This document shows positions 1 to 47,385 of a stretch of DNA of 47,385 nt, piece by piece. The notes below the pieces were generated by a model. The model searched no databases. It had not been told where the DNA came from and saw only the letters and a program-made list of their open reading frames with translations. This DNA is from Syntrophus sp. PtaU1.Bin005 (GTDB taxonomy: Bacteria; Desulfobacterota; Syntrophia; Syntrophales; Syntrophaceae), in the NCBI GenBank assembly GCA_002067745.1, contig MVRU01000016.1, positions 1-47,385 on the forward strand, read 5' to 3'. A program made the position numbers and the translations under genes. Numbering within the stretch: the stretch's first letter is position 1; each line of letters starts with the position of its first letter.

Positions 1-540
1 GCCAAGGGAAATATCGGCCCCGCCTATGTCGGCGCCTTCTACGCCTATGTCTCCGGTGACGATCCCGACTCCGACGAAGAGATCGAAGGATCCAACTTCT
101 TCGGTGCCAGCGGTTACCGTTCCGGTCTGCCCACCGGCGGTTCCATCTTCGATCCCTGCCTGATCCTCTGGGGCGCATACGCCAACAAGTGGCTGGGTGA
201 CAGCACGGCGAGAGCCCTTAGTTTAGGTACCGATCATCATACCGGTGCGGTCATGGAAAATGCCCACCTCTTCCAGATTTACGGCGGTTTCAAACCGATC
301 CCCAAACTGGACGTCCAGGCCAAGCTGAGCTATGCCTTTGCCGACGAGAAGCCGGACAACTATGATGATGACGAATACGGAACGGAATTCGATCTCACCG
401 CCGCTTACAAGATTTACGACAACCTGACCTATACGGTCGGCTTCGGTTATCTGTGGGCCGGTGACATTTACAAGGGCGCCACCGACAACGATGTGGATGA
501 CACCTATCTGCTGATGCACAGACTGGATCTGAGCTTCTAA
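1..540 (+). CDS. Outer-membrane beta-barrel protein, C-terminal part (5' end outside window)
   Basis: The frame is open from base 1 to the TAA at 538-540, giving the last 179 residues of a protein whose start lies outside the window. The visible part alternates polar and aromatic residues in short strands separated by Asp/Gly-rich turns. It ends in a strand with a terminal Phe (HRLDLSF), the usual recognition signal for the BAM barrel-assembly machinery. A porin or alginate-export-like barrel is the best guess, but I do not recognise a specific family and the substrate is unknown. A strong intrinsic terminator follows 43 bases after the stop, so this is the end of its transcription unit. Confidence 0.7.
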   Translation, partial: AKGNIGPAYVGAFYAYVSGDDPDSDEEIEGSNFFGASGYRSGLPTGGSIFDPCLILWGAYANKWLGDSTARALSLGTDHHTGAVMENAHLFQIYGGFKPIPKLDVQAKLSYAFADEKPDNYDDDEYGTEFDLTAAYKIYDNLTYTVGFGYLWAGDIYKGATDNDVDDTYLLMHRLDLSF

Positions 541-583
541 GAGCAGCTTCGTTTCGGATTTCCATTGTAAAAGTTCCATTTCA

Positions 584-617
584 GCGCCCCGGGGCAATGC
601 CTCCGGGGCGCTTTTTT
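584..617 (+). terminator. Rho-independent terminator after the barrel gene
   Basis: A perfect 9-bp stem (GCGCCCCGG 584-592 with CCGGGGCGC 603-611), extended inside by GGC/GCC, is followed by six T (612-617). It separates the barrel gene from hflX. Confidence 0.9.
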
Positions 618-627
618 ATCTCCCTTC

Positions 628-654
628 TTGACCGGATCAGCACCCCATGATAAC
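628..654 (+). promoter_or_regulatory. Candidate hflX promoter
   Basis: TTGACC (628-633) and GATAAC (649-654) are 15 bases apart, a tolerable sigma-70 pair. The same stretch reads CTTGAC (627-632) and CCCCAT (643-648), which resembles a heat-shock sigma-32 promoter, but that spacing is shorter than usual. It lies directly after the upstream terminator. Confidence 0.35.
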
Positions 655-662
655 TACGTTAG

Positions 663-2378
663 GTGATAGAGAGCCCCTCTCAGCATCCTGGATCGTCCGG
701 AGACGGATGCACCTTTTGCTCACCCGAAAGGAGAAACGCGATTCAAAAAATTTACGGGAACCTCACGGGCCTGAAAGCGGTCCAACTCAAACGGCTGGAG
801 CAATTCTACCGGAGACGGGTGCCGCCTGATGCCGTCGTCACGCAGGAAATGGCCAGGCAGCTTACGGAGCTGTCCCGGGAGCTCAACCGGCAGCTTGGGG
901 TGTTGCTGAGCCGCCGCGGAGAAGTGGCCTTTGTGATCGTCGGCACACACCGGGGCATCCTGATCCCCAGCCTGGAGGGATTCCGCTCCTCTTCCGCCCG
1001 CTTCAAGGGTCTCCGTCTTGTTCACACCCACCTGAACCCCGAGCCCCTGAGCCCCGAGGACCTCAGTGACCTGGCCCTTCTTCGCCTTGATCTCATCTGT
1101 GCGGTGGAAGCCGGTCCCGATGGACTGCCGGGCTCCGTCTCCACCGCCCACCTGATTCCCGAAAACCCGGACGGCGGCTACTGGCTGATTTCTCCACCGC
1201 AACGGATATCCGATTTGAAGGCGGACTTTCTGGCCTTTATAAATGCCCTGGAGAACGAGTTTGCCCGAACCCAGCGGTCCCGGAAGGTGGATTCCGCCGA
1301 CCGGGCCATCCTGATCCGAGTTGAAACGAATCCCCTCTCCGACAGCGCGGGCTCCCTGGAAGAGCTCAAGGAACTGGCCCGGTCCTGCAGTGTGGAGGTC
1401 TTCGATACGATCCTGCAGCATCGGACGCAACTCGACCCGAAATATCTCCTCGGAAAGGGAAAACTGGCCGACGTCATCATCAAAGCCCTGCAGATGGATG
1501 CCAACCTGCTCATCTTCGACCATGAGCTGACACCCGCCCAGGTCCGTTCGCTTGCGGATTTTACGGAAATGAAAGTCATCGACCGGACACAGGTCATCCT
1601 GGACATCTTCGCCCGCCGCGCCCATAGCCGGGAGGGCAAGATCCAGGTGGAGCTGGCCCAGCTGAAATACCTTCTGCCCCGTCTGGCGACGCGCCACACG
1701 GGCATGTCCCGCCTCACCGGGGGAATCGGCGGCCGGGGACCCGGAGAAACCAAGCTGGAGATCAACCGGAGGCGGGTGCGGGAGCGGATCCAGCACCTGG
1801 AGCAGGACATCCGCAATATCGAAAAGGCCAGGGGCCAGCGGCGTCTCAGGAGGGAACGTACAGGCCTGCCCGTGATCTCCATTGTGGGCTACACCAACGC
1901 CGGAAAGTCCACCCTGCTCAACACCCTTACGAAGAGTTCCGTGTTCACCGAAGACCTTCTCTTTGCCACCCTGGACCCCAAAAGCTCACGCCTGCGCTTC
2001 CCCCGGGATGCGGAAGCCGTCATCACCGATACCGTGGGCTTCATCCGCGACCTCCCCAGCGATCTCTTTTCCGCCTTCAAGGCCACCCTGGAGGAACTCT
2101 ACGAGGCGGACATCCTCCTCCACGTCATCGACGTGAGCAATCGGAGCTTTGAAAACCATATTGCAGCGGTGGAGAAGATTCTGGAGGAAATCGGGATTTC
2201 AGGCAAGAAAACCCTGCGGGTTTTCAATAAGGCCGACCGCTTGGAGGACAAAGCCCTTCTTGAGATCCTCTGCCGGCGATTTCAGGCCGTCGCCGTTTCG
2301 GCTCTGCAGCCGGAGAGCCTCGAGCCGCTTTTGGAGCTCCTGGAGGAAATTATCTCGCCGCAAGATGCCGCCCGATGA
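663..2378 (+). CDS. hflX: GTPase HflX
   Basis: Ribosome-associated GTPase of the HflX family, which splits or rescues stalled 70S ribosomes, notably after heat shock. The order is: N-terminal HflX domain (to about residue 365), the family linker GGIGGRGPGETKLE, then the G domain with G1 GYTNAGKS (about 409-416), G3 DTVGF and G4 NKAD. The 571 residues exceed the E. coli protein (426), as in the long forms of some other bacteria. The start is doubtful. GTG at 663 is the only standard in-frame start and has no good ribosome binding site. AAAGGAG at 727-733 instead sits 7 bases before an ATT at 741, where family-like sequence (QKIYGN) begins, so a 545-residue product from ATT is possible. The 3' end overlaps convergent waaA by 29 bases. 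Confidence 0.93.
   Translation: MIESPSQHPGSSGDGCTFCSPERRNAIQKIYGNLTGLKAVQLKRLEQFYRRRVPPDAVVTQEMARQLTELSRELNRQLGVLLSRRGEVAFVIVGTHRGILIPSLEGFRSSSARFKGLRLVHTHLNPEPLSPEDLSDLALLRLDLICAVEAGPDGLPGSVSTAHLIPENPDGGYWLISPPQRISDLKADFLAFINALENEFARTQRSRKVDSADRAILIRVETNPLSDSAGSLEELKELARSCSVEVFDTILQHRTQLDPKYLLGKGKLADVIIKALQMDANLLIFDHELTPAQVRSLADFTEMKVIDRTQVILDIFARRAHSREGKIQVELAQLKYLLPRLATRHTGMSRLTGGIGGRGPGETKLEINRRRVRERIQHLEQDIRNIEKARGQRRLRRERTGLPVISIVGYTNAGKSTLLNTLTKSSVFTEDLLFATLDPKSSRLRFPRDAEAVITDTVGFIRDLPSDLFSAFKATLEELYEADILLHVIDVSNRSFENHIAAVEKILEEIGISGKKTLRVFNKADRLEDKALLEILCRRFQAVAVSALQPESLEPLLELLEEIISPQDAAR
712..733 (+). promoter_or_regulatory. Ribosome binding site of hflX, possibly masked by a hairpin
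   Basis: AAAGGAG (727-733) is the best Shine-Dalgarno sequence near the hflX start and points to ATT at 741. CCTTT (712-716) is complementary to AAAGG (727-731) across a 10-base loop, so a weak hairpin could cover the site. Confidence 0.4.
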
Positions 2379-3651
2379 GATCGGCATACCGCCGAGCCGC
2401 GCCGGCATTGGCGGCGATGGCCAGCCGGCCCTGCTCGCCCCGGCGCTTTAACTGCTCGGGATCGGCAAGGAGATAGAGCATCCGCGCCAGCAATTCCTTT
2501 TCGTCGGCAACAGAAATGCCGGCCCCTGCCTCTTCGAGAAGTGCCTTTTCCCCTTCAAAATCCTCCATTGACGGCCCGTATAAGACCACCTTCCCCCAGG
2601 CGGCCGCCTCCAGGATATTCTGCCCTCCCCGCGGGACGAGACTTCCCCCGCAATACACCACCGTGGCCAGGCTGTAGGCCTTGAACAATTCGCCGATGAC
2701 ATCCACGATCACGATGCGATTCCCCTTGCGCCGCCGTCCACCGCCCATTTCGGATACCCGGAAGATGTCCTTGAAACCGGCCTGCCGGACCAGGTCGGCC
2801 ACCGCATCCCCTCTTTCGATATGGCGGGGAACGAGGATCAGCTGGAATTCCGGATCAACCTCCAGCAGGCGCCGGTAAACGGCCAGGCAGGCGTCTTCCT
2901 CGCCTTCATGGGTGCTCCCGGCAACAAAAACAGGGCTGCCTGGCCGAATATCGAGCTTCCGGGAAATTTCCGCCCGCAGATCGTCAGAGGTCCGGGAGGC
3001 CAGGCTGTCATATTTGGCGTTGCCGAGGACCTGGACCTTTTCCCGCAAAGCGCCCAGTTCCTGCACCCTCCGGGCATCCGTTTCCGAGATCATACCCAGG
3101 CCGTCCAGCCCCTCCAGCAAGCCCTTCCAGAAAAACCGTGTTCGGCCGTAGCGGCGGAATGAACGGGGGGAGATGCGGCCATTGACCAGGACAACCTGCA
3201 CTCCCCTGGCCCTGCACTGGGTCAGAAAGTTCGGCCAGAGTTCCGTTTCCGTAGGAACGAAAACGTCGGGCCTTACACGCCTGAGCATCCTTGCCACGAC
3301 GAAGGGCAGATCCAGTGGGTAGTATATGTGAGCCGTCGCCTCTGTGACGAGGCGATCCGCCATTTCCCGGCCTGTTTCCGTACTCGTGGAAAGGACGAGA
3401 CAGGCCCGGGGATATCTCGTCCGCAGTTCGGCCATCACCGGAGCCGCTGCCGTCACTTCGCCCACGGAAACGGCGTGCATCCAGATGCGCGGGCTTCCCC
3501 CCAGGCCGGAGAAGACCTTACTGTCCGGATAAAAGCCCAGTTTGGGTCCGAGACTTTTGCGGTATTTTCCCGTAAGAACCATCCGGACGGCATAATAGGG
3601 AAGGCCGACAAGGGCGGCCAGAGGCAACAGCAGATTATAGAGAAAAATCAT
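2350..3651 (-). CDS. waaA: 3-deoxy-D-manno-octulosonic acid (KDO) transferase
   Basis: GT30-family glycosyltransferase (KdtA/WaaA) that moves KDO from CMP-KDO onto lipid A at the cytoplasmic face of the inner membrane; it is essential for LPS core synthesis. The N-terminus ([20 protein letters not shown]) is the typical membrane anchor. The Rossmann half with the conserved HAVSVGE stretch follows (about residues 55-65), and the C-terminal half carries [11 protein letters not shown]. The product is 433 residues, normal for the family. ATG at 3651 was chosen over the longer frame (3693) because GGAG lies 8 bases upstream and the family motif starts there. The 3' end overlaps convergent hflX. 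The gene diverges from rpe. Confidence 0.94.
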
Positions 3652-3844
3652 TCTTTCAGCTCCATTCTTTCCCATGCTCACCGGGGATTTCAATCCTCGA
3701 GGCGGAATGGACGGTTTCCGCTGCTCTTCGGCGCAGCGTTCCGCCCCCGGCGGTATGCATCAGATTCCGGGTTTTCCCTTGACGGCCCCGCTGAGATGTT
3801 GTAACCCTTTTACTCAAACTCATTCAGGAATACGGTATTGCTTC

Positions 3845-4528
3845 ATGAAAAAGATAGCCCCTTCGATCCTGTCCGCCGATTTTGGTCGTCTTGGCGAAGA
3901 AATCGCCGCGGTGGAAGCCGCCGGAGCAGACTGGATTCATATCGATGTGATGGACGGCCACTTTGTCCCCAACATCACCATCGGGGCGCCGGTTGTCCAA
4001 TCCCTGCGGAAGTACACCCGGCTGCCCTTTGATGTCCACCTGATGATCGACCAACCGGAAGCCTATCTTGACGCCTTTCTAGACGCCGGCTCCGACGTTC
4101 TTACGGTTCACCTGGAAGCGGCAAATCATCTGCACCGCACGATCTCCCACATCAAGGAGCGGGGCATCCGGGCAGGCGTCTCGGTCAATCCGGCAACGCC
4201 GCTGTCCCTTCTGGAAAACATTCTCCCCGATCTGGATCTGCTCCTCATCATGACCGTAAATCCAGGATTCGGCGGACAGCAGTTTATCGACAGCATGCTG
4301 CCTAAGATCCGCAAAGCCAGGACCATGATTTCAGCCGCCGCTCCCCACGTACTGATCGAAGTGGACGGGGGGATCAACCGGGAGAACATTTCCACCGTTG
4401 CCCGAGCCGGAGCGGATGTACTGGTTGCCGGATCAGCCGTTTTTTCCAGCGATCATTACGGCCAGACCCTTGCTGCCATGCGTTCTGCGCTGAAATGCCC
4501 ACCGGATTGCGTGTTCCCGACCGCCTGA
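3845..4528 (+). CDS. rpe: Ribulose-phosphate 3-epimerase
   Basis: Interconverts D-ribulose 5-phosphate and D-xylulose 5-phosphate in the cytosolic pentose phosphate pathway. This is a TIM barrel of 227 residues, the usual size. Visible signatures are SILSADF near the start, the metal-binding [20 protein letters not shown] and the phosphate-binding EVDGG. ATG 3845 fits the family start ([13 protein letters not shown]). The frame remains open further upstream, but that extension has no family similarity. The ribosome binding site is weak. The NYN-domain gene follows after 41 bases. Confidence 0.96.
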
Positions 4529-4569
4529 ACTTCATGGAACCGGGAGTTTCTTCCCGTCTCTTTTCTGCC

Positions 4570-5109
4570 ATGCACATCATCATCGACGGCTATAATCTGA
4601 TCCGGCAGAGCGAAACCTTCCGCCGCTTCGAAAAGCAGAGCCTGGAAGCGGGAAGGCAGGCGCTCCTTCAGCGGGTTTCCCTGTACCGACAGCAGAAGGG
4701 ACATCGGATCACGGTTGTCTTTGACGGATGGGAAAGCGGTTCCCCTTTCGAGGAGCGGGACCGCCAGGGAGGGATCACGATCATATACTCCCGCAGGGGA
4801 GAAAAGGCCGATGATGTCATCAAGCGCATGACGTTGCACCTGGGTGAGGAAACCGTTGTTGTGACGTCGGATCGTGATGTTGCCGGGTTTGTTCTTCGTA
4901 GGGGAGCAACCGCCTTATCCTCTCCGGAGTTCGAAACGGCGATCGCCAGGGCGGCCGCTTCTGAAAAATCTCCAGCCGGTGCCGATGACCCTCCAGAAGA
5001 AACGGAGGAGGAAAATGACCGAAAATCCGGGGGCACCCGCAAGAAGGGACCGGCCCACCGGCTGTCCCGACGCGAGAAGGCAGCTCGAAGCCGCTTGAAA
5101 AAACTTTAA
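4570..5109 (+). CDS. NYN (YacP/Rae1-like) domain protein, probable endoribonuclease
   Basis: PIN-like nuclease fold of the YacP/NYN family; the best-studied member, Bacillus Rae1, cleaves mRNA on the ribosome. Visible acidic and core motifs are IIIDGYN at the N-terminus, VVFDGW, ADDVI and VVTSDRDV, together the expected metal site. The last 50 residues are charged and Lys/Arg-rich (ending RREKAARSRLKKL), probably an RNA- or ribosome-binding tail. ATG 4570 was chosen because the fold begins there; an ATG at 4534 is in frame but adds unrelated residues. It lies downstream of rpe and convergent with holA (6 bases between them). The target RNA is unknown. Confidence 0.82.
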   Translation: MHIIIDGYNLIRQSETFRRFEKQSLEAGRQALLQRVSLYRQQKGHRITVVFDGWESGSPFEERDRQGGITIIYSRRGEKADDVIKRMTLHLGEETVVVTSDRDVAGFVLRRGATALSSPEFETAIARAAASEKSPAGADDPPEETEEENDRKSGGTRKKGPAHRLSRREKAARSRLKKL

Positions 5110-5115
5110 TCCGCC

Positions 5116-6498
5116 TCAGGTCTGACAGACATCGAACACAAACCGTTCCAGCATCAGGTCGGGATCCCTTGCCGTAGATTTCATGGCGAGATCCATCGCC
5201 AATAGATCCTCAAGATGCCGCCTCAGCCGCTTTTCTGAAAAATTCTCCGAAATCCTGAGGGTGTTGAAGGCTACATAGGGGTGCTGATCCGCCAGCTCAA
5301 TATGAACGTCCCCCGTCTGCCCGGACCAGGCCTTCAGGATGGGATAAATCGACTTTGTATAACGCCCGTAATCCATCCGGGGCGAATATCCGGGCAGAGC
5401 TCCCTTGTCCCGCAACCACCTTGCATGAAGCAGCAACCGGAATTCCCGGATGAGCATGGCAAGAATCGCCAGGGGATGGCTTCCCTGATCCTTTAAACGC
5501 CGCAGGAGCACCAGCCCCTTTTCCAGGTTCTTCTCTCCAAGCGCCGCGGTCAGGTCGAAGAGTTTATCCTCCCGGGTCCGGCTGATGACTTCCTCAACAT
5601 CGGAAGCCTCGATCGTGCGGCGCTCCCCCGTATAGGTGACCAGTTTTTCCAGCGCCGCCATGGAGGTCCGCAACTGAAAGCCTGTTTTGCTTCCCAGGAC
5701 CTCCCATGCCCCGGGGGTCATTCCTTTCCCCTTTTCCGTCAGGAAAGCCTTGGCTGAATCCATCACGGTATTTTTTTGCCGTGCTTCGCCTTTCTCAACA
5801 GAAAAGTTCAACACCCGGCCCAGCTCACTGACCGCCTTGAACAGCCTTTTCCGTTTGTCCACGGTCTCTGCCGTCAAAAGGAGAACATTGCCCTCGGGAA
5901 GACCTCTGCGCAGTATACTTTCCAGAAAATCGGCGTCACTGACGGCGGCGCTTTTGCCGCCCAGCCCAAGACCTGTGCACACCTCGATTATGCGGGGCAG
6001 CCAATTCGCGCGCTCCTCACCCTGGTCTCCCTCCACCGTCTGCTGCCAGTCCTGGTTGGAAATGGCCTTCCATCCGTCCTCCCGAAAATCGTCAAGAGTC
6101 CATCCGGCAATCCCGAGAAAAGTCATGAAGTTCTTTGCAGCCTGCTGCGGGTGGGCATTCATCTGCTGGCGAATCCGCCTCACCAGATCGCTGAGCGTCT
6201 TTCGGGAATGAAAGAGTCTCGTTCGGCGGACGGCAACAACCTTTCTTCCGGGAATCAGGGGCGGGCTCAGGAGGTCTTTGCCGATCTGTTCAGGATCTTC
6301 ATCCTCGCCGTCCAGAACAAAGAGGTTTAACGTCTGATCTTCCGGAGGGAGCAGTGCGTTGACGATCTTTGAAAAGGCGTCATGAATTTCGTATTCTGCA
6401 TCACCGTAAAGCAGGTAGCAGGGCGCCGGCCGTCCCTTCTGGAGGTCGGCAAGCACTCTGCGCAGAGAATTGCCCGATTCTTCCGTTCGGATCGCCAT
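5116..6498 (-). CDS. holA: DNA polymerase III subunit delta
   Basis: Clamp-loader delta subunit, which opens the beta sliding clamp. The N-terminal region (LLYGDAEYEIHDA; LLSPPLIPGRKVVAVRR) and the central DKRKRLFKA / RTREDKLFDL stretches are typical of HolA. The 460 residues are about 110 longer than most HolA proteins. The excess is an insertion at roughly residues 110-195, between the end of the first beta sheet and LLLTAETVDKRK. GGAG lies a few bases before ATG 6498. The gene is convergent with the NYN gene and lies 20 bases downstream of the LOG-family gene on the same strand. Confidence 0.9.
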   Translation of the reverse strand: MAIRTEESGNSLRRVLADLQKGRPAPCYLLYGDAEYEIHDAFSKIVNALLPPEDQTLNLFVLDGEDEDPEQIGKDLLSPPLIPGRKVVAVRRTRLFHSRKTLSDLVRRIRQQMNAHPQQAAKNFMTFLGIAGWTLDDFREDGWKAISNQDWQQTVEGDQGEERANWLPRIIEVCTGLGLGGKSAAVSDADFLESILRRGLPEGNVLLLTAETVDKRKRLFKAVSELGRVLNFSVEKGEARQKNTVMDSAKAFLTEKGKGMTPGAWEVLGSKTGFQLRTSMAALEKLVTYTGERRTIEASDVEEVISRTREDKLFDLTAALGEKNLEKGLVLLRRLKDQGSHPLAILAMLIREFRLLLHARWLRDKGALPGYSPRMDYGRYTKSIYPILKAWSGQTGDVHIELADQHPYVAFNTLRISENFSEKRLRRHLEDLLAMDLAMKSTARDPDLMLERFVFDVCQT

Positions 6499-6518
6499 GT
6501 CTCCAGGGTAAGAAAAAA

Positions 6519-7178
6519 TTACAGGATGATGAATCGCTGAATGTACCGAACGGCTTCTTCGGGATCGTCGGTAATCCGGATAAGGTCAAGGTCTTCGGGC
6601 AGGATCATATTCTCCTTCAGCATCGTGTCGCTCATCCATTCCATCAGGCCTTTCCAGTAGGAACTTCCCAGCAGAACGACGGGAAAACTTTTGATGCGTC
6701 GAGTCTGAATGAGCGTCAACGCTTCAAAGAGTTCGTCCAATGTGCCATACCCTCCGGGAAATATCACGTAGGCCACGGCATATTTTACGAACATCACCTT
6801 GCGGATGAAGAAGTATTTGTAATCAATGCTGACATTCGAATAAGGATTCGGCTTCTGCTCAAAGGGCAAACGGATATTCATCCCCACGGATTTTCCGCCG
6901 CCTTCGGAAGCCCCCTTATTGGCTGCCTCCATCACGCCGGGTCCGCCGCCCGTGATCACGCTGAACCCCTTTTCCGCCAGGCGCCGCGACAGGTATTCCG
7001 CCTGCTGGTAGCATGAATCCCCCGGCTTGACACGCGCAGAACCGAAAATGCTGACGGCGTTTCTCAACGTGGAAAGCTCTTCGATGCTTTCTACAAATTC
7101 GGCCATAATGCGGAATATCCGCCATGATTCCTCAATCGAAAGGGCATCTACAAGATACTGCTTCTCTACCTTGGCCAT
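6519..7178 (-). CDS. LOG-family protein (TIGR00730 Rossmann fold), probable nucleotide 5'-monophosphate phosphoribohydrolase
   Basis: The two family signatures are present: GGGPGVMEAANKGA (phosphate binding) and PGGYGTLDELFE (catalytic Glu). LOG proteins cleave the N-glycosidic bond of nucleoside monophosphates; plant and some bacterial members activate cytokinins, while many bacterial ones recycle nucleotides. The substrate cannot be told from sequence. Start ATG 7178 (MAKVEKQYLVD, 219 residues) is preceded closely by GGAG; the frame stays open to 7262 but that part looks non-coding. It lies downstream of rpsU on the same strand with holA next, possibly in one transcript. Confidence 0.86.
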   Translation of the reverse strand: MAKVEKQYLVDALSIEESWRIFRIMAEFVESIEELSTLRNAVSIFGSARVKPGDSCYQQAEYLSRRLAEKGFSVITGGGPGVMEAANKGASEGGGKSVGMNIRLPFEQKPNPYSNVSIDYKYFFIRKVMFVKYAVAYVIFPGGYGTLDELFEALTLIQTRRIKSFPVVLLGSSYWKGLMEWMSDTMLKENMILPEDLDLIRITDDPEEAVRYIQRFIIL

Positions 7179-7272
7179 AAACTCCACACCATGCCGAAAT
7201 AAAGCTTTCCTGCAGGACGACAAAGGCGATTGCTCATGCGGTGAAAACCCCGCCTGCGTCATTTTTACAAAG

Positions 7273-7293
7273 ACACAATGGAAAACCCTGTGT
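7273..7293 (-). terminator. Weak hairpin after rpsU
   Basis: On the minus strand ACACA pairs with TGTGT, with an inner GG/CC pair and a TTTT loop, followed by CTTTGT. The U tract is poor, so termination is probably partial. Confidence 0.3.
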
Positions 7294-7336
7294 TCAGCCG
7301 TTACTCATCACAGCAAAGGGACGAATGAACTTCCGC

Positions 7337-7528
7337 TTACGCGCCTCTTCTTCTCTGGACCTTCGCAAAGCGGCGCCGCGCTTCAATGGCCTTCCTCTTG
7401 CGCTTTACGGATGGCTTCTCATAGGCCCTGCGGACTTTCAACTCCTTGAACAGCCCACTTTTAGAAAGCTTGTTTTTCAAAATCTTCAAGGCCTTTTCCA
7501 CATCATTGTCGAACACTTTAACTTCCAA
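7337..7528 (-). CDS. rpsU: 30S ribosomal protein S21
   Basis: Small basic ribosomal protein needed for initiation on natural mRNAs. The 63 residues (starting EVKVFDNDVEKALK after the initiator and ending in an Arg-rich tail) match the family over its full length. The start codon is TTG at 7528. The minus-strand sequence AAGGAGAT (7534-7541) is well placed for it, and no in-frame ATG lies nearby; an ATG 5 bases upstream is out of frame. Confidence 0.95.
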   Translation of the reverse strand: MEVKVFDNDVEKALKILKNKLSKSGLFKELKVRRAYEKPSVKRKRKAIEARRRFAKVQRRRGA

Positions 7529-7547
7529 ATCATATCTCCTTCTATCA

Positions 7548-7575
7548 TTTATGGATTTTCTATATATTGGTTCAA
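7548..7575 (-). promoter_or_regulatory. Candidate rpsU promoter
   Basis: Minus-strand TTGAAC (7570-7575) and CATAAA (7548-7553), 16 bases apart, lie about 20 bases upstream of the rpsU start. Both hexamers match the sigma-70 consensus only in part. Confidence 0.35.
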
Positions 7576-8279
7576 ATGATACCTCGTTAACTCCTTACTC
7601 TCCCCCGGGCTCGAGTCCCTGAATGACCGCATCTCAGGAAAAGCCCAAACAAGGGCGCGGCCACAAGAAATGTACCGGCGCGTCATTTCAGCTCCCTATC
7701 GAAGGCATGCTTTGCCGTCGATTCTGCCAACGCTTCAAGCTACGACTCGTGTCCGCCTGCAGTGCCGCTGCCATACCTTCATTGAAATTCTGGAACTGGA
7801 ATTGCGGGAAAAACAGAAGACTCTTATCTTATTTCGTTTAAGCTTCGGAGCGATGGACGGAACCTGAAATTCAATAAGACTCAAGCGTGAAAGGTGGATT
7901 CAAGACATTTAAGACAAAAAGCGGCCAACCCGCTCATATCGGTAAAAGATCTTACCGAATCAAATGCCCCATCAACTAACCCTCCGTCTCTGTTATATAA
8001 AAAAAGGGCAGCACGGATCATGATTTCTCATGCCGTAAACCACCCTTTGCTTTTACCAATATGTTTTACCACACTCCTTACTGGGCAACTCTGCCTTTAT
8101 TGAATATGAAAAACCCTTCGCAATCTTTTTAAATCATCTTTTTAACATAACGAGCGGACTTCGCAATCTTCTCTCAAAAAGGAACAGGCTAACGACAAGA
8201 TAGATGTTTTCTATACGCAATATTGCTTCAAATTGCAACCTAAAAAATTTGAGTCACCCAAAAAATATCAGCACCGCAA
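7576..8279. other. Gene-free stretch between rpsU and the GcvH-like gene
   Basis: About 700 bases without a convincing gene. Short open frames on both strands lack family resemblance and good ribosome binding sites. The half next to the GcvH-like gene (about 7900-8280) is clearly more AT-rich than its surroundings. It holds a 12-base direct repeat (CTTCGCAATCTT at 8116-8127 and 8159-8170) and a strong minus-strand terminator at 7999-8045. A non-coding RNA or a long 3' UTR on the minus strand is possible. Confidence 0.6.
7999..8045 (-). terminator. Rho-independent terminator, minus strand
   Basis: Minus-strand stem elements GGG/CCC, ACGG/CCGT and CATGA/TCATG enclose a GAAA loop (read on the minus strand), followed by seven T (7999-8005). 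It lies 235 bases after the GcvH-like stop, so it ends either that transcript or a separate RNA. Confidence 0.75.
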
Positions 8280-8672
8280 TCAATCCTCTTCCTGGGCAAT
8301 GTAATCCTGATAATCCCTGATCTCCAGAAGATCGTCCAACTCCTCTGGATCTTTCATCTCAATCACCACAATCCACCCGGCATCGTAAGGATCACTGTTC
8401 AGAATGGTCACGTCATCCAGAATGTCCTCATTGACATTGACGATTTCTCCCGACAGGGGTGAAACCAGCTCAAATACGTCGCTTGCAGACTCGACCGTCC
8501 CGAAGGGTTCATCCCTTTCAACAAAGATATCCCCCTTGGGCAATTCGACCTCATCCACATCTCCAAGCTTTTCCTGGGCATACTCTGTAATACCCAGGGT
8601 AGCCATATTGCCGTCAACGGCCACCCAAATGTGTTCGCGACTATAAAGAAGATCATCCGGAAACATTTTCAT
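8280..8672 (-). CDS. GcvH-like protein lacking the lipoyl lysine
   Basis: The length (130 residues) and sequence match the glycine cleavage H protein over the whole fold: LLYSREHIW, GITEYAQEKLGD, the SPLSGEIVNVNE hairpin and the C-terminal LLEIRDYQDYI. In the standard protein the lipoylated lysine lies in ES-V-K-A. Here that stretch reads ESASDVFELVSP, and an ungapped alignment puts Ser64 at the lysine position, so it cannot carry lipoamide there. No gcvT, gcvP or lipoate ligase is nearby; it follows an M24 peptidase gene by 24 bases. It may be a GcvH paralogue with a scaffold or regulatory role. Function unknown. Confidence 0.85.
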   Translation of the reverse strand: MKMFPDDLLYSREHIWVAVDGNMATLGITEYAQEKLGDVDEVELPKGDIFVERDEPFGTVESASDVFELVSPLSGEIVNVNEDILDDVTILNSDPYDAGWIVVIEMKDPEELDDLLEIRDYQDYIAQEED

Positions 8673-8696
8673 AGATTAACACCCTGTTTGTTGAAT

Positions 8697-9785
8697 TTAT
8701 AAGACCAGCAAATCTTTCGGCATTTTTGTCAGGACCTCAGCCCCGTCCTCACGCACCAACACGGTATCTTCGATTCTGATTCCCCATTGACCGGGAAGAT
8801 ATACTCCGGGTTCTATGGTTATAATCATCCCCTCGGAAAGAACCGTGTCGGTATTCCTCGATACCCTCGGAGCTTCGTGAACCTCCAGCCCGACGCCGTG
8901 GCCGGTGCCGTGGGTGAAATAGGAATCCAGGCCGTATTGAGCCAGGCAAGCCCTTGCTACATGATCAATGCGGCTGCAGGTGACGCCGGAGCGGACCTCA
9001 TCCAGAGCCCTGTCATGAGCCTCCTTCACTCTGGAGTATATTTCCCGTTTCCTGTCATCCGCAGATCCCAGGCAGAAGGTGCAGGTTTCATCCGAGCAAT
9101 ACCCATCGACGACCGCACCATAGTCTACAACAACCAGATCACCATATTCCAGGATTTTTCGACCGGGTTTTGCGTGGGGCAAAGCGGCATTGGCTCCTGA
9201 CGCCACGATCGTTTCAAAGGCCATTCGTTCCGCCCCCGCCCTCTTGGCCCCGAAATCAATCTCCAGGGCAAGATCAAGCTCAGACATCCCCGGACGAATC
9301 CTTCGGGACACGGCTTCCAGCACACCGGCGGACAGCTGTGCAGCCCGGCGGATACAGGAAATCTCCCGATCCTCCTTGACCGCCCGAAGCGAATACAACT
9401 CTTCCGACAGAGGCGTCAAGTTTTCTTTTCGAAGCCGCTCCGCCAGCTTCTGATAGAAATCGTAACTCACTGCAGAGGCTTCGAAACCAACAGGATCTTC
9501 CACTGCCCGGTCCAGAACGGCTACGATGCCATCCACCTTGTCCTGATAGCAATAGATATCGGCGCTTTGAACTTCCTCCTGCGCCTGGGTCACGTATCGT
9601 CCGTCAACCAGCAACGTGGCCGCTTGTGGTCGAACCACCAGCACCCCGTCACTTCCGGTAAATCCCGTCAAATAGCGGATATTATGCAGGTCAAAGAGCA
9701 GAAGCGCTTGAACGCCGCCCTGGAAAAAGCGTTTGGAACGCAAGCGGGACAAACGGATTTGATAATCCTTCCGTTCAAAACGCAT
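8697..9785 (-). CDS. pepP: M24-family Xaa-Pro aminopeptidase
   Basis: Creatinase-N domain (about residues 1-135) followed by a pita-bread metallopeptidase domain. All five dimetal ligands are visible: Asp221, Asp232, His296 (GTGHGVG), Glu325 (TIEPGVY) and Glu339 (RIED). The family removes N-terminal residues before proline in the cytosol. At 362 residues it is the short form (PepQ/YqhT-like); aminopeptidase P and prolidase cannot be separated with certainty. The start overlaps the end of the TPR gene by 11 bases, suggesting coupling. Confidence 0.9.
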   Translation of the reverse strand: MRFERKDYQIRLSRLRSKRFFQGGVQALLLFDLHNIRYLTGFTGSDGVLVVRPQAATLLVDGRYVTQAQEEVQSADIYCYQDKVDGIVAVLDRAVEDPVGFEASAVSYDFYQKLAERLRKENLTPLSEELYSLRAVKEDREISCIRRAAQLSAGVLEAVSRRIRPGMSELDLALEIDFGAKRAGAERMAFETIVASGANAALPHAKPGRKILEYGDLVVVDYGAVVDGYCSDETCTFCLGSADDRKREIYSRVKEAHDRALDEVRSGVTCSRIDHVARACLAQYGLDSYFTHGTGHGVGLEVHEAPRVSRNTDTVLSEGMIITIEPGVYLPGQWGIRIEDTVLVREDGAEVLTKMPKDLLVL

Positions 9786-10446
9786 AACGTCTTCTTTTCT
9801 GGAGGCGGATCAGCCAGAGATTCAAGGTTTCCATCACTTTCTCCCGCTGCCGGAGATGAATGGCTTTTGTTGCCGAAGAGTTCTTTGAAGCCAGGACCTG
9901 GTTCAGTCTTTCCTGAATGGCCTGGTCGTCGGGATTCTTGATCAACATCTGTGTCAGAAGAGATTCCGCCGCATCCAGATGCCCCTGGCGGATGTACAGG
10001 TCCGCCATCGTCAACGTTTGCAGACCTGCCGTCATGGGAGAGACGGACGTTTCATCGGCCGTGAATTCCTGAATGGAATCCGCTTGATCCTCCTCAAGCA
10101 TCCGCAGCTTGCCGGATACCTCCCGGGAAAGATCAGAAACGGGGTTCAACGCTATAAAGCGACGATAAAATTTGGCCGCTTCCTGGTTCAACCCCCCCTT
10201 GAAACAGATATCCCCCATGCAGGCAAAGACACGAGACAGTCCCAATACCGTCAGTTCCACATCCTCAACGAGGGCTGAGGCCTCGTCGAGTTTACCCAGC
10301 CGCATGCAGGCATGGCACTGAACCAGAAGCGCATCAACGTCCCCGGGATGCTTTTCAAGCCAGATTTTTACCGCCTCCAAGGCGCCCTCATAATCGCCTT
10401 GCTCAAGCAGGGTTTGTGTTACGGAGAAAAATGCGGCTCTATCCAT
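9775..10446 (-). CDS. Tetratricopeptide-repeat protein
   Basis: The 223 residues show at least three TPR-like helix pairs: GDYEGALEAVKIWLEKHPGD (about 17-36), NQEAAKFYRRFIALNP (about 91-106) and QGHLDAAESLLTQMLIKNPDD (about 153-173). There is no signal peptide or membrane segment, so it is probably a cytosolic scaffold. The C-terminus is Lys/Arg-rich. It is the first gene of a minus-strand unit with pepP and the GcvH-like gene. The partner is unknown. Confidence 0.7.
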   Translation of the reverse strand: MDRAAFFSVTQTLLEQGDYEGALEAVKIWLEKHPGDVDALLVQCHACMRLGKLDEASALVEDVELTVLGLSRVFACMGDICFKGGLNQEAAKFYRRFIALNPVSDLSREVSGKLRMLEEDQADSIQEFTADETSVSPMTAGLQTLTMADLYIRQGHLDAAESLLTQMLIKNPDDQAIQERLNQVLASKNSSATKAIHLRQREKVMETLNLWLIRLQKRRRYAF

Positions 10447-10729
10447 ATGGAATTCTTACCGTATTGAGAATTTTGACGTAATGCGGGTATGATTCGACTT
10501 GAACAAGTCTGCCTACAGTTGGAGGAGCTATCACAGCCTGGATGGCATGTCAAGACAGATGCGGGACTTTCTTGCATGCTTCGGAATATCGGATTGCCTC
10601 AAGCATTCCAATAGCCTGTGACATCCCGGGCTGCGCGCGCCGGCACCGGCATCAATGGCTCAACGGATGCCTGTGCAAGCAAGTACTCTGTCCTAAAGCC
10701 CCGCTATCCGCTCCGGTGTGGAGTGGGGT
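10447..10729. other. Intergenic stretch between the pil operon and the TPR gene
   Basis: 283 bases with no credible gene. It contains a perfect 6-bp palindrome GACTTG-AA-CAAGTC at 10496-10509, about 50 bases upstream of the TPR start, which could be an operator or small hairpin. No clear terminator is seen for the pil operon. Confidence 0.4.
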
Positions 10730-11158
10730 TTATTTGCCCCGCTTCCCCTGGTCGATTTTAGTCAGGGTTCCACCTTCAAAGGAAAGGCGGTAAACGAAAT
10801 CATTGGAACCTCTGTTGTAATACCACCTTTCCGTCACCTGCTCTTTATAGTTCGTCCTGCGGGCAGTCCGTTTTGCTTTTTCGGAGTGATGACTTTCACC
10901 GCCCTGCGAACGTTCGCTGCTTTTGCGGACGACGGTTCGGGCCTTCCCTCTGACTCCCGTTTCATGACGGTACGTAGGTTCTCCACAGCGTAACATGACA
11001 TCCGCCATGCTGTCTCCCAGGGACACCATGTCATGTCCGCATCGAAATGTTCCTGATCCGGAGGCTGCCGCCTCCCCGGAACGCCCCAGGCCAAGGAATA
11101 CGAACACCAGGGCAAAGGTGAGGATGGTTTCAAAGACCCTTTTCACGATGAAACTCAT
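10730..11158 (-). CDS. DUF2845 exported protein
   Basis: A signal sequence (about residues 1-32, hydrophobic LTFALVFVFLGL) is followed by the family core FRCGHDMVSLGDSMADVM and LRCGEPT, with its two cysteines, then a basic low-complexity spacer and the closing RWYYNRG..FVYRLSFEGG. DUF2845 resembles the BamE/SmpA fold and has no settled function. The start overlaps the pilQ stop by one base (TAATG), so it is translationally coupled to pilQ and may assist the secretin or the envelope. Confidence 0.72.
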   Translation of the reverse strand: MSFIVKRVFETILTFALVFVFLGLGRSGEAAASGSGTFRCGHDMVSLGDSMADVMLRCGEPTYRHETGVRGKARTVVRKSSERSQGGESHHSEKAKRTARRTNYKEQVTERWYYNRGSNDFVYRLSFEGGTLTKIDQGKRGK

Positions 11159-12960
11159 TACGGCTTGCCGATAAGACTCGCCTTCGCCACTGACGGAGTC
11201 TCAACATCCGGTATAATTTTTGGGGTCACAAAGATCAAGAGCTGCTTCCTCGTCTTATCGATGCTCTCTGATTTGAAAAGCCAGCCCAGGACAGGGATCT
11301 TGGAAAGCCATGGCACCCCGCTCATCCCCCTGTCGTCGGTCGTTTTGGAAACACCGCCAATGACCACGGTCGTGCCGTCTTCCACAACAACCTTGGAATC
11401 CACTTCATTTTTAATAATGGGGATATTTCCATTCAACTCTGACGCTTTTGAATAATCCCCCCGGTCGTTGGTGGCATTGATGAGCATGGAAATCCTGCCG
11501 TCCGGCGTAATGGTCGGGGTCACTTCCAGCTTCAGCAAGGCGTCCTTGAAACTGACCTTTGGGTAAGAGGCCCCCCCCGAGGCTTCATAAGTGGTATAAG
11601 GAATTTCTTCACCCTGTTTGATGGTTGCCTTAACACCGTCCATCGTCGTTACTTTGGGAGTGGAGATGATCTTACCCGAACTCGTGGATTCCAGCGCGGC
11701 GATCTGTGCCTCCAACACGGCATTGGCACCGCCGATGACAAAGCCCAGGGTCGGCGTTCCAACAAGAGCCCCCGGCAGGTTAACGGCTGCCTGCGACCCG
11801 GCGGGAGAGGCGGTTATTCCTTTTGGATACGGATAAGAGACAGGGTTCGTTTGCCCCTCTGTTTTATTCGTATTGGTACCCCATGCCGTCTGGGAGGAAT
11901 AGTCTCCTACGCGGGCAGTAAACTTCCCTCCCCATGAAACTCCAAGATTTCGCACAAAGTCATCGCTTGCCTCGACAATTTTCGCCTCGATGGCGATTTG
12001 CCGAAGCTTGCCCTTTTCAGCCAGGAGCTGCTGTTCCCGTTCTCTTCGGGCCACCTCCGCCTCGATCTGATCCTTTTCGGCAGCTTTCCGCGCCTGCTCA
12101 TCCTTTTTCTTCTTTTCCAGGGTCATGACGCTGATGACGTTGCCCATTTCCTTTTTCGCCATGCCGTAGATATCCAGGATGGTCTCAAGGGCCTGATCCC
12201 AGGGAACATCCTTCATGTGAATGCTGACGGCCCCCTTCACATCCGGCCCGGCAACAATGCTGACTCCGCCCGTCTCCGCCAGCAGACGAAGAACCGCGCG
12301 CATGTCGGCATCCTGAAAATCCAGGGATATTTTCTGAGCACCACGCCTGACTTCGCCAATCCCACCGTTGGGTGGAATATTCCCTGTTTCCTGATTGTCC
12401 GCCAGTTCGGCCTCTTGCGAATTCTGGGGCGAACGGTAAGCGGCTTTTGCCTGGGCCACTTTTTTCATCATGGCAGATTTTTCTGTTTCTCCCAAGGTGG
12501 CCACATTGAAATCCAGGATGACGTTTTGCCCCTCCTGACGCACACTGTAGGGAACCGGCTTCTGCAGATCGATGGTGGCATAAACCCAGGGAACGTCCTT
12601 GATGGTCTTCTGCTCGGCGAGGACCTGCCTGATATTGATCATGGCGTCATCATAAAATGGCCGAAGAAGGAGTTCCGGTACCTGCAGGTTTTCCATTTTC
12701 AGCAAAACGGCGCTTCCCGGCTCTTCATCCACCTTGAACTTCGAAATCTTGGTGGCAATAAAGGTGACCCGTTCCCTGCCCTTTATCTGGTCCAGGGTGA
12801 TATTTTCAAGATTTCCAGCATCCAGGGCCGATGTTACGGCACCGTTACCTTTCACGGCGGCCTTCTCAACTTCGACATTTTCTGCTGAAACCCCTGATGG
12901 AAAAACCCACAAGGAACTTAACAACAAAGCAATTCCCAATAGCTGCCCTATTTTTTTCAT
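11158..12960 (-). CDS. pilQ: Type IV pilus secretin PilQ
   Basis: Outer-membrane secretin through which the pilus passes. Signal peptide (1-26, ending GVSA|E); one AMIN-like domain (about 50-155) that would bind peptidoglycan; a secretin/TonB short N domain (KISLDFQDADMRAVLRLLAE, about 206-275); a Lys/Glu/Arg/Gln-rich helix (about 285-320); and the secretin pore domain (about 380-590) ending in VPWLSKIPVLGWLFK. The 600 residues are on the short side of the family, with a single AMIN domain. It is the penultimate gene of the pil unit. Confidence 0.94.
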   Translation of the reverse strand: MKKIGQLLGIALLLSSLWVFPSGVSAENVEVEKAAVKGNGAVTSALDAGNLENITLDQIKGRERVTFIATKISKFKVDEEPGSAVLLKMENLQVPELLLRPFYDDAMINIRQVLAEQKTIKDVPWVYATIDLQKPVPYSVRQEGQNVILDFNVATLGETEKSAMMKKVAQAKAAYRSPQNSQEAELADNQETGNIPPNGGIGEVRRGAQKISLDFQDADMRAVLRLLAETGGVSIVAGPDVKGAVSIHMKDVPWDQALETILDIYGMAKKEMGNVISVMTLEKKKKDEQARKAAEKDQIEAEVARREREQQLLAEKGKLRQIAIEAKIVEASDDFVRNLGVSWGGKFTARVGDYSSQTAWGTNTNKTEGQTNPVSYPYPKGITASPAGSQAAVNLPGALVGTPTLGFVIGGANAVLEAQIAALESTSSGKIISTPKVTTMDGVKATIKQGEEIPYTTYEASGGASYPKVSFKDALLKLEVTPTITPDGRISMLINATNDRGDYSKASELNGNIPIIKNEVDSKVVVEDGTTVVIGGVSKTTDDRGMSGVPWLSKIPVLGWLFKSESIDKTRKQLLIFVTPKIIPDVETPSVAKASLIGKP

Positions 12961-12972
12961 CTCATCCTCACT

Positions 12973-13506
12973 TCATTCCACTTTTTGAAGCTTCAACGGA
13001 ATAAGCTGCGTCTTATACTGCCCTTTTCCTGCCGCTATTCTCTCTTCAACAATCACGCGATCTTCTAAAATCCCGATGACCTGCCCTCCATTCAGACCGA
13101 TGATGGTCCCAACGGACAAAGGGAAAAAATTACCGCGGGCATTGGTCACAATCGCCGTTCGGCCCTGATCTGTCCCTGCAATTCCCACCAGCCTGAATTC
13201 ATTTACGGATGCTCTCTGCAAAGGGAAGATGGACAGGGGCTTCACTTTCTTCACAGCCTTCCGTTTTTTTAGAGACAGGTCCTTTTCGACAAAAGGTTCA
13301 AAAGGATCGGGCTTCCTTGAGAAGTTGTAAGAAGCGTAGCTGATTGTAAACGGCTCTCGCGTTCCTGAAACTCCAGGATCGGTTACAGACTTGGGTGAGA
13401 ATGTCGCACCCCACCCCTGGGCTGTTCCGATCGTCAGACTCAAGAACACGCCGACGATGAATGCGCCGGAGAATCTACGGCTTTCCTTCGATCTTCTTCT
13501 TCGCAT
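12973..13506 (-). CDS. pilP: Type IV pilus assembly protein PilP, without lipobox
   Basis: Periplasmic component that links the PilN/PilO inner-membrane complex to PilQ. The C-terminal beta domain is recognisable (FRLVGIAGTDQGRTAIV; GTIIGLNGGQVIGILEDRVIV). An Arg-rich N-terminus and one hydrophobic segment (about 15-33) form a signal peptide or anchor. Most PilP proteins are lipoproteins, but this one contains no cysteine at all. Start ATG 13506 was preferred over 13512 because AGAAGG lies 6 bases before it but abuts the other. The start lies 32 bases inside the 3' end of pilO. Confidence 0.87.
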   Translation of the reverse strand: MRRRRSKESRRFSGAFIVGVFLSLTIGTAQGWGATFSPKSVTDPGVSGTREPFTISYASYNFSRKPDPFEPFVEKDLSLKKRKAVKKVKPLSIFPLQRASVNEFRLVGIAGTDQGRTAIVTNARGNFFPLSVGTIIGLNGGQVIGILEDRVIVEERIAAGKGQYKTQLIPLKLQKVE

Positions 13507-14194
13507 GTTCATCCTTCTTTTCCAGAAACATGTAGGTCTTTACCAGACAGGCCGTGTTCAGGATGCGACCCGTTCCCTTGGATTCCTTGGACTCTTCTAT
13601 CAGAAAATCTTCAATGTTGACAATGCGGGGCATCCCGGCCATCTTCTGAAAAAAGAGTACGGTGTTATGATAACGGCCGACAACACCCATCTTCACAGGG
13701 ATTTCTTCGTAAAATCCCCCAGCTTCCGGAGTCTTGCCACTGGAGGCCTTATCGCCCGGCTTATGATCGGCCGCTTTGGGCTCATTCCCTTTTGCCGCTC
13801 CCTGCTTGCCGTCACCTTCCTTTGCATCGGCAGACTTCTCAACAGGTTCAAAATGAACGGATTCAATGCCGGCATTTTTTCCAGCCATGGCGATCTCGTA
13901 AAGCAAAGAGGGCATATCCTTTTTTTCAGGAAGCTTGGCCATTGCCACTTCAAATTTCTGCTTCAGGAGCGCCACTTCCTTGACGTATTTCTGCTTCTGA
14001 CTGGCAATGCGCTGCTTTTCTTCCACTTTCCGAGAAAGCTCTTCGGCCTGCGACTTCAGATTTGCCCGAGTTTCCAGCGCAGTGGAAAGGAAAAAGGACC
14101 AGTATAAATAACCGGCCAGCAGCAGGAAAACCCCTGCCAGGAGCGCTTTTTTCTGCGGAGAGAGCTTTTTGATATCATCCAGCGAGATAGCCAT
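13475..14194 (-). CDS. pilO: Type IV pilus inner-membrane protein PilO
   Basis: A short cytoplasmic N-terminus, one membrane segment (about 17-36, ALLAGVFLLLAGYLYWSFFL), a coiled coil (about 40-85) and a periplasmic ferredoxin-like domain form the PilN/PilO heterodimer. An unusual Lys/Gly/Ala/Asp-rich insertion of about 35 residues (about 122-158) splits the periplasmic domain, and the C-terminal tail is also Lys-rich. It sits between pilN (3-base gap) and pilP (overlap). Confidence 0.9.
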   Translation of the reverse strand: MAISLDDIKKLSPQKKALLAGVFLLLAGYLYWSFFLSTALETRANLKSQAEELSRKVEEKQRIASQKQKYVKEVALLKQKFEVAMAKLPEKKDMPSLLYEIAMAGKNAGIESVHFEPVEKSADAKEGDGKQGAAKGNEPKAADHKPGDKASSGKTPEAGGFYEEIPVKMGVVGRYHNTVLFFQKMAGMPRIVNIEDFLIEESKESKGTGRILNTACLVKTYMFLEKKDEHAKKKIEGKP

Positions 14195-14197
14195 GGA

Positions 14198-14749
14198 TCA
14201 GATTCCTTGTTTTTTAATCTTGCAGTTCAAGACAAACTGATGGAATTTCATTCCCGAATATTCCTTCTGTGTGGAGGAAACCAGATCGACAGCCGAGAGA
14301 AAACTTCGGCCTTCCAGATTTCTCATAAAACGTGACAGAACCATATTGTTCCGGGCAACCCCTTCCAACCTCAGATCCGACTCTTTGAGGATTATCCGGT
14401 CGATCCAGGCATCTCCGATTGGAACGGAGGAGTTCAGATCGTTCAGATAACGAACCGGAGCCAGCCGATTCTCTTCCAGGCGGGAAATAACGGAAAGCTT
14501 CTTCTCAAGGACATTTTTGTCCTTCTTGAAAATCTCAACCTCGCCGGCAATTTTATTCAGCCTGGCCAGGACCTCTTCCTTTTCCTTAATATCCCCTTCA
14601 TAGCTTCGAATGCTGGTAATCATGAACAAATGGATGCCGCCAAGGATCAGAAGAAGAGCCAGGAAGGAACCGCCGAAAAGAAAAACCTGCTTTTGAAGAC
14701 CGGCTTGCTTTTTTTTCTCTCGATAGGGAAGGAGATTGATCCGAATCAT
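14198..14749 (-). CDS. pilN: Type IV pilus inner-membrane protein PilN
   Basis: The N-terminal MIRINLLPYREKK is the conserved stretch that docks into PilM. It is followed by one membrane segment (about 23-45) and a coiled coil plus periplasmic domain. The 183 residues are the normal size. GGAGG lies 5 bases before the ATG. The start overlaps the pilM stop in an ATGA arrangement, implying coupled translation. Confidence 0.93.
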   Translation of the reverse strand: MIRINLLPYREKKKQAGLQKQVFLFGGSFLALLLILGGIHLFMITSIRSYEGDIKEKEEVLARLNKIAGEVEIFKKDKNVLEKKLSVISRLEENRLAPVRYLNDLNSSVPIGDAWIDRIILKESDLRLEGVARNNMVLSRFMRNLEGRSFLSAVDLVSSTQKEYSGMKFHQFVLNCKIKKQGI

Positions 14750-15846
14750 TTATCCTCCACCCGACGCAGGGCCAGACCCATACAGACAGCCAGAGCAGGC
14801 CCGATCTGCCCAACCAGAGAAGCGTCGACATATTTGTTGTTGATGTCAATTTTTTTAAAGGGATCGAAGACTTCCGTATCAACACCAAGCCTTTGCTGAA
14901 GGTCCTGTGCAATGCCGGATAACTTGGCGCCGCCACCTGAGAGCAGGACATTCTTGATGTAATCCCCACCGAAGGTCGATCGAAAGAATTCGATGGAGCG
15001 CTCAATTTCCGCACAAATAGGATCGGCATATCCCATGAGGCTCGCCGAAAAGTCATCAGCGCTCAATCCGCTTCCATCAGGCCCCTCTGTCTTGATCCGC
15101 TCCGCCTCATCAAAGGAAATCCCGAGCCTTTCCGCCAGAGATTCCGTTACGATATTTCCGCCCAGCGTAAAATCCCGGGTGAAAATGGAGGCGTCGTTCC
15201 TGACGACGTTGATGTTGGTGATAGAGGCGCCAATGTTGACGAGGGCGACAATATCATTCTCGTCAAAATCATAATTTTCCTCATAGACGGTTTCCAGTGC
15301 GAAGGAATCCACATCCATGATGACGACCTCCAGTCCCGCCGCTTGAAGGGCATCCGTATAGCTGTCGATAATGTCCCTTTTCGCAGCAACAAGCAATACA
15401 TCCAACTGATCGGAGTTGTACTCATTTTCACCAAGGATCTGAAAATCAAAGTTGACCTCTTCCATGTTGTCGAAGGGCAGATACTGCGCGGCATCCTCAC
15501 GGATCATATCGCGCATTTCCTCTTCTTCCATCGTCGGAAAGCCTACTTTTTTGATGATGACGGAATGGCCGGAAAGGGAGGTGACAATACCCTTTCGGAG
15601 ATGGCCCGATGTTTTGAAAAGTTCTTTGACTTTTGCCGCCAGCAGGGAGGAATCGTTGATGATACCGTCGACGATGATGCCCCTGGGAAGAGGAATCTGT
15701 GAAAAGCGGTTCAGGACATAGCCGCCTTTAGGCAATTCCAGAATCTCGGCAAGCTTCAGTGAACTTGAACCGATGTCAAGACCTGCAAGATGCCTGCTGC
15801 CCGGAAATAAACTTTTGAAGTCTAGCAAACTTTTGAAGTCCAGCAT
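14746..15846 (-). CDS. pilM: Type IV pilus assembly ATPase-like protein PilM
   Basis: Actin/FtsA-fold cytoplasmic protein that binds the PilN tail and nucleotide. Motifs: GLDIGSSSLKLAEI (phosphate 1), ALVNIGASITNINV (phosphate 2) and LLSGGGAKLSGI (adenosine). The N-terminus reads MLDFKSLLDFKSLF because of an 18-base tandem duplication at 15809-15844 with one mismatch. The normal family start would need only one copy. No strong ribosome binding site precedes ATG 15846. Confidence 0.94.
   Translation of the reverse strand: MLDFKSLLDFKSLFPGSRHLAGLDIGSSSLKLAEILELPKGGYVLNRFSQIPLPRGIIVDGIINDSSLLAAKVKELFKTSGHLRKGIVTSLSGHSVIIKKVGFPTMEEEEMRDMIREDAAQYLPFDNMEEVNFDFQILGENEYNSDQLDVLLVAAKRDIIDSYTDALQAAGLEVVIMDVDSFALETVYEENYDFDENDIVALVNIGASITNINVVRNDASIFTRDFTLGGNIVTESLAERLGISFDEAERIKTEGPDGSGLSADDFSASLMGYADPICAEIERSIEFFRSTFGGDYIKNVLLSGGGAKLSGIAQDLQQRLGVDTEVFDPFKKIDINNKYVDASLVGQIGPALAVCMGLALRRVEDK
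15809..15844. repeat. 18-base tandem duplication in the pilM 5' end
   Basis: Units 15809-15826 and 15827-15844 are identical except at one position (T15823/C15841). The duplication keeps the frame and adds six residues to the PilM N-terminus. Confidence 0.85.
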
Positions 15847-15883
15847 CGCATACCCGGAAGAAAAGTCCTATGTGTTGAATCCT

Positions 15884-16150
15884 CTACTTGGCGAACTGAT
15901 AGACCCTGTCGCCCTCTTTCACCATTCCCAACTCGTTTCTCGCAATGGTTTCCATGTAGGAAAGGTCATCCCTGAGCAATGCAATCGTGTTCCTCAGTTG
16001 AACATTCTGAAGAACGATTTCCTGGTTTTCTTTTTTCAGGGAAGAAAGCCGTTTCTCCATCATGTAATTGTCAAGCAATCCGCGATTGCCGAACGTGATG
16101 AGCAATCCCATCAGAAAAACAAACAGGGCAAGATATCGACCGATTTTCAT
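15884..16150 (-). CDS. ftsB: FtsB/DivIC-type septum formation protein
   Basis: 88 residues: a short N-terminus, one membrane segment (about 7-21, LALFVFLMGLLITF), a coiled coil (about 33-62) and the closing MVKEGDRVYQF typical of DivIC/FtsB. In E. coli FtsB forms the FtsQLB complex that activates septal peptidoglycan synthesis. AAGGAG lies about 9 bases upstream. It leads the pil genes here (37-base gap to pilM), so division and pilus genes probably share a transcript. Confidence 0.82.
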   Translation of the reverse strand: MKIGRYLALFVFLMGLLITFGNRGLLDNYMMEKRLSSLKKENQEIVLQNVQLRNTIALLRDDLSYMETIARNELGMVKEGDRVYQFAK

Positions 16151-16198
16151 TCGAACGTTCTCCTTGTTTCAGAGTTTGGGAAGGAAACCGTAAGAAAC

Positions 16199-16284
16199 GA
16201 ATTATCTGAGGCAGTCGAATTCGTCATGTTCCTGTAGTGAAGAAACTACAATCACAAATTATGCCATACTACATCAGATAATTC
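16199..16284. promoter_or_regulatory. Inverted repeat and promoter upstream of ftsB-pilMNOPQ
   Basis: A perfect 11-base inverted repeat (GAATTATCTGA 16199-16209, TCAGATAATTC 16274-16284) flanks a minus-strand extended -10 box TGGCATAAT (16258-16266) and a 6-bp hairpin TGTAGT/ACTACA (16233-16250). The right arm abuts the stop codon of the DUF39 gene. The elements could form a promoter with operator arms and a 5' stem-loop. Confidence 0.45.
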
Positions 16285-17457
16285 TTAATCTACGGCAGGA
16301 AGGAGTTGTTGTGGTTCACCCAGGAGAAAATTACCGCGTTCGATCTCTTCCTTGAGAAATTCACAGATCTCCCGGGCTTTGTAATAACTGGAGAGAGGGG
16401 CCGTTGAAACCTTTTTGCCGTTTAATTCAATGCCCCCGCTACGTAGATCTTTATAGCTGACTTCCCCCAGACTTTTGGCCGCACCCTTGGGGTAGTCCAT
16501 GCCATAATCATAAATCTGGGCATAGAGATCCTCATCCTTGACCGCGGTGTAACGGGCCATTTCCTCATCAAGGATCGGGATCGGGATACCGATGCCGACA
16601 TACAGCGATACCCCGTAGCCCAGAATACTCGCCCCCACCAGCCATTCGGGGCTCATTTCCCTGAGGTTTCCGATCGTGGCGATCGTTGCGGCGCCTTCCT
16701 TGGGCACTCCGTTCTTTCCCCGAATCACATTGGGATTGTGCTGGGTCCCCGGCCAGGCGACAAAGCCCTGGGCGCCGCCGAGAAAGATTCTTGTTCCGAT
16801 ACCGATGGTTCTGTAGTAGGGGTCATTAAAGAGGGGACTGAGCTGGCCCGATGTGGCATAATTTGCATTAGCCATCCGGGGTCGGAGCACTCCCATGTAG
16901 GTGTAAATGGTCTTGTCCGACATATTGACGGCGCAGTTATAATTTTGATAGGCATTCCGGGGATTGAAAAGGATGGCGTCGCGGAGATCGTTCAGGGTGA
17001 TGTTTTTTTCAAACTTCCGGGATGGATAGCAATCCGTGCCGTAACCCTCCGCCCTGAGGCGAATCAGATTCCCCGAAACAAGATCCTGAATGACGTGTCC
17101 TCCGCCGTAATTGAATTCGCCGGGATAGACACTGTTGAGCGGATCGCCTTCCACAACTTCCGTGGCGCCGAGATAACAGTCTACGGCCGCAATACCGCCA
17201 TAGGCAGGAACGTCATTAAGCCATACTCTGGAGGCACGAATTTTTGGCGAAGTGTGTCCGAAATTGAGGAAAGCTCCCGAGGAGCACATCGGGCTGAAGG
17301 TCCCGGTCGTGACCACATCGATTTTCCTAGCCGCTTCGACATCGCCATGACGCGCCACGACGTCGATCATCTCCTCGGCGGTCACGACGACAGCCTTTCC
17401 CTGCTTTATCTTCTCATTGATCTCCTGATACGTCTTGTGGACTCTGTGCCTCTTCAT
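16285..17457 (-). CDS. DUF39 (HcyBio) protein, probable L-aspartate semialdehyde sulfurtransferase
   Basis: The DUF39 family makes homocysteine directly from aspartate semialdehyde and sulfide in methanogens and many anaerobes. The 390 residues cover the DUF39 core: MIDVVARHGDVEAARKIDVV, the conserved Cys of SPMCSSGAFLNFGH (about 58), GGGHVIQDLV and GTRIFLGGAQGFV. No C-terminal CBS pair is present, and the NIL-ferredoxin partner described in Methanosarcina is not adjacent. It lies 11 bases after dut and before the ftsB-pil unit. Confidence 0.82.
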   Translation of the reverse strand: MKRHRVHKTYQEINEKIKQGKAVVVTAEEMIDVVARHGDVEAARKIDVVTTGTFSPMCSSGAFLNFGHTSPKIRASRVWLNDVPAYGGIAAVDCYLGATEVVEGDPLNSVYPGEFNYGGGHVIQDLVSGNLIRLRAEGYGTDCYPSRKFEKNITLNDLRDAILFNPRNAYQNYNCAVNMSDKTIYTYMGVLRPRMANANYATSGQLSPLFNDPYYRTIGIGTRIFLGGAQGFVAWPGTQHNPNVIRGKNGVPKEGAATIATIGNLREMSPEWLVGASILGYGVSLYVGIGIPIPILDEEMARYTAVKDEDLYAQIYDYGMDYPKGAAKSLGEVSYKDLRSGGIELNGKKVSTAPLSSYYKAREICEFLKEEIERGNFLLGEPQQLLPAVD

Positions 17458-17468
17458 GACTTCAAACC

Positions 17469-17927
17469 TCAGGATGTGCCGGAATGGCCAAAACCGCCGT
17501 TTCCCCGGACTGTGGATTCCAGGTCGCAGGATTCAGTCCAGGCTGCCCGGTAGACGGAAGTAACGACCATCTGGGCAATACGGGCTCCCCGGGAAATCAG
17601 AAAGGGTTCTTTGCCATGGTTGATCAGCAGGACGCCGATTTCCCCCCGGTAATCGGCATCGATCGTACCGGGGGAATTGACCAGCGTAATGCCGTGCGTT
17701 AAGGCCAGGCCGCTGCGCGGCCGGATCTGGGCTTCGAACCCCTCCGGCAACGCGATGATCAGACCCGTGGGAATCAGGGCCCTCTCCCCCGGACCGATCA
17801 GCACGTCCTCCGTTACGGCCGCATGGAGATCCATTCCAGCCGAACCTCCCGTCACATACCGCGGCAGGGAAAGTCCTGAAAAATGGGGAAGCTTCCGAAC
17901 GGGGATCCGGATCTCTTTCAGCGCCAT
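17469..17927 (-). CDS. dut: dUTP diphosphatase
   Basis: Trimeric dUTPase, which hydrolyses dUTP to dUMP and keeps uracil out of DNA. Motifs in order: AGMDLHA (1), RPRSGLA (2), [13 protein letters not shown] (3), GARIAQMV (4) and [10 protein letters not shown] (5). ATG 17927 gives 152 residues, the family norm; the frame stays open to 17975 but those extra 16 residues overlap pnp and are Cys-rich and atypical. It lies 25 bases after pnp. Confidence 0.95.
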
Positions 17928-17952
17928 GGGCCGCCCACAAAATCCGCAGAAG

Positions 17953-20070
17953 TCACACCTCTGCTCCCAGGGCATCCTTTCGACTCAAGCGGATTTTACC
18001 CTGTTTGTCCACTTCCAGAACTTTGACGATAACCTCATCGCCTTCGTTGACAATATCCGTCACCTTATTGACCCGCTCCTTGGCCAGCTGGGAGATATGG
18101 AGCAACCCCTCGGTGCCCGGTAATATTTCAACGAAAGCGCCAAAATCAACAACTTTTTTGACGGTCCCGCGGTAGATTTTACCCACTTCCGCGTCTTCCG
18201 TCAGCCAGCGGACCATGGCAATGGCTCTGGCCGATGCCTCCATATCGCTGGACGCAATGGTCACCGTGCCGTCATCTTCCACGTCGATGGTTACCCCTGT
18301 CTCGCTGACGATCTGGCGGATATTCTTGCCGCCCGTACCGATGACGGAACGTACCTTTTCCGGCCGGACCTTTACGGTGGTAATCCGGGGGGCATAGATG
18401 GAGATCTCCTTCCTCGGTTCGGATATGGTCTCCCGGATCTTTCCAATGATGAAGAGCCGCCCCTCCCTCGCCTGAGCCAGAGCCTTCGTGAGGATATCCC
18501 GATTGATCCCGTCAATTTTTATGTCCATCTGCATGGCGGTGATACCCTTCCGGGTTCCACAGACCTTGAAATCCATGTCACCGGAATGATCCTCATCCCC
18601 GAGAATATCGGAAAGGATAACGACCTGATCCCCTTCCTTGAGAAGTCCCATGGCAATGCCCGCCACCACGTCCTTGACGGGAACGCCGCCATCCATGAGA
18701 CAGAGAGTGCCCCCGCAGACCGTGGCCATGGACGAGGATCCGTTGGAGGAAAGGATCTCGGAAACAATGCGGATGGTGTAGGGAAACTCTTCCTGGGAAG
18801 GAAGCACCGGCATCAGGGCCCTTCTGGCCAGATTGCCGTGTCCGATTTCCCGCCGCCCCGGGCTTCTCAGCGGCTTGGCTTCACCGACACAATAAGGGGG
18901 AAAATTGTAATGGAGGATAAAGGCACGCGTCTCTTCCCCGGCAACATAATCCAGCCGCTGCTCATCCGATGAAGTTCCCAGTGTTAGAGCCGCCAGAGAC
19001 TGGGTCTCTCCACGGTTAAAAAGGCCCGAACCATGGGTCCTGGGCAGAACCCCCACCTCCGCACTGATGGCGCGGATATCCGCATGGGATCGGCCGTCGA
19101 TTCTCGTTCCTTCCCCTAGGATCATGTCCCGGACAATCCGTTTCTCCAGGGCTTCAAGTGCGGCCGCCACCGGTCCGCGCAATCCCGCATCCTCCGATGT
19201 CATGCTCTTCAGAACAGCCTCCCGGATAGAATCCAGGACGGCATGACGGTCCAGCTTTCTCGCTATCCGGTAGGCCTCTTTCATCTTCTCCGCGGCTTTT
19301 TCCGTAACTGCCGCCACCAGCGATTCGTCAATCTCGACAGCGGAAAAAGGCCTCTTCGACCGGCCGATCGCCGCCCGGATCTGATCCTGCAGCATCATAA
19401 CGGGCCGCATGGATTCCAGCCCGAACTCAATGGCCGAAACGACGGTTTCTTCCTCAATTTCCCGGGCACTGCCCTCCAGCATCACCAGGTTGACATCGAA
19501 GGGCCTGCCGTCCGTTCCCGGCTCCACCTTCCTGCCGACGAGGAACAGATTCAAATCGCTCCGCTCCTGTTCCTCCGTGGATGGATTGCAGACAAACCGG
19601 CCATCCAGCCGACCCACCCGAACACCTGCAATGGGCCCCTTAAAGGGAATGTCGGATATTTCGAGGGCAGCCGAAGCCCCCAGGAGGGCAGCCACATCCG
19701 AGTCGTTTTCGTTATCGACCGAAAGCAGGGTCGCCACAAGCTGGGTTTCATAACTGTACCCTTTGGGAAACAGCGGGCGGATGGATCGGTCGATCACCCG
19801 CGACGTCAGGACCTCCCGCTCATTGGGCCGCCCTTCCCGTTTGAAAAATCCGCCGGGTATTTTACCTGCGGCATATGTCATTTCCTGATAGTCCACGGTC
19901 AGGGGAAGAAAATCCACCCCCTCCCGGGCCTTCTTGAGGGAAACCGCCGTAACCATCACAACGGTGTCTCCATAAATCACCATGACAGCGCCGTCTGCCT
20001 GGCCCGCGACATAACCTGTTTTTACGGAAATATTTCTACCGGCGAATTCCGCACTGAATATTGTACTCAT
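17953..20070 (-). CDS. pnp: Polyribonucleotide nucleotidyltransferase (PNPase)
   Basis: Phosphorolytic 3'-5' exoribonuclease of the degradosome. Two RNase PH domains are separated by the helical domain, then a KH domain (GxxG as GTGG in [14 protein letters not shown], about 565-590) and an S1 domain (about 622-695, [20 protein letters not shown]). The 705 residues are full length. It follows rpsO in the standard order, with a 288-base spacer containing large hairpins that may be processing sites. Confidence 0.97.
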
Positions 20071-20198
20071 CCTTAAAAATCCTCTCTCCAGACCCGATCT
20101 TCAGAAAAGAAAAATCCCCGCACGCTCCCCTTGTGCATATCCCCCTCGACAAGACGGTGGATCGTCCCAATTCCAGGAAGCAGCGAATTTCATGTCCC

Positions 20199-20228
20199 CC
20201 CTGCTTCGGGCGATTTTTTCGGTCAGGG
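20199..20228 (-). promoter_or_regulatory. Hairpin ahead of pnp, related to the nusA-leader hairpin
   Basis: CCCTG (20199-20203) pairs with CAGGG (20224-20228); the loop contains the stretch CGGGCGATTTTTTCGG, shared in near-identical form with 27705-27738. Confidence 0.45.
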
Positions 20229-20241
20229 CACTACGGATCAG

Positions 20242-20329
20242 GGAGTAAGGAGTAAAGCCGGAGGCGTAAAGCCGAAACTTAAACGGCAAACAGCCCCAGC
20301 CTTATACCCCAGGCTTTACCGCTTACTCC
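20242..20329 (-). repeat. Large imperfect inverted repeat between rpsO and pnp
   Basis: Arms 20242-20259 and 20312-20329 pair at 16 of 18 positions, with a 52-base loop that itself holds a GCCG/CGGC hairpin. No U tract follows on the minus strand, so a processing site or repetitive element is more likely than a terminator. Confidence 0.6.
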
Positions 20330-20358
20330 GCACTTATGCCCCATCGCGAAAATGTTGG

Positions 20359-20625
20359 TTATTTTCTCAACCCAAGACGCTGAATAACCTGCCTGTACCG
20401 CTCAATATTCTTATTCTTCAAATAGTCCAGAAGCCTTCTTCGCTGCCCGACCAGCTTCAACAGACCCCGTCGGGAATGATGGTCCTTTTTGTGGATCTTG
20501 AAGTGATCCGTCAGGTATTCAATCCTGGCACTCAGAAGCGCAATCTGGACTTCAGGAGATCCCGTATCCTTCTCATGCAACTGATAATTCCCAATGATGC
20601 TTTCTCTTCGATCCGAACTTAACAC
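20359..20625 (-). CDS. rpsO: 30S ribosomal protein S15
   Basis: 88 residues matching S15 from end to end ([41 protein letters not shown]). It is a 16S rRNA binding protein, often autoregulated at its own leader. The start codon is GTG at 20625, with GGAGGA about 9 bases upstream. It sits between truB and pnp. Confidence 0.97.
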
Positions 20626-20754
20626 GGTTTTTTATCCTCCATAAACAATTTGATCTCTGCAATCGACAAACCGACCAGCGGCACCTTCCCTTGCGCTGAT
20701 CCGTTTTATAGCTTCATGAACGGGACATTCCGGATTTCGGCATCCTTCCAGGCC

Positions 20755-21687
20755 TTAATCGCGAAAAACCCTCAAAATTTTCGCAGCCGGCTGCCCCATC
20801 TCCAAAGCGGTCAGCTGGACCGATGGACACAACAGTCTGGCAACGGCAACCAGCCCCCCATCTGAAGTGAGAAACTTTACCATATCTCCATTCTCAAGGG
20901 AAGGAATATGATAATCCCTCAAAGCGGGTCCATCGGGCTGGCAGCCTTCACGGATCCTTTCCGCCAGTTCCCCGCCGATTTCGATGGCCGCCATGTGCAG
21001 AAGGCCGTCGCTCAGGGAAATCACTCTGGCCGCCAGGATTTTTTCCCGTTCCTCCGCGCAAACTTCCTCCAGCGAGACAGCCGCCTCCAGAGTGAATTGA
21101 CCGCTCCGCAGCCTCCGCAACCCGGCAAGGCACCCCCCGCAGCCCAGTCGCTCTCCCAAATCGGCGCAAAGTGTGCGGATGTAGGTTCCTTTCGAACAGG
21201 CGACCCGAAAACGGACATAGGGAAATGAAATCTCCTCCAACACCGTGGAATAAATTCTGACGGTGCGGGGGGGGAGAGAAACGTCAATCCCCTTTCTTGT
21301 CCAGGCGTAAAGCGGTTTCCCCTTATATTTGACGGCGGAATACCGGGGGGGCTCCTGAGTCATCTCACCGGTCAACCCGCCCAGAGCCTCCCGGATCGCG
21401 GCTTCATCCACTGCCGGATTCCGGCGTCCTGTAATCCGCCCTTCGATGTCCAGGGTGTCCGTCGTCACCCCCAGCAGCATTGTAGCCCGGTATTCCTTAT
21501 CGTCCTGGGAAAGGAACTGAACCAGCTTGGTTGCCTCGTCCAGGCAGATGGGAAGCACTCCCGTGGCCAGTGGATCAAGCGTACCGGAATGCCCCGCTTT
21601 CCGGACTCCCAGGATCCGCTTGACCTCTGAGACAGCCTTCTGTGACGTCTTTCCCGGCGATTTATCCAGGATCAGAATGCCGTTCAT
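20755..21687 (-). CDS. truB: tRNA pseudouridine(55) synthase
   Basis: Makes pseudouridine 55 in the T-loop of tRNAs. The catalytic Asp38 lies in HSGTLDPLATG. A PUA-like C-terminal segment (about 235-305) follows the catalytic domain. 310 residues is normal. It starts 4 bases after the nrnA stop, so translation is probably coupled. Confidence 0.96.
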   Translation of the reverse strand: MNGILILDKSPGKTSQKAVSEVKRILGVRKAGHSGTLDPLATGVLPICLDEATKLVQFLSQDDKEYRATMLLGVTTDTLDIEGRITGRRNPAVDEAAIREALGGLTGEMTQEPPRYSAVKYKGKPLYAWTRKGIDVSLPPRTVRIYSTVLEEISFPYVRFRVACSKGTYIRTLCADLGERLGCGGCLAGLRRLRSGQFTLEAAVSLEEVCAEEREKILAARVISLSDGLLHMAAIEIGGELAERIREGCQPDGPALRDYHIPSLENGDMVKFLTSDGGLVAVARLLCPSVQLTALEMGQPAAKILRVFRD

Positions 21688-21691
21688 CTGT

Positions 21692-22660
21692 TCAAATTCC
21701 GTCCCGTATCACATCCAGGACCCGGGAATAAACCGTTTCAAAGTCGCCCTGAATGCGACAGGCGGATGCATTCCTGTGGCCTCCACCATCAAAGGCGCGG
21801 GCCACCCGCTCCACGTTCACCTCGCCCTTGGAGCGGAAGCTGACCTTGAAAGGTCCATTGTGCTGTTCGCTGAACAGAGCCGATACCTCTACCCCTGAAA
21901 TCGATCGGGGAAGGTCGACAAAGCCTTCCGTATGTTCCGGGACAGCCCCTACGGCCTGCATGTCCTTCTGCCAGACCACCATGTAACCGAACCGCCCATC
22001 CAGATCGAAGGTCAGCGTGTCCAGGGCTTTGGACAGCAGCCTGATTTTGGCCAGGGGGTTGTTCTCGTAAATATTCTCCGATATTTCCTGGGGATCGGCG
22101 CCCCAGCCGACCAGATTCCCGGCGGCGATCAATGTTTCCCTTCCGGTAGTCCCGTAATGAAACCCCCCGGTATCCGTTAAAATGGCCGCATAGAGATTGG
22201 TCGCAATGTCCCGCGTCACGGAACATCCCATGCGGGATATCAACCGGTAGATCAGTTCACCCGTTGAGCTCGCCCGGGGGTCAACATAGGAAAACTCGGA
22301 GAACATCGAATTGGAGATGTGATGATCGATATTGACGAGTGTTCCAATGCGGGCAATCTTTTCAGACCCCCTGCCCACCCGGCTCAGATCGCTGCAGTCC
22401 ACGATAAAGGCCGCGTCATACCGAGAAGCACAATCGGCGGGGAGCTCCTGGCGGATCACCTGGCTTCCGGGCAGGAACCGATAGTTCTCCGGTGTTGCAT
22501 CCTGGTTGTAAACGTCCGCTTCTTTTCCCGTTTGCCGGAGCAGGCCATAAAGAGCCAGCTCCGACCCAACGGCGTCACCATCCAGCCGTTCATGGGAAGA
22601 AATGAGGAAGGTCCTGGAACGATCGATAATATCAAGAATCCGATCCATCATTCTCATCAT
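21692..22660 (-). CDS. nrnA: DHH-family bifunctional oligoribonuclease/PAP phosphatase
   Basis: NrnA degrades nanoRNA 2-5 nt long and dephosphorylates pAp. Metal motifs: SSHERLDGDAVGS (about 21-33), VDCSD (about 88), the DHH triad at 112-114 (NIDHHISN), and the DHHA1 motif GGGHRNASA near residue 290. The 322 residues are full length. Several ATGs cluster at the start (22660, 22651, 22648). The 5' end overlaps rbfA by 29 bases. Confidence 0.93.
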   Translation of the reverse strand: MMRMMDRILDIIDRSRTFLISSHERLDGDAVGSELALYGLLRQTGKEADVYNQDATPENYRFLPGSQVIRQELPADCASRYDAAFIVDCSDLSRVGRGSEKIARIGTLVNIDHHISNSMFSEFSYVDPRASSTGELIYRLISRMGCSVTRDIATNLYAAILTDTGGFHYGTTGRETLIAAGNLVGWGADPQEISENIYENNPLAKIRLLSKALDTLTFDLDGRFGYMVVWQKDMQAVGAVPEHTEGFVDLPRSISGVEVSALFSEQHNGPFKVSFRSKGEVNVERVARAFDGGGHRNASACRIQGDFETVYSRVLDVIRDGI

Positions 22661-23003
22661 CTCTGTGAATTTCTCTTATAAGCCGATCAATCCGGCTTCC
22701 ATAGGCAAAGGAGGTGTCCTGCCTGAAAATGAGATCCGGCACATAGCGCAGTTTCAATCGTTTTCCCAGTTCCCTCTTGATGAAGCCGCCGGCCTTCTGC
22801 AGACTCTCGAGTGTTTCGGGGCTGCAGAAATCCTCGCCCATCTCCACGAAAAAAATCTTGGCAGTGCGCAGGTCATCGCTCATCTTGACCCCGGTAACCG
22901 TCAGCCTGCTGACCCTTGGATCGCGGACCCTCCTCAACAGGATATCCGCAAGCTCCACTTTCACCAGATCCGCCACACGATCCGCCCTCTTAAACTCCAA
23001 CAT
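22632..23003 (-). CDS. rbfA: 30S ribosome-binding factor RbfA
   Basis: KH-fold maturation factor for the 5' end of 16S rRNA. The core is VKVELADILLRRVRDPRV, TVTGVKMSDDLRTAKIFF and RYVPDLIFRQDTS. Start ATG 23003 (MLEFKRADRVADL, 123 residues) fits the family and has GGTGG 8 bases upstream; the frame is open to 23072 but adds unrelated residues. Confidence 0.93.
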   Translation of the reverse strand: MLEFKRADRVADLVKVELADILLRRVRDPRVSRLTVTGVKMSDDLRTAKIFFVEMGEDFCSPETLESLQKAGGFIKRELGKRLKLRYVPDLIFRQDTSFAYGSRIDRLIREIHRDDENDGSDS

Positions 23004-23081
23004 GCTTTCGACCACCTTTTCTGTCCTGAGAGGCCTGTAGACGGAATCCGGGACGAAGCCCCGGTCCGGCACAGATGACCG

Positions 23082-23420
23082 TCATTCGGATCCATATTTG
23101 CCGGCAGATTCGTCGAAATGCGGCATGGCGTCCGACAGAGAAACGATTTCGATCCTGCTGCCCAGCACTTCGGCCAGTTGGAGTTCCTCGATAAAGGAGA
23201 GGATGCAATCCACCTTTCCGTTCACGTAGCGCGTATCGTTTCCCACGACGCAAAATCCGACTTTTGCGCGCTTCCAGGAGTCGTTTTCGCCGATCTCAGC
23301 GATGGACACGTTGAAGGTATTGCGCGTCCGCTGAAGGATCCGCTTCAAGACCCCCCGTTTTTCCTTCAAAGACCGGCATTCTGCAATCCACAGTTCAATC
23401 AGTCCCGATCCGATGACCAT
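23082..23420 (-). CDS. DUF503 (YlxP-like) protein
   Basis: 112 residues, the size of DUF503, with the family pattern of a short beta-alpha-beta fold (ELWIAECRSLKEKRGVLKRIL; NVSIAEIGENDSWKRAKVGF). DUF503 genes sit between infB and rbfA in many bacteria, as here. Genomic context implies a role in ribosome assembly or RNA binding; the biochemical function is unknown. Confidence 0.85.
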   Translation of the reverse strand: MVIGSGLIELWIAECRSLKEKRGVLKRILQRTRNTFNVSIAEIGENDSWKRAKVGFCVVGNDTRYVNGKVDCILSFIEELQLAEVLGSRIEIVSLSDAMPHFDESAGKYGSE

Positions 23421-23500
23421 CGTAACATCCGCCTCACGGTATGCCCCTGTCTCGCGGCGGCGAAGCCTCTAGAATTCACACATTCCCTTCAGGTCTGAAT

Positions 23501-26260
23501 TCACAGCTTGCGCTCCACTTTTTCATTGACATAGGCTTCGATCAGGTCGCCCACCCGGAGGTCATTGAAGCCCTCAATGCCGATTCCGCATTCAAATCCG
23601 GCCAACACCTCCTTGACATCATCCTTGAACCGCCGCAGGGAGGCGATTTTCCCGTCAAACACGATGACCCCGTCCCGAACCAGCTTGGCATTGCTCTTTC
23701 GAACCATTTTTCCGTCGGTCACAAAGCTTCCCGCCACGGTGCCCACTTTGGGAACCCGGAACAGATCCCGAACTTCGGCCCGGCCAATGACCATTTCCCG
23801 GTATTCGGGTTCGAGGAGCCCTTCCATGGCCGCCCGGACGTCGGCAATGACATTGTAAATGATGTCGTAGAGCTTGATGTCGACACCTTCCGCTTCCGCC
23901 AGCTCCGTGACCCGGGCGTCAGGCCGGACATTGAAGCCGATGATGATGGCATTGGATGCCGACGCCAGCATGACATCCGTCTCCGTAATCGCCCCGGTGG
24001 AACCATGAATCACCTTCAGTTTGATGTCGTCGGTGCTGAGCTTGGTCAGGGCGTCCGCCAAGGCCTCCAGGGATCCCTGCACATCCGCCCGGAGGATGAC
24101 ATTCAGCTCTTTCACGCCTTCCTTCATCTTTTCATACAGCTGCTCCAGGGTGATCTTCGAGGTCGCGGAGAGCTCCCGTTCCCGTTCCTTTCGCAGCCAG
24201 TATTCTCCAATGCTGCGGGCCTTCTTTTCATCCTCGACGGCGTTAAATTCCGCACTTGCCTGGGGCACGCGGGAAAAACCGATCACCTCGACCGGCGTGG
24301 CCGGGCCGGCCACCCTGATCCGACGCCCTTGGTCATCATTCATGGCCCGGACACGCCCGTACTCCGTCTTGCTGACAAAGGCATCCCCTTCATGGAGAGT
24401 CCCCTCCTGGATTAAAACCGTGGCTACCGGGCCGCGCCCGCGATCCAGACGGGCTTCGATCACCACGCCACGAGCCGGACGGTCCGGATCGGCCTTCAGT
24501 TCCAGGATATCCGCCTGCAGCAGGATGAGCTCCAGGAGTTCCTCTATGCCGATTTTCTGCTTCGCCGACACCTCGCAGAAGATGGTATCTCCCCCCCACT
24601 CTTCCGGAATAAGGCTGTATTCCGTCAGCGCCTGCTTAATCCTTCCCGGATCGGCTTCAGGCTTGTCGATTTTATTGATCGCCACAATGATGGGCACGCC
24701 GGCCACCTTGGAGTGATTGATTGCTTCCACCGTCTGATCCATCACACCGTCGTCGGCCGCGACGACCAGGACCACGATGTCCGTCACCTGAGCGCCACGA
24801 GCACGCATGGCCGTGAAGGCTTCATGTCCAGGCGTGTCGAGAAAGACGATTTCCCGCCCCTTGAGATTCACATGATAGGCCCCGATGGCCTGGGTGATGC
24901 CTCCCGCTTCTCCCTCGGTAACCCGCGTTTTCCGGATGGCATCCAGCAGCGAAGTCTTTCCGTGGTCCACGTGCCCCATGATCGTCACCACGGGTGCCCG
25001 GGGTTTCAGATTTTCTGCGGCGGATTCCACTTTGAACATGGATTCGTCGTACTCCATCCCCACAGGCTCCACCTGATAGTCAAACTCCGTGGCGATGAGC
25101 GATGCGGCGTCAAAGTCAATGGACTGGTTAATGGTCGCCATGAGTCCCATCCGCATGAGCTTGTTGATGACCTCATTCGCCTTGACCCCCATTTTCTTGG
25201 CCAGATCCCCCACCGTAACCGCTTCGCCGATCCGGATCCTTCGTTTGATCGCCTTCGGCACGGTGATCTCCGTCTTCTTCATCTTGGCGGCGGCCTTTTT
25301 CTCTTCCTTCCAGCGGCCCGGCCTGGCGACCCGTTCGACGGTTTCTTCTTCGATCGTCTTGCGGAAGTCCTTTTTATCCGGAGCCTTTTTAAGGGCAGGC
25401 TTCTTCTTGGCGGGAGGCAGTTCCCGCACCGGCACTTCCTCGGGAATCTTCGGTTTTTTCTTCAGCTTGTCCGCCTCGGTCTTTGGAGCTTCCTTTTCCG
25501 GTGGCGCCGCCGGCCTGGGAGCGGCCCCGGTCTCAGGCCTCCTAGCCTCGCCCCGCTGCGGTGCCTGCCTTGCAGGAGCTTCTCCTCCGGCAGCGGCACG
25601 GGGTGCCGGCGGCCTTCCTTCCCGCCTCCCAGGCGGAATTCTTCCCGCCTCCCTGCCAGCAGCCTCGGCACCTTGCGCCCTTGCCGGCGCCCTCTCCTCT
25701 TCCGGAACACTCTTCGCCACCGGGGGCGTCTTCCCAGGCTCCGGAACAATCGGCTCTTTCGGCGCCTCTTCCTTCATTTTCTCAGGGATTACTTGTTTCT
25801 CCTCCCCGGAAATTTCAGGAGTTGGAGGAATCGGGGACTTTTTCGGTGGAATCGCCGGAGTTGGCAGGGGTTTCTTAACGGCCGGCAAAGGTTCCCCTTC
25901 CGGAACCGCAGGCTGGGACTCGACAACTTCAACGGGTTTCACTTCTTCCGGGGGTGCAGGCTTTGCCGGCACTTCTTCGCGGACGGCTCTCTCTGCTTCT
26001 GCAGGGGGCTCCTCGGCAACAGGCTCCTCCTGGGGAACATGCACAGCTCTCCGCCGGATGACGGTCGTCTTGATCCGCTGCTCCACCATCTCCGTGGCTC
26101 CCCGGGCATGGAACTCCTTGATAACGCGTTCCACTTCGTTATCTTCCAGCGTTCCCGAGTGGGACTTTACGGTGATACCGAGTTTTTCCAACCGAGAGAT
26201 CAGCTCCTTGTTGTCGATACCCAGCTCCCGGGCCAACTCGTAAACCCTCTTTTTTGACAT
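23501..26260 (-). CDS. infB: Translation initiation factor IF-2
   Basis: GTPase that places initiator tRNA on the 30S subunit. Order: a first IF2_N domain (1-50), a long Pro/Ala/Glu/Lys linker (about 65-310), a second IF2_N domain (about 340-395), the G domain (G1 GHVDHGKT about 427, G3 DTPGHE, G4 NKID), then domains II-IV. The 919 residues are within the range of long proteobacterial IF-2. It lies 64 bases after nusA. Confidence 0.97.
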
Positions 26261-26324
26261 GCTTGAAACCCCCAGCGCTTCTATGTTTGACTCCGCATAT
26301 TATTGTAAATACACCAAAATTTCC

Positions 26325-27587
26325 TCAAGTTTCCCTTGGGGCGGCAACCTCTTCATCGATGATCCTTCCCGCCTCCTCGATCCAGAGCTGCGCGGTTGAC
26401 TCCTCGACCCCCGAAAGAGCCGACAGCATCTCACAATCTGCCGCAGCGATCATGGCGACACTCTTCAAGCCCTTGCCGAAGAGCAGCTCAGCGGTTGCCT
26501 CCTCCATTCCGGGGATCTTCAGGAGGTCTGAATACCCGGGGCTATCCTTCTCGGCCTCAGCCGATTCGCTTTTGACATCAATCTTCCACCCGGTCAACTT
26601 TACGGCTAGGCGCACATTCTGCCCGTTCTTCCCGATAGCAAGAGACAGCTGGTCGTCCGGAACAATCACCTCCATCGCATGATTCGCCTCATCCATGATC
26701 ACGCGGCTCACCTTCGCCGGCGAGAGGGCGCTGCTGACATATTGCACGGCATCATCGGAATAGGGGATGATGTCGATTTTTTCTCCCCGCAACTCCTGAA
26801 CAACACTCTGGACACGGGCCCCACGCATGCCGACGCAGGCCCCGACAGGATCGATGTCCTTGTCCTTCGTCCTCACGGCAATTTTGGCCCGCTTGCCCGG
26901 CTCCCGGGAAACATTGATGACCTCGATCAACCCCTCGTCAATTTCCGGAACCTCGACCTCGAAGAGCGATTTCAGGAAATTGGGATGCGTGCGGGAAAGC
27001 AGGATCTGAGGCCCCTTGGAAACTTTTTTTACGTCATAGATGAAACTGCGGATCCGGTCCCCCCGCTTGTAAGACTCCCGGTGAATCTGTTCGGACACCG
27101 GGAGCACCCCCTCCGCACGGCCCAGATTGACAATGATGCTCCCCGCCTCGAACCGCTGCACAAAGCCATTGACCAGCTCACCCTTGCGATCCTTGTACTC
27201 GTCGTAGACATTGTCCCGTTCGGCATCCTTCACCCTCTGAACAATAATCTGCTTGGCGGTCTGAACGGCGATGCGTCCGAACGTGCTCGTCTCGATCTTC
27301 ATCCCGAGGCTGTCACCCGGCTCAGCCTCCTCATCCAGATCCCGGTGGGCAACCTCCAGGGAAATCTGCATATCCGGATCAGTAACCCTTTCAACCACCG
27401 TTTTAAACTGGAACACCTCGATTTCGCCCAGGTCCTCGTTGTAATGAGCTTCGATATCCACATGGGGCCCCAGCTTCTTCCGCGCCGCCGTCAGCATCGC
27501 CGTCTCAAGGGCCTCGATGATGATACTCTTATCCAGTCCTCTATCCTTACCCATCTGTTCGATCAGACGTTTAAGTTCCGGAACCAT
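26325..27587 (-). CDS. nusA: Transcription termination/antitermination protein NusA
   Basis: Binds RNA polymerase and modulates pausing and termination. N-terminal polymerase-binding domain (1-125), S1 domain (about 130-200), two KH domains (about 225-345, with VGACVGMRGARVQSV and AIGKNGQNVRLA) and a helix-hairpin-helix tail (about 355-410). ATG 27587 was chosen because GGAGG lies 8 bases upstream; a GTG at 27602 in frame overlaps that site. 420 residues. Confidence 0.96.
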   Translation of the reverse strand: MVPELKRLIEQMGKDRGLDKSIIIEALETAMLTAARKKLGPHVDIEAHYNEDLGEIEVFQFKTVVERVTDPDMQISLEVAHRDLDEEAEPGDSLGMKIETSTFGRIAVQTAKQIIVQRVKDAERDNVYDEYKDRKGELVNGFVQRFEAGSIIVNLGRAEGVLPVSEQIHRESYKRGDRIRSFIYDVKKVSKGPQILLSRTHPNFLKSLFEVEVPEIDEGLIEVINVSREPGKRAKIAVRTKDKDIDPVGACVGMRGARVQSVVQELRGEKIDIIPYSDDAVQYVSSALSPAKVSRVIMDEANHAMEVIVPDDQLSLAIGKNGQNVRLAVKLTGWKIDVKSESAEAEKDSPGYSDLLKIPGMEEATAELLFGKGLKSVAMIAAADCEMLSALSGVEESTAQLWIEEAGRIIDEEVAAPRET

Positions 27588-27704
27588 GAAATTTTCCTCC
27601 ACCTCTCTATTTCAATCGCTTTTTTTTGGCCGCCTTTTCCAGTGGCAGAGAGCGCAACACGAAATGCCATCGATGCAGGCTGAAAACAGTGATCTGGTTC
27701 GATG

Positions 27705-27738
27705 CGACGCCTGTCGGGCGATTTTTCCGTCAGAGTCG
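27705..27738 (-). promoter_or_regulatory. Hairpin in the rimP-nusA spacer, related to one ahead of pnp
   Basis: CGACGCCTGTCGG (27705-27717) pairs imperfectly with CCGTCAGAGTCG (27727-27738). Its core resembles the element at 20199-20228: both contain CGGGCGATTTTT followed by a CG(G)TCAG stretch. Confidence 0.45.
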
Positions 27739-27755
27739 TCCCAGCCGGGATTTCC

Positions 27756-28241
27756 TTAATCGAACCGATAGATCAGATTCGCCTTGACAACCAAGTCCCT
27801 GGGGATTTGATACAGTTTGGAACCCATCTCAACCACCAGCACTTTCCGACCTTCCTCTTCCCGGAACTCAACCAGCCTGCCCCGGAAATGGCGGATGCCC
27901 TCCACCTTCTGTTCCAGCCGGACGCTTACATCACACCCCTGATAGAGGACAAAATCCTTGTCCCGGACGAGGGGTCGATCGAGGCCGGGCGACGATACCT
28001 CCAGGGTATACGGACCCGGGGGAAGATCATGAACATCCAGGAGATCACCGAGCTGACCGCTGATCCCCGAACAATCGTCCAGGGTCACTCCGCCTTCACG
28101 GTCCATATAGATCCGGACGATCCACCGGGTCTTCATGCGCAGGCACTCCACCTGGATCAGTTCGAAGCCTTCAGACTCCAGAACCGGTTCCACCAGGCGC
28201 CAGATGTCCTCCCGGAGTTTTTTTACATATTCACTGGCCAT
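27756..28241 (-). CDS. rimP: Ribosome maturation factor RimP
   Basis: Required for 30S assembly. An N-terminal alpha/beta domain (VEPVLESEGFELIQVE) is followed by the SPGLDRPL motif and a C-terminal Sm-like domain. 161 residues, standard. It is first in the rimP-nusA-infB order. A spacer of 168 bases to nusA holds a hairpin related to the one before pnp. A terminator at 28282-28308 lies upstream, so it depends on readthrough or its own promoter. Confidence 0.94.
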   Translation of the reverse strand: MASEYVKKLREDIWRLVEPVLESEGFELIQVECLRMKTRWIVRIYMDREGGVTLDDCSGISGQLGDLLDVHDLPPGPYTLEVSSPGLDRPLVRDKDFVLYQGCDVSVRLEQKVEGIRHFRGRLVEFREEEGRKVLVVEMGSKLYQIPRDLVVKANLIYRFD

Positions 28242-28281
28242 GAGTTCGATTCAACGATTCTGCTCGACAGGGAACCTCATA

Positions 28282-28308
28282 AAACAAAAAAGTGGGCAAC
28301 TGCCCACT
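28282..28308 (-). terminator. Rho-independent terminator between tRNA-Gly and rimP
   Basis: On the minus strand AGTGGGC and GCCCACT (28291-28308) form a 7-bp stem with a 4-base loop, followed by six T and then G TTTT. It would end the tRNA transcript or act as an attenuator for rimP-nusA-infB. Confidence 0.85.
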
Positions 28309-28408
28309 CCAGAAGATCCGACAATGACTTAGGAAGATTCCCGAACAACGCCACAGCAACAGATACACTGCTTTCTCCGACATCACAAATCACCCGGAGG
28401 GGAATATC

Positions 28409-28484
<76 letters not shown>

Positions 28485-28513
28485 CTTGAAAAATACAGGA
28501 AAAAGCTTGCCTA

Positions 28514-28541
28514 TCTTATTCAAGAGGATGCTTTTGTCAAG
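28514..28541 (-). promoter_or_regulatory. Sigma-70 promoter of tRNA-Gly
   Basis: Minus-strand TTGACA (28536-28541, perfect) and TAAGAT (28514-28519) are 16 bases apart, about 30 bases before the mature tRNA. The -35 box covers the stop codon of hisD. Confidence 0.7.
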
Positions 28542-29838
28542 GATTTTTTCCCGCCAGTCTCAATGAAATTGACTTCCCATGGGCGTCAAGGCCCTCCAGA
28601 TGGGCAAAGCGGGCCGCCTGAGGGCCGTATTCCTCAAGCACTTCCCGGCTCAGGGAAAGGACACTGATCCGCTTCACGAAATCATAGACCCCCAGGGCCG
28701 AGGAAAAACGGGCGGTTCCACCGGTGGGGAGGACGTGGTTGGGCCCCGCGATATAGTCGCCCACCGCCTCGGGCGTATAGGAACCAAGAAAAACCGCTCC
28801 GGCATGCCGAATGCCCTCCAGGAGATTCCAGGGGTCCTTCACCATCAGCTCCAGGTGTTCCGGAGCGAAGCGATTGGCCACGGCCACGGCCTCATCGAGA
28901 TTCTCCGTGACCAGGATGGCTCCGAAGGCCTCAAGGGACCGCTGGGCGATCGCCCTTCGCGGAAGGTTCTCCAATTGCCGTTCCAACTCCGCAGAGACCG
29001 CCCGGGCCAGGACGTCATCCGGCGTCAGCAGAACGGCACTGGCCATTTCGTCGTGCTCCGCCTGGGAAAGGAGATCCGCCGCGACCAGGGAAGGCTGCGC
29101 CGAGCTGTCCGCAATGACGAGGATTTCGCTTGGACCGGCGATCATGTCAATGGAGACCTGACCGAATACCATTTTTTTTGCGGCGGCCACATAGGCGTTT
29201 CCCGGACCGACAATCTTGTCCACCCGGGGAATTGCTTCCGTACCGTAGGCCAGGGCGGCCACAGCCTGCGCCCCTCCGATTTTGAAGATGCGACGGATGC
29301 CGCAGAGTTTCGCCGCCGCCGCGATCAACGGGGAAATCTTTCCGTCCCTTGAAGGGTTGACCAGAAAAAGTTCCTCAACCCCGGCAAGCCTGGCCGGAAT
29401 AGCCGCCATGAGCACCGTGGACGGGTAGGAAGCCGATCCCCCCGGCGCGTAAATCCCAACCCGCTCCAGGGGAATGATCCGCTGGCCGAGGATGCTGCCG
29501 GGCTTCTCGGATACGGTCCAGCTTTCGGCAATCTGGTGACGATGAAAGGCTTCGATCCTCTGCGCGGCCTGCTGCAGTATGGCCAGATCCGGGCCTTCCA
29601 CCCGGGCGGCCGCCTCTTCCAGTTCACCCTCGGAAACGGCCACGGTCTGCGCCGTCAGGATGTGCCCGTCGAAGCGCCGCGTGTAATCGAAAAGGGCTTC
29701 GTCCCCCCTGCGGGCCACATCTTCGACGATCCCCTTGACCACCTTCCAGAGCTCTTCATCGAAGACCCGGCCCCGCCCGGTAATCCGGCGGTAAAGGGCT
29801 TCAAAATCCGAATCCGTCGTTTTCACAATGTTCATCAT
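28537..29838 (-). CDS. hisD: Histidinol dehydrogenase
   Basis: Zn-dependent, NAD-linked last step of histidine synthesis (histidinol to histidine). Family signatures: [50 protein letters not shown], and the Zn/catalytic stretch [13 protein letters not shown]. 433 residues, full length. The start overlaps the murA stop by 4 bases (ATGA). It is the only his gene in the window. Confidence 0.96.
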
Positions 29839-31091
29839 GCCCCCGATACTCTGCGGATGTCGGCGCCCAGGGCTGAAAATTTCTTTTCAATGTCCTGATA
29901 GCCCCGGTCAAGGTGATAGACCCGCGACAGTTCCGTTGTCCCCCGGGCTGCCAGACCGGCCAGGATGAGGGAGGCCGACGCCCGGAGATCCGTCGCCATG
30001 ACGGGAGCGCCCTTCAGGGCGTTCACCCCCTTGACGATCGCGCTGTTGCCCTGAATATGAATGTCGGCGCCCATGCGCATCAGCTCGCCCACATGCATGA
30101 AACGATTTTCAAACACCGTTTCCGTGATGACGCTGAGCCCCTCGGCCACGGCCATCATGGACATCATCTGGGCCTGGAGATCCGTCGGGAATCCTGGATG
30201 GGGAAGGGTCTTGATATCCACGCTCCGGACTCTTCCGTTTCCTGCCGCCCGCAGCCCGCCGTTCATTGTTTCGATAATCATGCCGGCATCCCTGAGCTTT
30301 TCGATCAGGGCGCAAAGATGGTTCGGCTGACAGCCCAACACCCGGATCTCACCCCCGGTAATGCCCGCCGCGATCATGTAGGTGCCCGCTTCGATCCGGT
30401 CGGGAATGACTTCGGCCTCGACAGGGTGGAGACGCTCCACTCCCTCGACCCGGATTTCGTCCGTCCCGGCACCCGCAATCCTGGCGCCCATTCCAATGAG
30501 CACCTCGGCCAGATTCACGATTTCCGGCTCCCGCGCCGCATTCTTCAACAGGGTAACCCCGTCGGCGAGTGTAGCGGCCATCATGATATTTTCCGTTCCT
30601 CCGACCGTCGGGCTGTCGAAGTAAATGGCCGTCCCCTTCAACCTTCTGGCCTTGGCTTCCACGTAGCCCTCCTTCAGAGCCACCTCCGCTCCCATATCCT
30701 GGAGGGCCTTTATATGGAGGTTGACGGGCCGGGCGCCGATGGCGCAGCCGCCGGGCAGGGATACGCGGGCGATTCCGAACCTGGCCACCAGGGGGCCCAG
30801 AACCAGGATGGACGCCCGCATCGTTTTCACGAGGTCGTAGGACGCTTCGATATTCGTAATTTCTCCGGCATTGATGCGCAGGGCTCCGGGTGTCCCCTCA
30901 ATGACCGCGCCCAGACTCTCCAGAAGCTTTCTCGTGGTGCGGATGTCCATCAGGTCCGGTATGTTGGTAAAGGAGTTCCAGCCATCCGTCAGGAGGGAGG
31001 CGGCCATGATGGGAAGTGCGGCATTTTTGGCGCCGCTGATCCGGACCTCTCCCGCAAGGGGTTTCCCGCCGTCAATGATGATTTTATCCAC
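29835..31091 (-). CDS. murA: UDP-N-acetylglucosamine 1-carboxyvinyltransferase
   Basis: First committed step of peptidoglycan synthesis, adding enolpyruvate from PEP to UDP-GlcNAc. Starts [22 protein letters not shown] after the initiator; the catalytic Cys116 is in [12 protein letters not shown], so the fosfomycin-sensitive form. The start is GTG 31091, with AGAGGAAG about 6 bases upstream; the frame stays open to 31331 but that part overlaps prmC in another frame. 418 residues. Confidence 0.95.
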
Positions 31092-31950
31092 GCTTGCTTC
31101 CTCTCTTTCGCGCCTTCGCAACCCGCCAGCGCCCCGCATAATCCTTCCGGAAGGCCACTTCCCGGTACAGGCCGGATCTCGATAACAAGTCCTCGACCAG
31201 CTGCTGCTGGCCGTCGCCGATTTCCAGCAGGAGCCATCCCCCCGGTTTGAGGTAACGGGGAGCCTGCGGGATGATGTCCGAATAAAAATCCATTCCCTCC
31301 CTCCCGGCCAGCAGAGCCTGCCGGGGTTCAAAGTCCCTGATTTCCCTGGACAGCCGGGAAAAGTCCTCCACAGCGATATAGGGGGGATTGGAAACGATCA
31401 CATCAAAGTCGCCCTGCACCGGAGAAAAGAGATCCCCCTGGAGAAACTGGATCCGGCTGTTCCCCAGATTCCGGGCGGCATTTGCGGCAGCAACCGCCAG
31501 GGCCCCCGGGGAAATATCCGTTGCCGTAATCCGGGCATCGGGCCGTTCAGAGGCCAGGGAAACGGCAATCGCCCCGCTTCCCGTTCCCAGTTCGAGAATG
31601 CCGGGACAAGGGGCTCTGTTCAGAGCCGGCACATTCAGGACTTCCTCCACCAGGATCTCCGTATCCGGGCGCGGGATCAGAACCCGGGCGTCCACGGCAA
31701 ATTCCAGGGACCAGAATTCCTTATGCCCCACCAGATAGGCCACCGGTTCACCCTGCTGCCGCCTTGCCACCCAGGTGCGGAACCCCTCTGTCTCCGGATC
31801 GCTCATATCCCGGTCGGAATGGACAAAAAGCCAGGTCCGGTCTTTGCCAAGGAAAGAGGCCAGAAGGACTTCCGCATCCAGCCGCGGCGTCGGCAGCCCT
31901 GAAGAAAGGAACGCCTCCGCCGCGCTTTCAATCTGCTGTGCAATCTTCAT
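31084..31950 (-). CDS. prmC: Peptide chain release factor N(5)-glutamine methyltransferase
   Basis: Methylates the Gln of the GGQ motif in release factors, fitting its place right after prfA. N-terminal helical domain ([19 protein letters not shown]), then a SAM-binding Rossmann domain ([16 protein letters not shown]) and the catalytic NPPY. 288 residues from ATG 31950; a GTG at 31959 would add three residues. The 3' end overlaps murA by 8 bases. Confidence 0.94.
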
Positions 31951-31983
31951 CTCTGTCACAGAAAAGGGAACGTTCGGCGGCGA

Positions 31984-33054
31984 TCAATTCGTCGATTGCT
32001 TAAGGGACTCTGCCTGGTAATGGGCCGTCAAGGCATCGACAAACTCCTGGATCTCTCCCCCCAGGATATTTTCCAGGCTGTAAAGGGTCAATCCGACGCG
32101 GTGATCCGTAACCCGGCCCTGGGGAAAGTTGTAGGTCCGGATTCTTTCGCTCCGGTCTCCGCTTCCCACCTGGCTTTTCCTGGCCTCCGATATCTCCTCA
32201 TTCTGCTTTTTGACCATGATGTCGAGAAGCCGGGCCCGCAGGACCTTCATTCCCTTGGCCTTGTTCTTGAGCTGCGATTTTTCGTCCTGGCAGCTGACGA
32301 CCAGCCCCGTGGGCAGATGGGTAATCCGCACGGCAGAATCCGTGGTATTGACGCTCTGCCCTCCGTGGCCGCTTGAATGGAAGACATCGATGCGCAGATC
32401 ATTGGGGTCAATGGTGACCTCGACCTCGTCAGCCTCCGGCATAATCGCCACGGTCACAGCCGAGGTATGAATCCTTCCCTGGGCCTCCGTTATGGGAACA
32501 CGCTGAACCCGGTGGACCCCGCTTTCATATTTCAACTGGCTGAACGCTCCCTGGCCGGCAATCGAGGCGATGATTTCCTTGAATCCGCCGACGCCGCCGG
32601 ACGGGGTGCTGCTGACCACCTCCACCTTCCAGCACCGCGTTTCCGCATAACGGGCATACATGCGGAAAAGATCCCCCACAAACAAGCCCGCTTCATCGCC
32701 TCCCGTTCCCGCTCGGATTTCCAGAAACACGTTCCGGTCATCATTGGGATCCTTGGGGAGAAGGAGGATTTTCAGCCTTTCCTCCAGTTCAGCCAACTGA
32801 TTCCGGAGTTCCGGCAATTCTTCCCGGACGATTTCCTTCAGCTCCTCGTCATCCCCCCGCAGCAGCTGCTGCCCTTCTTCAATGCGTTCGCTGGTCTTCT
32901 CATAGTCGCGGTAAGTATCCACAAGGTCGCGGAGATCGGCGTGCTCCTTGGCATATTTCTGATAGAGATTCTGCCGGGTCACAACGGTCGGGTCGCTTAA
33001 AAGCTTTTCCAGTTCCTGGTAGCGCGATTCCACTTCTTTCAGTTTGCTGAACAT
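31984..33054 (-). CDS. prfA: Peptide chain release factor 1
   Basis: Reads UAA and UAG. The stop-codon tripeptide P187-I188-T189 identifies RF1 rather than RF2, and the catalytic GGQ is at 231-233 ([17 protein letters not shown]). 356 residues, standard. It sits 33 bases upstream of prmC. Since rpmE lies 351 bases upstream, it may have its own promoter. Confidence 0.96.
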
Positions 33055-33405
33055 GATTTCCGTTTCTATCTGTGCATCAGGCGGCGATCTTCGGAACGGG
33101 CCAAAAACATCCGCACGAAGAACCCACCCTTGCAGGTTTTTCTAGAAAAATCCCAGAAGAATTCTCGAAGAGGTATTTTCTGTCCAAGGAGGGGAAATGG
33201 TTCGGCGCTTCGGCTCGTTCCCGGTTTTGCCCGGAAGGCGAGAAAACCGCCGCGCCGTTTTACTCCGATTCAGGATCGGGACCGCATCCGAACCGGCAAC
33301 CGGCCGGCCCTTCGGCACCTCCGGCAGAAGAAATACGCCGCCTCTGCATCGTCGCCTTGATCTCACCGTGATCCGGAATTGAAGTTTTCGAGGGAAAAAA
33401 CGCCG
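33055..33405. other. Intergenic stretch between rpmE and prfA
   Basis: 351 bases without a recognised gene. A plus-strand frame at 33197-33382 has a perfect AAGGAGG six bases before its ATG, but its 61 residues are Arg/Pro-rich and unlike any family I know, and it opposes the local transcription. Weak GC-rich inverted repeats are present. No clear terminator follows rpmE. Confidence 0.45.
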
Positions 33406-33621
33406 TTACGCCTTTTTGTCGTTAAGCCCGGCATATTTCTGGTTAAAACGCTCCACCCGGCCGGCCGTGTCAATGATCTTCTGCTTCCCCGTGATAAAGG
33501 GATGACACTGGGAACAGATTTCCACCTTGATGTCCTGTTTCGTTGACCGGGTTTCAATCACATTTCCGCAGACGCAGGTAATGGTTGTCGTTTTATATTC
33601 AGGATGAATTCCTTCTTTCAT
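33406..33621 (-). CDS. rpmE: 50S ribosomal protein L31 (zinc form)
   Basis: 71 residues starting MKEGIHPEY, with the Zn ligands CVC and CSQC, and the conserved [21 protein letters not shown]. It is therefore the Cys-containing paralogue used when zinc is sufficient. ATG 33621 fits the family. An ATG 12 bases upstream is too close to its GGAGG. It lies 136 bases after rho. Confidence 0.95.
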
Positions 33622-33757
33622 GATCCTCTGCATACCTCCCTGATGTTTTGATGCCGCCTTGTGCTCCTCGACCGGCGGGAACCGGCATCTGTTCCGACGC
33701 TGAATTTTTGAGGGATTATAATCATCCGGCTCATAAATTCAAGGATTTTTATTCCCG

Positions 33758-35005
33758 TTACGAATTCATGGAATCCAGGAACGCCTGATTGGTCTCCGTC
33801 TTTCTCATCTTGTCGATGATGAATTCCATGGCATCCACCGGGTTCATCTCCTGGAGAAGCCTGCGGAGAATCCAGATCCTGTTGAGGTTCTGCTTTGCCG
33901 TCAGAAGCTCCTCCTTCCTGGTTCCGGAACGGATCAGATCAAAGGCCGGGAAGACGCGCCGATCCGCAATCCGGCGATCCAGATGCAGCTCCATGTTGCC
34001 CGTCCCCTTGAACTCCTCGAAGATTACCTCATCCATACGGCTTCCCGTGTCGATCAAGGCCGTGGAGATGATGGTCAGGCTGCCTCCGTTTTCGATATTC
34101 CGGGCGGCGCCGAAAAACCGCTTGGGTTTATGGAGCGCATTGGAATCCACCCCGCCGGAAAGCACCTTTCCGCTGGGAGGGACGACCGTGTTGTAGGCCC
34201 TGGCCAGCCGCGTGATGCTGTCCAGGAGGATGACGACGTCCCGCTTGTGCTCGACGAGCCGCTTCGCCTTCTCGATGACCATCTCCGCAACCTGGACATG
34301 GCGGGTCGCGGGTTCGTCAAAGGTGGAGGAGATCACCTCTCCGTTGACGCTTCTCTGCATGTCGGTCACTTCCTCGGGCCTCTCGTCGATGAGCAGCACC
34401 ATGAGAATGACCTCTTTGTGATTGGCCGTGATGCTGTGGGCGATATCCTGGAGAAGAACCGTCTTTCCTGCCCGGGGAGGCGAAACAATGAGCCCGCGCT
34501 GGCCTTTGCCTATGGGCGTAAAGAGATCCATGACGCGTGTGGAATAATTCTCCGGGTCACCTTCCAGATTGAGTTTTTCCTGGGGATAGACGGGGGTGAG
34601 ATTATCGAAAAGGATTTTATCGCGGGCGAATTCCGAGCCCTCATAGTTGATGGTGTCGACCTTGAGCAGAGCGAAATACTTTTCACCCTCCTTCGGCGGC
34701 CTGACCTCCCCGGAGATTGTGTCCCCGGTCCGCAGATTGAACCGCCGGATCTGTGAAGGGGAAATGTAGATGTCATCGGGGCTGGGGAGGTAGTTGTAAT
34801 CGACGGCCCGGAGAAAGCCGAAACCGTCGGGAAGGATTTCAAGCACGCCCGACCCTGAGATCATCCCGTTTTTTTCCGCCTGAGCCTGCAGGATTGCAAA
34901 GATGAGATCCTGCCTTCTCATTCCGCTGGCGCCGACCACGTTCAACTCCTTGGCAAGATGGGCCAGTTCACTGATCGGCTGTCTTTTGATTTCTTCAATA
35001 TTCAT
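33758..35005 (-). CDS. rho: Transcription termination factor Rho
   Basis: Hexameric RNA helicase. An N-terminal Rho domain ([20 protein letters not shown]), the RNA-binding cold-shock-like domain ([14 protein letters not shown]), then the ATPase core with P-loop PPRAGKT (Lys181) and [13 protein letters not shown]. 415 residues. ATG 35005 has AAGGA about 8 bases upstream; the frame extends to 35092 without family similarity. Confidence 0.96.
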
Positions 35006-35241
35006 ATTCTTATCCTTACGAGTATCCCGGTGGAAATACCTATGCGGCGCATGGGGGCACAACTCCGACCCGGCAGCGCGCCTACACTCCATAAGTGAAC
35101 CATTTCTTTACGGGAAAAGTGCAACTTTATTTGCAACGAGCGAAAAATGAGGAACGTGGATTAATGTAATAGATTGCTATTCTGAACTCAGGAATAATCC
35201 ATGCGGAAGGGCTTGATATAATCCTTTCTCAGCGCCGTGCA

Positions 35242-35267
35242 ATAATATAATCTCCCGGTGATGTCAA
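35242..35267 (-). promoter_or_regulatory. Candidate rho promoter
   Basis: Minus-strand TTGACA (35262-35267) and TATTAT (35242-35247) lie in the 271-base spacer upstream of rho. The spacing of 14 is short, so this is tentative. Confidence 0.3.
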
Positions 35268-35276
35268 GAAATATTT

Positions 35277-36098
35277 TTATATTCCGTGTGTTTCAACTTT
35301 ATTGAGCATAATAAAATTGACATGCCGCCCGGTGTGACCCCGCTCCCTCCGGTGAGAAAAGAACAGATCCGGGTTGCAGCAGGTGCAGTGGCCGGAAAGC
35401 GCGACATGGTTTCCCTGGAGGCCTTTTTCGAGAAGCTGGTGAAAATTGGCCTGGGGCAAGTCCAGGTTCCAGCGTTCGAAATGGGACCTGGACCGGAAAA
35501 ACCGTTCCGACCCGGAATGATGATTCATCGCCCGGTAGACCCGGCCATCGACTTCATAACAGCAAGGTCCGATGGAAGGGCCGATAGCCGCCAGGATATC
35601 CGCCGGACGGCATTGAAATTCCCTGACCATGACGTCAACGACCCTGGCAGCGATTTTCAATGCGGTTCCTCCCCATCCTGCATGAATCGCGCCAACGACT
35701 TGCCGACAGGGATCCAGAAGAAAAACCGGGACACAATCGGCGGTTTTGATGCAGAGGGCCACACCGGGAAGGCCCGTCACACAGGCATCACAGGCGGGCG
35801 CGTCCCTGTCGGGCGCCGAAGAGGGGTCTTCCCTGACCACAAGGACCTCGTCTCCGTGAACCTGGTCCAGCACCAGGAAGGAGCGGAGCGTGATGCCGAA
35901 GGAGCGGCTGAGAATGTTCCAGTTTTCTTCAACCCGCACCGGGTCGTCCCCCTGTGCGGCAGTCACGTTCAAAGAGGCAAAAGGTCCCTCACTGACCCCG
36001 CCCCGGCGGGTGCAGAAGGCATGGGTTAGAAATTTGAAGTCCTGTAAATTCGGAGCCTGAAGAAAGGCAACCGAATTTCGCTGAGCTATGGGGAACAC
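35277..36098 (-). CDS. pgeF: Peptidoglycan editing factor / multicopper-like purine nucleoside phosphorylase (PgeF/YfiH)
   Basis: The laccase-domain family. E. coli YfiH edits cytosolic peptidoglycan precursors, and the human homologue LACC1 is a purine nucleoside enzyme. Metal ligands are visible in LDQVHGDEV, IKTADCVPV, AIHAGWGGTA and the C-terminal CTCCNPDLFFSHRR. GTG 36098 is preferred because AAGGAGA lies 4-5 bases upstream and the product is then 273 residues as in the family; the open frame continues to 36206. It follows rluD. Confidence 0.9.
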   Translation of the reverse strand: MFPIAQRNSVAFLQAPNLQDFKFLTHAFCTRRGGVSEGPFASLNVTAAQGDDPVRVEENWNILSRSFGITLRSFLVLDQVHGDEVLVVREDPSSAPDRDAPACDACVTGLPGVALCIKTADCVPVFLLDPCRQVVGAIHAGWGGTALKIAARVVDVMVREFQCRPADILAAIGPSIGPCCYEVDGRVYRAMNHHSGSERFFRSRSHFERWNLDLPQANFHQLLEKGLQGNHVALSGHCTCCNPDLFFSHRRERGHTGRHVNFIMLNKVETHGI

Positions 36099-36187
36099 GT
36101 CTTCTCCTTGAATTTTCCCTGATGGTGATACGTAGAACGCCCCGCTGCCTCTGTCCGGAGGGATTGAAACCTGAAAAAAAGAGCATT

Positions 36188-37168
36188 CTAAAGGCGGGCA
36201 AGGCAATGTTCCCGCAGGAAGCGGCAGAGTTCCGCCATGTCCGCAGGGAGGGGAGCCTCGAATTCCATCTGTTCACCCCCTACAGGGTGAACAAACGAAA
36301 GGCGCACTGCATGAAGGGCCTGCCGGTTCATTCCCTTCAGGCGGGACCGGACGACCGGGTCCGTGATGGCGGAAATCCGCTTCGTACTCCCATAAACCGG
36401 ATCGCCGACCACCGGGTGTCCTGTCACCGCCAGGTGCACCCGGATCTGGTGGGTTCTCCCGGTTTCAATAGCCACTTTCAGGAGTGCCGCCACGCCGAAC
36501 CGCTCGGTTATTTCCCAGGAAGTGACGGCTCTTTTCCCCCGCCGACTTTTTGTCGACATTTTTTTCCGTTCCACGGGGTGCCGCCCAACCGGCAGATCGA
36601 TCGTCCCCTGATTCTCTCCGGGGTTCCCATAAACGAGGGCGACATAGGTCTTTTGGACCTGGCGGTTCTTGAATTGAGACGCAAGCCCCGAATGGGCCGC
36701 ATCGGTTTTGGCAACCACCAGCACACCGGAGGTGTCCCTGTCCAGACGATGCACGATTCCCGGACGCAGAACTCCTCCGATTCCCGGCAAATCCCGGCAG
36801 TGGTGGAGAAGGGCATGCACCAGGGTTCCTTCCGCATGCCCCGCCGCCGGATGAACCACCAGTCCGGCCGGTTTGTCCAGCACCAGCAGGTCATGATCTT
36901 CGTAGAGGATGGAGAGAGGGATGTCCTCGGGGAGCAGCTCCAGGGGTTCTGCCTGAGGTTCCTCAAGCGTCACTTCATCGCCGGCACGGAGTTTCCGGCT
37001 TGCCCGGACCGCCTTTGCTCCGCAGACCGCAACCCGTCCGTCATCAATGAGCCGCTTGAGCCGCGCCCGGGAAAGGTCAGGCCGCTGCCTGACCAGGAAC
37101 ACGTCCAGTCGCAGACCGCTGTCCGCCCCGTTGACCGTATACGTCCGGAAGATGGCTCCCTCGTCCAT
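36188..37168 (-). CDS. rluD: Ribosomal large subunit pseudouridine synthase D family
   Basis: An S4 RNA-binding domain (about 17-70) is followed by the RluA-type catalytic domain with Asp143 in IVHRLDRDTSG, and the closing ETGRTHQIRVHL. RluD modifies U1911/1915/1917 in helix 69 of 23S rRNA. 326 residues, normal. It lies 12 bases downstream of selA and 89 upstream of pgeF. Confidence 0.93.
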   Translation of the reverse strand: MDEGAIFRTYTVNGADSGLRLDVFLVRQRPDLSRARLKRLIDDGRVAVCGAKAVRASRKLRAGDEVTLEEPQAEPLELLPEDIPLSILYEDHDLLVLDKPAGLVVHPAAGHAEGTLVHALLHHCRDLPGIGGVLRPGIVHRLDRDTSGVLVVAKTDAAHSGLASQFKNRQVQKTYVALVYGNPGENQGTIDLPVGRHPVERKKMSTKSRRGKRAVTSWEITERFGVAALLKVAIETGRTHQIRVHLAVTGHPVVGDPVYGSTKRISAITDPVVRSRLKGMNRQALHAVRLSFVHPVGGEQMEFEAPLPADMAELCRFLREHCLARL

Positions 37169-37180
37169 GCCTGTGACAGG

Positions 37181-38599
37181 TCAGGTGTTCTCGGCAAGAA
37201 AAAGAAATCCGTTTCGGATCAGCGCCAGTTCATCCTCGGCAACCGTGCGCAGATCCAGCAGGAGTTCATTTTCGGCCACCCGGACAATAATCGGCAGGTC
37301 AAGCCGGCGCAGGCGCTCTTCCAGACGCCCGGCAGAGCAACCGGCCATCCGCACCCCCACCATCATGGTCGGGATTTCCATTCCAGGCAAGGCCCCTCCC
37401 CCGACCATCGACGCCCCCGGCCTTAACGCCAGGGAAAAAGAGTCCGGCAAAGCCCGCTTCAAGAGCCGCTTCAATTTGCCGGCCCGGCGCGTCACATCGT
37501 CCAGGGATTCGGTCAGGGCTTTGAGAATCCGCAGCCGGTTCACAGCCTCCCGTGGATTCAGGTAAACCCTCAGGGTCGCTTCCAGCGCGGCCAGGGTCAG
37601 CTTGTCGATCCGCAGGGCCCGGTTCAGGGGATTCCTCTGAATGGCAGCGAGAAGATCCCGTCGGCCCAGGATGATCCCGGCCTGCGGCCCCCCCAGCATC
37701 TTGTCGCCGCTGAACGTCAGGACATCCACACCCGTGGCGGCTACCGCCCGGACGACGGGCTCGGCGGGCAGGCCATGTTCCGACAGGTCGATAAAGCATC
37801 CGCTGCCCACATCGTACATGACCGGAAGGGCATGCTTTTTCCCCAGCGCCACCAGTTCCTCCAGCGAAGCCTCTTCCGTAAAGCCCGTCATCTTGAAATT
37901 ACTGGAATGCACCTTGAGGATCAGTCCCGTCTCCGGGGTAATGGCCCGCTCGTAATCCGCCAGGCGGGTCCGGTTGGTCGTTCCCACTTCCCTCAGCCGG
38001 GCGCCGCTTTTTTCCATGATTTCCGGAATGCGGAATTCTCCGCCGATCTCCACAAGCTCCCCCCTGGAAACAATGACCTCCCGGCCCTCCGCCAGGGCAT
38101 TGAGGGCCAGCAGCACGGCGGCGGCATTGTTGTTGACCACCAGGGCGTCCTCAACCCCCGCAAGAAGACAGAGCAGCTCCCGGACGGCATCATAGCGCTT
38201 TCCCCGTTCGCCTCTGGCCAGGTCATACTCCAGATTGGAGTATCCTTCAGCCACGGCCAGCAGCCGTTCTCTCGCCTCCGGGCACAGCGGCGCCCTTCCC
38301 AGGTTGGTGTGCAGAATAACCCCCGTGGCGTTGATGACGCGCTTCAGCCGTGGGGCGTGCAGGGCCTCAATGCGCTTTTCCACGAGGTCGGCGATTTCCT
38401 CGGCCATGGGAAGGCGGATTTTCTCCGCCGAACCCTTCTGCCGGAGAATCGAACGGCGCAGATTCTCCACAGACTCCCGGCATGCGGCCCGGACGATTTC
38501 ACGGGGAGTTTGGCGCCCTGTGCCCCGCCCTTCCAGGATCAGCATAATGTCGTTGATGTTCGGAAGTCCCCGCAGCAATGTCTGGATCTGTTCATTCAT
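37181..38599 (-). CDS. selA: L-seryl-tRNA(Sec) selenium transferase
   Basis: PLP enzyme converting Ser-tRNA(Sec) to Sec-tRNA(Sec) using selenophosphate. N-terminal tRNA-binding helices, then VINATGVILHTNLGRAPL and the PLP Lys300 in TFSGDKMLGGPQAG. 472 residues, full length. AGGAG lies 8 bases upstream of the start. It implies selenoproteins elsewhere in the genome; selB and the tRNA-Sec gene are not in the window. The start overlaps the radical SAM gene by 8 bases. Confidence 0.96.
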   Translation of the reverse strand: MNEQIQTLLRGLPNINDIMLILEGRGTGRQTPREIVRAACRESVENLRRSILRQKGSAEKIRLPMAEEIADLVEKRIEALHAPRLKRVINATGVILHTNLGRAPLCPEARERLLAVAEGYSNLEYDLARGERGKRYDAVRELLCLLAGVEDALVVNNNAAAVLLALNALAEGREVIVSRGELVEIGGEFRIPEIMEKSGARLREVGTTNRTRLADYERAITPETGLILKVHSSNFKMTGFTEEASLEELVALGKKHALPVMYDVGSGCFIDLSEHGLPAEPVVRAVAATGVDVLTFSGDKMLGGPQAGIILGRRDLLAAIQRNPLNRALRIDKLTLAALEATLRVYLNPREAVNRLRILKALTESLDDVTRRAGKLKRLLKRALPDSFSLALRPGASMVGGGALPGMEIPTMMVGVRMAGCSAGRLEERLRRLDLPIIVRVAENELLLDLRTVAEDELALIRNGFLFLAENT

Positions 38600-39935
38600 G
38601 GACCTGCTCCTGAATTCTGGAGAGAGGAAGGGGACGATCCGTTGCGGGGGTGTCCGCCCGGCAGAAGTCGCGGAAATTATTCACCGCCGTAAAGAATTCC
38701 CTCATGATGACCACCCAGAGATAGCAGCCCCGCCGGGTCAGCTGCCAGTCCGGCGCCGAGTACCTCAAAGCGCCGACGAGCAGGAAAAGGATCAAATCCA
38801 GCCAAAGCCAGGGAGACAGGCGGCCGCCGTATTTTGCCGTCAACTCAGAGTGGTTCAACCGTGTCGAAAAGAGCTTCATGACGAAATCATACCGCATCCG
38901 CTCCTCAAGGGTAAATGTCCGCGCAGCCATCAGAGGCAGCTCATCCTCGCCCAGACGCTTGCAGTATTCGGCCAGATCAAAGGTGTTGGCGTAGCAGACG
39001 CCGTCCAGGTAGCCGATGGAGCCGCTCCCCAGACCCGCGTATTCATCATAATCCACGATATACTCGTCGATCATGGTCCCCTTGCGGGAAAAGCACCAGG
39101 CTGAAGAAAAGCGGTACTCCCCGCCGAGCCTCTCCCGTATCCGCTCGTAGAAGGCTTTTTCCCTCTCCATGCTCACCCGCCCCAGTGTCCGGGTGACCAC
39201 TTTCCTTGTGGAATCCGAAACCATGAGCGGGTACCAGGTAACCTGGTCCACTCCCAGGTCCAGGAGAATATCCAGGTCCCGTTCCAGCATGGCCATATCC
39301 TGTGAGGGGAAGTTGAAGATCATATCGGCATTGAGGGTGTCAAAACGCCCCTGCGCCAGTTGAAGCCTTTCCATGATCTCGGCGCCGCTGCCGTATTTGT
39401 CATAGCGGTCCATGGCCTTCAGCAGCCCATCATTGAAACTCTGGACGCCCACGGAAAGGCGGTTGATTCCCATCCGGCTCAGCCGGTCGAGGCGCTCGGG
39501 GGTCAGATGGTTCGGATTGGTTTCCACCGACACTTCCCGGATGGAAAAACACCGGCGGACCAGCTCCAGGGTTTCCTCCAACTCATCCGGCAGGATCGTG
39601 GGCGTCCCGCCGCCGACATAGACGCCGCCAAAGCGGTAGCCCTTCTCCTTGTAAAGGCGGATTTCGCTGCGCAGAGCGGAGAAATATTCCCGGCAGCGCC
39701 CCTCTTCGAAGACAAAGCGGTTGAAGGAGCAATAGGGACAGAGGCGTTCGCAAAAGGGGACATGAAGATACAGGAGGCGGGGCTCGCCCGACGACACGGC
39801 GGGCAGGAAAGGCTTCCGGCCCTCCTGGAAGCGCATAACCCGCGAAAAGTTCCGCCGGGCCATATAACCGACAATGGATGGGATCACGTTTATTTTCCGG
39901 TTTGCTGACGTTTCTTTTGGAGGGGAGAAAAACAC
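38592..39935 (-). CDS. Radical SAM protein, coproporphyrinogen III oxidase-like (HemW/HemN family)
   Basis: The [4Fe-4S] motif is C62-X3-C66-X2-C69 in PFCERLCPYCSF. It is followed by VYVGGGTPT, VSVETNPNHL and RLSVGVQSFND, typical of the HemN/HemW group. The C-terminus has a hydrophobic stretch (about 385-400, SPWLWLDLILFLLVGALR) not seen in classic HemW. Oxygen-independent heme synthesis or heme delivery is possible, but the substrate is uncertain. The 5' end is unsure: GTG 39935 is the longest, and GTG 39887 or ATG 39863 are alternatives. Confidence 0.8.
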   Translation of the reverse strand: MFFSPPKETSANRKINVIPSIVGYMARRNFSRVMRFQEGRKPFLPAVSSGEPRLLYLHVPFCERLCPYCSFNRFVFEEGRCREYFSALRSEIRLYKEKGYRFGGVYVGGGTPTILPDELEETLELVRRCFSIREVSVETNPNHLTPERLDRLSRMGINRLSVGVQSFNDGLLKAMDRYDKYGSGAEIMERLQLAQGRFDTLNADMIFNFPSQDMAMLERDLDILLDLGVDQVTWYPLMVSDSTRKVVTRTLGRVSMEREKAFYERIRERLGGEYRFSSAWCFSRKGTMIDEYIVDYDEYAGLGSGSIGYLDGVCYANTFDLAEYCKRLGEDELPLMAARTFTLEERMRYDFVMKLFSTRLNHSELTAKYGGRLSPWLWLDLILFLLVGALRYSAPDWQLTRRGCYLWVVIMREFFTAVNNFRDFCRADTPATDRPLPLSRIQEQVHE

Positions 39936-39977
39936 CCCTCTTCCGCAAGAGGCAAAACGCTAACAGATCGAAAAAAG

Positions 39978-40006
39978 ATTATCAAGAATATTGTCGCCAT
40001 GACAAT
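39978..40006 (-). promoter_or_regulatory. Promoter overlapping a palindrome, ahead of the radical SAM-selA unit
   Basis: Minus-strand TTGTCA (40000-40005) and GATAAT (39978-39983), 16 bases apart. The -35 lies in the palindrome ATTGTC-GCCAT-GACAAT (39990-40006), a possible operator shared with divergent def. Confidence 0.5.
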
Positions 40007-40069
40007 CCTTGAAATGGTTGTCGTGAAATGTTATATGAAATCCTTCGAGAACATTATTCGAGGCAGTCC

Positions 40070-40642
40070 ATGAAACCGCAGAATCACAAAGTGCTGACCC
40101 TCTGGGACGACATCTCCCTCACCGATGAGGAGACGCGCATCCTGCGCACACCATCCTCAGACGTTCCTCTCCCCCTGACCCCTGAAGCCAGGGAGCAGAT
40201 TTCAACCCTGGTTGAAGCCTTTCTCGAGCTCGAAGGCGCCCTGGGGCTGGCGGCACCGCAGATTGGAATCAACAGAAAGATCGTCATATTCCGCAACAAG
40301 GGATTTGATGAAGAGCACTGGTCCAGGAAGGAAAGGGACTATGACCTGCTCATAAACCCCCGCATTACACAGACGCGGGGGGAACCCGTCAAGGGGGCGG
40401 AGGGTTGCCTCTCCTGCCCGGAAGTCCAGGTCGAGGTCTACCGCTTCCCGGAAATCAAGGTGCGGGCCTACGACATCAAGGGCAACCGGATCAGCAAACG
40501 GTACGAGGATTTTCTCGCCCGCATCGCCCAGCACGAGATCGATCACCTCGACGGACGATTGATTGTGGATTATGAAGGCCCGATCTACTTCCCCAAAGAA
40601 AAGAAAAGCTTCTTTGAACGGATTTTTGCAAAAATCACCTGA
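40070..40642 (+). CDS. def: Peptide deformylase
   Basis: Removes the formyl group from nascent proteins. All three motifs are present: GLAAPQIG, EGCLS and HEIDH (the Cys and two His bind the metal). ATG 40070 has GAGG six bases upstream; an ATG at 40028 has no ribosome binding site. From 40070 the product is 190 residues, with an N-terminal extension of some 20 residues relative to E. coli Def. It is not next to fmt as in many genomes but leads an operon with a beta-lactamase-fold gene. Confidence 0.9.
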   Translation: MKPQNHKVLTLWDDISLTDEETRILRTPSSDVPLPLTPEAREQISTLVEAFLELEGALGLAAPQIGINRKIVIFRNKGFDEEHWSRKERDYDLLINPRITQTRGEPVKGAEGCLSCPEVQVEVYRFPEIKVRAYDIKGNRISKRYEDFLARIAQHEIDHLDGRLIVDYEGPIYFPKEKKSFFERIFAKIT

Positions 40643-40675
40643 TGCCCCGGCATCCCATCACGAAAGCCTGCGCCC

Positions 40676-41734
40676 GTGTATTCCGCCATGCTGGTCAACG
40701 ATCCGTTCGGGGATCCCGCCGTCCTGATCAAATGCAAATACCGCCAGAAGTCCGTGCTCTTCGATCTCGGGGATCTTCACGGCCTGGCCCCCCGGGAAAT
40801 TCTCAAAGTCGGGCATATTTTCGTGTCTCACACGCATGTGGACCATTTCATCGGATTCGATACAATCCTGAGAATCTGCCTGGGAAGAAACCAGCGGATT
40901 CATCTCTTCGGCCCCCCCGGCTTCCTCTGCCAGGTTGAAAGCAAGCTGCAGGGCTACACGTGGAACCTCGTGGAAAATTACTCCAACAACTTCGAACTTC
41001 TGGCTACGGAAATCTCTCCCCTCAGCCGGCGATCCCGCCTCTATCGCTGCAGAACCGCTTTCCGCCCCGAGCCGGTCACGGAAGAAGACCTCCCCGAATC
41101 CGCCCCCCTCACGGAAGAGACGTTTTTTACCGTCCGCTGCACGTTGCTTGATCATCTCATTCCCTGCCTGGCTTTCCGATTCGAAGAAAAAAGCCGGCTG
41201 AACATCCTGAAAAACGGCCTCGAGGGCCTTGGCCTCCCCACAGGCCCATGGCTGATGGATCTCAAGGAAGCGATCCTGCAGGGCAGACCCGACGATTACC
41301 CCATCGGGATCTGGAGCAAATCCGGGGACAGGCCGACGGATCGGCGGACCTTTCCCCTGGGGTTCCTGAAGGAAAAAGCGGTCCGGATATCCCGGGGACA
41401 GCGGATCTGCTACGTGACGGACGCCGTCTTCAGTTCCGAAAATGTGGGCCGCATTCTCGCCCTGGCCGATTCCGCCGATCACCTGTTCATCGAAGCGACC
41501 TTCCTCCATGAAGATCTTGAAAAGGCGACGGGGAAGTATCATCTGACCGCCCGTCAGGCGGGCTTTCTGGCGCGGCGGGCGGCGGCCAAACGCCTTTCCC
41601 TTTTTCATTATTCACCCAAGTACAAGGGAAGAGGCGAGGCATTGCGGCTTGAAGCCATGCAGGCTTTCGACGGCCCGGGTTCCGAGCCGGTCCACCCGGT
41701 TCCGCACTCCCAGTCTAGAGGAGCAGGCTTTTGA
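40676..41734 (+). CDS. Metallo-beta-lactamase-fold protein, RNase Z-like
   Basis: The HTHVDH motif (residues 52-57) and further possible ligands (Asp249 in CYVTDA, His289, His311) suggest a two-metal hydrolase resembling RNase Z, and the tail HLTARQAGFLARRAAAKRLSLFHYSP recalls that family. The 352 residues are longer than bacterial RNase Z; a ~65-residue insert lies at about 112-175. tRNA 3' processing is possible but the substrate is unproven. GTG 40676 is the start; ATG 40688 is an alternative. Its stop overlaps the TTG start of the next gene. Confidence 0.78.
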   Translation: MYSAMLVNDPFGDPAVLIKCKYRQKSVLFDLGDLHGLAPREILKVGHIFVSHTHVDHFIGFDTILRICLGRNQRIHLFGPPGFLCQVESKLQGYTWNLVENYSNNFELLATEISPLSRRSRLYRCRTAFRPEPVTEEDLPESAPLTEETFFTVRCTLLDHLIPCLAFRFEEKSRLNILKNGLEGLGLPTGPWLMDLKEAILQGRPDDYPIGIWSKSGDRPTDRRTFPLGFLKEKAVRISRGQRICYVTDAVFSSENVGRILALADSADHLFIEATFLHEDLEKATGKYHLTARQAGFLARRAAAKRLSLFHYSPKYKGRGEALRLEAMQAFDGPGSEPVHPVPHSQSRGAGF

Positions 41735-42813
41735 AGGTTCCAGCCCGTCTCACCACCTTGATCACAAAAATTTTTCTGCAGGTCCGACCCCGTGTCCATC
41801 ATTACCTGGATGGCTGGCGGCGGTTCGCCGAGGCCATCCCGGATACCGAACTGCGCCGGCAGGCCCTCATGAGCATCACGACCAAGGCGTTTCACTGTGA
41901 GGGCGGCTCCATCTATGCCCTGTTGGCCGGTCCTCACTTTGACGAAACCCTCCGGTTCATCATTGCCTACCAGACCATCAGCGACTACCTGGACAACCTC
42001 TGCGACCGCAGTACGTCACTCAATCCCGAAGACTTCCGCATGCTTCACCGGTCCATGCTGCACGCGCTGACTCCCGCGTCTTCCCTGGACGATTACTATG
42101 CCCTGCACCGGGAGCAAAACGACGGGGGATACCTGGCCGCCCTCGTTACAACCTGCCAGGAGGTATTGGGAAATCTTTCCGCATACCCCCTCATTGCCCC
42201 GTTTCTGCACAGCCTCGCGGGCCATTACCGGGAGCTGCAGGTGCATAAGCATGTCCGGAAGGATCAGCGGGTCCGGCGGCTGAATCAAATGTTTCTGAAC
42301 CACCCGGAATATCAGACTCAAATGACCTGGTACGAGTTTTCCGCCTGCACGGGATCGACTCTGGGAATCTTCTGCCTCACCGCTTCCGCCTTTCAGCGGA
42401 ATTTTGACCGGGATCGTGCCGAACGCATCGCCAGTGCCTATTTTCCCTGGGTTCAGGGGCTGCACATTCTTCTGGACTATCTGATCGATCAGGAGGAAGA
42501 CCGCCATGGCGGAGATTTGAATTTCTGCTCCTTTTACCCGGACGCGAAGGAAATGGAACGGCGCCTGAAGCATTTCTGTATCCGCGCGGATGAAAGCGTA
42601 TCGGATCTTCCGGACGCCCCCTTTCACCGGCTGATCAACCGCGGCCTTCTTGGAATCTATCTTGCGGACCCAAAGGCACGTCGGCAGAAGGAGGTCCGGG
42701 AAATCGGTCGAAGCCTGATCGTACAGGGAGGGGCTGCGGCGGTTTTCTTTTTTACCCATTGCCTGATCTACCGCTGGATTTCTGAAAAGAGGCACCGCCA
42801 GGAACGTCCCTGA
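41731..42813 (+). CDS. DUF2600 (YtpB-like) large-terpene synthase
   Basis: Homologue of Bacillus YtpB, which cyclises tetraprenyl (heptaprenyl) diphosphate to tetraprenyl-beta-curcumene. Both Asp-rich metal sites are visible: DYLDNLCD (residues 85-92) and DYLIDQEED (248-256). The 360 residues are the family length. The start is TTG 41731, with AGAGGAG upstream. TTG overlaps the previous TGA, so translation is coupled. The C-terminal hydrophobic stretch (about 335-350) suggests membrane contact. The substrate here is inferred only. Confidence 0.82.
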   Translation: MKVPARLTTLITKIFLQVRPRVHHYLDGWRRFAEAIPDTELRRQALMSITTKAFHCEGGSIYALLAGPHFDETLRFIIAYQTISDYLDNLCDRSTSLNPEDFRMLHRSMLHALTPASSLDDYYALHREQNDGGYLAALVTTCQEVLGNLSAYPLIAPFLHSLAGHYRELQVHKHVRKDQRVRRLNQMFLNHPEYQTQMTWYEFSACTGSTLGIFCLTASAFQRNFDRDRAERIASAYFPWVQGLHILLDYLIDQEEDRHGGDLNFCSFYPDAKEMERRLKHFCIRADESVSDLPDAPFHRLINRGLLGIYLADPKARRQKEVREIGRSLIVQGGAAAVFFFTHCLIYRWISEKRHRQERP

Positions 42814-42945
42814 TTCGTTATTCCCCAGGAAGTGGAGAAAAATTCATCAATTTCCGGACCATTTCCCGATCCGCCCTCCTGAAGCTTCTCTCGATTCCCC
42901 ATAAAAATTCAACCCTTAACAATTATTTTGTTTGTCTCTTGAACA

Positions 42946-42961
42946 TGGCACATACGATGCA
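42946..42961 (+). promoter_or_regulatory. Sigma-54 (RpoN) promoter
   Basis: TGGCAC (42946-42951) and ATGCA (42957-42961) match the -24/-12 consensus TGGCAC-N5-TTGCA with a single difference, and GG-N10-GC spacing is exact. A start near 42972 would leave a short leader before the ribosome binding site AAGGAG of the gene at 43001. Upstream activator sites are not evident. Confidence 0.8.
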
Positions 42962-43000
42962 GCATGGCGAACAAACTTGATGGAAGGAGACACCCCGAAC

Positions 43001-43417
43001 ATGGAGAGATTGGCTGTATGGATCATCGGCTTGGCCTTTCTTGTCAGCGCCGCGGCGTTTGCCGGTGACCAGGCAGTCCCGGGTTCTTCGGAATCCGAAC
43101 ACATCAAGGGGACATCCCTGAAGACCGTCAAGATGAAAACGACGGGCAGGGTCGTGGAGGTTACGGACACCCTGCTGAAAATCGAGCGCTCCGTTAAAGG
43201 AACAGTAGAAACGTTTGAATTCACGTTAGAAAAACCCATTACAAAGTTCAAGATCGGCGATAAGGTTGTCGTCCGCTACATCACCCGGGGTGATAAAAAC
43301 GTCTTGAGGGAGATCACGCTGCAGCGAAGGGCAAAGCCTTTGAAAAAGATCCTGCAGCCCGGCGAAAAAGAGGAGCCGGATATTCCGCCCGCGAAGGGAT
43401 CCGGCGTCGCAAAGTGA
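43001..43417 (+). CDS. Small exported protein under a sigma-54 promoter
   Basis: 138 residues with a clear signal peptide (MERLAVWIIGLAFLVSAAAFA|GDQ). The mature part has a beta-rich segment (TTGRVVEVTDTLLKIERSV; GDKVVVRYITRGDKNVLREI), like a small OB or SH3-like barrel, and a Pro/Lys tail. I do not recognise a named family. AAGGAG lies 11 bases before ATG 43001; an ATG at 42980 in frame precedes that site and would remove it from use. Envelope role likely, exact function unknown. Confidence 0.68.
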   Translation: MERLAVWIIGLAFLVSAAAFAGDQAVPGSSESEHIKGTSLKTVKMKTTGRVVEVTDTLLKIERSVKGTVETFEFTLEKPITKFKIGDKVVVRYITRGDKNVLREITLQRRAKPLKKILQPGEKEEPDIPPAKGSGVAK

Positions 43418-43423
43418 GATAAT

Positions 43424-43461
43424 CCATGAGATTCTCATGGAAATAACGCTGTCCCCATGAG
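43424..43461 (+). promoter_or_regulatory. Alternative hairpins between the two exported-protein genes
   Basis: CTCATGG (43434-43440) can pair with CCATGAG at 43424-43430 (3-base loop) or with CCATGAG at 43455-43461 (14-base loop). The two pairings exclude each other. A tiny frame, ATG at 43457 to TGA at 43483 (8 codons), sits in the second arm. It looks like a switch for the downstream gene. Confidence 0.4.
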
Positions 43462-43499
43462 GAGGCGGCAAATAAAAAAGTGAAAAGGAGAAGGATAAA

Positions 43500-43751
43500 A
43501 TGAAGAAGGCTATGGTATTTGCGGTTGGTCTGGTTTTCCTGTTCTGCTCATCGGCATTCGCAGCTGACAAGGCTGCCGCGCCCGTAAAGGAAGAGCCGGC
43601 GAAGGTTGAAGCGGCGAAACCCGAAGCGGCGAAGAAGGAAGTCAAGAAGGCAGCCCCCAAGAAGGCCAAGGCAAAGAAGGCCCCCAAGAAGGCCGCGAAA
43701 CCTGCTGAAGAGAAGGCTGCTCCGGCTGAAGCCGTCCCCGCCGCAAAATAA
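43500..43751 (+). CDS. Lys/Ala/Pro-rich small exported protein
   Basis: 83 residues: a signal peptide (MKKAMVFAVGLVFLFCSSAFA|ADK) followed by about 60 residues almost entirely of Lys, Ala, Pro, Glu and Val, with AAPKKAKAKKAPKKAAK-type blocks resembling histone H1 tails. The mature protein is probably unfolded and highly basic in its middle with acidic ends. AAAAGGAG precedes the start. It shares the unit with the gene upstream; a strong terminator follows. Function unknown; binding to acidic polymers such as LPS or DNA is only a guess. Confidence 0.72.
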   Translation: MKKAMVFAVGLVFLFCSSAFAADKAAAPVKEEPAKVEAAKPEAAKKEVKKAAPKKAKAKKAPKKAAKPAEEKAAPAEAVPAAK

Positions 43752-43780
43752 GCTCTTCGAACTGAAGTTGACGCGCTCAG

Positions 43781-43819
43781 GAGGCACGAGGGAACATTTC
43801 CCCTCGTGCCTCTTTTTTT
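43781..43819 (+). terminator. Rho-independent terminator
   Basis: A perfect 12-bp stem (GAGGCACGAGGG 43781-43792 with CCCTCGTGCCTC 43801-43812), an 8-base loop and seven T. Confidence 0.95.
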
Positions 43820-43917
43820 ACATGAAACTCCGGGGGTTTTGCTGTAATAGGCATAGAGAAAAAGGGACGGGGGACGGAAAAAACCCTCCTGCGGGATATT
43901 TCGGGTAATCGAATGCC

Positions 43918-45417
43918 ATGACCTTGAAAACGCGAATGATGATCGTCACCCTCTGCGGTCTTGCCGTCACCATGGCCTTCTGGGGATGGATGCAGCTCGG
44001 CATGCTGGAGAGGATTTTGACGGAACAGCAGTACAAAAAACTTGACGGTATTGCAGAAACGTTAAGCACCTTTTACCAGCGCTTTCCCACCCGGCGGGGT
44101 CTGTCCGCCCTGGATTCAGCCCTGGAGGAGCATATCTCGACGGATGTCCGGCTGGCCCGCATCGACATCATTTCCCGGTCCAGGGAGGACATTGATTATG
44201 TCGCCGGAGCCGGACGGGTCGCTTATGAATGGCCTGAGCATCTCATCAACGAAACGGCGGAAAAAAAGGCGAAGCGCCATTACACCCTGAAGACGGAGAC
44301 AGGACCTGCCGTGGGACTGCTTTATCCCATTCCGCGGGAAAAAGGTCACGCGGCTCAAACCATGGTCGGGGTTATTCTCTTTTCGCAATCCGACAGGGAA
44401 ATCCTCGCCCGCGCCCGATGGATGCTTTTTTTCAGTTCGCTGGGGCTGCTCGCCGCCATCGTCCTCCTGACGGCAACGAGCTACGGCTTTCTGATCGGCA
44501 GGCCCCTCCGCCGGATCATTGAAATCATCGACGACTTCCGCACAGGAAAACAGGCCAAGCGAATCCCAATCCACTCCCTGGATGAATGGGGGCAACTGGC
44601 GGACCACTTCAACGTCATGGCCGACGAGATAGAAAAATTCATCCGCCAGAATCAGGAATTGACAGAGGGTTTGGAGCTGCGGGTCAAAGAAGCCACCCTC
44701 AAGGTCGTCCACCTGCAGAGCCAGGTCAACCAGCTTCAGCAGTTGAAGGCCCTTGGATACCTGACGGCCACACTCGCCCATGACATGGGAACCCCCCTGC
44801 ATTCCGTGGCAGGCATCACGCAGCTCCTTCTGGAGCGGAAGGACTGGCCGCCGGATGTTTCCCGCAAGCTGGAGCTGATCCTGCAGCAGACGCAGAGGCT
44901 CAATTCGGTCATCCAGAACGTCCGCCGGGCGACCCGCCCGCCGGAACCGCATTTCGAATCCCTGACCATCCAGGCCATCCTGGATGATACCCTGCCGCTG
45001 ATCGAGCCGATCCTCGCGAAATCCGACGTTGAACTGGACGTTCAAACCGACGGGGACATCCCGCCTCTGCACGTCGATCACTACCGGGTTCAAACGGCCC
45101 TGTTCAACCTGATCCAGAACGCCCTGGAGGCCATGCCCCACGGGGGCAGACTGGCCCTTTCAGCCCGGGTGTCCCCCGAACGCCAGGCGATTGCCCTGAC
45201 CGTTTCAGACACCGGGTCGGGGATCCCTCCGGAGATGATGGAAAGGATCTACGAACCTTTCTTCAGCACCCATCCGGGCGAGGGAATCCGCGGTCTGGGA
45301 CTGGCCATCGTCCAGGACATCGTCAAGGCCCACGCCGGGTCGATTGAAATTGAAAGCCTGCCCGGAGAGGGAACGACGATCACCCTGTTCTTCCCCATCG
45401 TCTCCAAGCCGCAGTGA
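43918..45417 (+). CDS. Membrane sensor histidine kinase
   Basis: Membrane segments at about 8-28 and 169-193 enclose a periplasmic sensor region of about 140 residues of no recognised type. A HAMP domain (about 193-245), a coiled linker, HisKA with His288 (LAHDMGTPLH) and a HATPase domain (N box NLIQNALEA, G1 DTGSGIP, G2 GLGLAIV) follow. 499 residues. The partner is presumably the response regulator encoded just downstream on the other strand, 7 bases from the stop. No clear ribosome binding site precedes the ATG. Confidence 0.88.
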   Translation: MTLKTRMMIVTLCGLAVTMAFWGWMQLGMLERILTEQQYKKLDGIAETLSTFYQRFPTRRGLSALDSALEEHISTDVRLARIDIISRSREDIDYVAGAGRVAYEWPEHLINETAEKKAKRHYTLKTETGPAVGLLYPIPREKGHAAQTMVGVILFSQSDREILARARWMLFFSSLGLLAAIVLLTATSYGFLIGRPLRRIIEIIDDFRTGKQAKRIPIHSLDEWGQLADHFNVMADEIEKFIRQNQELTEGLELRVKEATLKVVHLQSQVNQLQQLKALGYLTATLAHDMGTPLHSVAGITQLLLERKDWPPDVSRKLELILQQTQRLNSVIQNVRRATRPPEPHFESLTIQAILDDTLPLIEPILAKSDVELDVQTDGDIPPLHVDHYRVQTALFNLIQNALEAMPHGGRLALSARVSPERQAIALTVSDTGSGIPPEMMERIYEPFFSTHPGEGIRGLGLAIVQDIVKAHAGSIEIESLPGEGTTITLFFPIVSKPQ

Positions 45418-45424
45418 CCCGCGA

Positions 45425-46759
45425 TCAGGGATACTTTTCCCGGACAAATCCATAGCGCTGAATTTTGGTCCGCAGCGTCTTGCGATCGATCCCCAGAAGC
45501 GCCGCCGCGCGGCTTTGATTCCACTCCGTCGTCTTCAAGGCCTGAAGGATCTGCCCACGCTCCGCCCCTTCCAGGGGCGTCAGGGCCGCTCCCGATTCCT
45601 CCTGGCTGCCCTTCTTCAATTGGATCCGCTCCGGCAGGTGTTCCGGCAGAATGACGAGGAACGGAGACAGCAGGAGCGTCTGATGAAGAACATTCCCCAG
45701 CTCCCGCACATTTCCCGGCCAGTCGTAGGCCATCAGGCATTCCATGGCCTCATCGGAAATTCTCACCGTCGGATAGCCCATCTTTTTCAGCAGGGATTCC
45801 ATGAGCTGGGGGATATCCTCCTTGTGACCCCGGAGAGGGGGCATGTGGAGGCGGACGACAAACCGATAGAGCAGGTCTGCGCGAAAGCGGCCTTGGGCGG
45901 TCTCTTCATCGATATGGCGGTTGGCAGCGGCGACGACGCGGACCTGAATCCGGCGGACCCCGTGTCCGCCCAGATGGCGCACTTCCCCGTCCTGCATGAA
46001 ACGGAGCAGTTTTGCCTGCAGGGCGGTGGACATTTCCGTGATCTCATCGAGAAAGATGGTTCCGCCTTCCGCGGATTCGAGAAGCCCGCGGTGGGGGGTA
46101 TCCGCTCCCGTAAAGGCCCCCTTTTCATAGCCGAAGAGCTCGGACTCGAGAAGCGTATCCGGAATGGCCCCGCAATGAACCACCACGAAAGGTTTGTCCC
46201 TCCGGGAACTCAGTTGGTGGAGGGAGCGAGCCGTCAGCTCCTTGCCTGTTCCGCTCTCTCCTTCAATGAGCACACTGGCCCAGGCATCGGCAACCCGAAC
46301 CAACTGCTTGTAGAACTCCACCATCGTGGCGGAGGAACCGATGAGCCGGGGCTCCTCCTTTACCGCCGCATTTCCTGAACCGCGGTGGCGCTGCAGCTCC
46401 CGCATGCCCAGGACCTTCTTCACCATGCTGCGGATCGCTTCCGGAGAAAAGGGCTTGCTGATGTAATCCCATGCCCCCAGCTGCAGGGCCTCCATCGTGC
46501 TTTCCAGCGATCCGAAGGCCGTCATGAGAATCACGGGAAGGGCGGGCCACTTCTCGTGTATCCGGCGCAGCAGCTGCAGGCCGTCCATATCCGGCATCCG
46601 GATATCGGAGATGATCAGATCGTAGCGGGACAGATCCTCCTTCAGGGCATCCCGGGCGGATGTGCGGGTCTCCACATCGTAGCCGGTTCGCCGCAGGGCC
46701 TCCTGAAGGAATTCGCAGGCCACGGCGTCGTCATCAACAACCATCAGACGGACAGGCAT
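45425..46759 (-). CDS. NtrC-class sigma-54-dependent response regulator
   Basis: Receiver domain (1-120, phospho-acceptor Asp52 with Thr80 and Lys102), then the AAA+ domain with Walker A GESGTGKE (167-174), the sigma-54 contact GAFTGA (214-219) and Walker B TIFLDE, and a Fis-type helix-turn-helix (about 414-437, SRAAALLGIDRKTLRTKI). 444 residues, full length. It is convergent with the kinase gene. The likely target is the sigma-54 promoter at 42946. Confidence 0.93.
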   Translation of the reverse strand: MPVRLMVVDDDAVACEFLQEALRRTGYDVETRTSARDALKEDLSRYDLIISDIRMPDMDGLQLLRRIHEKWPALPVILMTAFGSLESTMEALQLGAWDYISKPFSPEAIRSMVKKVLGMRELQRHRGSGNAAVKEEPRLIGSSATMVEFYKQLVRVADAWASVLIEGESGTGKELTARSLHQLSSRRDKPFVVVHCGAIPDTLLESELFGYEKGAFTGADTPHRGLLESAEGGTIFLDEITEMSTALQAKLLRFMQDGEVRHLGGHGVRRIQVRVVAAANRHIDEETAQGRFRADLLYRFVVRLHMPPLRGHKEDIPQLMESLLKKMGYPTVRISDEAMECLMAYDWPGNVRELGNVLHQTLLLSPFLVILPEHLPERIQLKKGSQEESGAALTPLEGAERGQILQALKTTEWNQSRAAALLGIDRKTLRTKIQRYGFVREKYP

Positions 46760-46778
46760 CGTTTTCTATGAACCTGAA

Positions 46779-46814
46779 ACGAAGAAAGAGGAACGGCCTG
46801 GAAGACCGTTCCTC
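46779..46814 (-). terminator. Terminator after gap
   Basis: On the minus strand GAGGAACGG and CCGTTCCTC (46788-46814) form a 9-bp stem with a 9-base loop, followed by TTTCTTCG. It separates gap from the response regulator gene. Confidence 0.75.
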
Positions 46815-46841
46815 CTGCGGTGCTCTTCATCCCCCGGGGCC

Positions 46842-47385
<544 letters not shown>

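Follow-up and report, generated by a model that had tools for sequence, protein, structure and literature searches.

A GcvH-like protein of Syntrophus that has lost the lipoyl lysine and may be retained for a cofactor-independent role

The stretch of DNA analysed here (the window, 47,385 nucleotides of Syntrophus sp. PtaU1.Bin005) encodes a GcvH-like protein in which the lipoyl lysine has been lost. The protein is not simply a glycine-cleavage GcvH with a recent lysine loss, since it belongs to an orthologue family that is mostly lysine-bearing and in which residues handling the glycine-cleavage intermediate are absent family-wide. The explanation that we favour, with moderate confidence, is that an old carrier working outside glycine cleavage has repeatedly lost its modification and would survive in a role that needs no cofactor, probably protein binding. 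The source genome (G000) measures 2.9 Mb and is 99.6% complete, and the relevant features of the window are the following:

8280..8672, minus strand: GcvH-like protein of 130 aa with the H-protein fold and no lipoyl lysine (ORF with ATG start, GCV_H profile, AlphaFold2 model)
8481..8483, minus strand: AGC codon for Ser64, where GcvH has the lipoyl lysine (phmmer alignment, codon read)
8697..9785, minus strand: Xaa-Pro aminopeptidase-like gene, here pepP (Peptidase_M24 and Creatinase_N), 24 bp upstream of the gcvH-like gene
7263..8279, no strand assigned: stretch downstream of the gcvH-like gene, on the side where most relatives have a LipM-like transferase; contains the bS21 gene
7337-7528, minus strand: bS21 gene, 63 aa (PF01165), 97-100% identical in two congeners

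The product matches the Pfam GCV_H profile over positions 1-120 of 122 (E=9.3e-34, 116.4 bits), exceeds the cut-off of the NCBIfam GcvH model PRK01202 (129.6 vs 117) and just misses that of TIGR00527 (115.8 vs 115.85). Its matches among solved structures comprise 14 distinct sequences, each of the 14 bearing the name H-protein or glycine cleavage H-protein. In particular, pea H-protein (1dxm, identical in sequence to 1htp) is aligned by phmmer with E=3.6e-27 and without gaps in the hairpin, where Ser64 faces the lysine of the pea ESVK motif (ESVKA in GcvH). The AlphaFold2 model, built from a 15-row alignment, has a mean pLDDT of 91.7 and superposes on pea 1htp with a TMq of 0.94 at 0.8 Å, and the H-protein fold is thus predicted with confidence.

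An earlier note on this DNA had described the protein as GcvH-derived, devoid of the lipoyl lysine and without gcvT/P nearby. The full-length profile match and the AGC codon bear out the first two points, and a GcvP search of the whole genome of the window gave no match. A local sequencing error at the site codon was rejected as very unlikely, because all three copies found in the genus lack the lysine and do so by two different residues (Ser in G000, Asn in G001 and G002). Misalignment was rejected as well: the phmmer alignment is ungapped, and a scan of residues 56-75 in all 11 lysine-less orthologues described below found no lysine. The check for a second canonical gcvH in the genome, proposed in the same note, was run and returned none. 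The other GCV_H match in G000, on contig C147, scores 22.5 bits, just above the cut-off of 22.2; it was rejected as a canonical gcvH, being a 69-aa ORF with EAMKMEMP, which we take to be a biotin-carrier domain motif.

Orthologues were collected by searching 155 genomes of the class with the window protein and accepting matches of at least 133 bits, one per genome. They were obtained from 134 genomes, the lowest at 133.1 bits, and the match listed after it reaches 109.5 bits; the window protein itself follows pepP and scores above this paralogue gap. The site residue is lysine in 123 orthologues and differs in 11, namely Ser in G000, Asn in G001 and G002, Arg in G012, G013, G021 and G096, Ala in G115, Asp in G117, and Gly in G118 and G119. 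No orthologue was found in the other 21 genomes, some of which are incomplete. The genus was sampled by G000 and three more genomes, one of which (G003; 93% complete, 580 contigs) gave no match to the window protein. Lysine is very probably ancestral at the site, as it is present in all of the best 15 loci outside the order from a search of 395 genomes of the phylum, some of which resemble canonical GcvH more than orthologues. With Asn in the congeners and Ser in the window, a codon path from AAR (Lys) over AAY (Asn) to AGY (Ser) can be proposed. A different irregularity occurs in G008, G009 and G010, where one residue is inserted right before the lipoyl lysine (ESSAKGVVEL, ESVEKATVEL and ESAEKSVAEL, respectively) and the transferase gene adjoins.

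The usual gene order in the class is pepP, gcvH-like, LipM-like transferase and often then hisC. A transferase gene recognised by PF21948 lies beside the gcvH-like gene in 113 of the 134 loci. Three full-length neighbouring transferases were assigned by Pfam to PF21948 (LplA-B catalytic), and none of the NCBIfam models exceeded its cut-off for these three. The Cys of a CF..P motif, which we take to be the nucleophile of LipM-type octanoyltransferases, is invariant in the 109 of these 113 neighbours whose match exceeds 200 aa. Of the 113 genomes with the neighbouring enzyme, all but 14 show no other PF21948 match, so that this enzyme would have to serve canonical GcvH too, directly or by relay, wherever the genome has one. 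According to the available part of PMC10332631, LipM has been proposed to act only on GcvH, though its range may be much broader. Since most relatives combine the lysine with a position directly before the LipM-like Cys-transferase gene, an ancestral role as octanoyl/lipoyl acceptor is probable.

Both the adjacent transferase and the lysine, which occur together in 111 of the 134 family members, are absent in G000, G001 and G002. Downstream of the gcvH-like gene in the window, a transferase pseudogene was considered and rejected, the best tblastn match (E 0.003, within 7001-8400) being unconvincing. The same search for a transferase remnant across the entire 17-kb loci in G001 and G002 gave best values of 0.001 and 2.2e-4, from short, scattered and equally unconvincing matches. 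An apparently non-coding segment at about 7801-8146, between rpsU and the gcvH-like gene, is 79-81% identical in two congeners and has no Rfam match at gathering thresholds.

On the other side, pepP lies immediately upstream in 127 of the 134 loci, among them all 11 that lack the lysine, whether or not the transferase gene is present; in the window, the two genes share a strand across the 24-bp gap. This arrangement would suit a non-covalent accessory of PepP, such as a subunit for its regulation or assembly. We regard this narrower version of the favoured explanation as unlikely. Gene order can persist passively, however, and seven loci have no pepP hit: upstream sequence is shorter than 0.7 kb in G098 and G108 and amounts to 1.4-1.5 kb in G107 and G138, but to at least 3.9 kb in G004, G106 and G139. 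PepP is the only candidate partner that the data offer, a weak guess from gene order.

The family was then compared with H-proteins of glycine cleavage at the residues that handle the intermediate. E. coli residue numbers were carried over through the HEW and ESVK motifs. The equivalents of Glu-14, Ser-67 and Tyr-70 each occur in 0 of 134 family members, lysine-bearing or not, as against 31, 30 and 29, respectively, of 31 canonical GcvH proteins (the 30 strongest matches in the class plus L006; the third G002 copy, L007, was excluded). The Glu-14 site is I, V, T, A, M, L or F in all 134, and the Glu-12 and Asp-68 sites are acidic in all 134. In simulations of the E. coli H-protein, as given in the accessible portion of PMC7733448, the aminomethyl-lipoate arm is kept in place close to Glu-12 and Glu-14, and on its release it passes Ser-67, Asp-68 and Tyr-70. 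The same source reports that Ser-67 variants remain active, some more so, and Ser-67 alone therefore decides nothing. Judged by these residues, the protein was probably no H-protein of glycine cleavage in its lysine-bearing state either. Excluded L007 (G002:C28:21038-21385) is itself a second odd GcvH-like protein, with the lysine present (ETIKATFG) and Phe at the Glu-14 site; a LipA gene and a PF21948 gene lie at distances of about 2.8 kb and 3.7 kb, respectively.

The genes for making and using lipoate were searched in the genus with profiles (LipA, GcvP, PF21948 and E2) that gave matches in 10 to 13 of the 14 genomes used as controls. In G000 and G001, neither the PF21948 (LplA/LipB) nor the GcvP search gave a match, and the search for lipoyl synthase, which covered LipA, gave nothing above cut-off (weak matches at 1.9e-6 and 5.9e-6); no E2 was found in the four genus members. 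G002 has GcvP, LipB and LipA elsewhere in its genome, yet its orthologue of the window protein carries Asn. The main text of a proteomic study of S. aciditrophicus (PMC4992975) contains neither "glycine cleavage" nor any word starting with "lipo". Across the class, a PF21948 match is absent in six of the 11 lysine-less genomes (G000, G001, G013, G021, G118 and G119). Loss of the lysine is not always tied to missing lipoate genes, since LipA and a transferase are both present in the lysine-less G002, G012, G117 and G096.

The lysine is absent in 9 of 18 loci without a neighbouring transferase and in 2 of 113 with one (Fisher p=9.9e-8, kinship ignored), three loci that end at a contig edge, all with Lys, having been set aside. 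The two exceptions that keep the neighbour are G096 (Arg) and G115 (Ala). Conversely, nine genomes keep the lysine without the neighbour (G120, G122, G125, G127, G133, G135-G137 and G145), and seven of them (G120, G122, G133, G135, G136 and, by elimination, G137 and G145) have no PF21948 match above cut-off; candidate readings for these seven are that the loss is recent, that the assemblies are incomplete or that another loader serves them. A quick LG+G4 tree of GcvH-like and PepP proteins, computed with the hairpin columns removed and accompanied by long-branch warnings, gives by parsimony six changes of the lysine and seven of the neighbour. The position of G012 beside the Syntrophus rows on this tree may be an artefact. 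The independent pairs that differ all point in the same direction and are too few for significance (median p 0.25 and 0.5), so that the link between lysine and transferase is suggestive and not proven.

The gcvH-like gene does not evolve like a dying one, though its hairpin is somewhat relaxed. Indeed, dN/dS (NG86) for the three congener pairs is 0.036, 0.047 and 0.056 at dS near 1, the lowest in a comparison of eight genes that includes it; the second most constrained gene lies at 0.062-0.068 and pepP at 0.12-0.16. At the protein level, the three congeners are 90-91% identical in the GcvH-like protein and 72-79% in the neighbouring PepP, and the reading frame is intact in all three species. 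Such strong purifying selection makes a retained function of the protein well supported. The scaffold or regulator that the earlier note offered as a possibility is plausible. A relic, a one-time lipoyl carrier whose function went with the lipoylation genes and which decays slowly, would account for the joint absence of lysine and neighbour in several lineages. It would also account for the hairpin of the 11 lysine-less copies being, on average, less identical to the Lys-family consensus (0.53 vs 0.68, kinship ignored). It is nonetheless very improbable in view of the low dN/dS and the intact frame, and outside the hairpin the drop is smaller (0.68 vs 0.76, kinship likewise ignored).

Slightly less credit still is given to the proposal that the hairpin bears another group, on Ser/Asn or elsewhere, through an unknown enzyme: the hairpin frame E61, L69, P72 and G75 is kept in lysine-less copies, but the lysine has six different replacements (S, N, R, A, D and G), some without the usual attachment chemistry, and no modifying gene is recognised beside the gcvH-like gene in Syntrophus. 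A still-working, lipoyl-independent part in glycine or one-carbon metabolism, for which the passing of the PRK01202 cut-off might speak, is scarcely credible given no GcvP in the genome, no lysine and no aminomethyl-arm residues in the family.

The explanation of an old carrier outside glycine cleavage that kept a cofactor-independent role can be laid out as a sequence of steps. The ancestral lysine-bearing protein would have been an octanoyl/lipoyl acceptor loaded by the neighbouring transferase, and perhaps an entry point for the lipoylation of other proteins. In the lineage of the window, the neighbouring transferase is gone, the lysine would have drifted along the codon path given above, and the folded, presumably unmodified protein has been kept by purifying selection. 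That the protein persists in several lineages from which anchor and loader are missing suggests a second job that needs only a folded surface; this job would require the fold and not the cofactor, and most likely consists in binding a partner protein. The role may be dispensable, as no orthologue was found in 21 of the 155 genomes, some of them incomplete.

A broader proposal, which we put forward only tentatively, is that a second, cofactor-independent function of the H-protein fold is ancestral to the class and is unmasked when lysine and loader are lost, leaving a pseudo-carrier that could be an accessory subunit of a PepP-type peptidase. Such unmasking would have occurred about four times by parsimony on the quick tree, three of which are forced by well-supported branches. 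The family thus offers a repeated natural experiment, in which the anchor of the swinging arm and the neighbouring gene for the loading enzyme are missing in several lineages and the protein is retained, and it would separate the role of the H-protein fold from that of the cofactor. It also carries a warning for annotation, as models may call such proteins GcvH (PRK01202 is passed here) in genomes without a glycine decarboxylase match.

Among the open-access literature matches listed, we recognised no account of a GcvH-like protein without the lysine from this group. Two existing NCBIfam models match the protein weakly and far under their cut-offs, NF045810 GcvH_rel_desulf (37.6 bits, cut-off 150) and TIGR03077 not_gcvH (65.8 bits, cut-off 144.05). 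The protein resembles pea H-protein 1htp in its whole fold and length and in its Pfam family; it differs from H-proteins of glycine cleavage in lacking the lipoyl lysine, a gcvP in the genome and, family-wide, the equivalents of Glu-14, Ser-67 and Tyr-70. LbpA of sHdr sulfur oxidation is another GcvH-like protein that works outside glycine cleavage and has a loading enzyme of its own. As stated in the accessible part of PMC6067878, the lysine is retained in all 95 aligned LbpA sequences, which also have two strictly conserved Cys, except for some from archaea. The window protein, in contrast, has neither the site lysine nor any Cys, 112 of the 134 family members are Cys-free, and none of the seven scanned neighbours is an Hdr gene. 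The relatives encode a lysine-bearing GcvH-like protein beside a Cys-bearing member of the LplA/B family, as in the Bacillus-type LipM/GcvH octanoyl-acceptor step (available text of PMC10332631), but transferase and lysine are both gone in the lineage of the window, and octanoylation of the family members is putative. A pseudo-carrier of the kind proposed would be comparable with pseudoenzymes.
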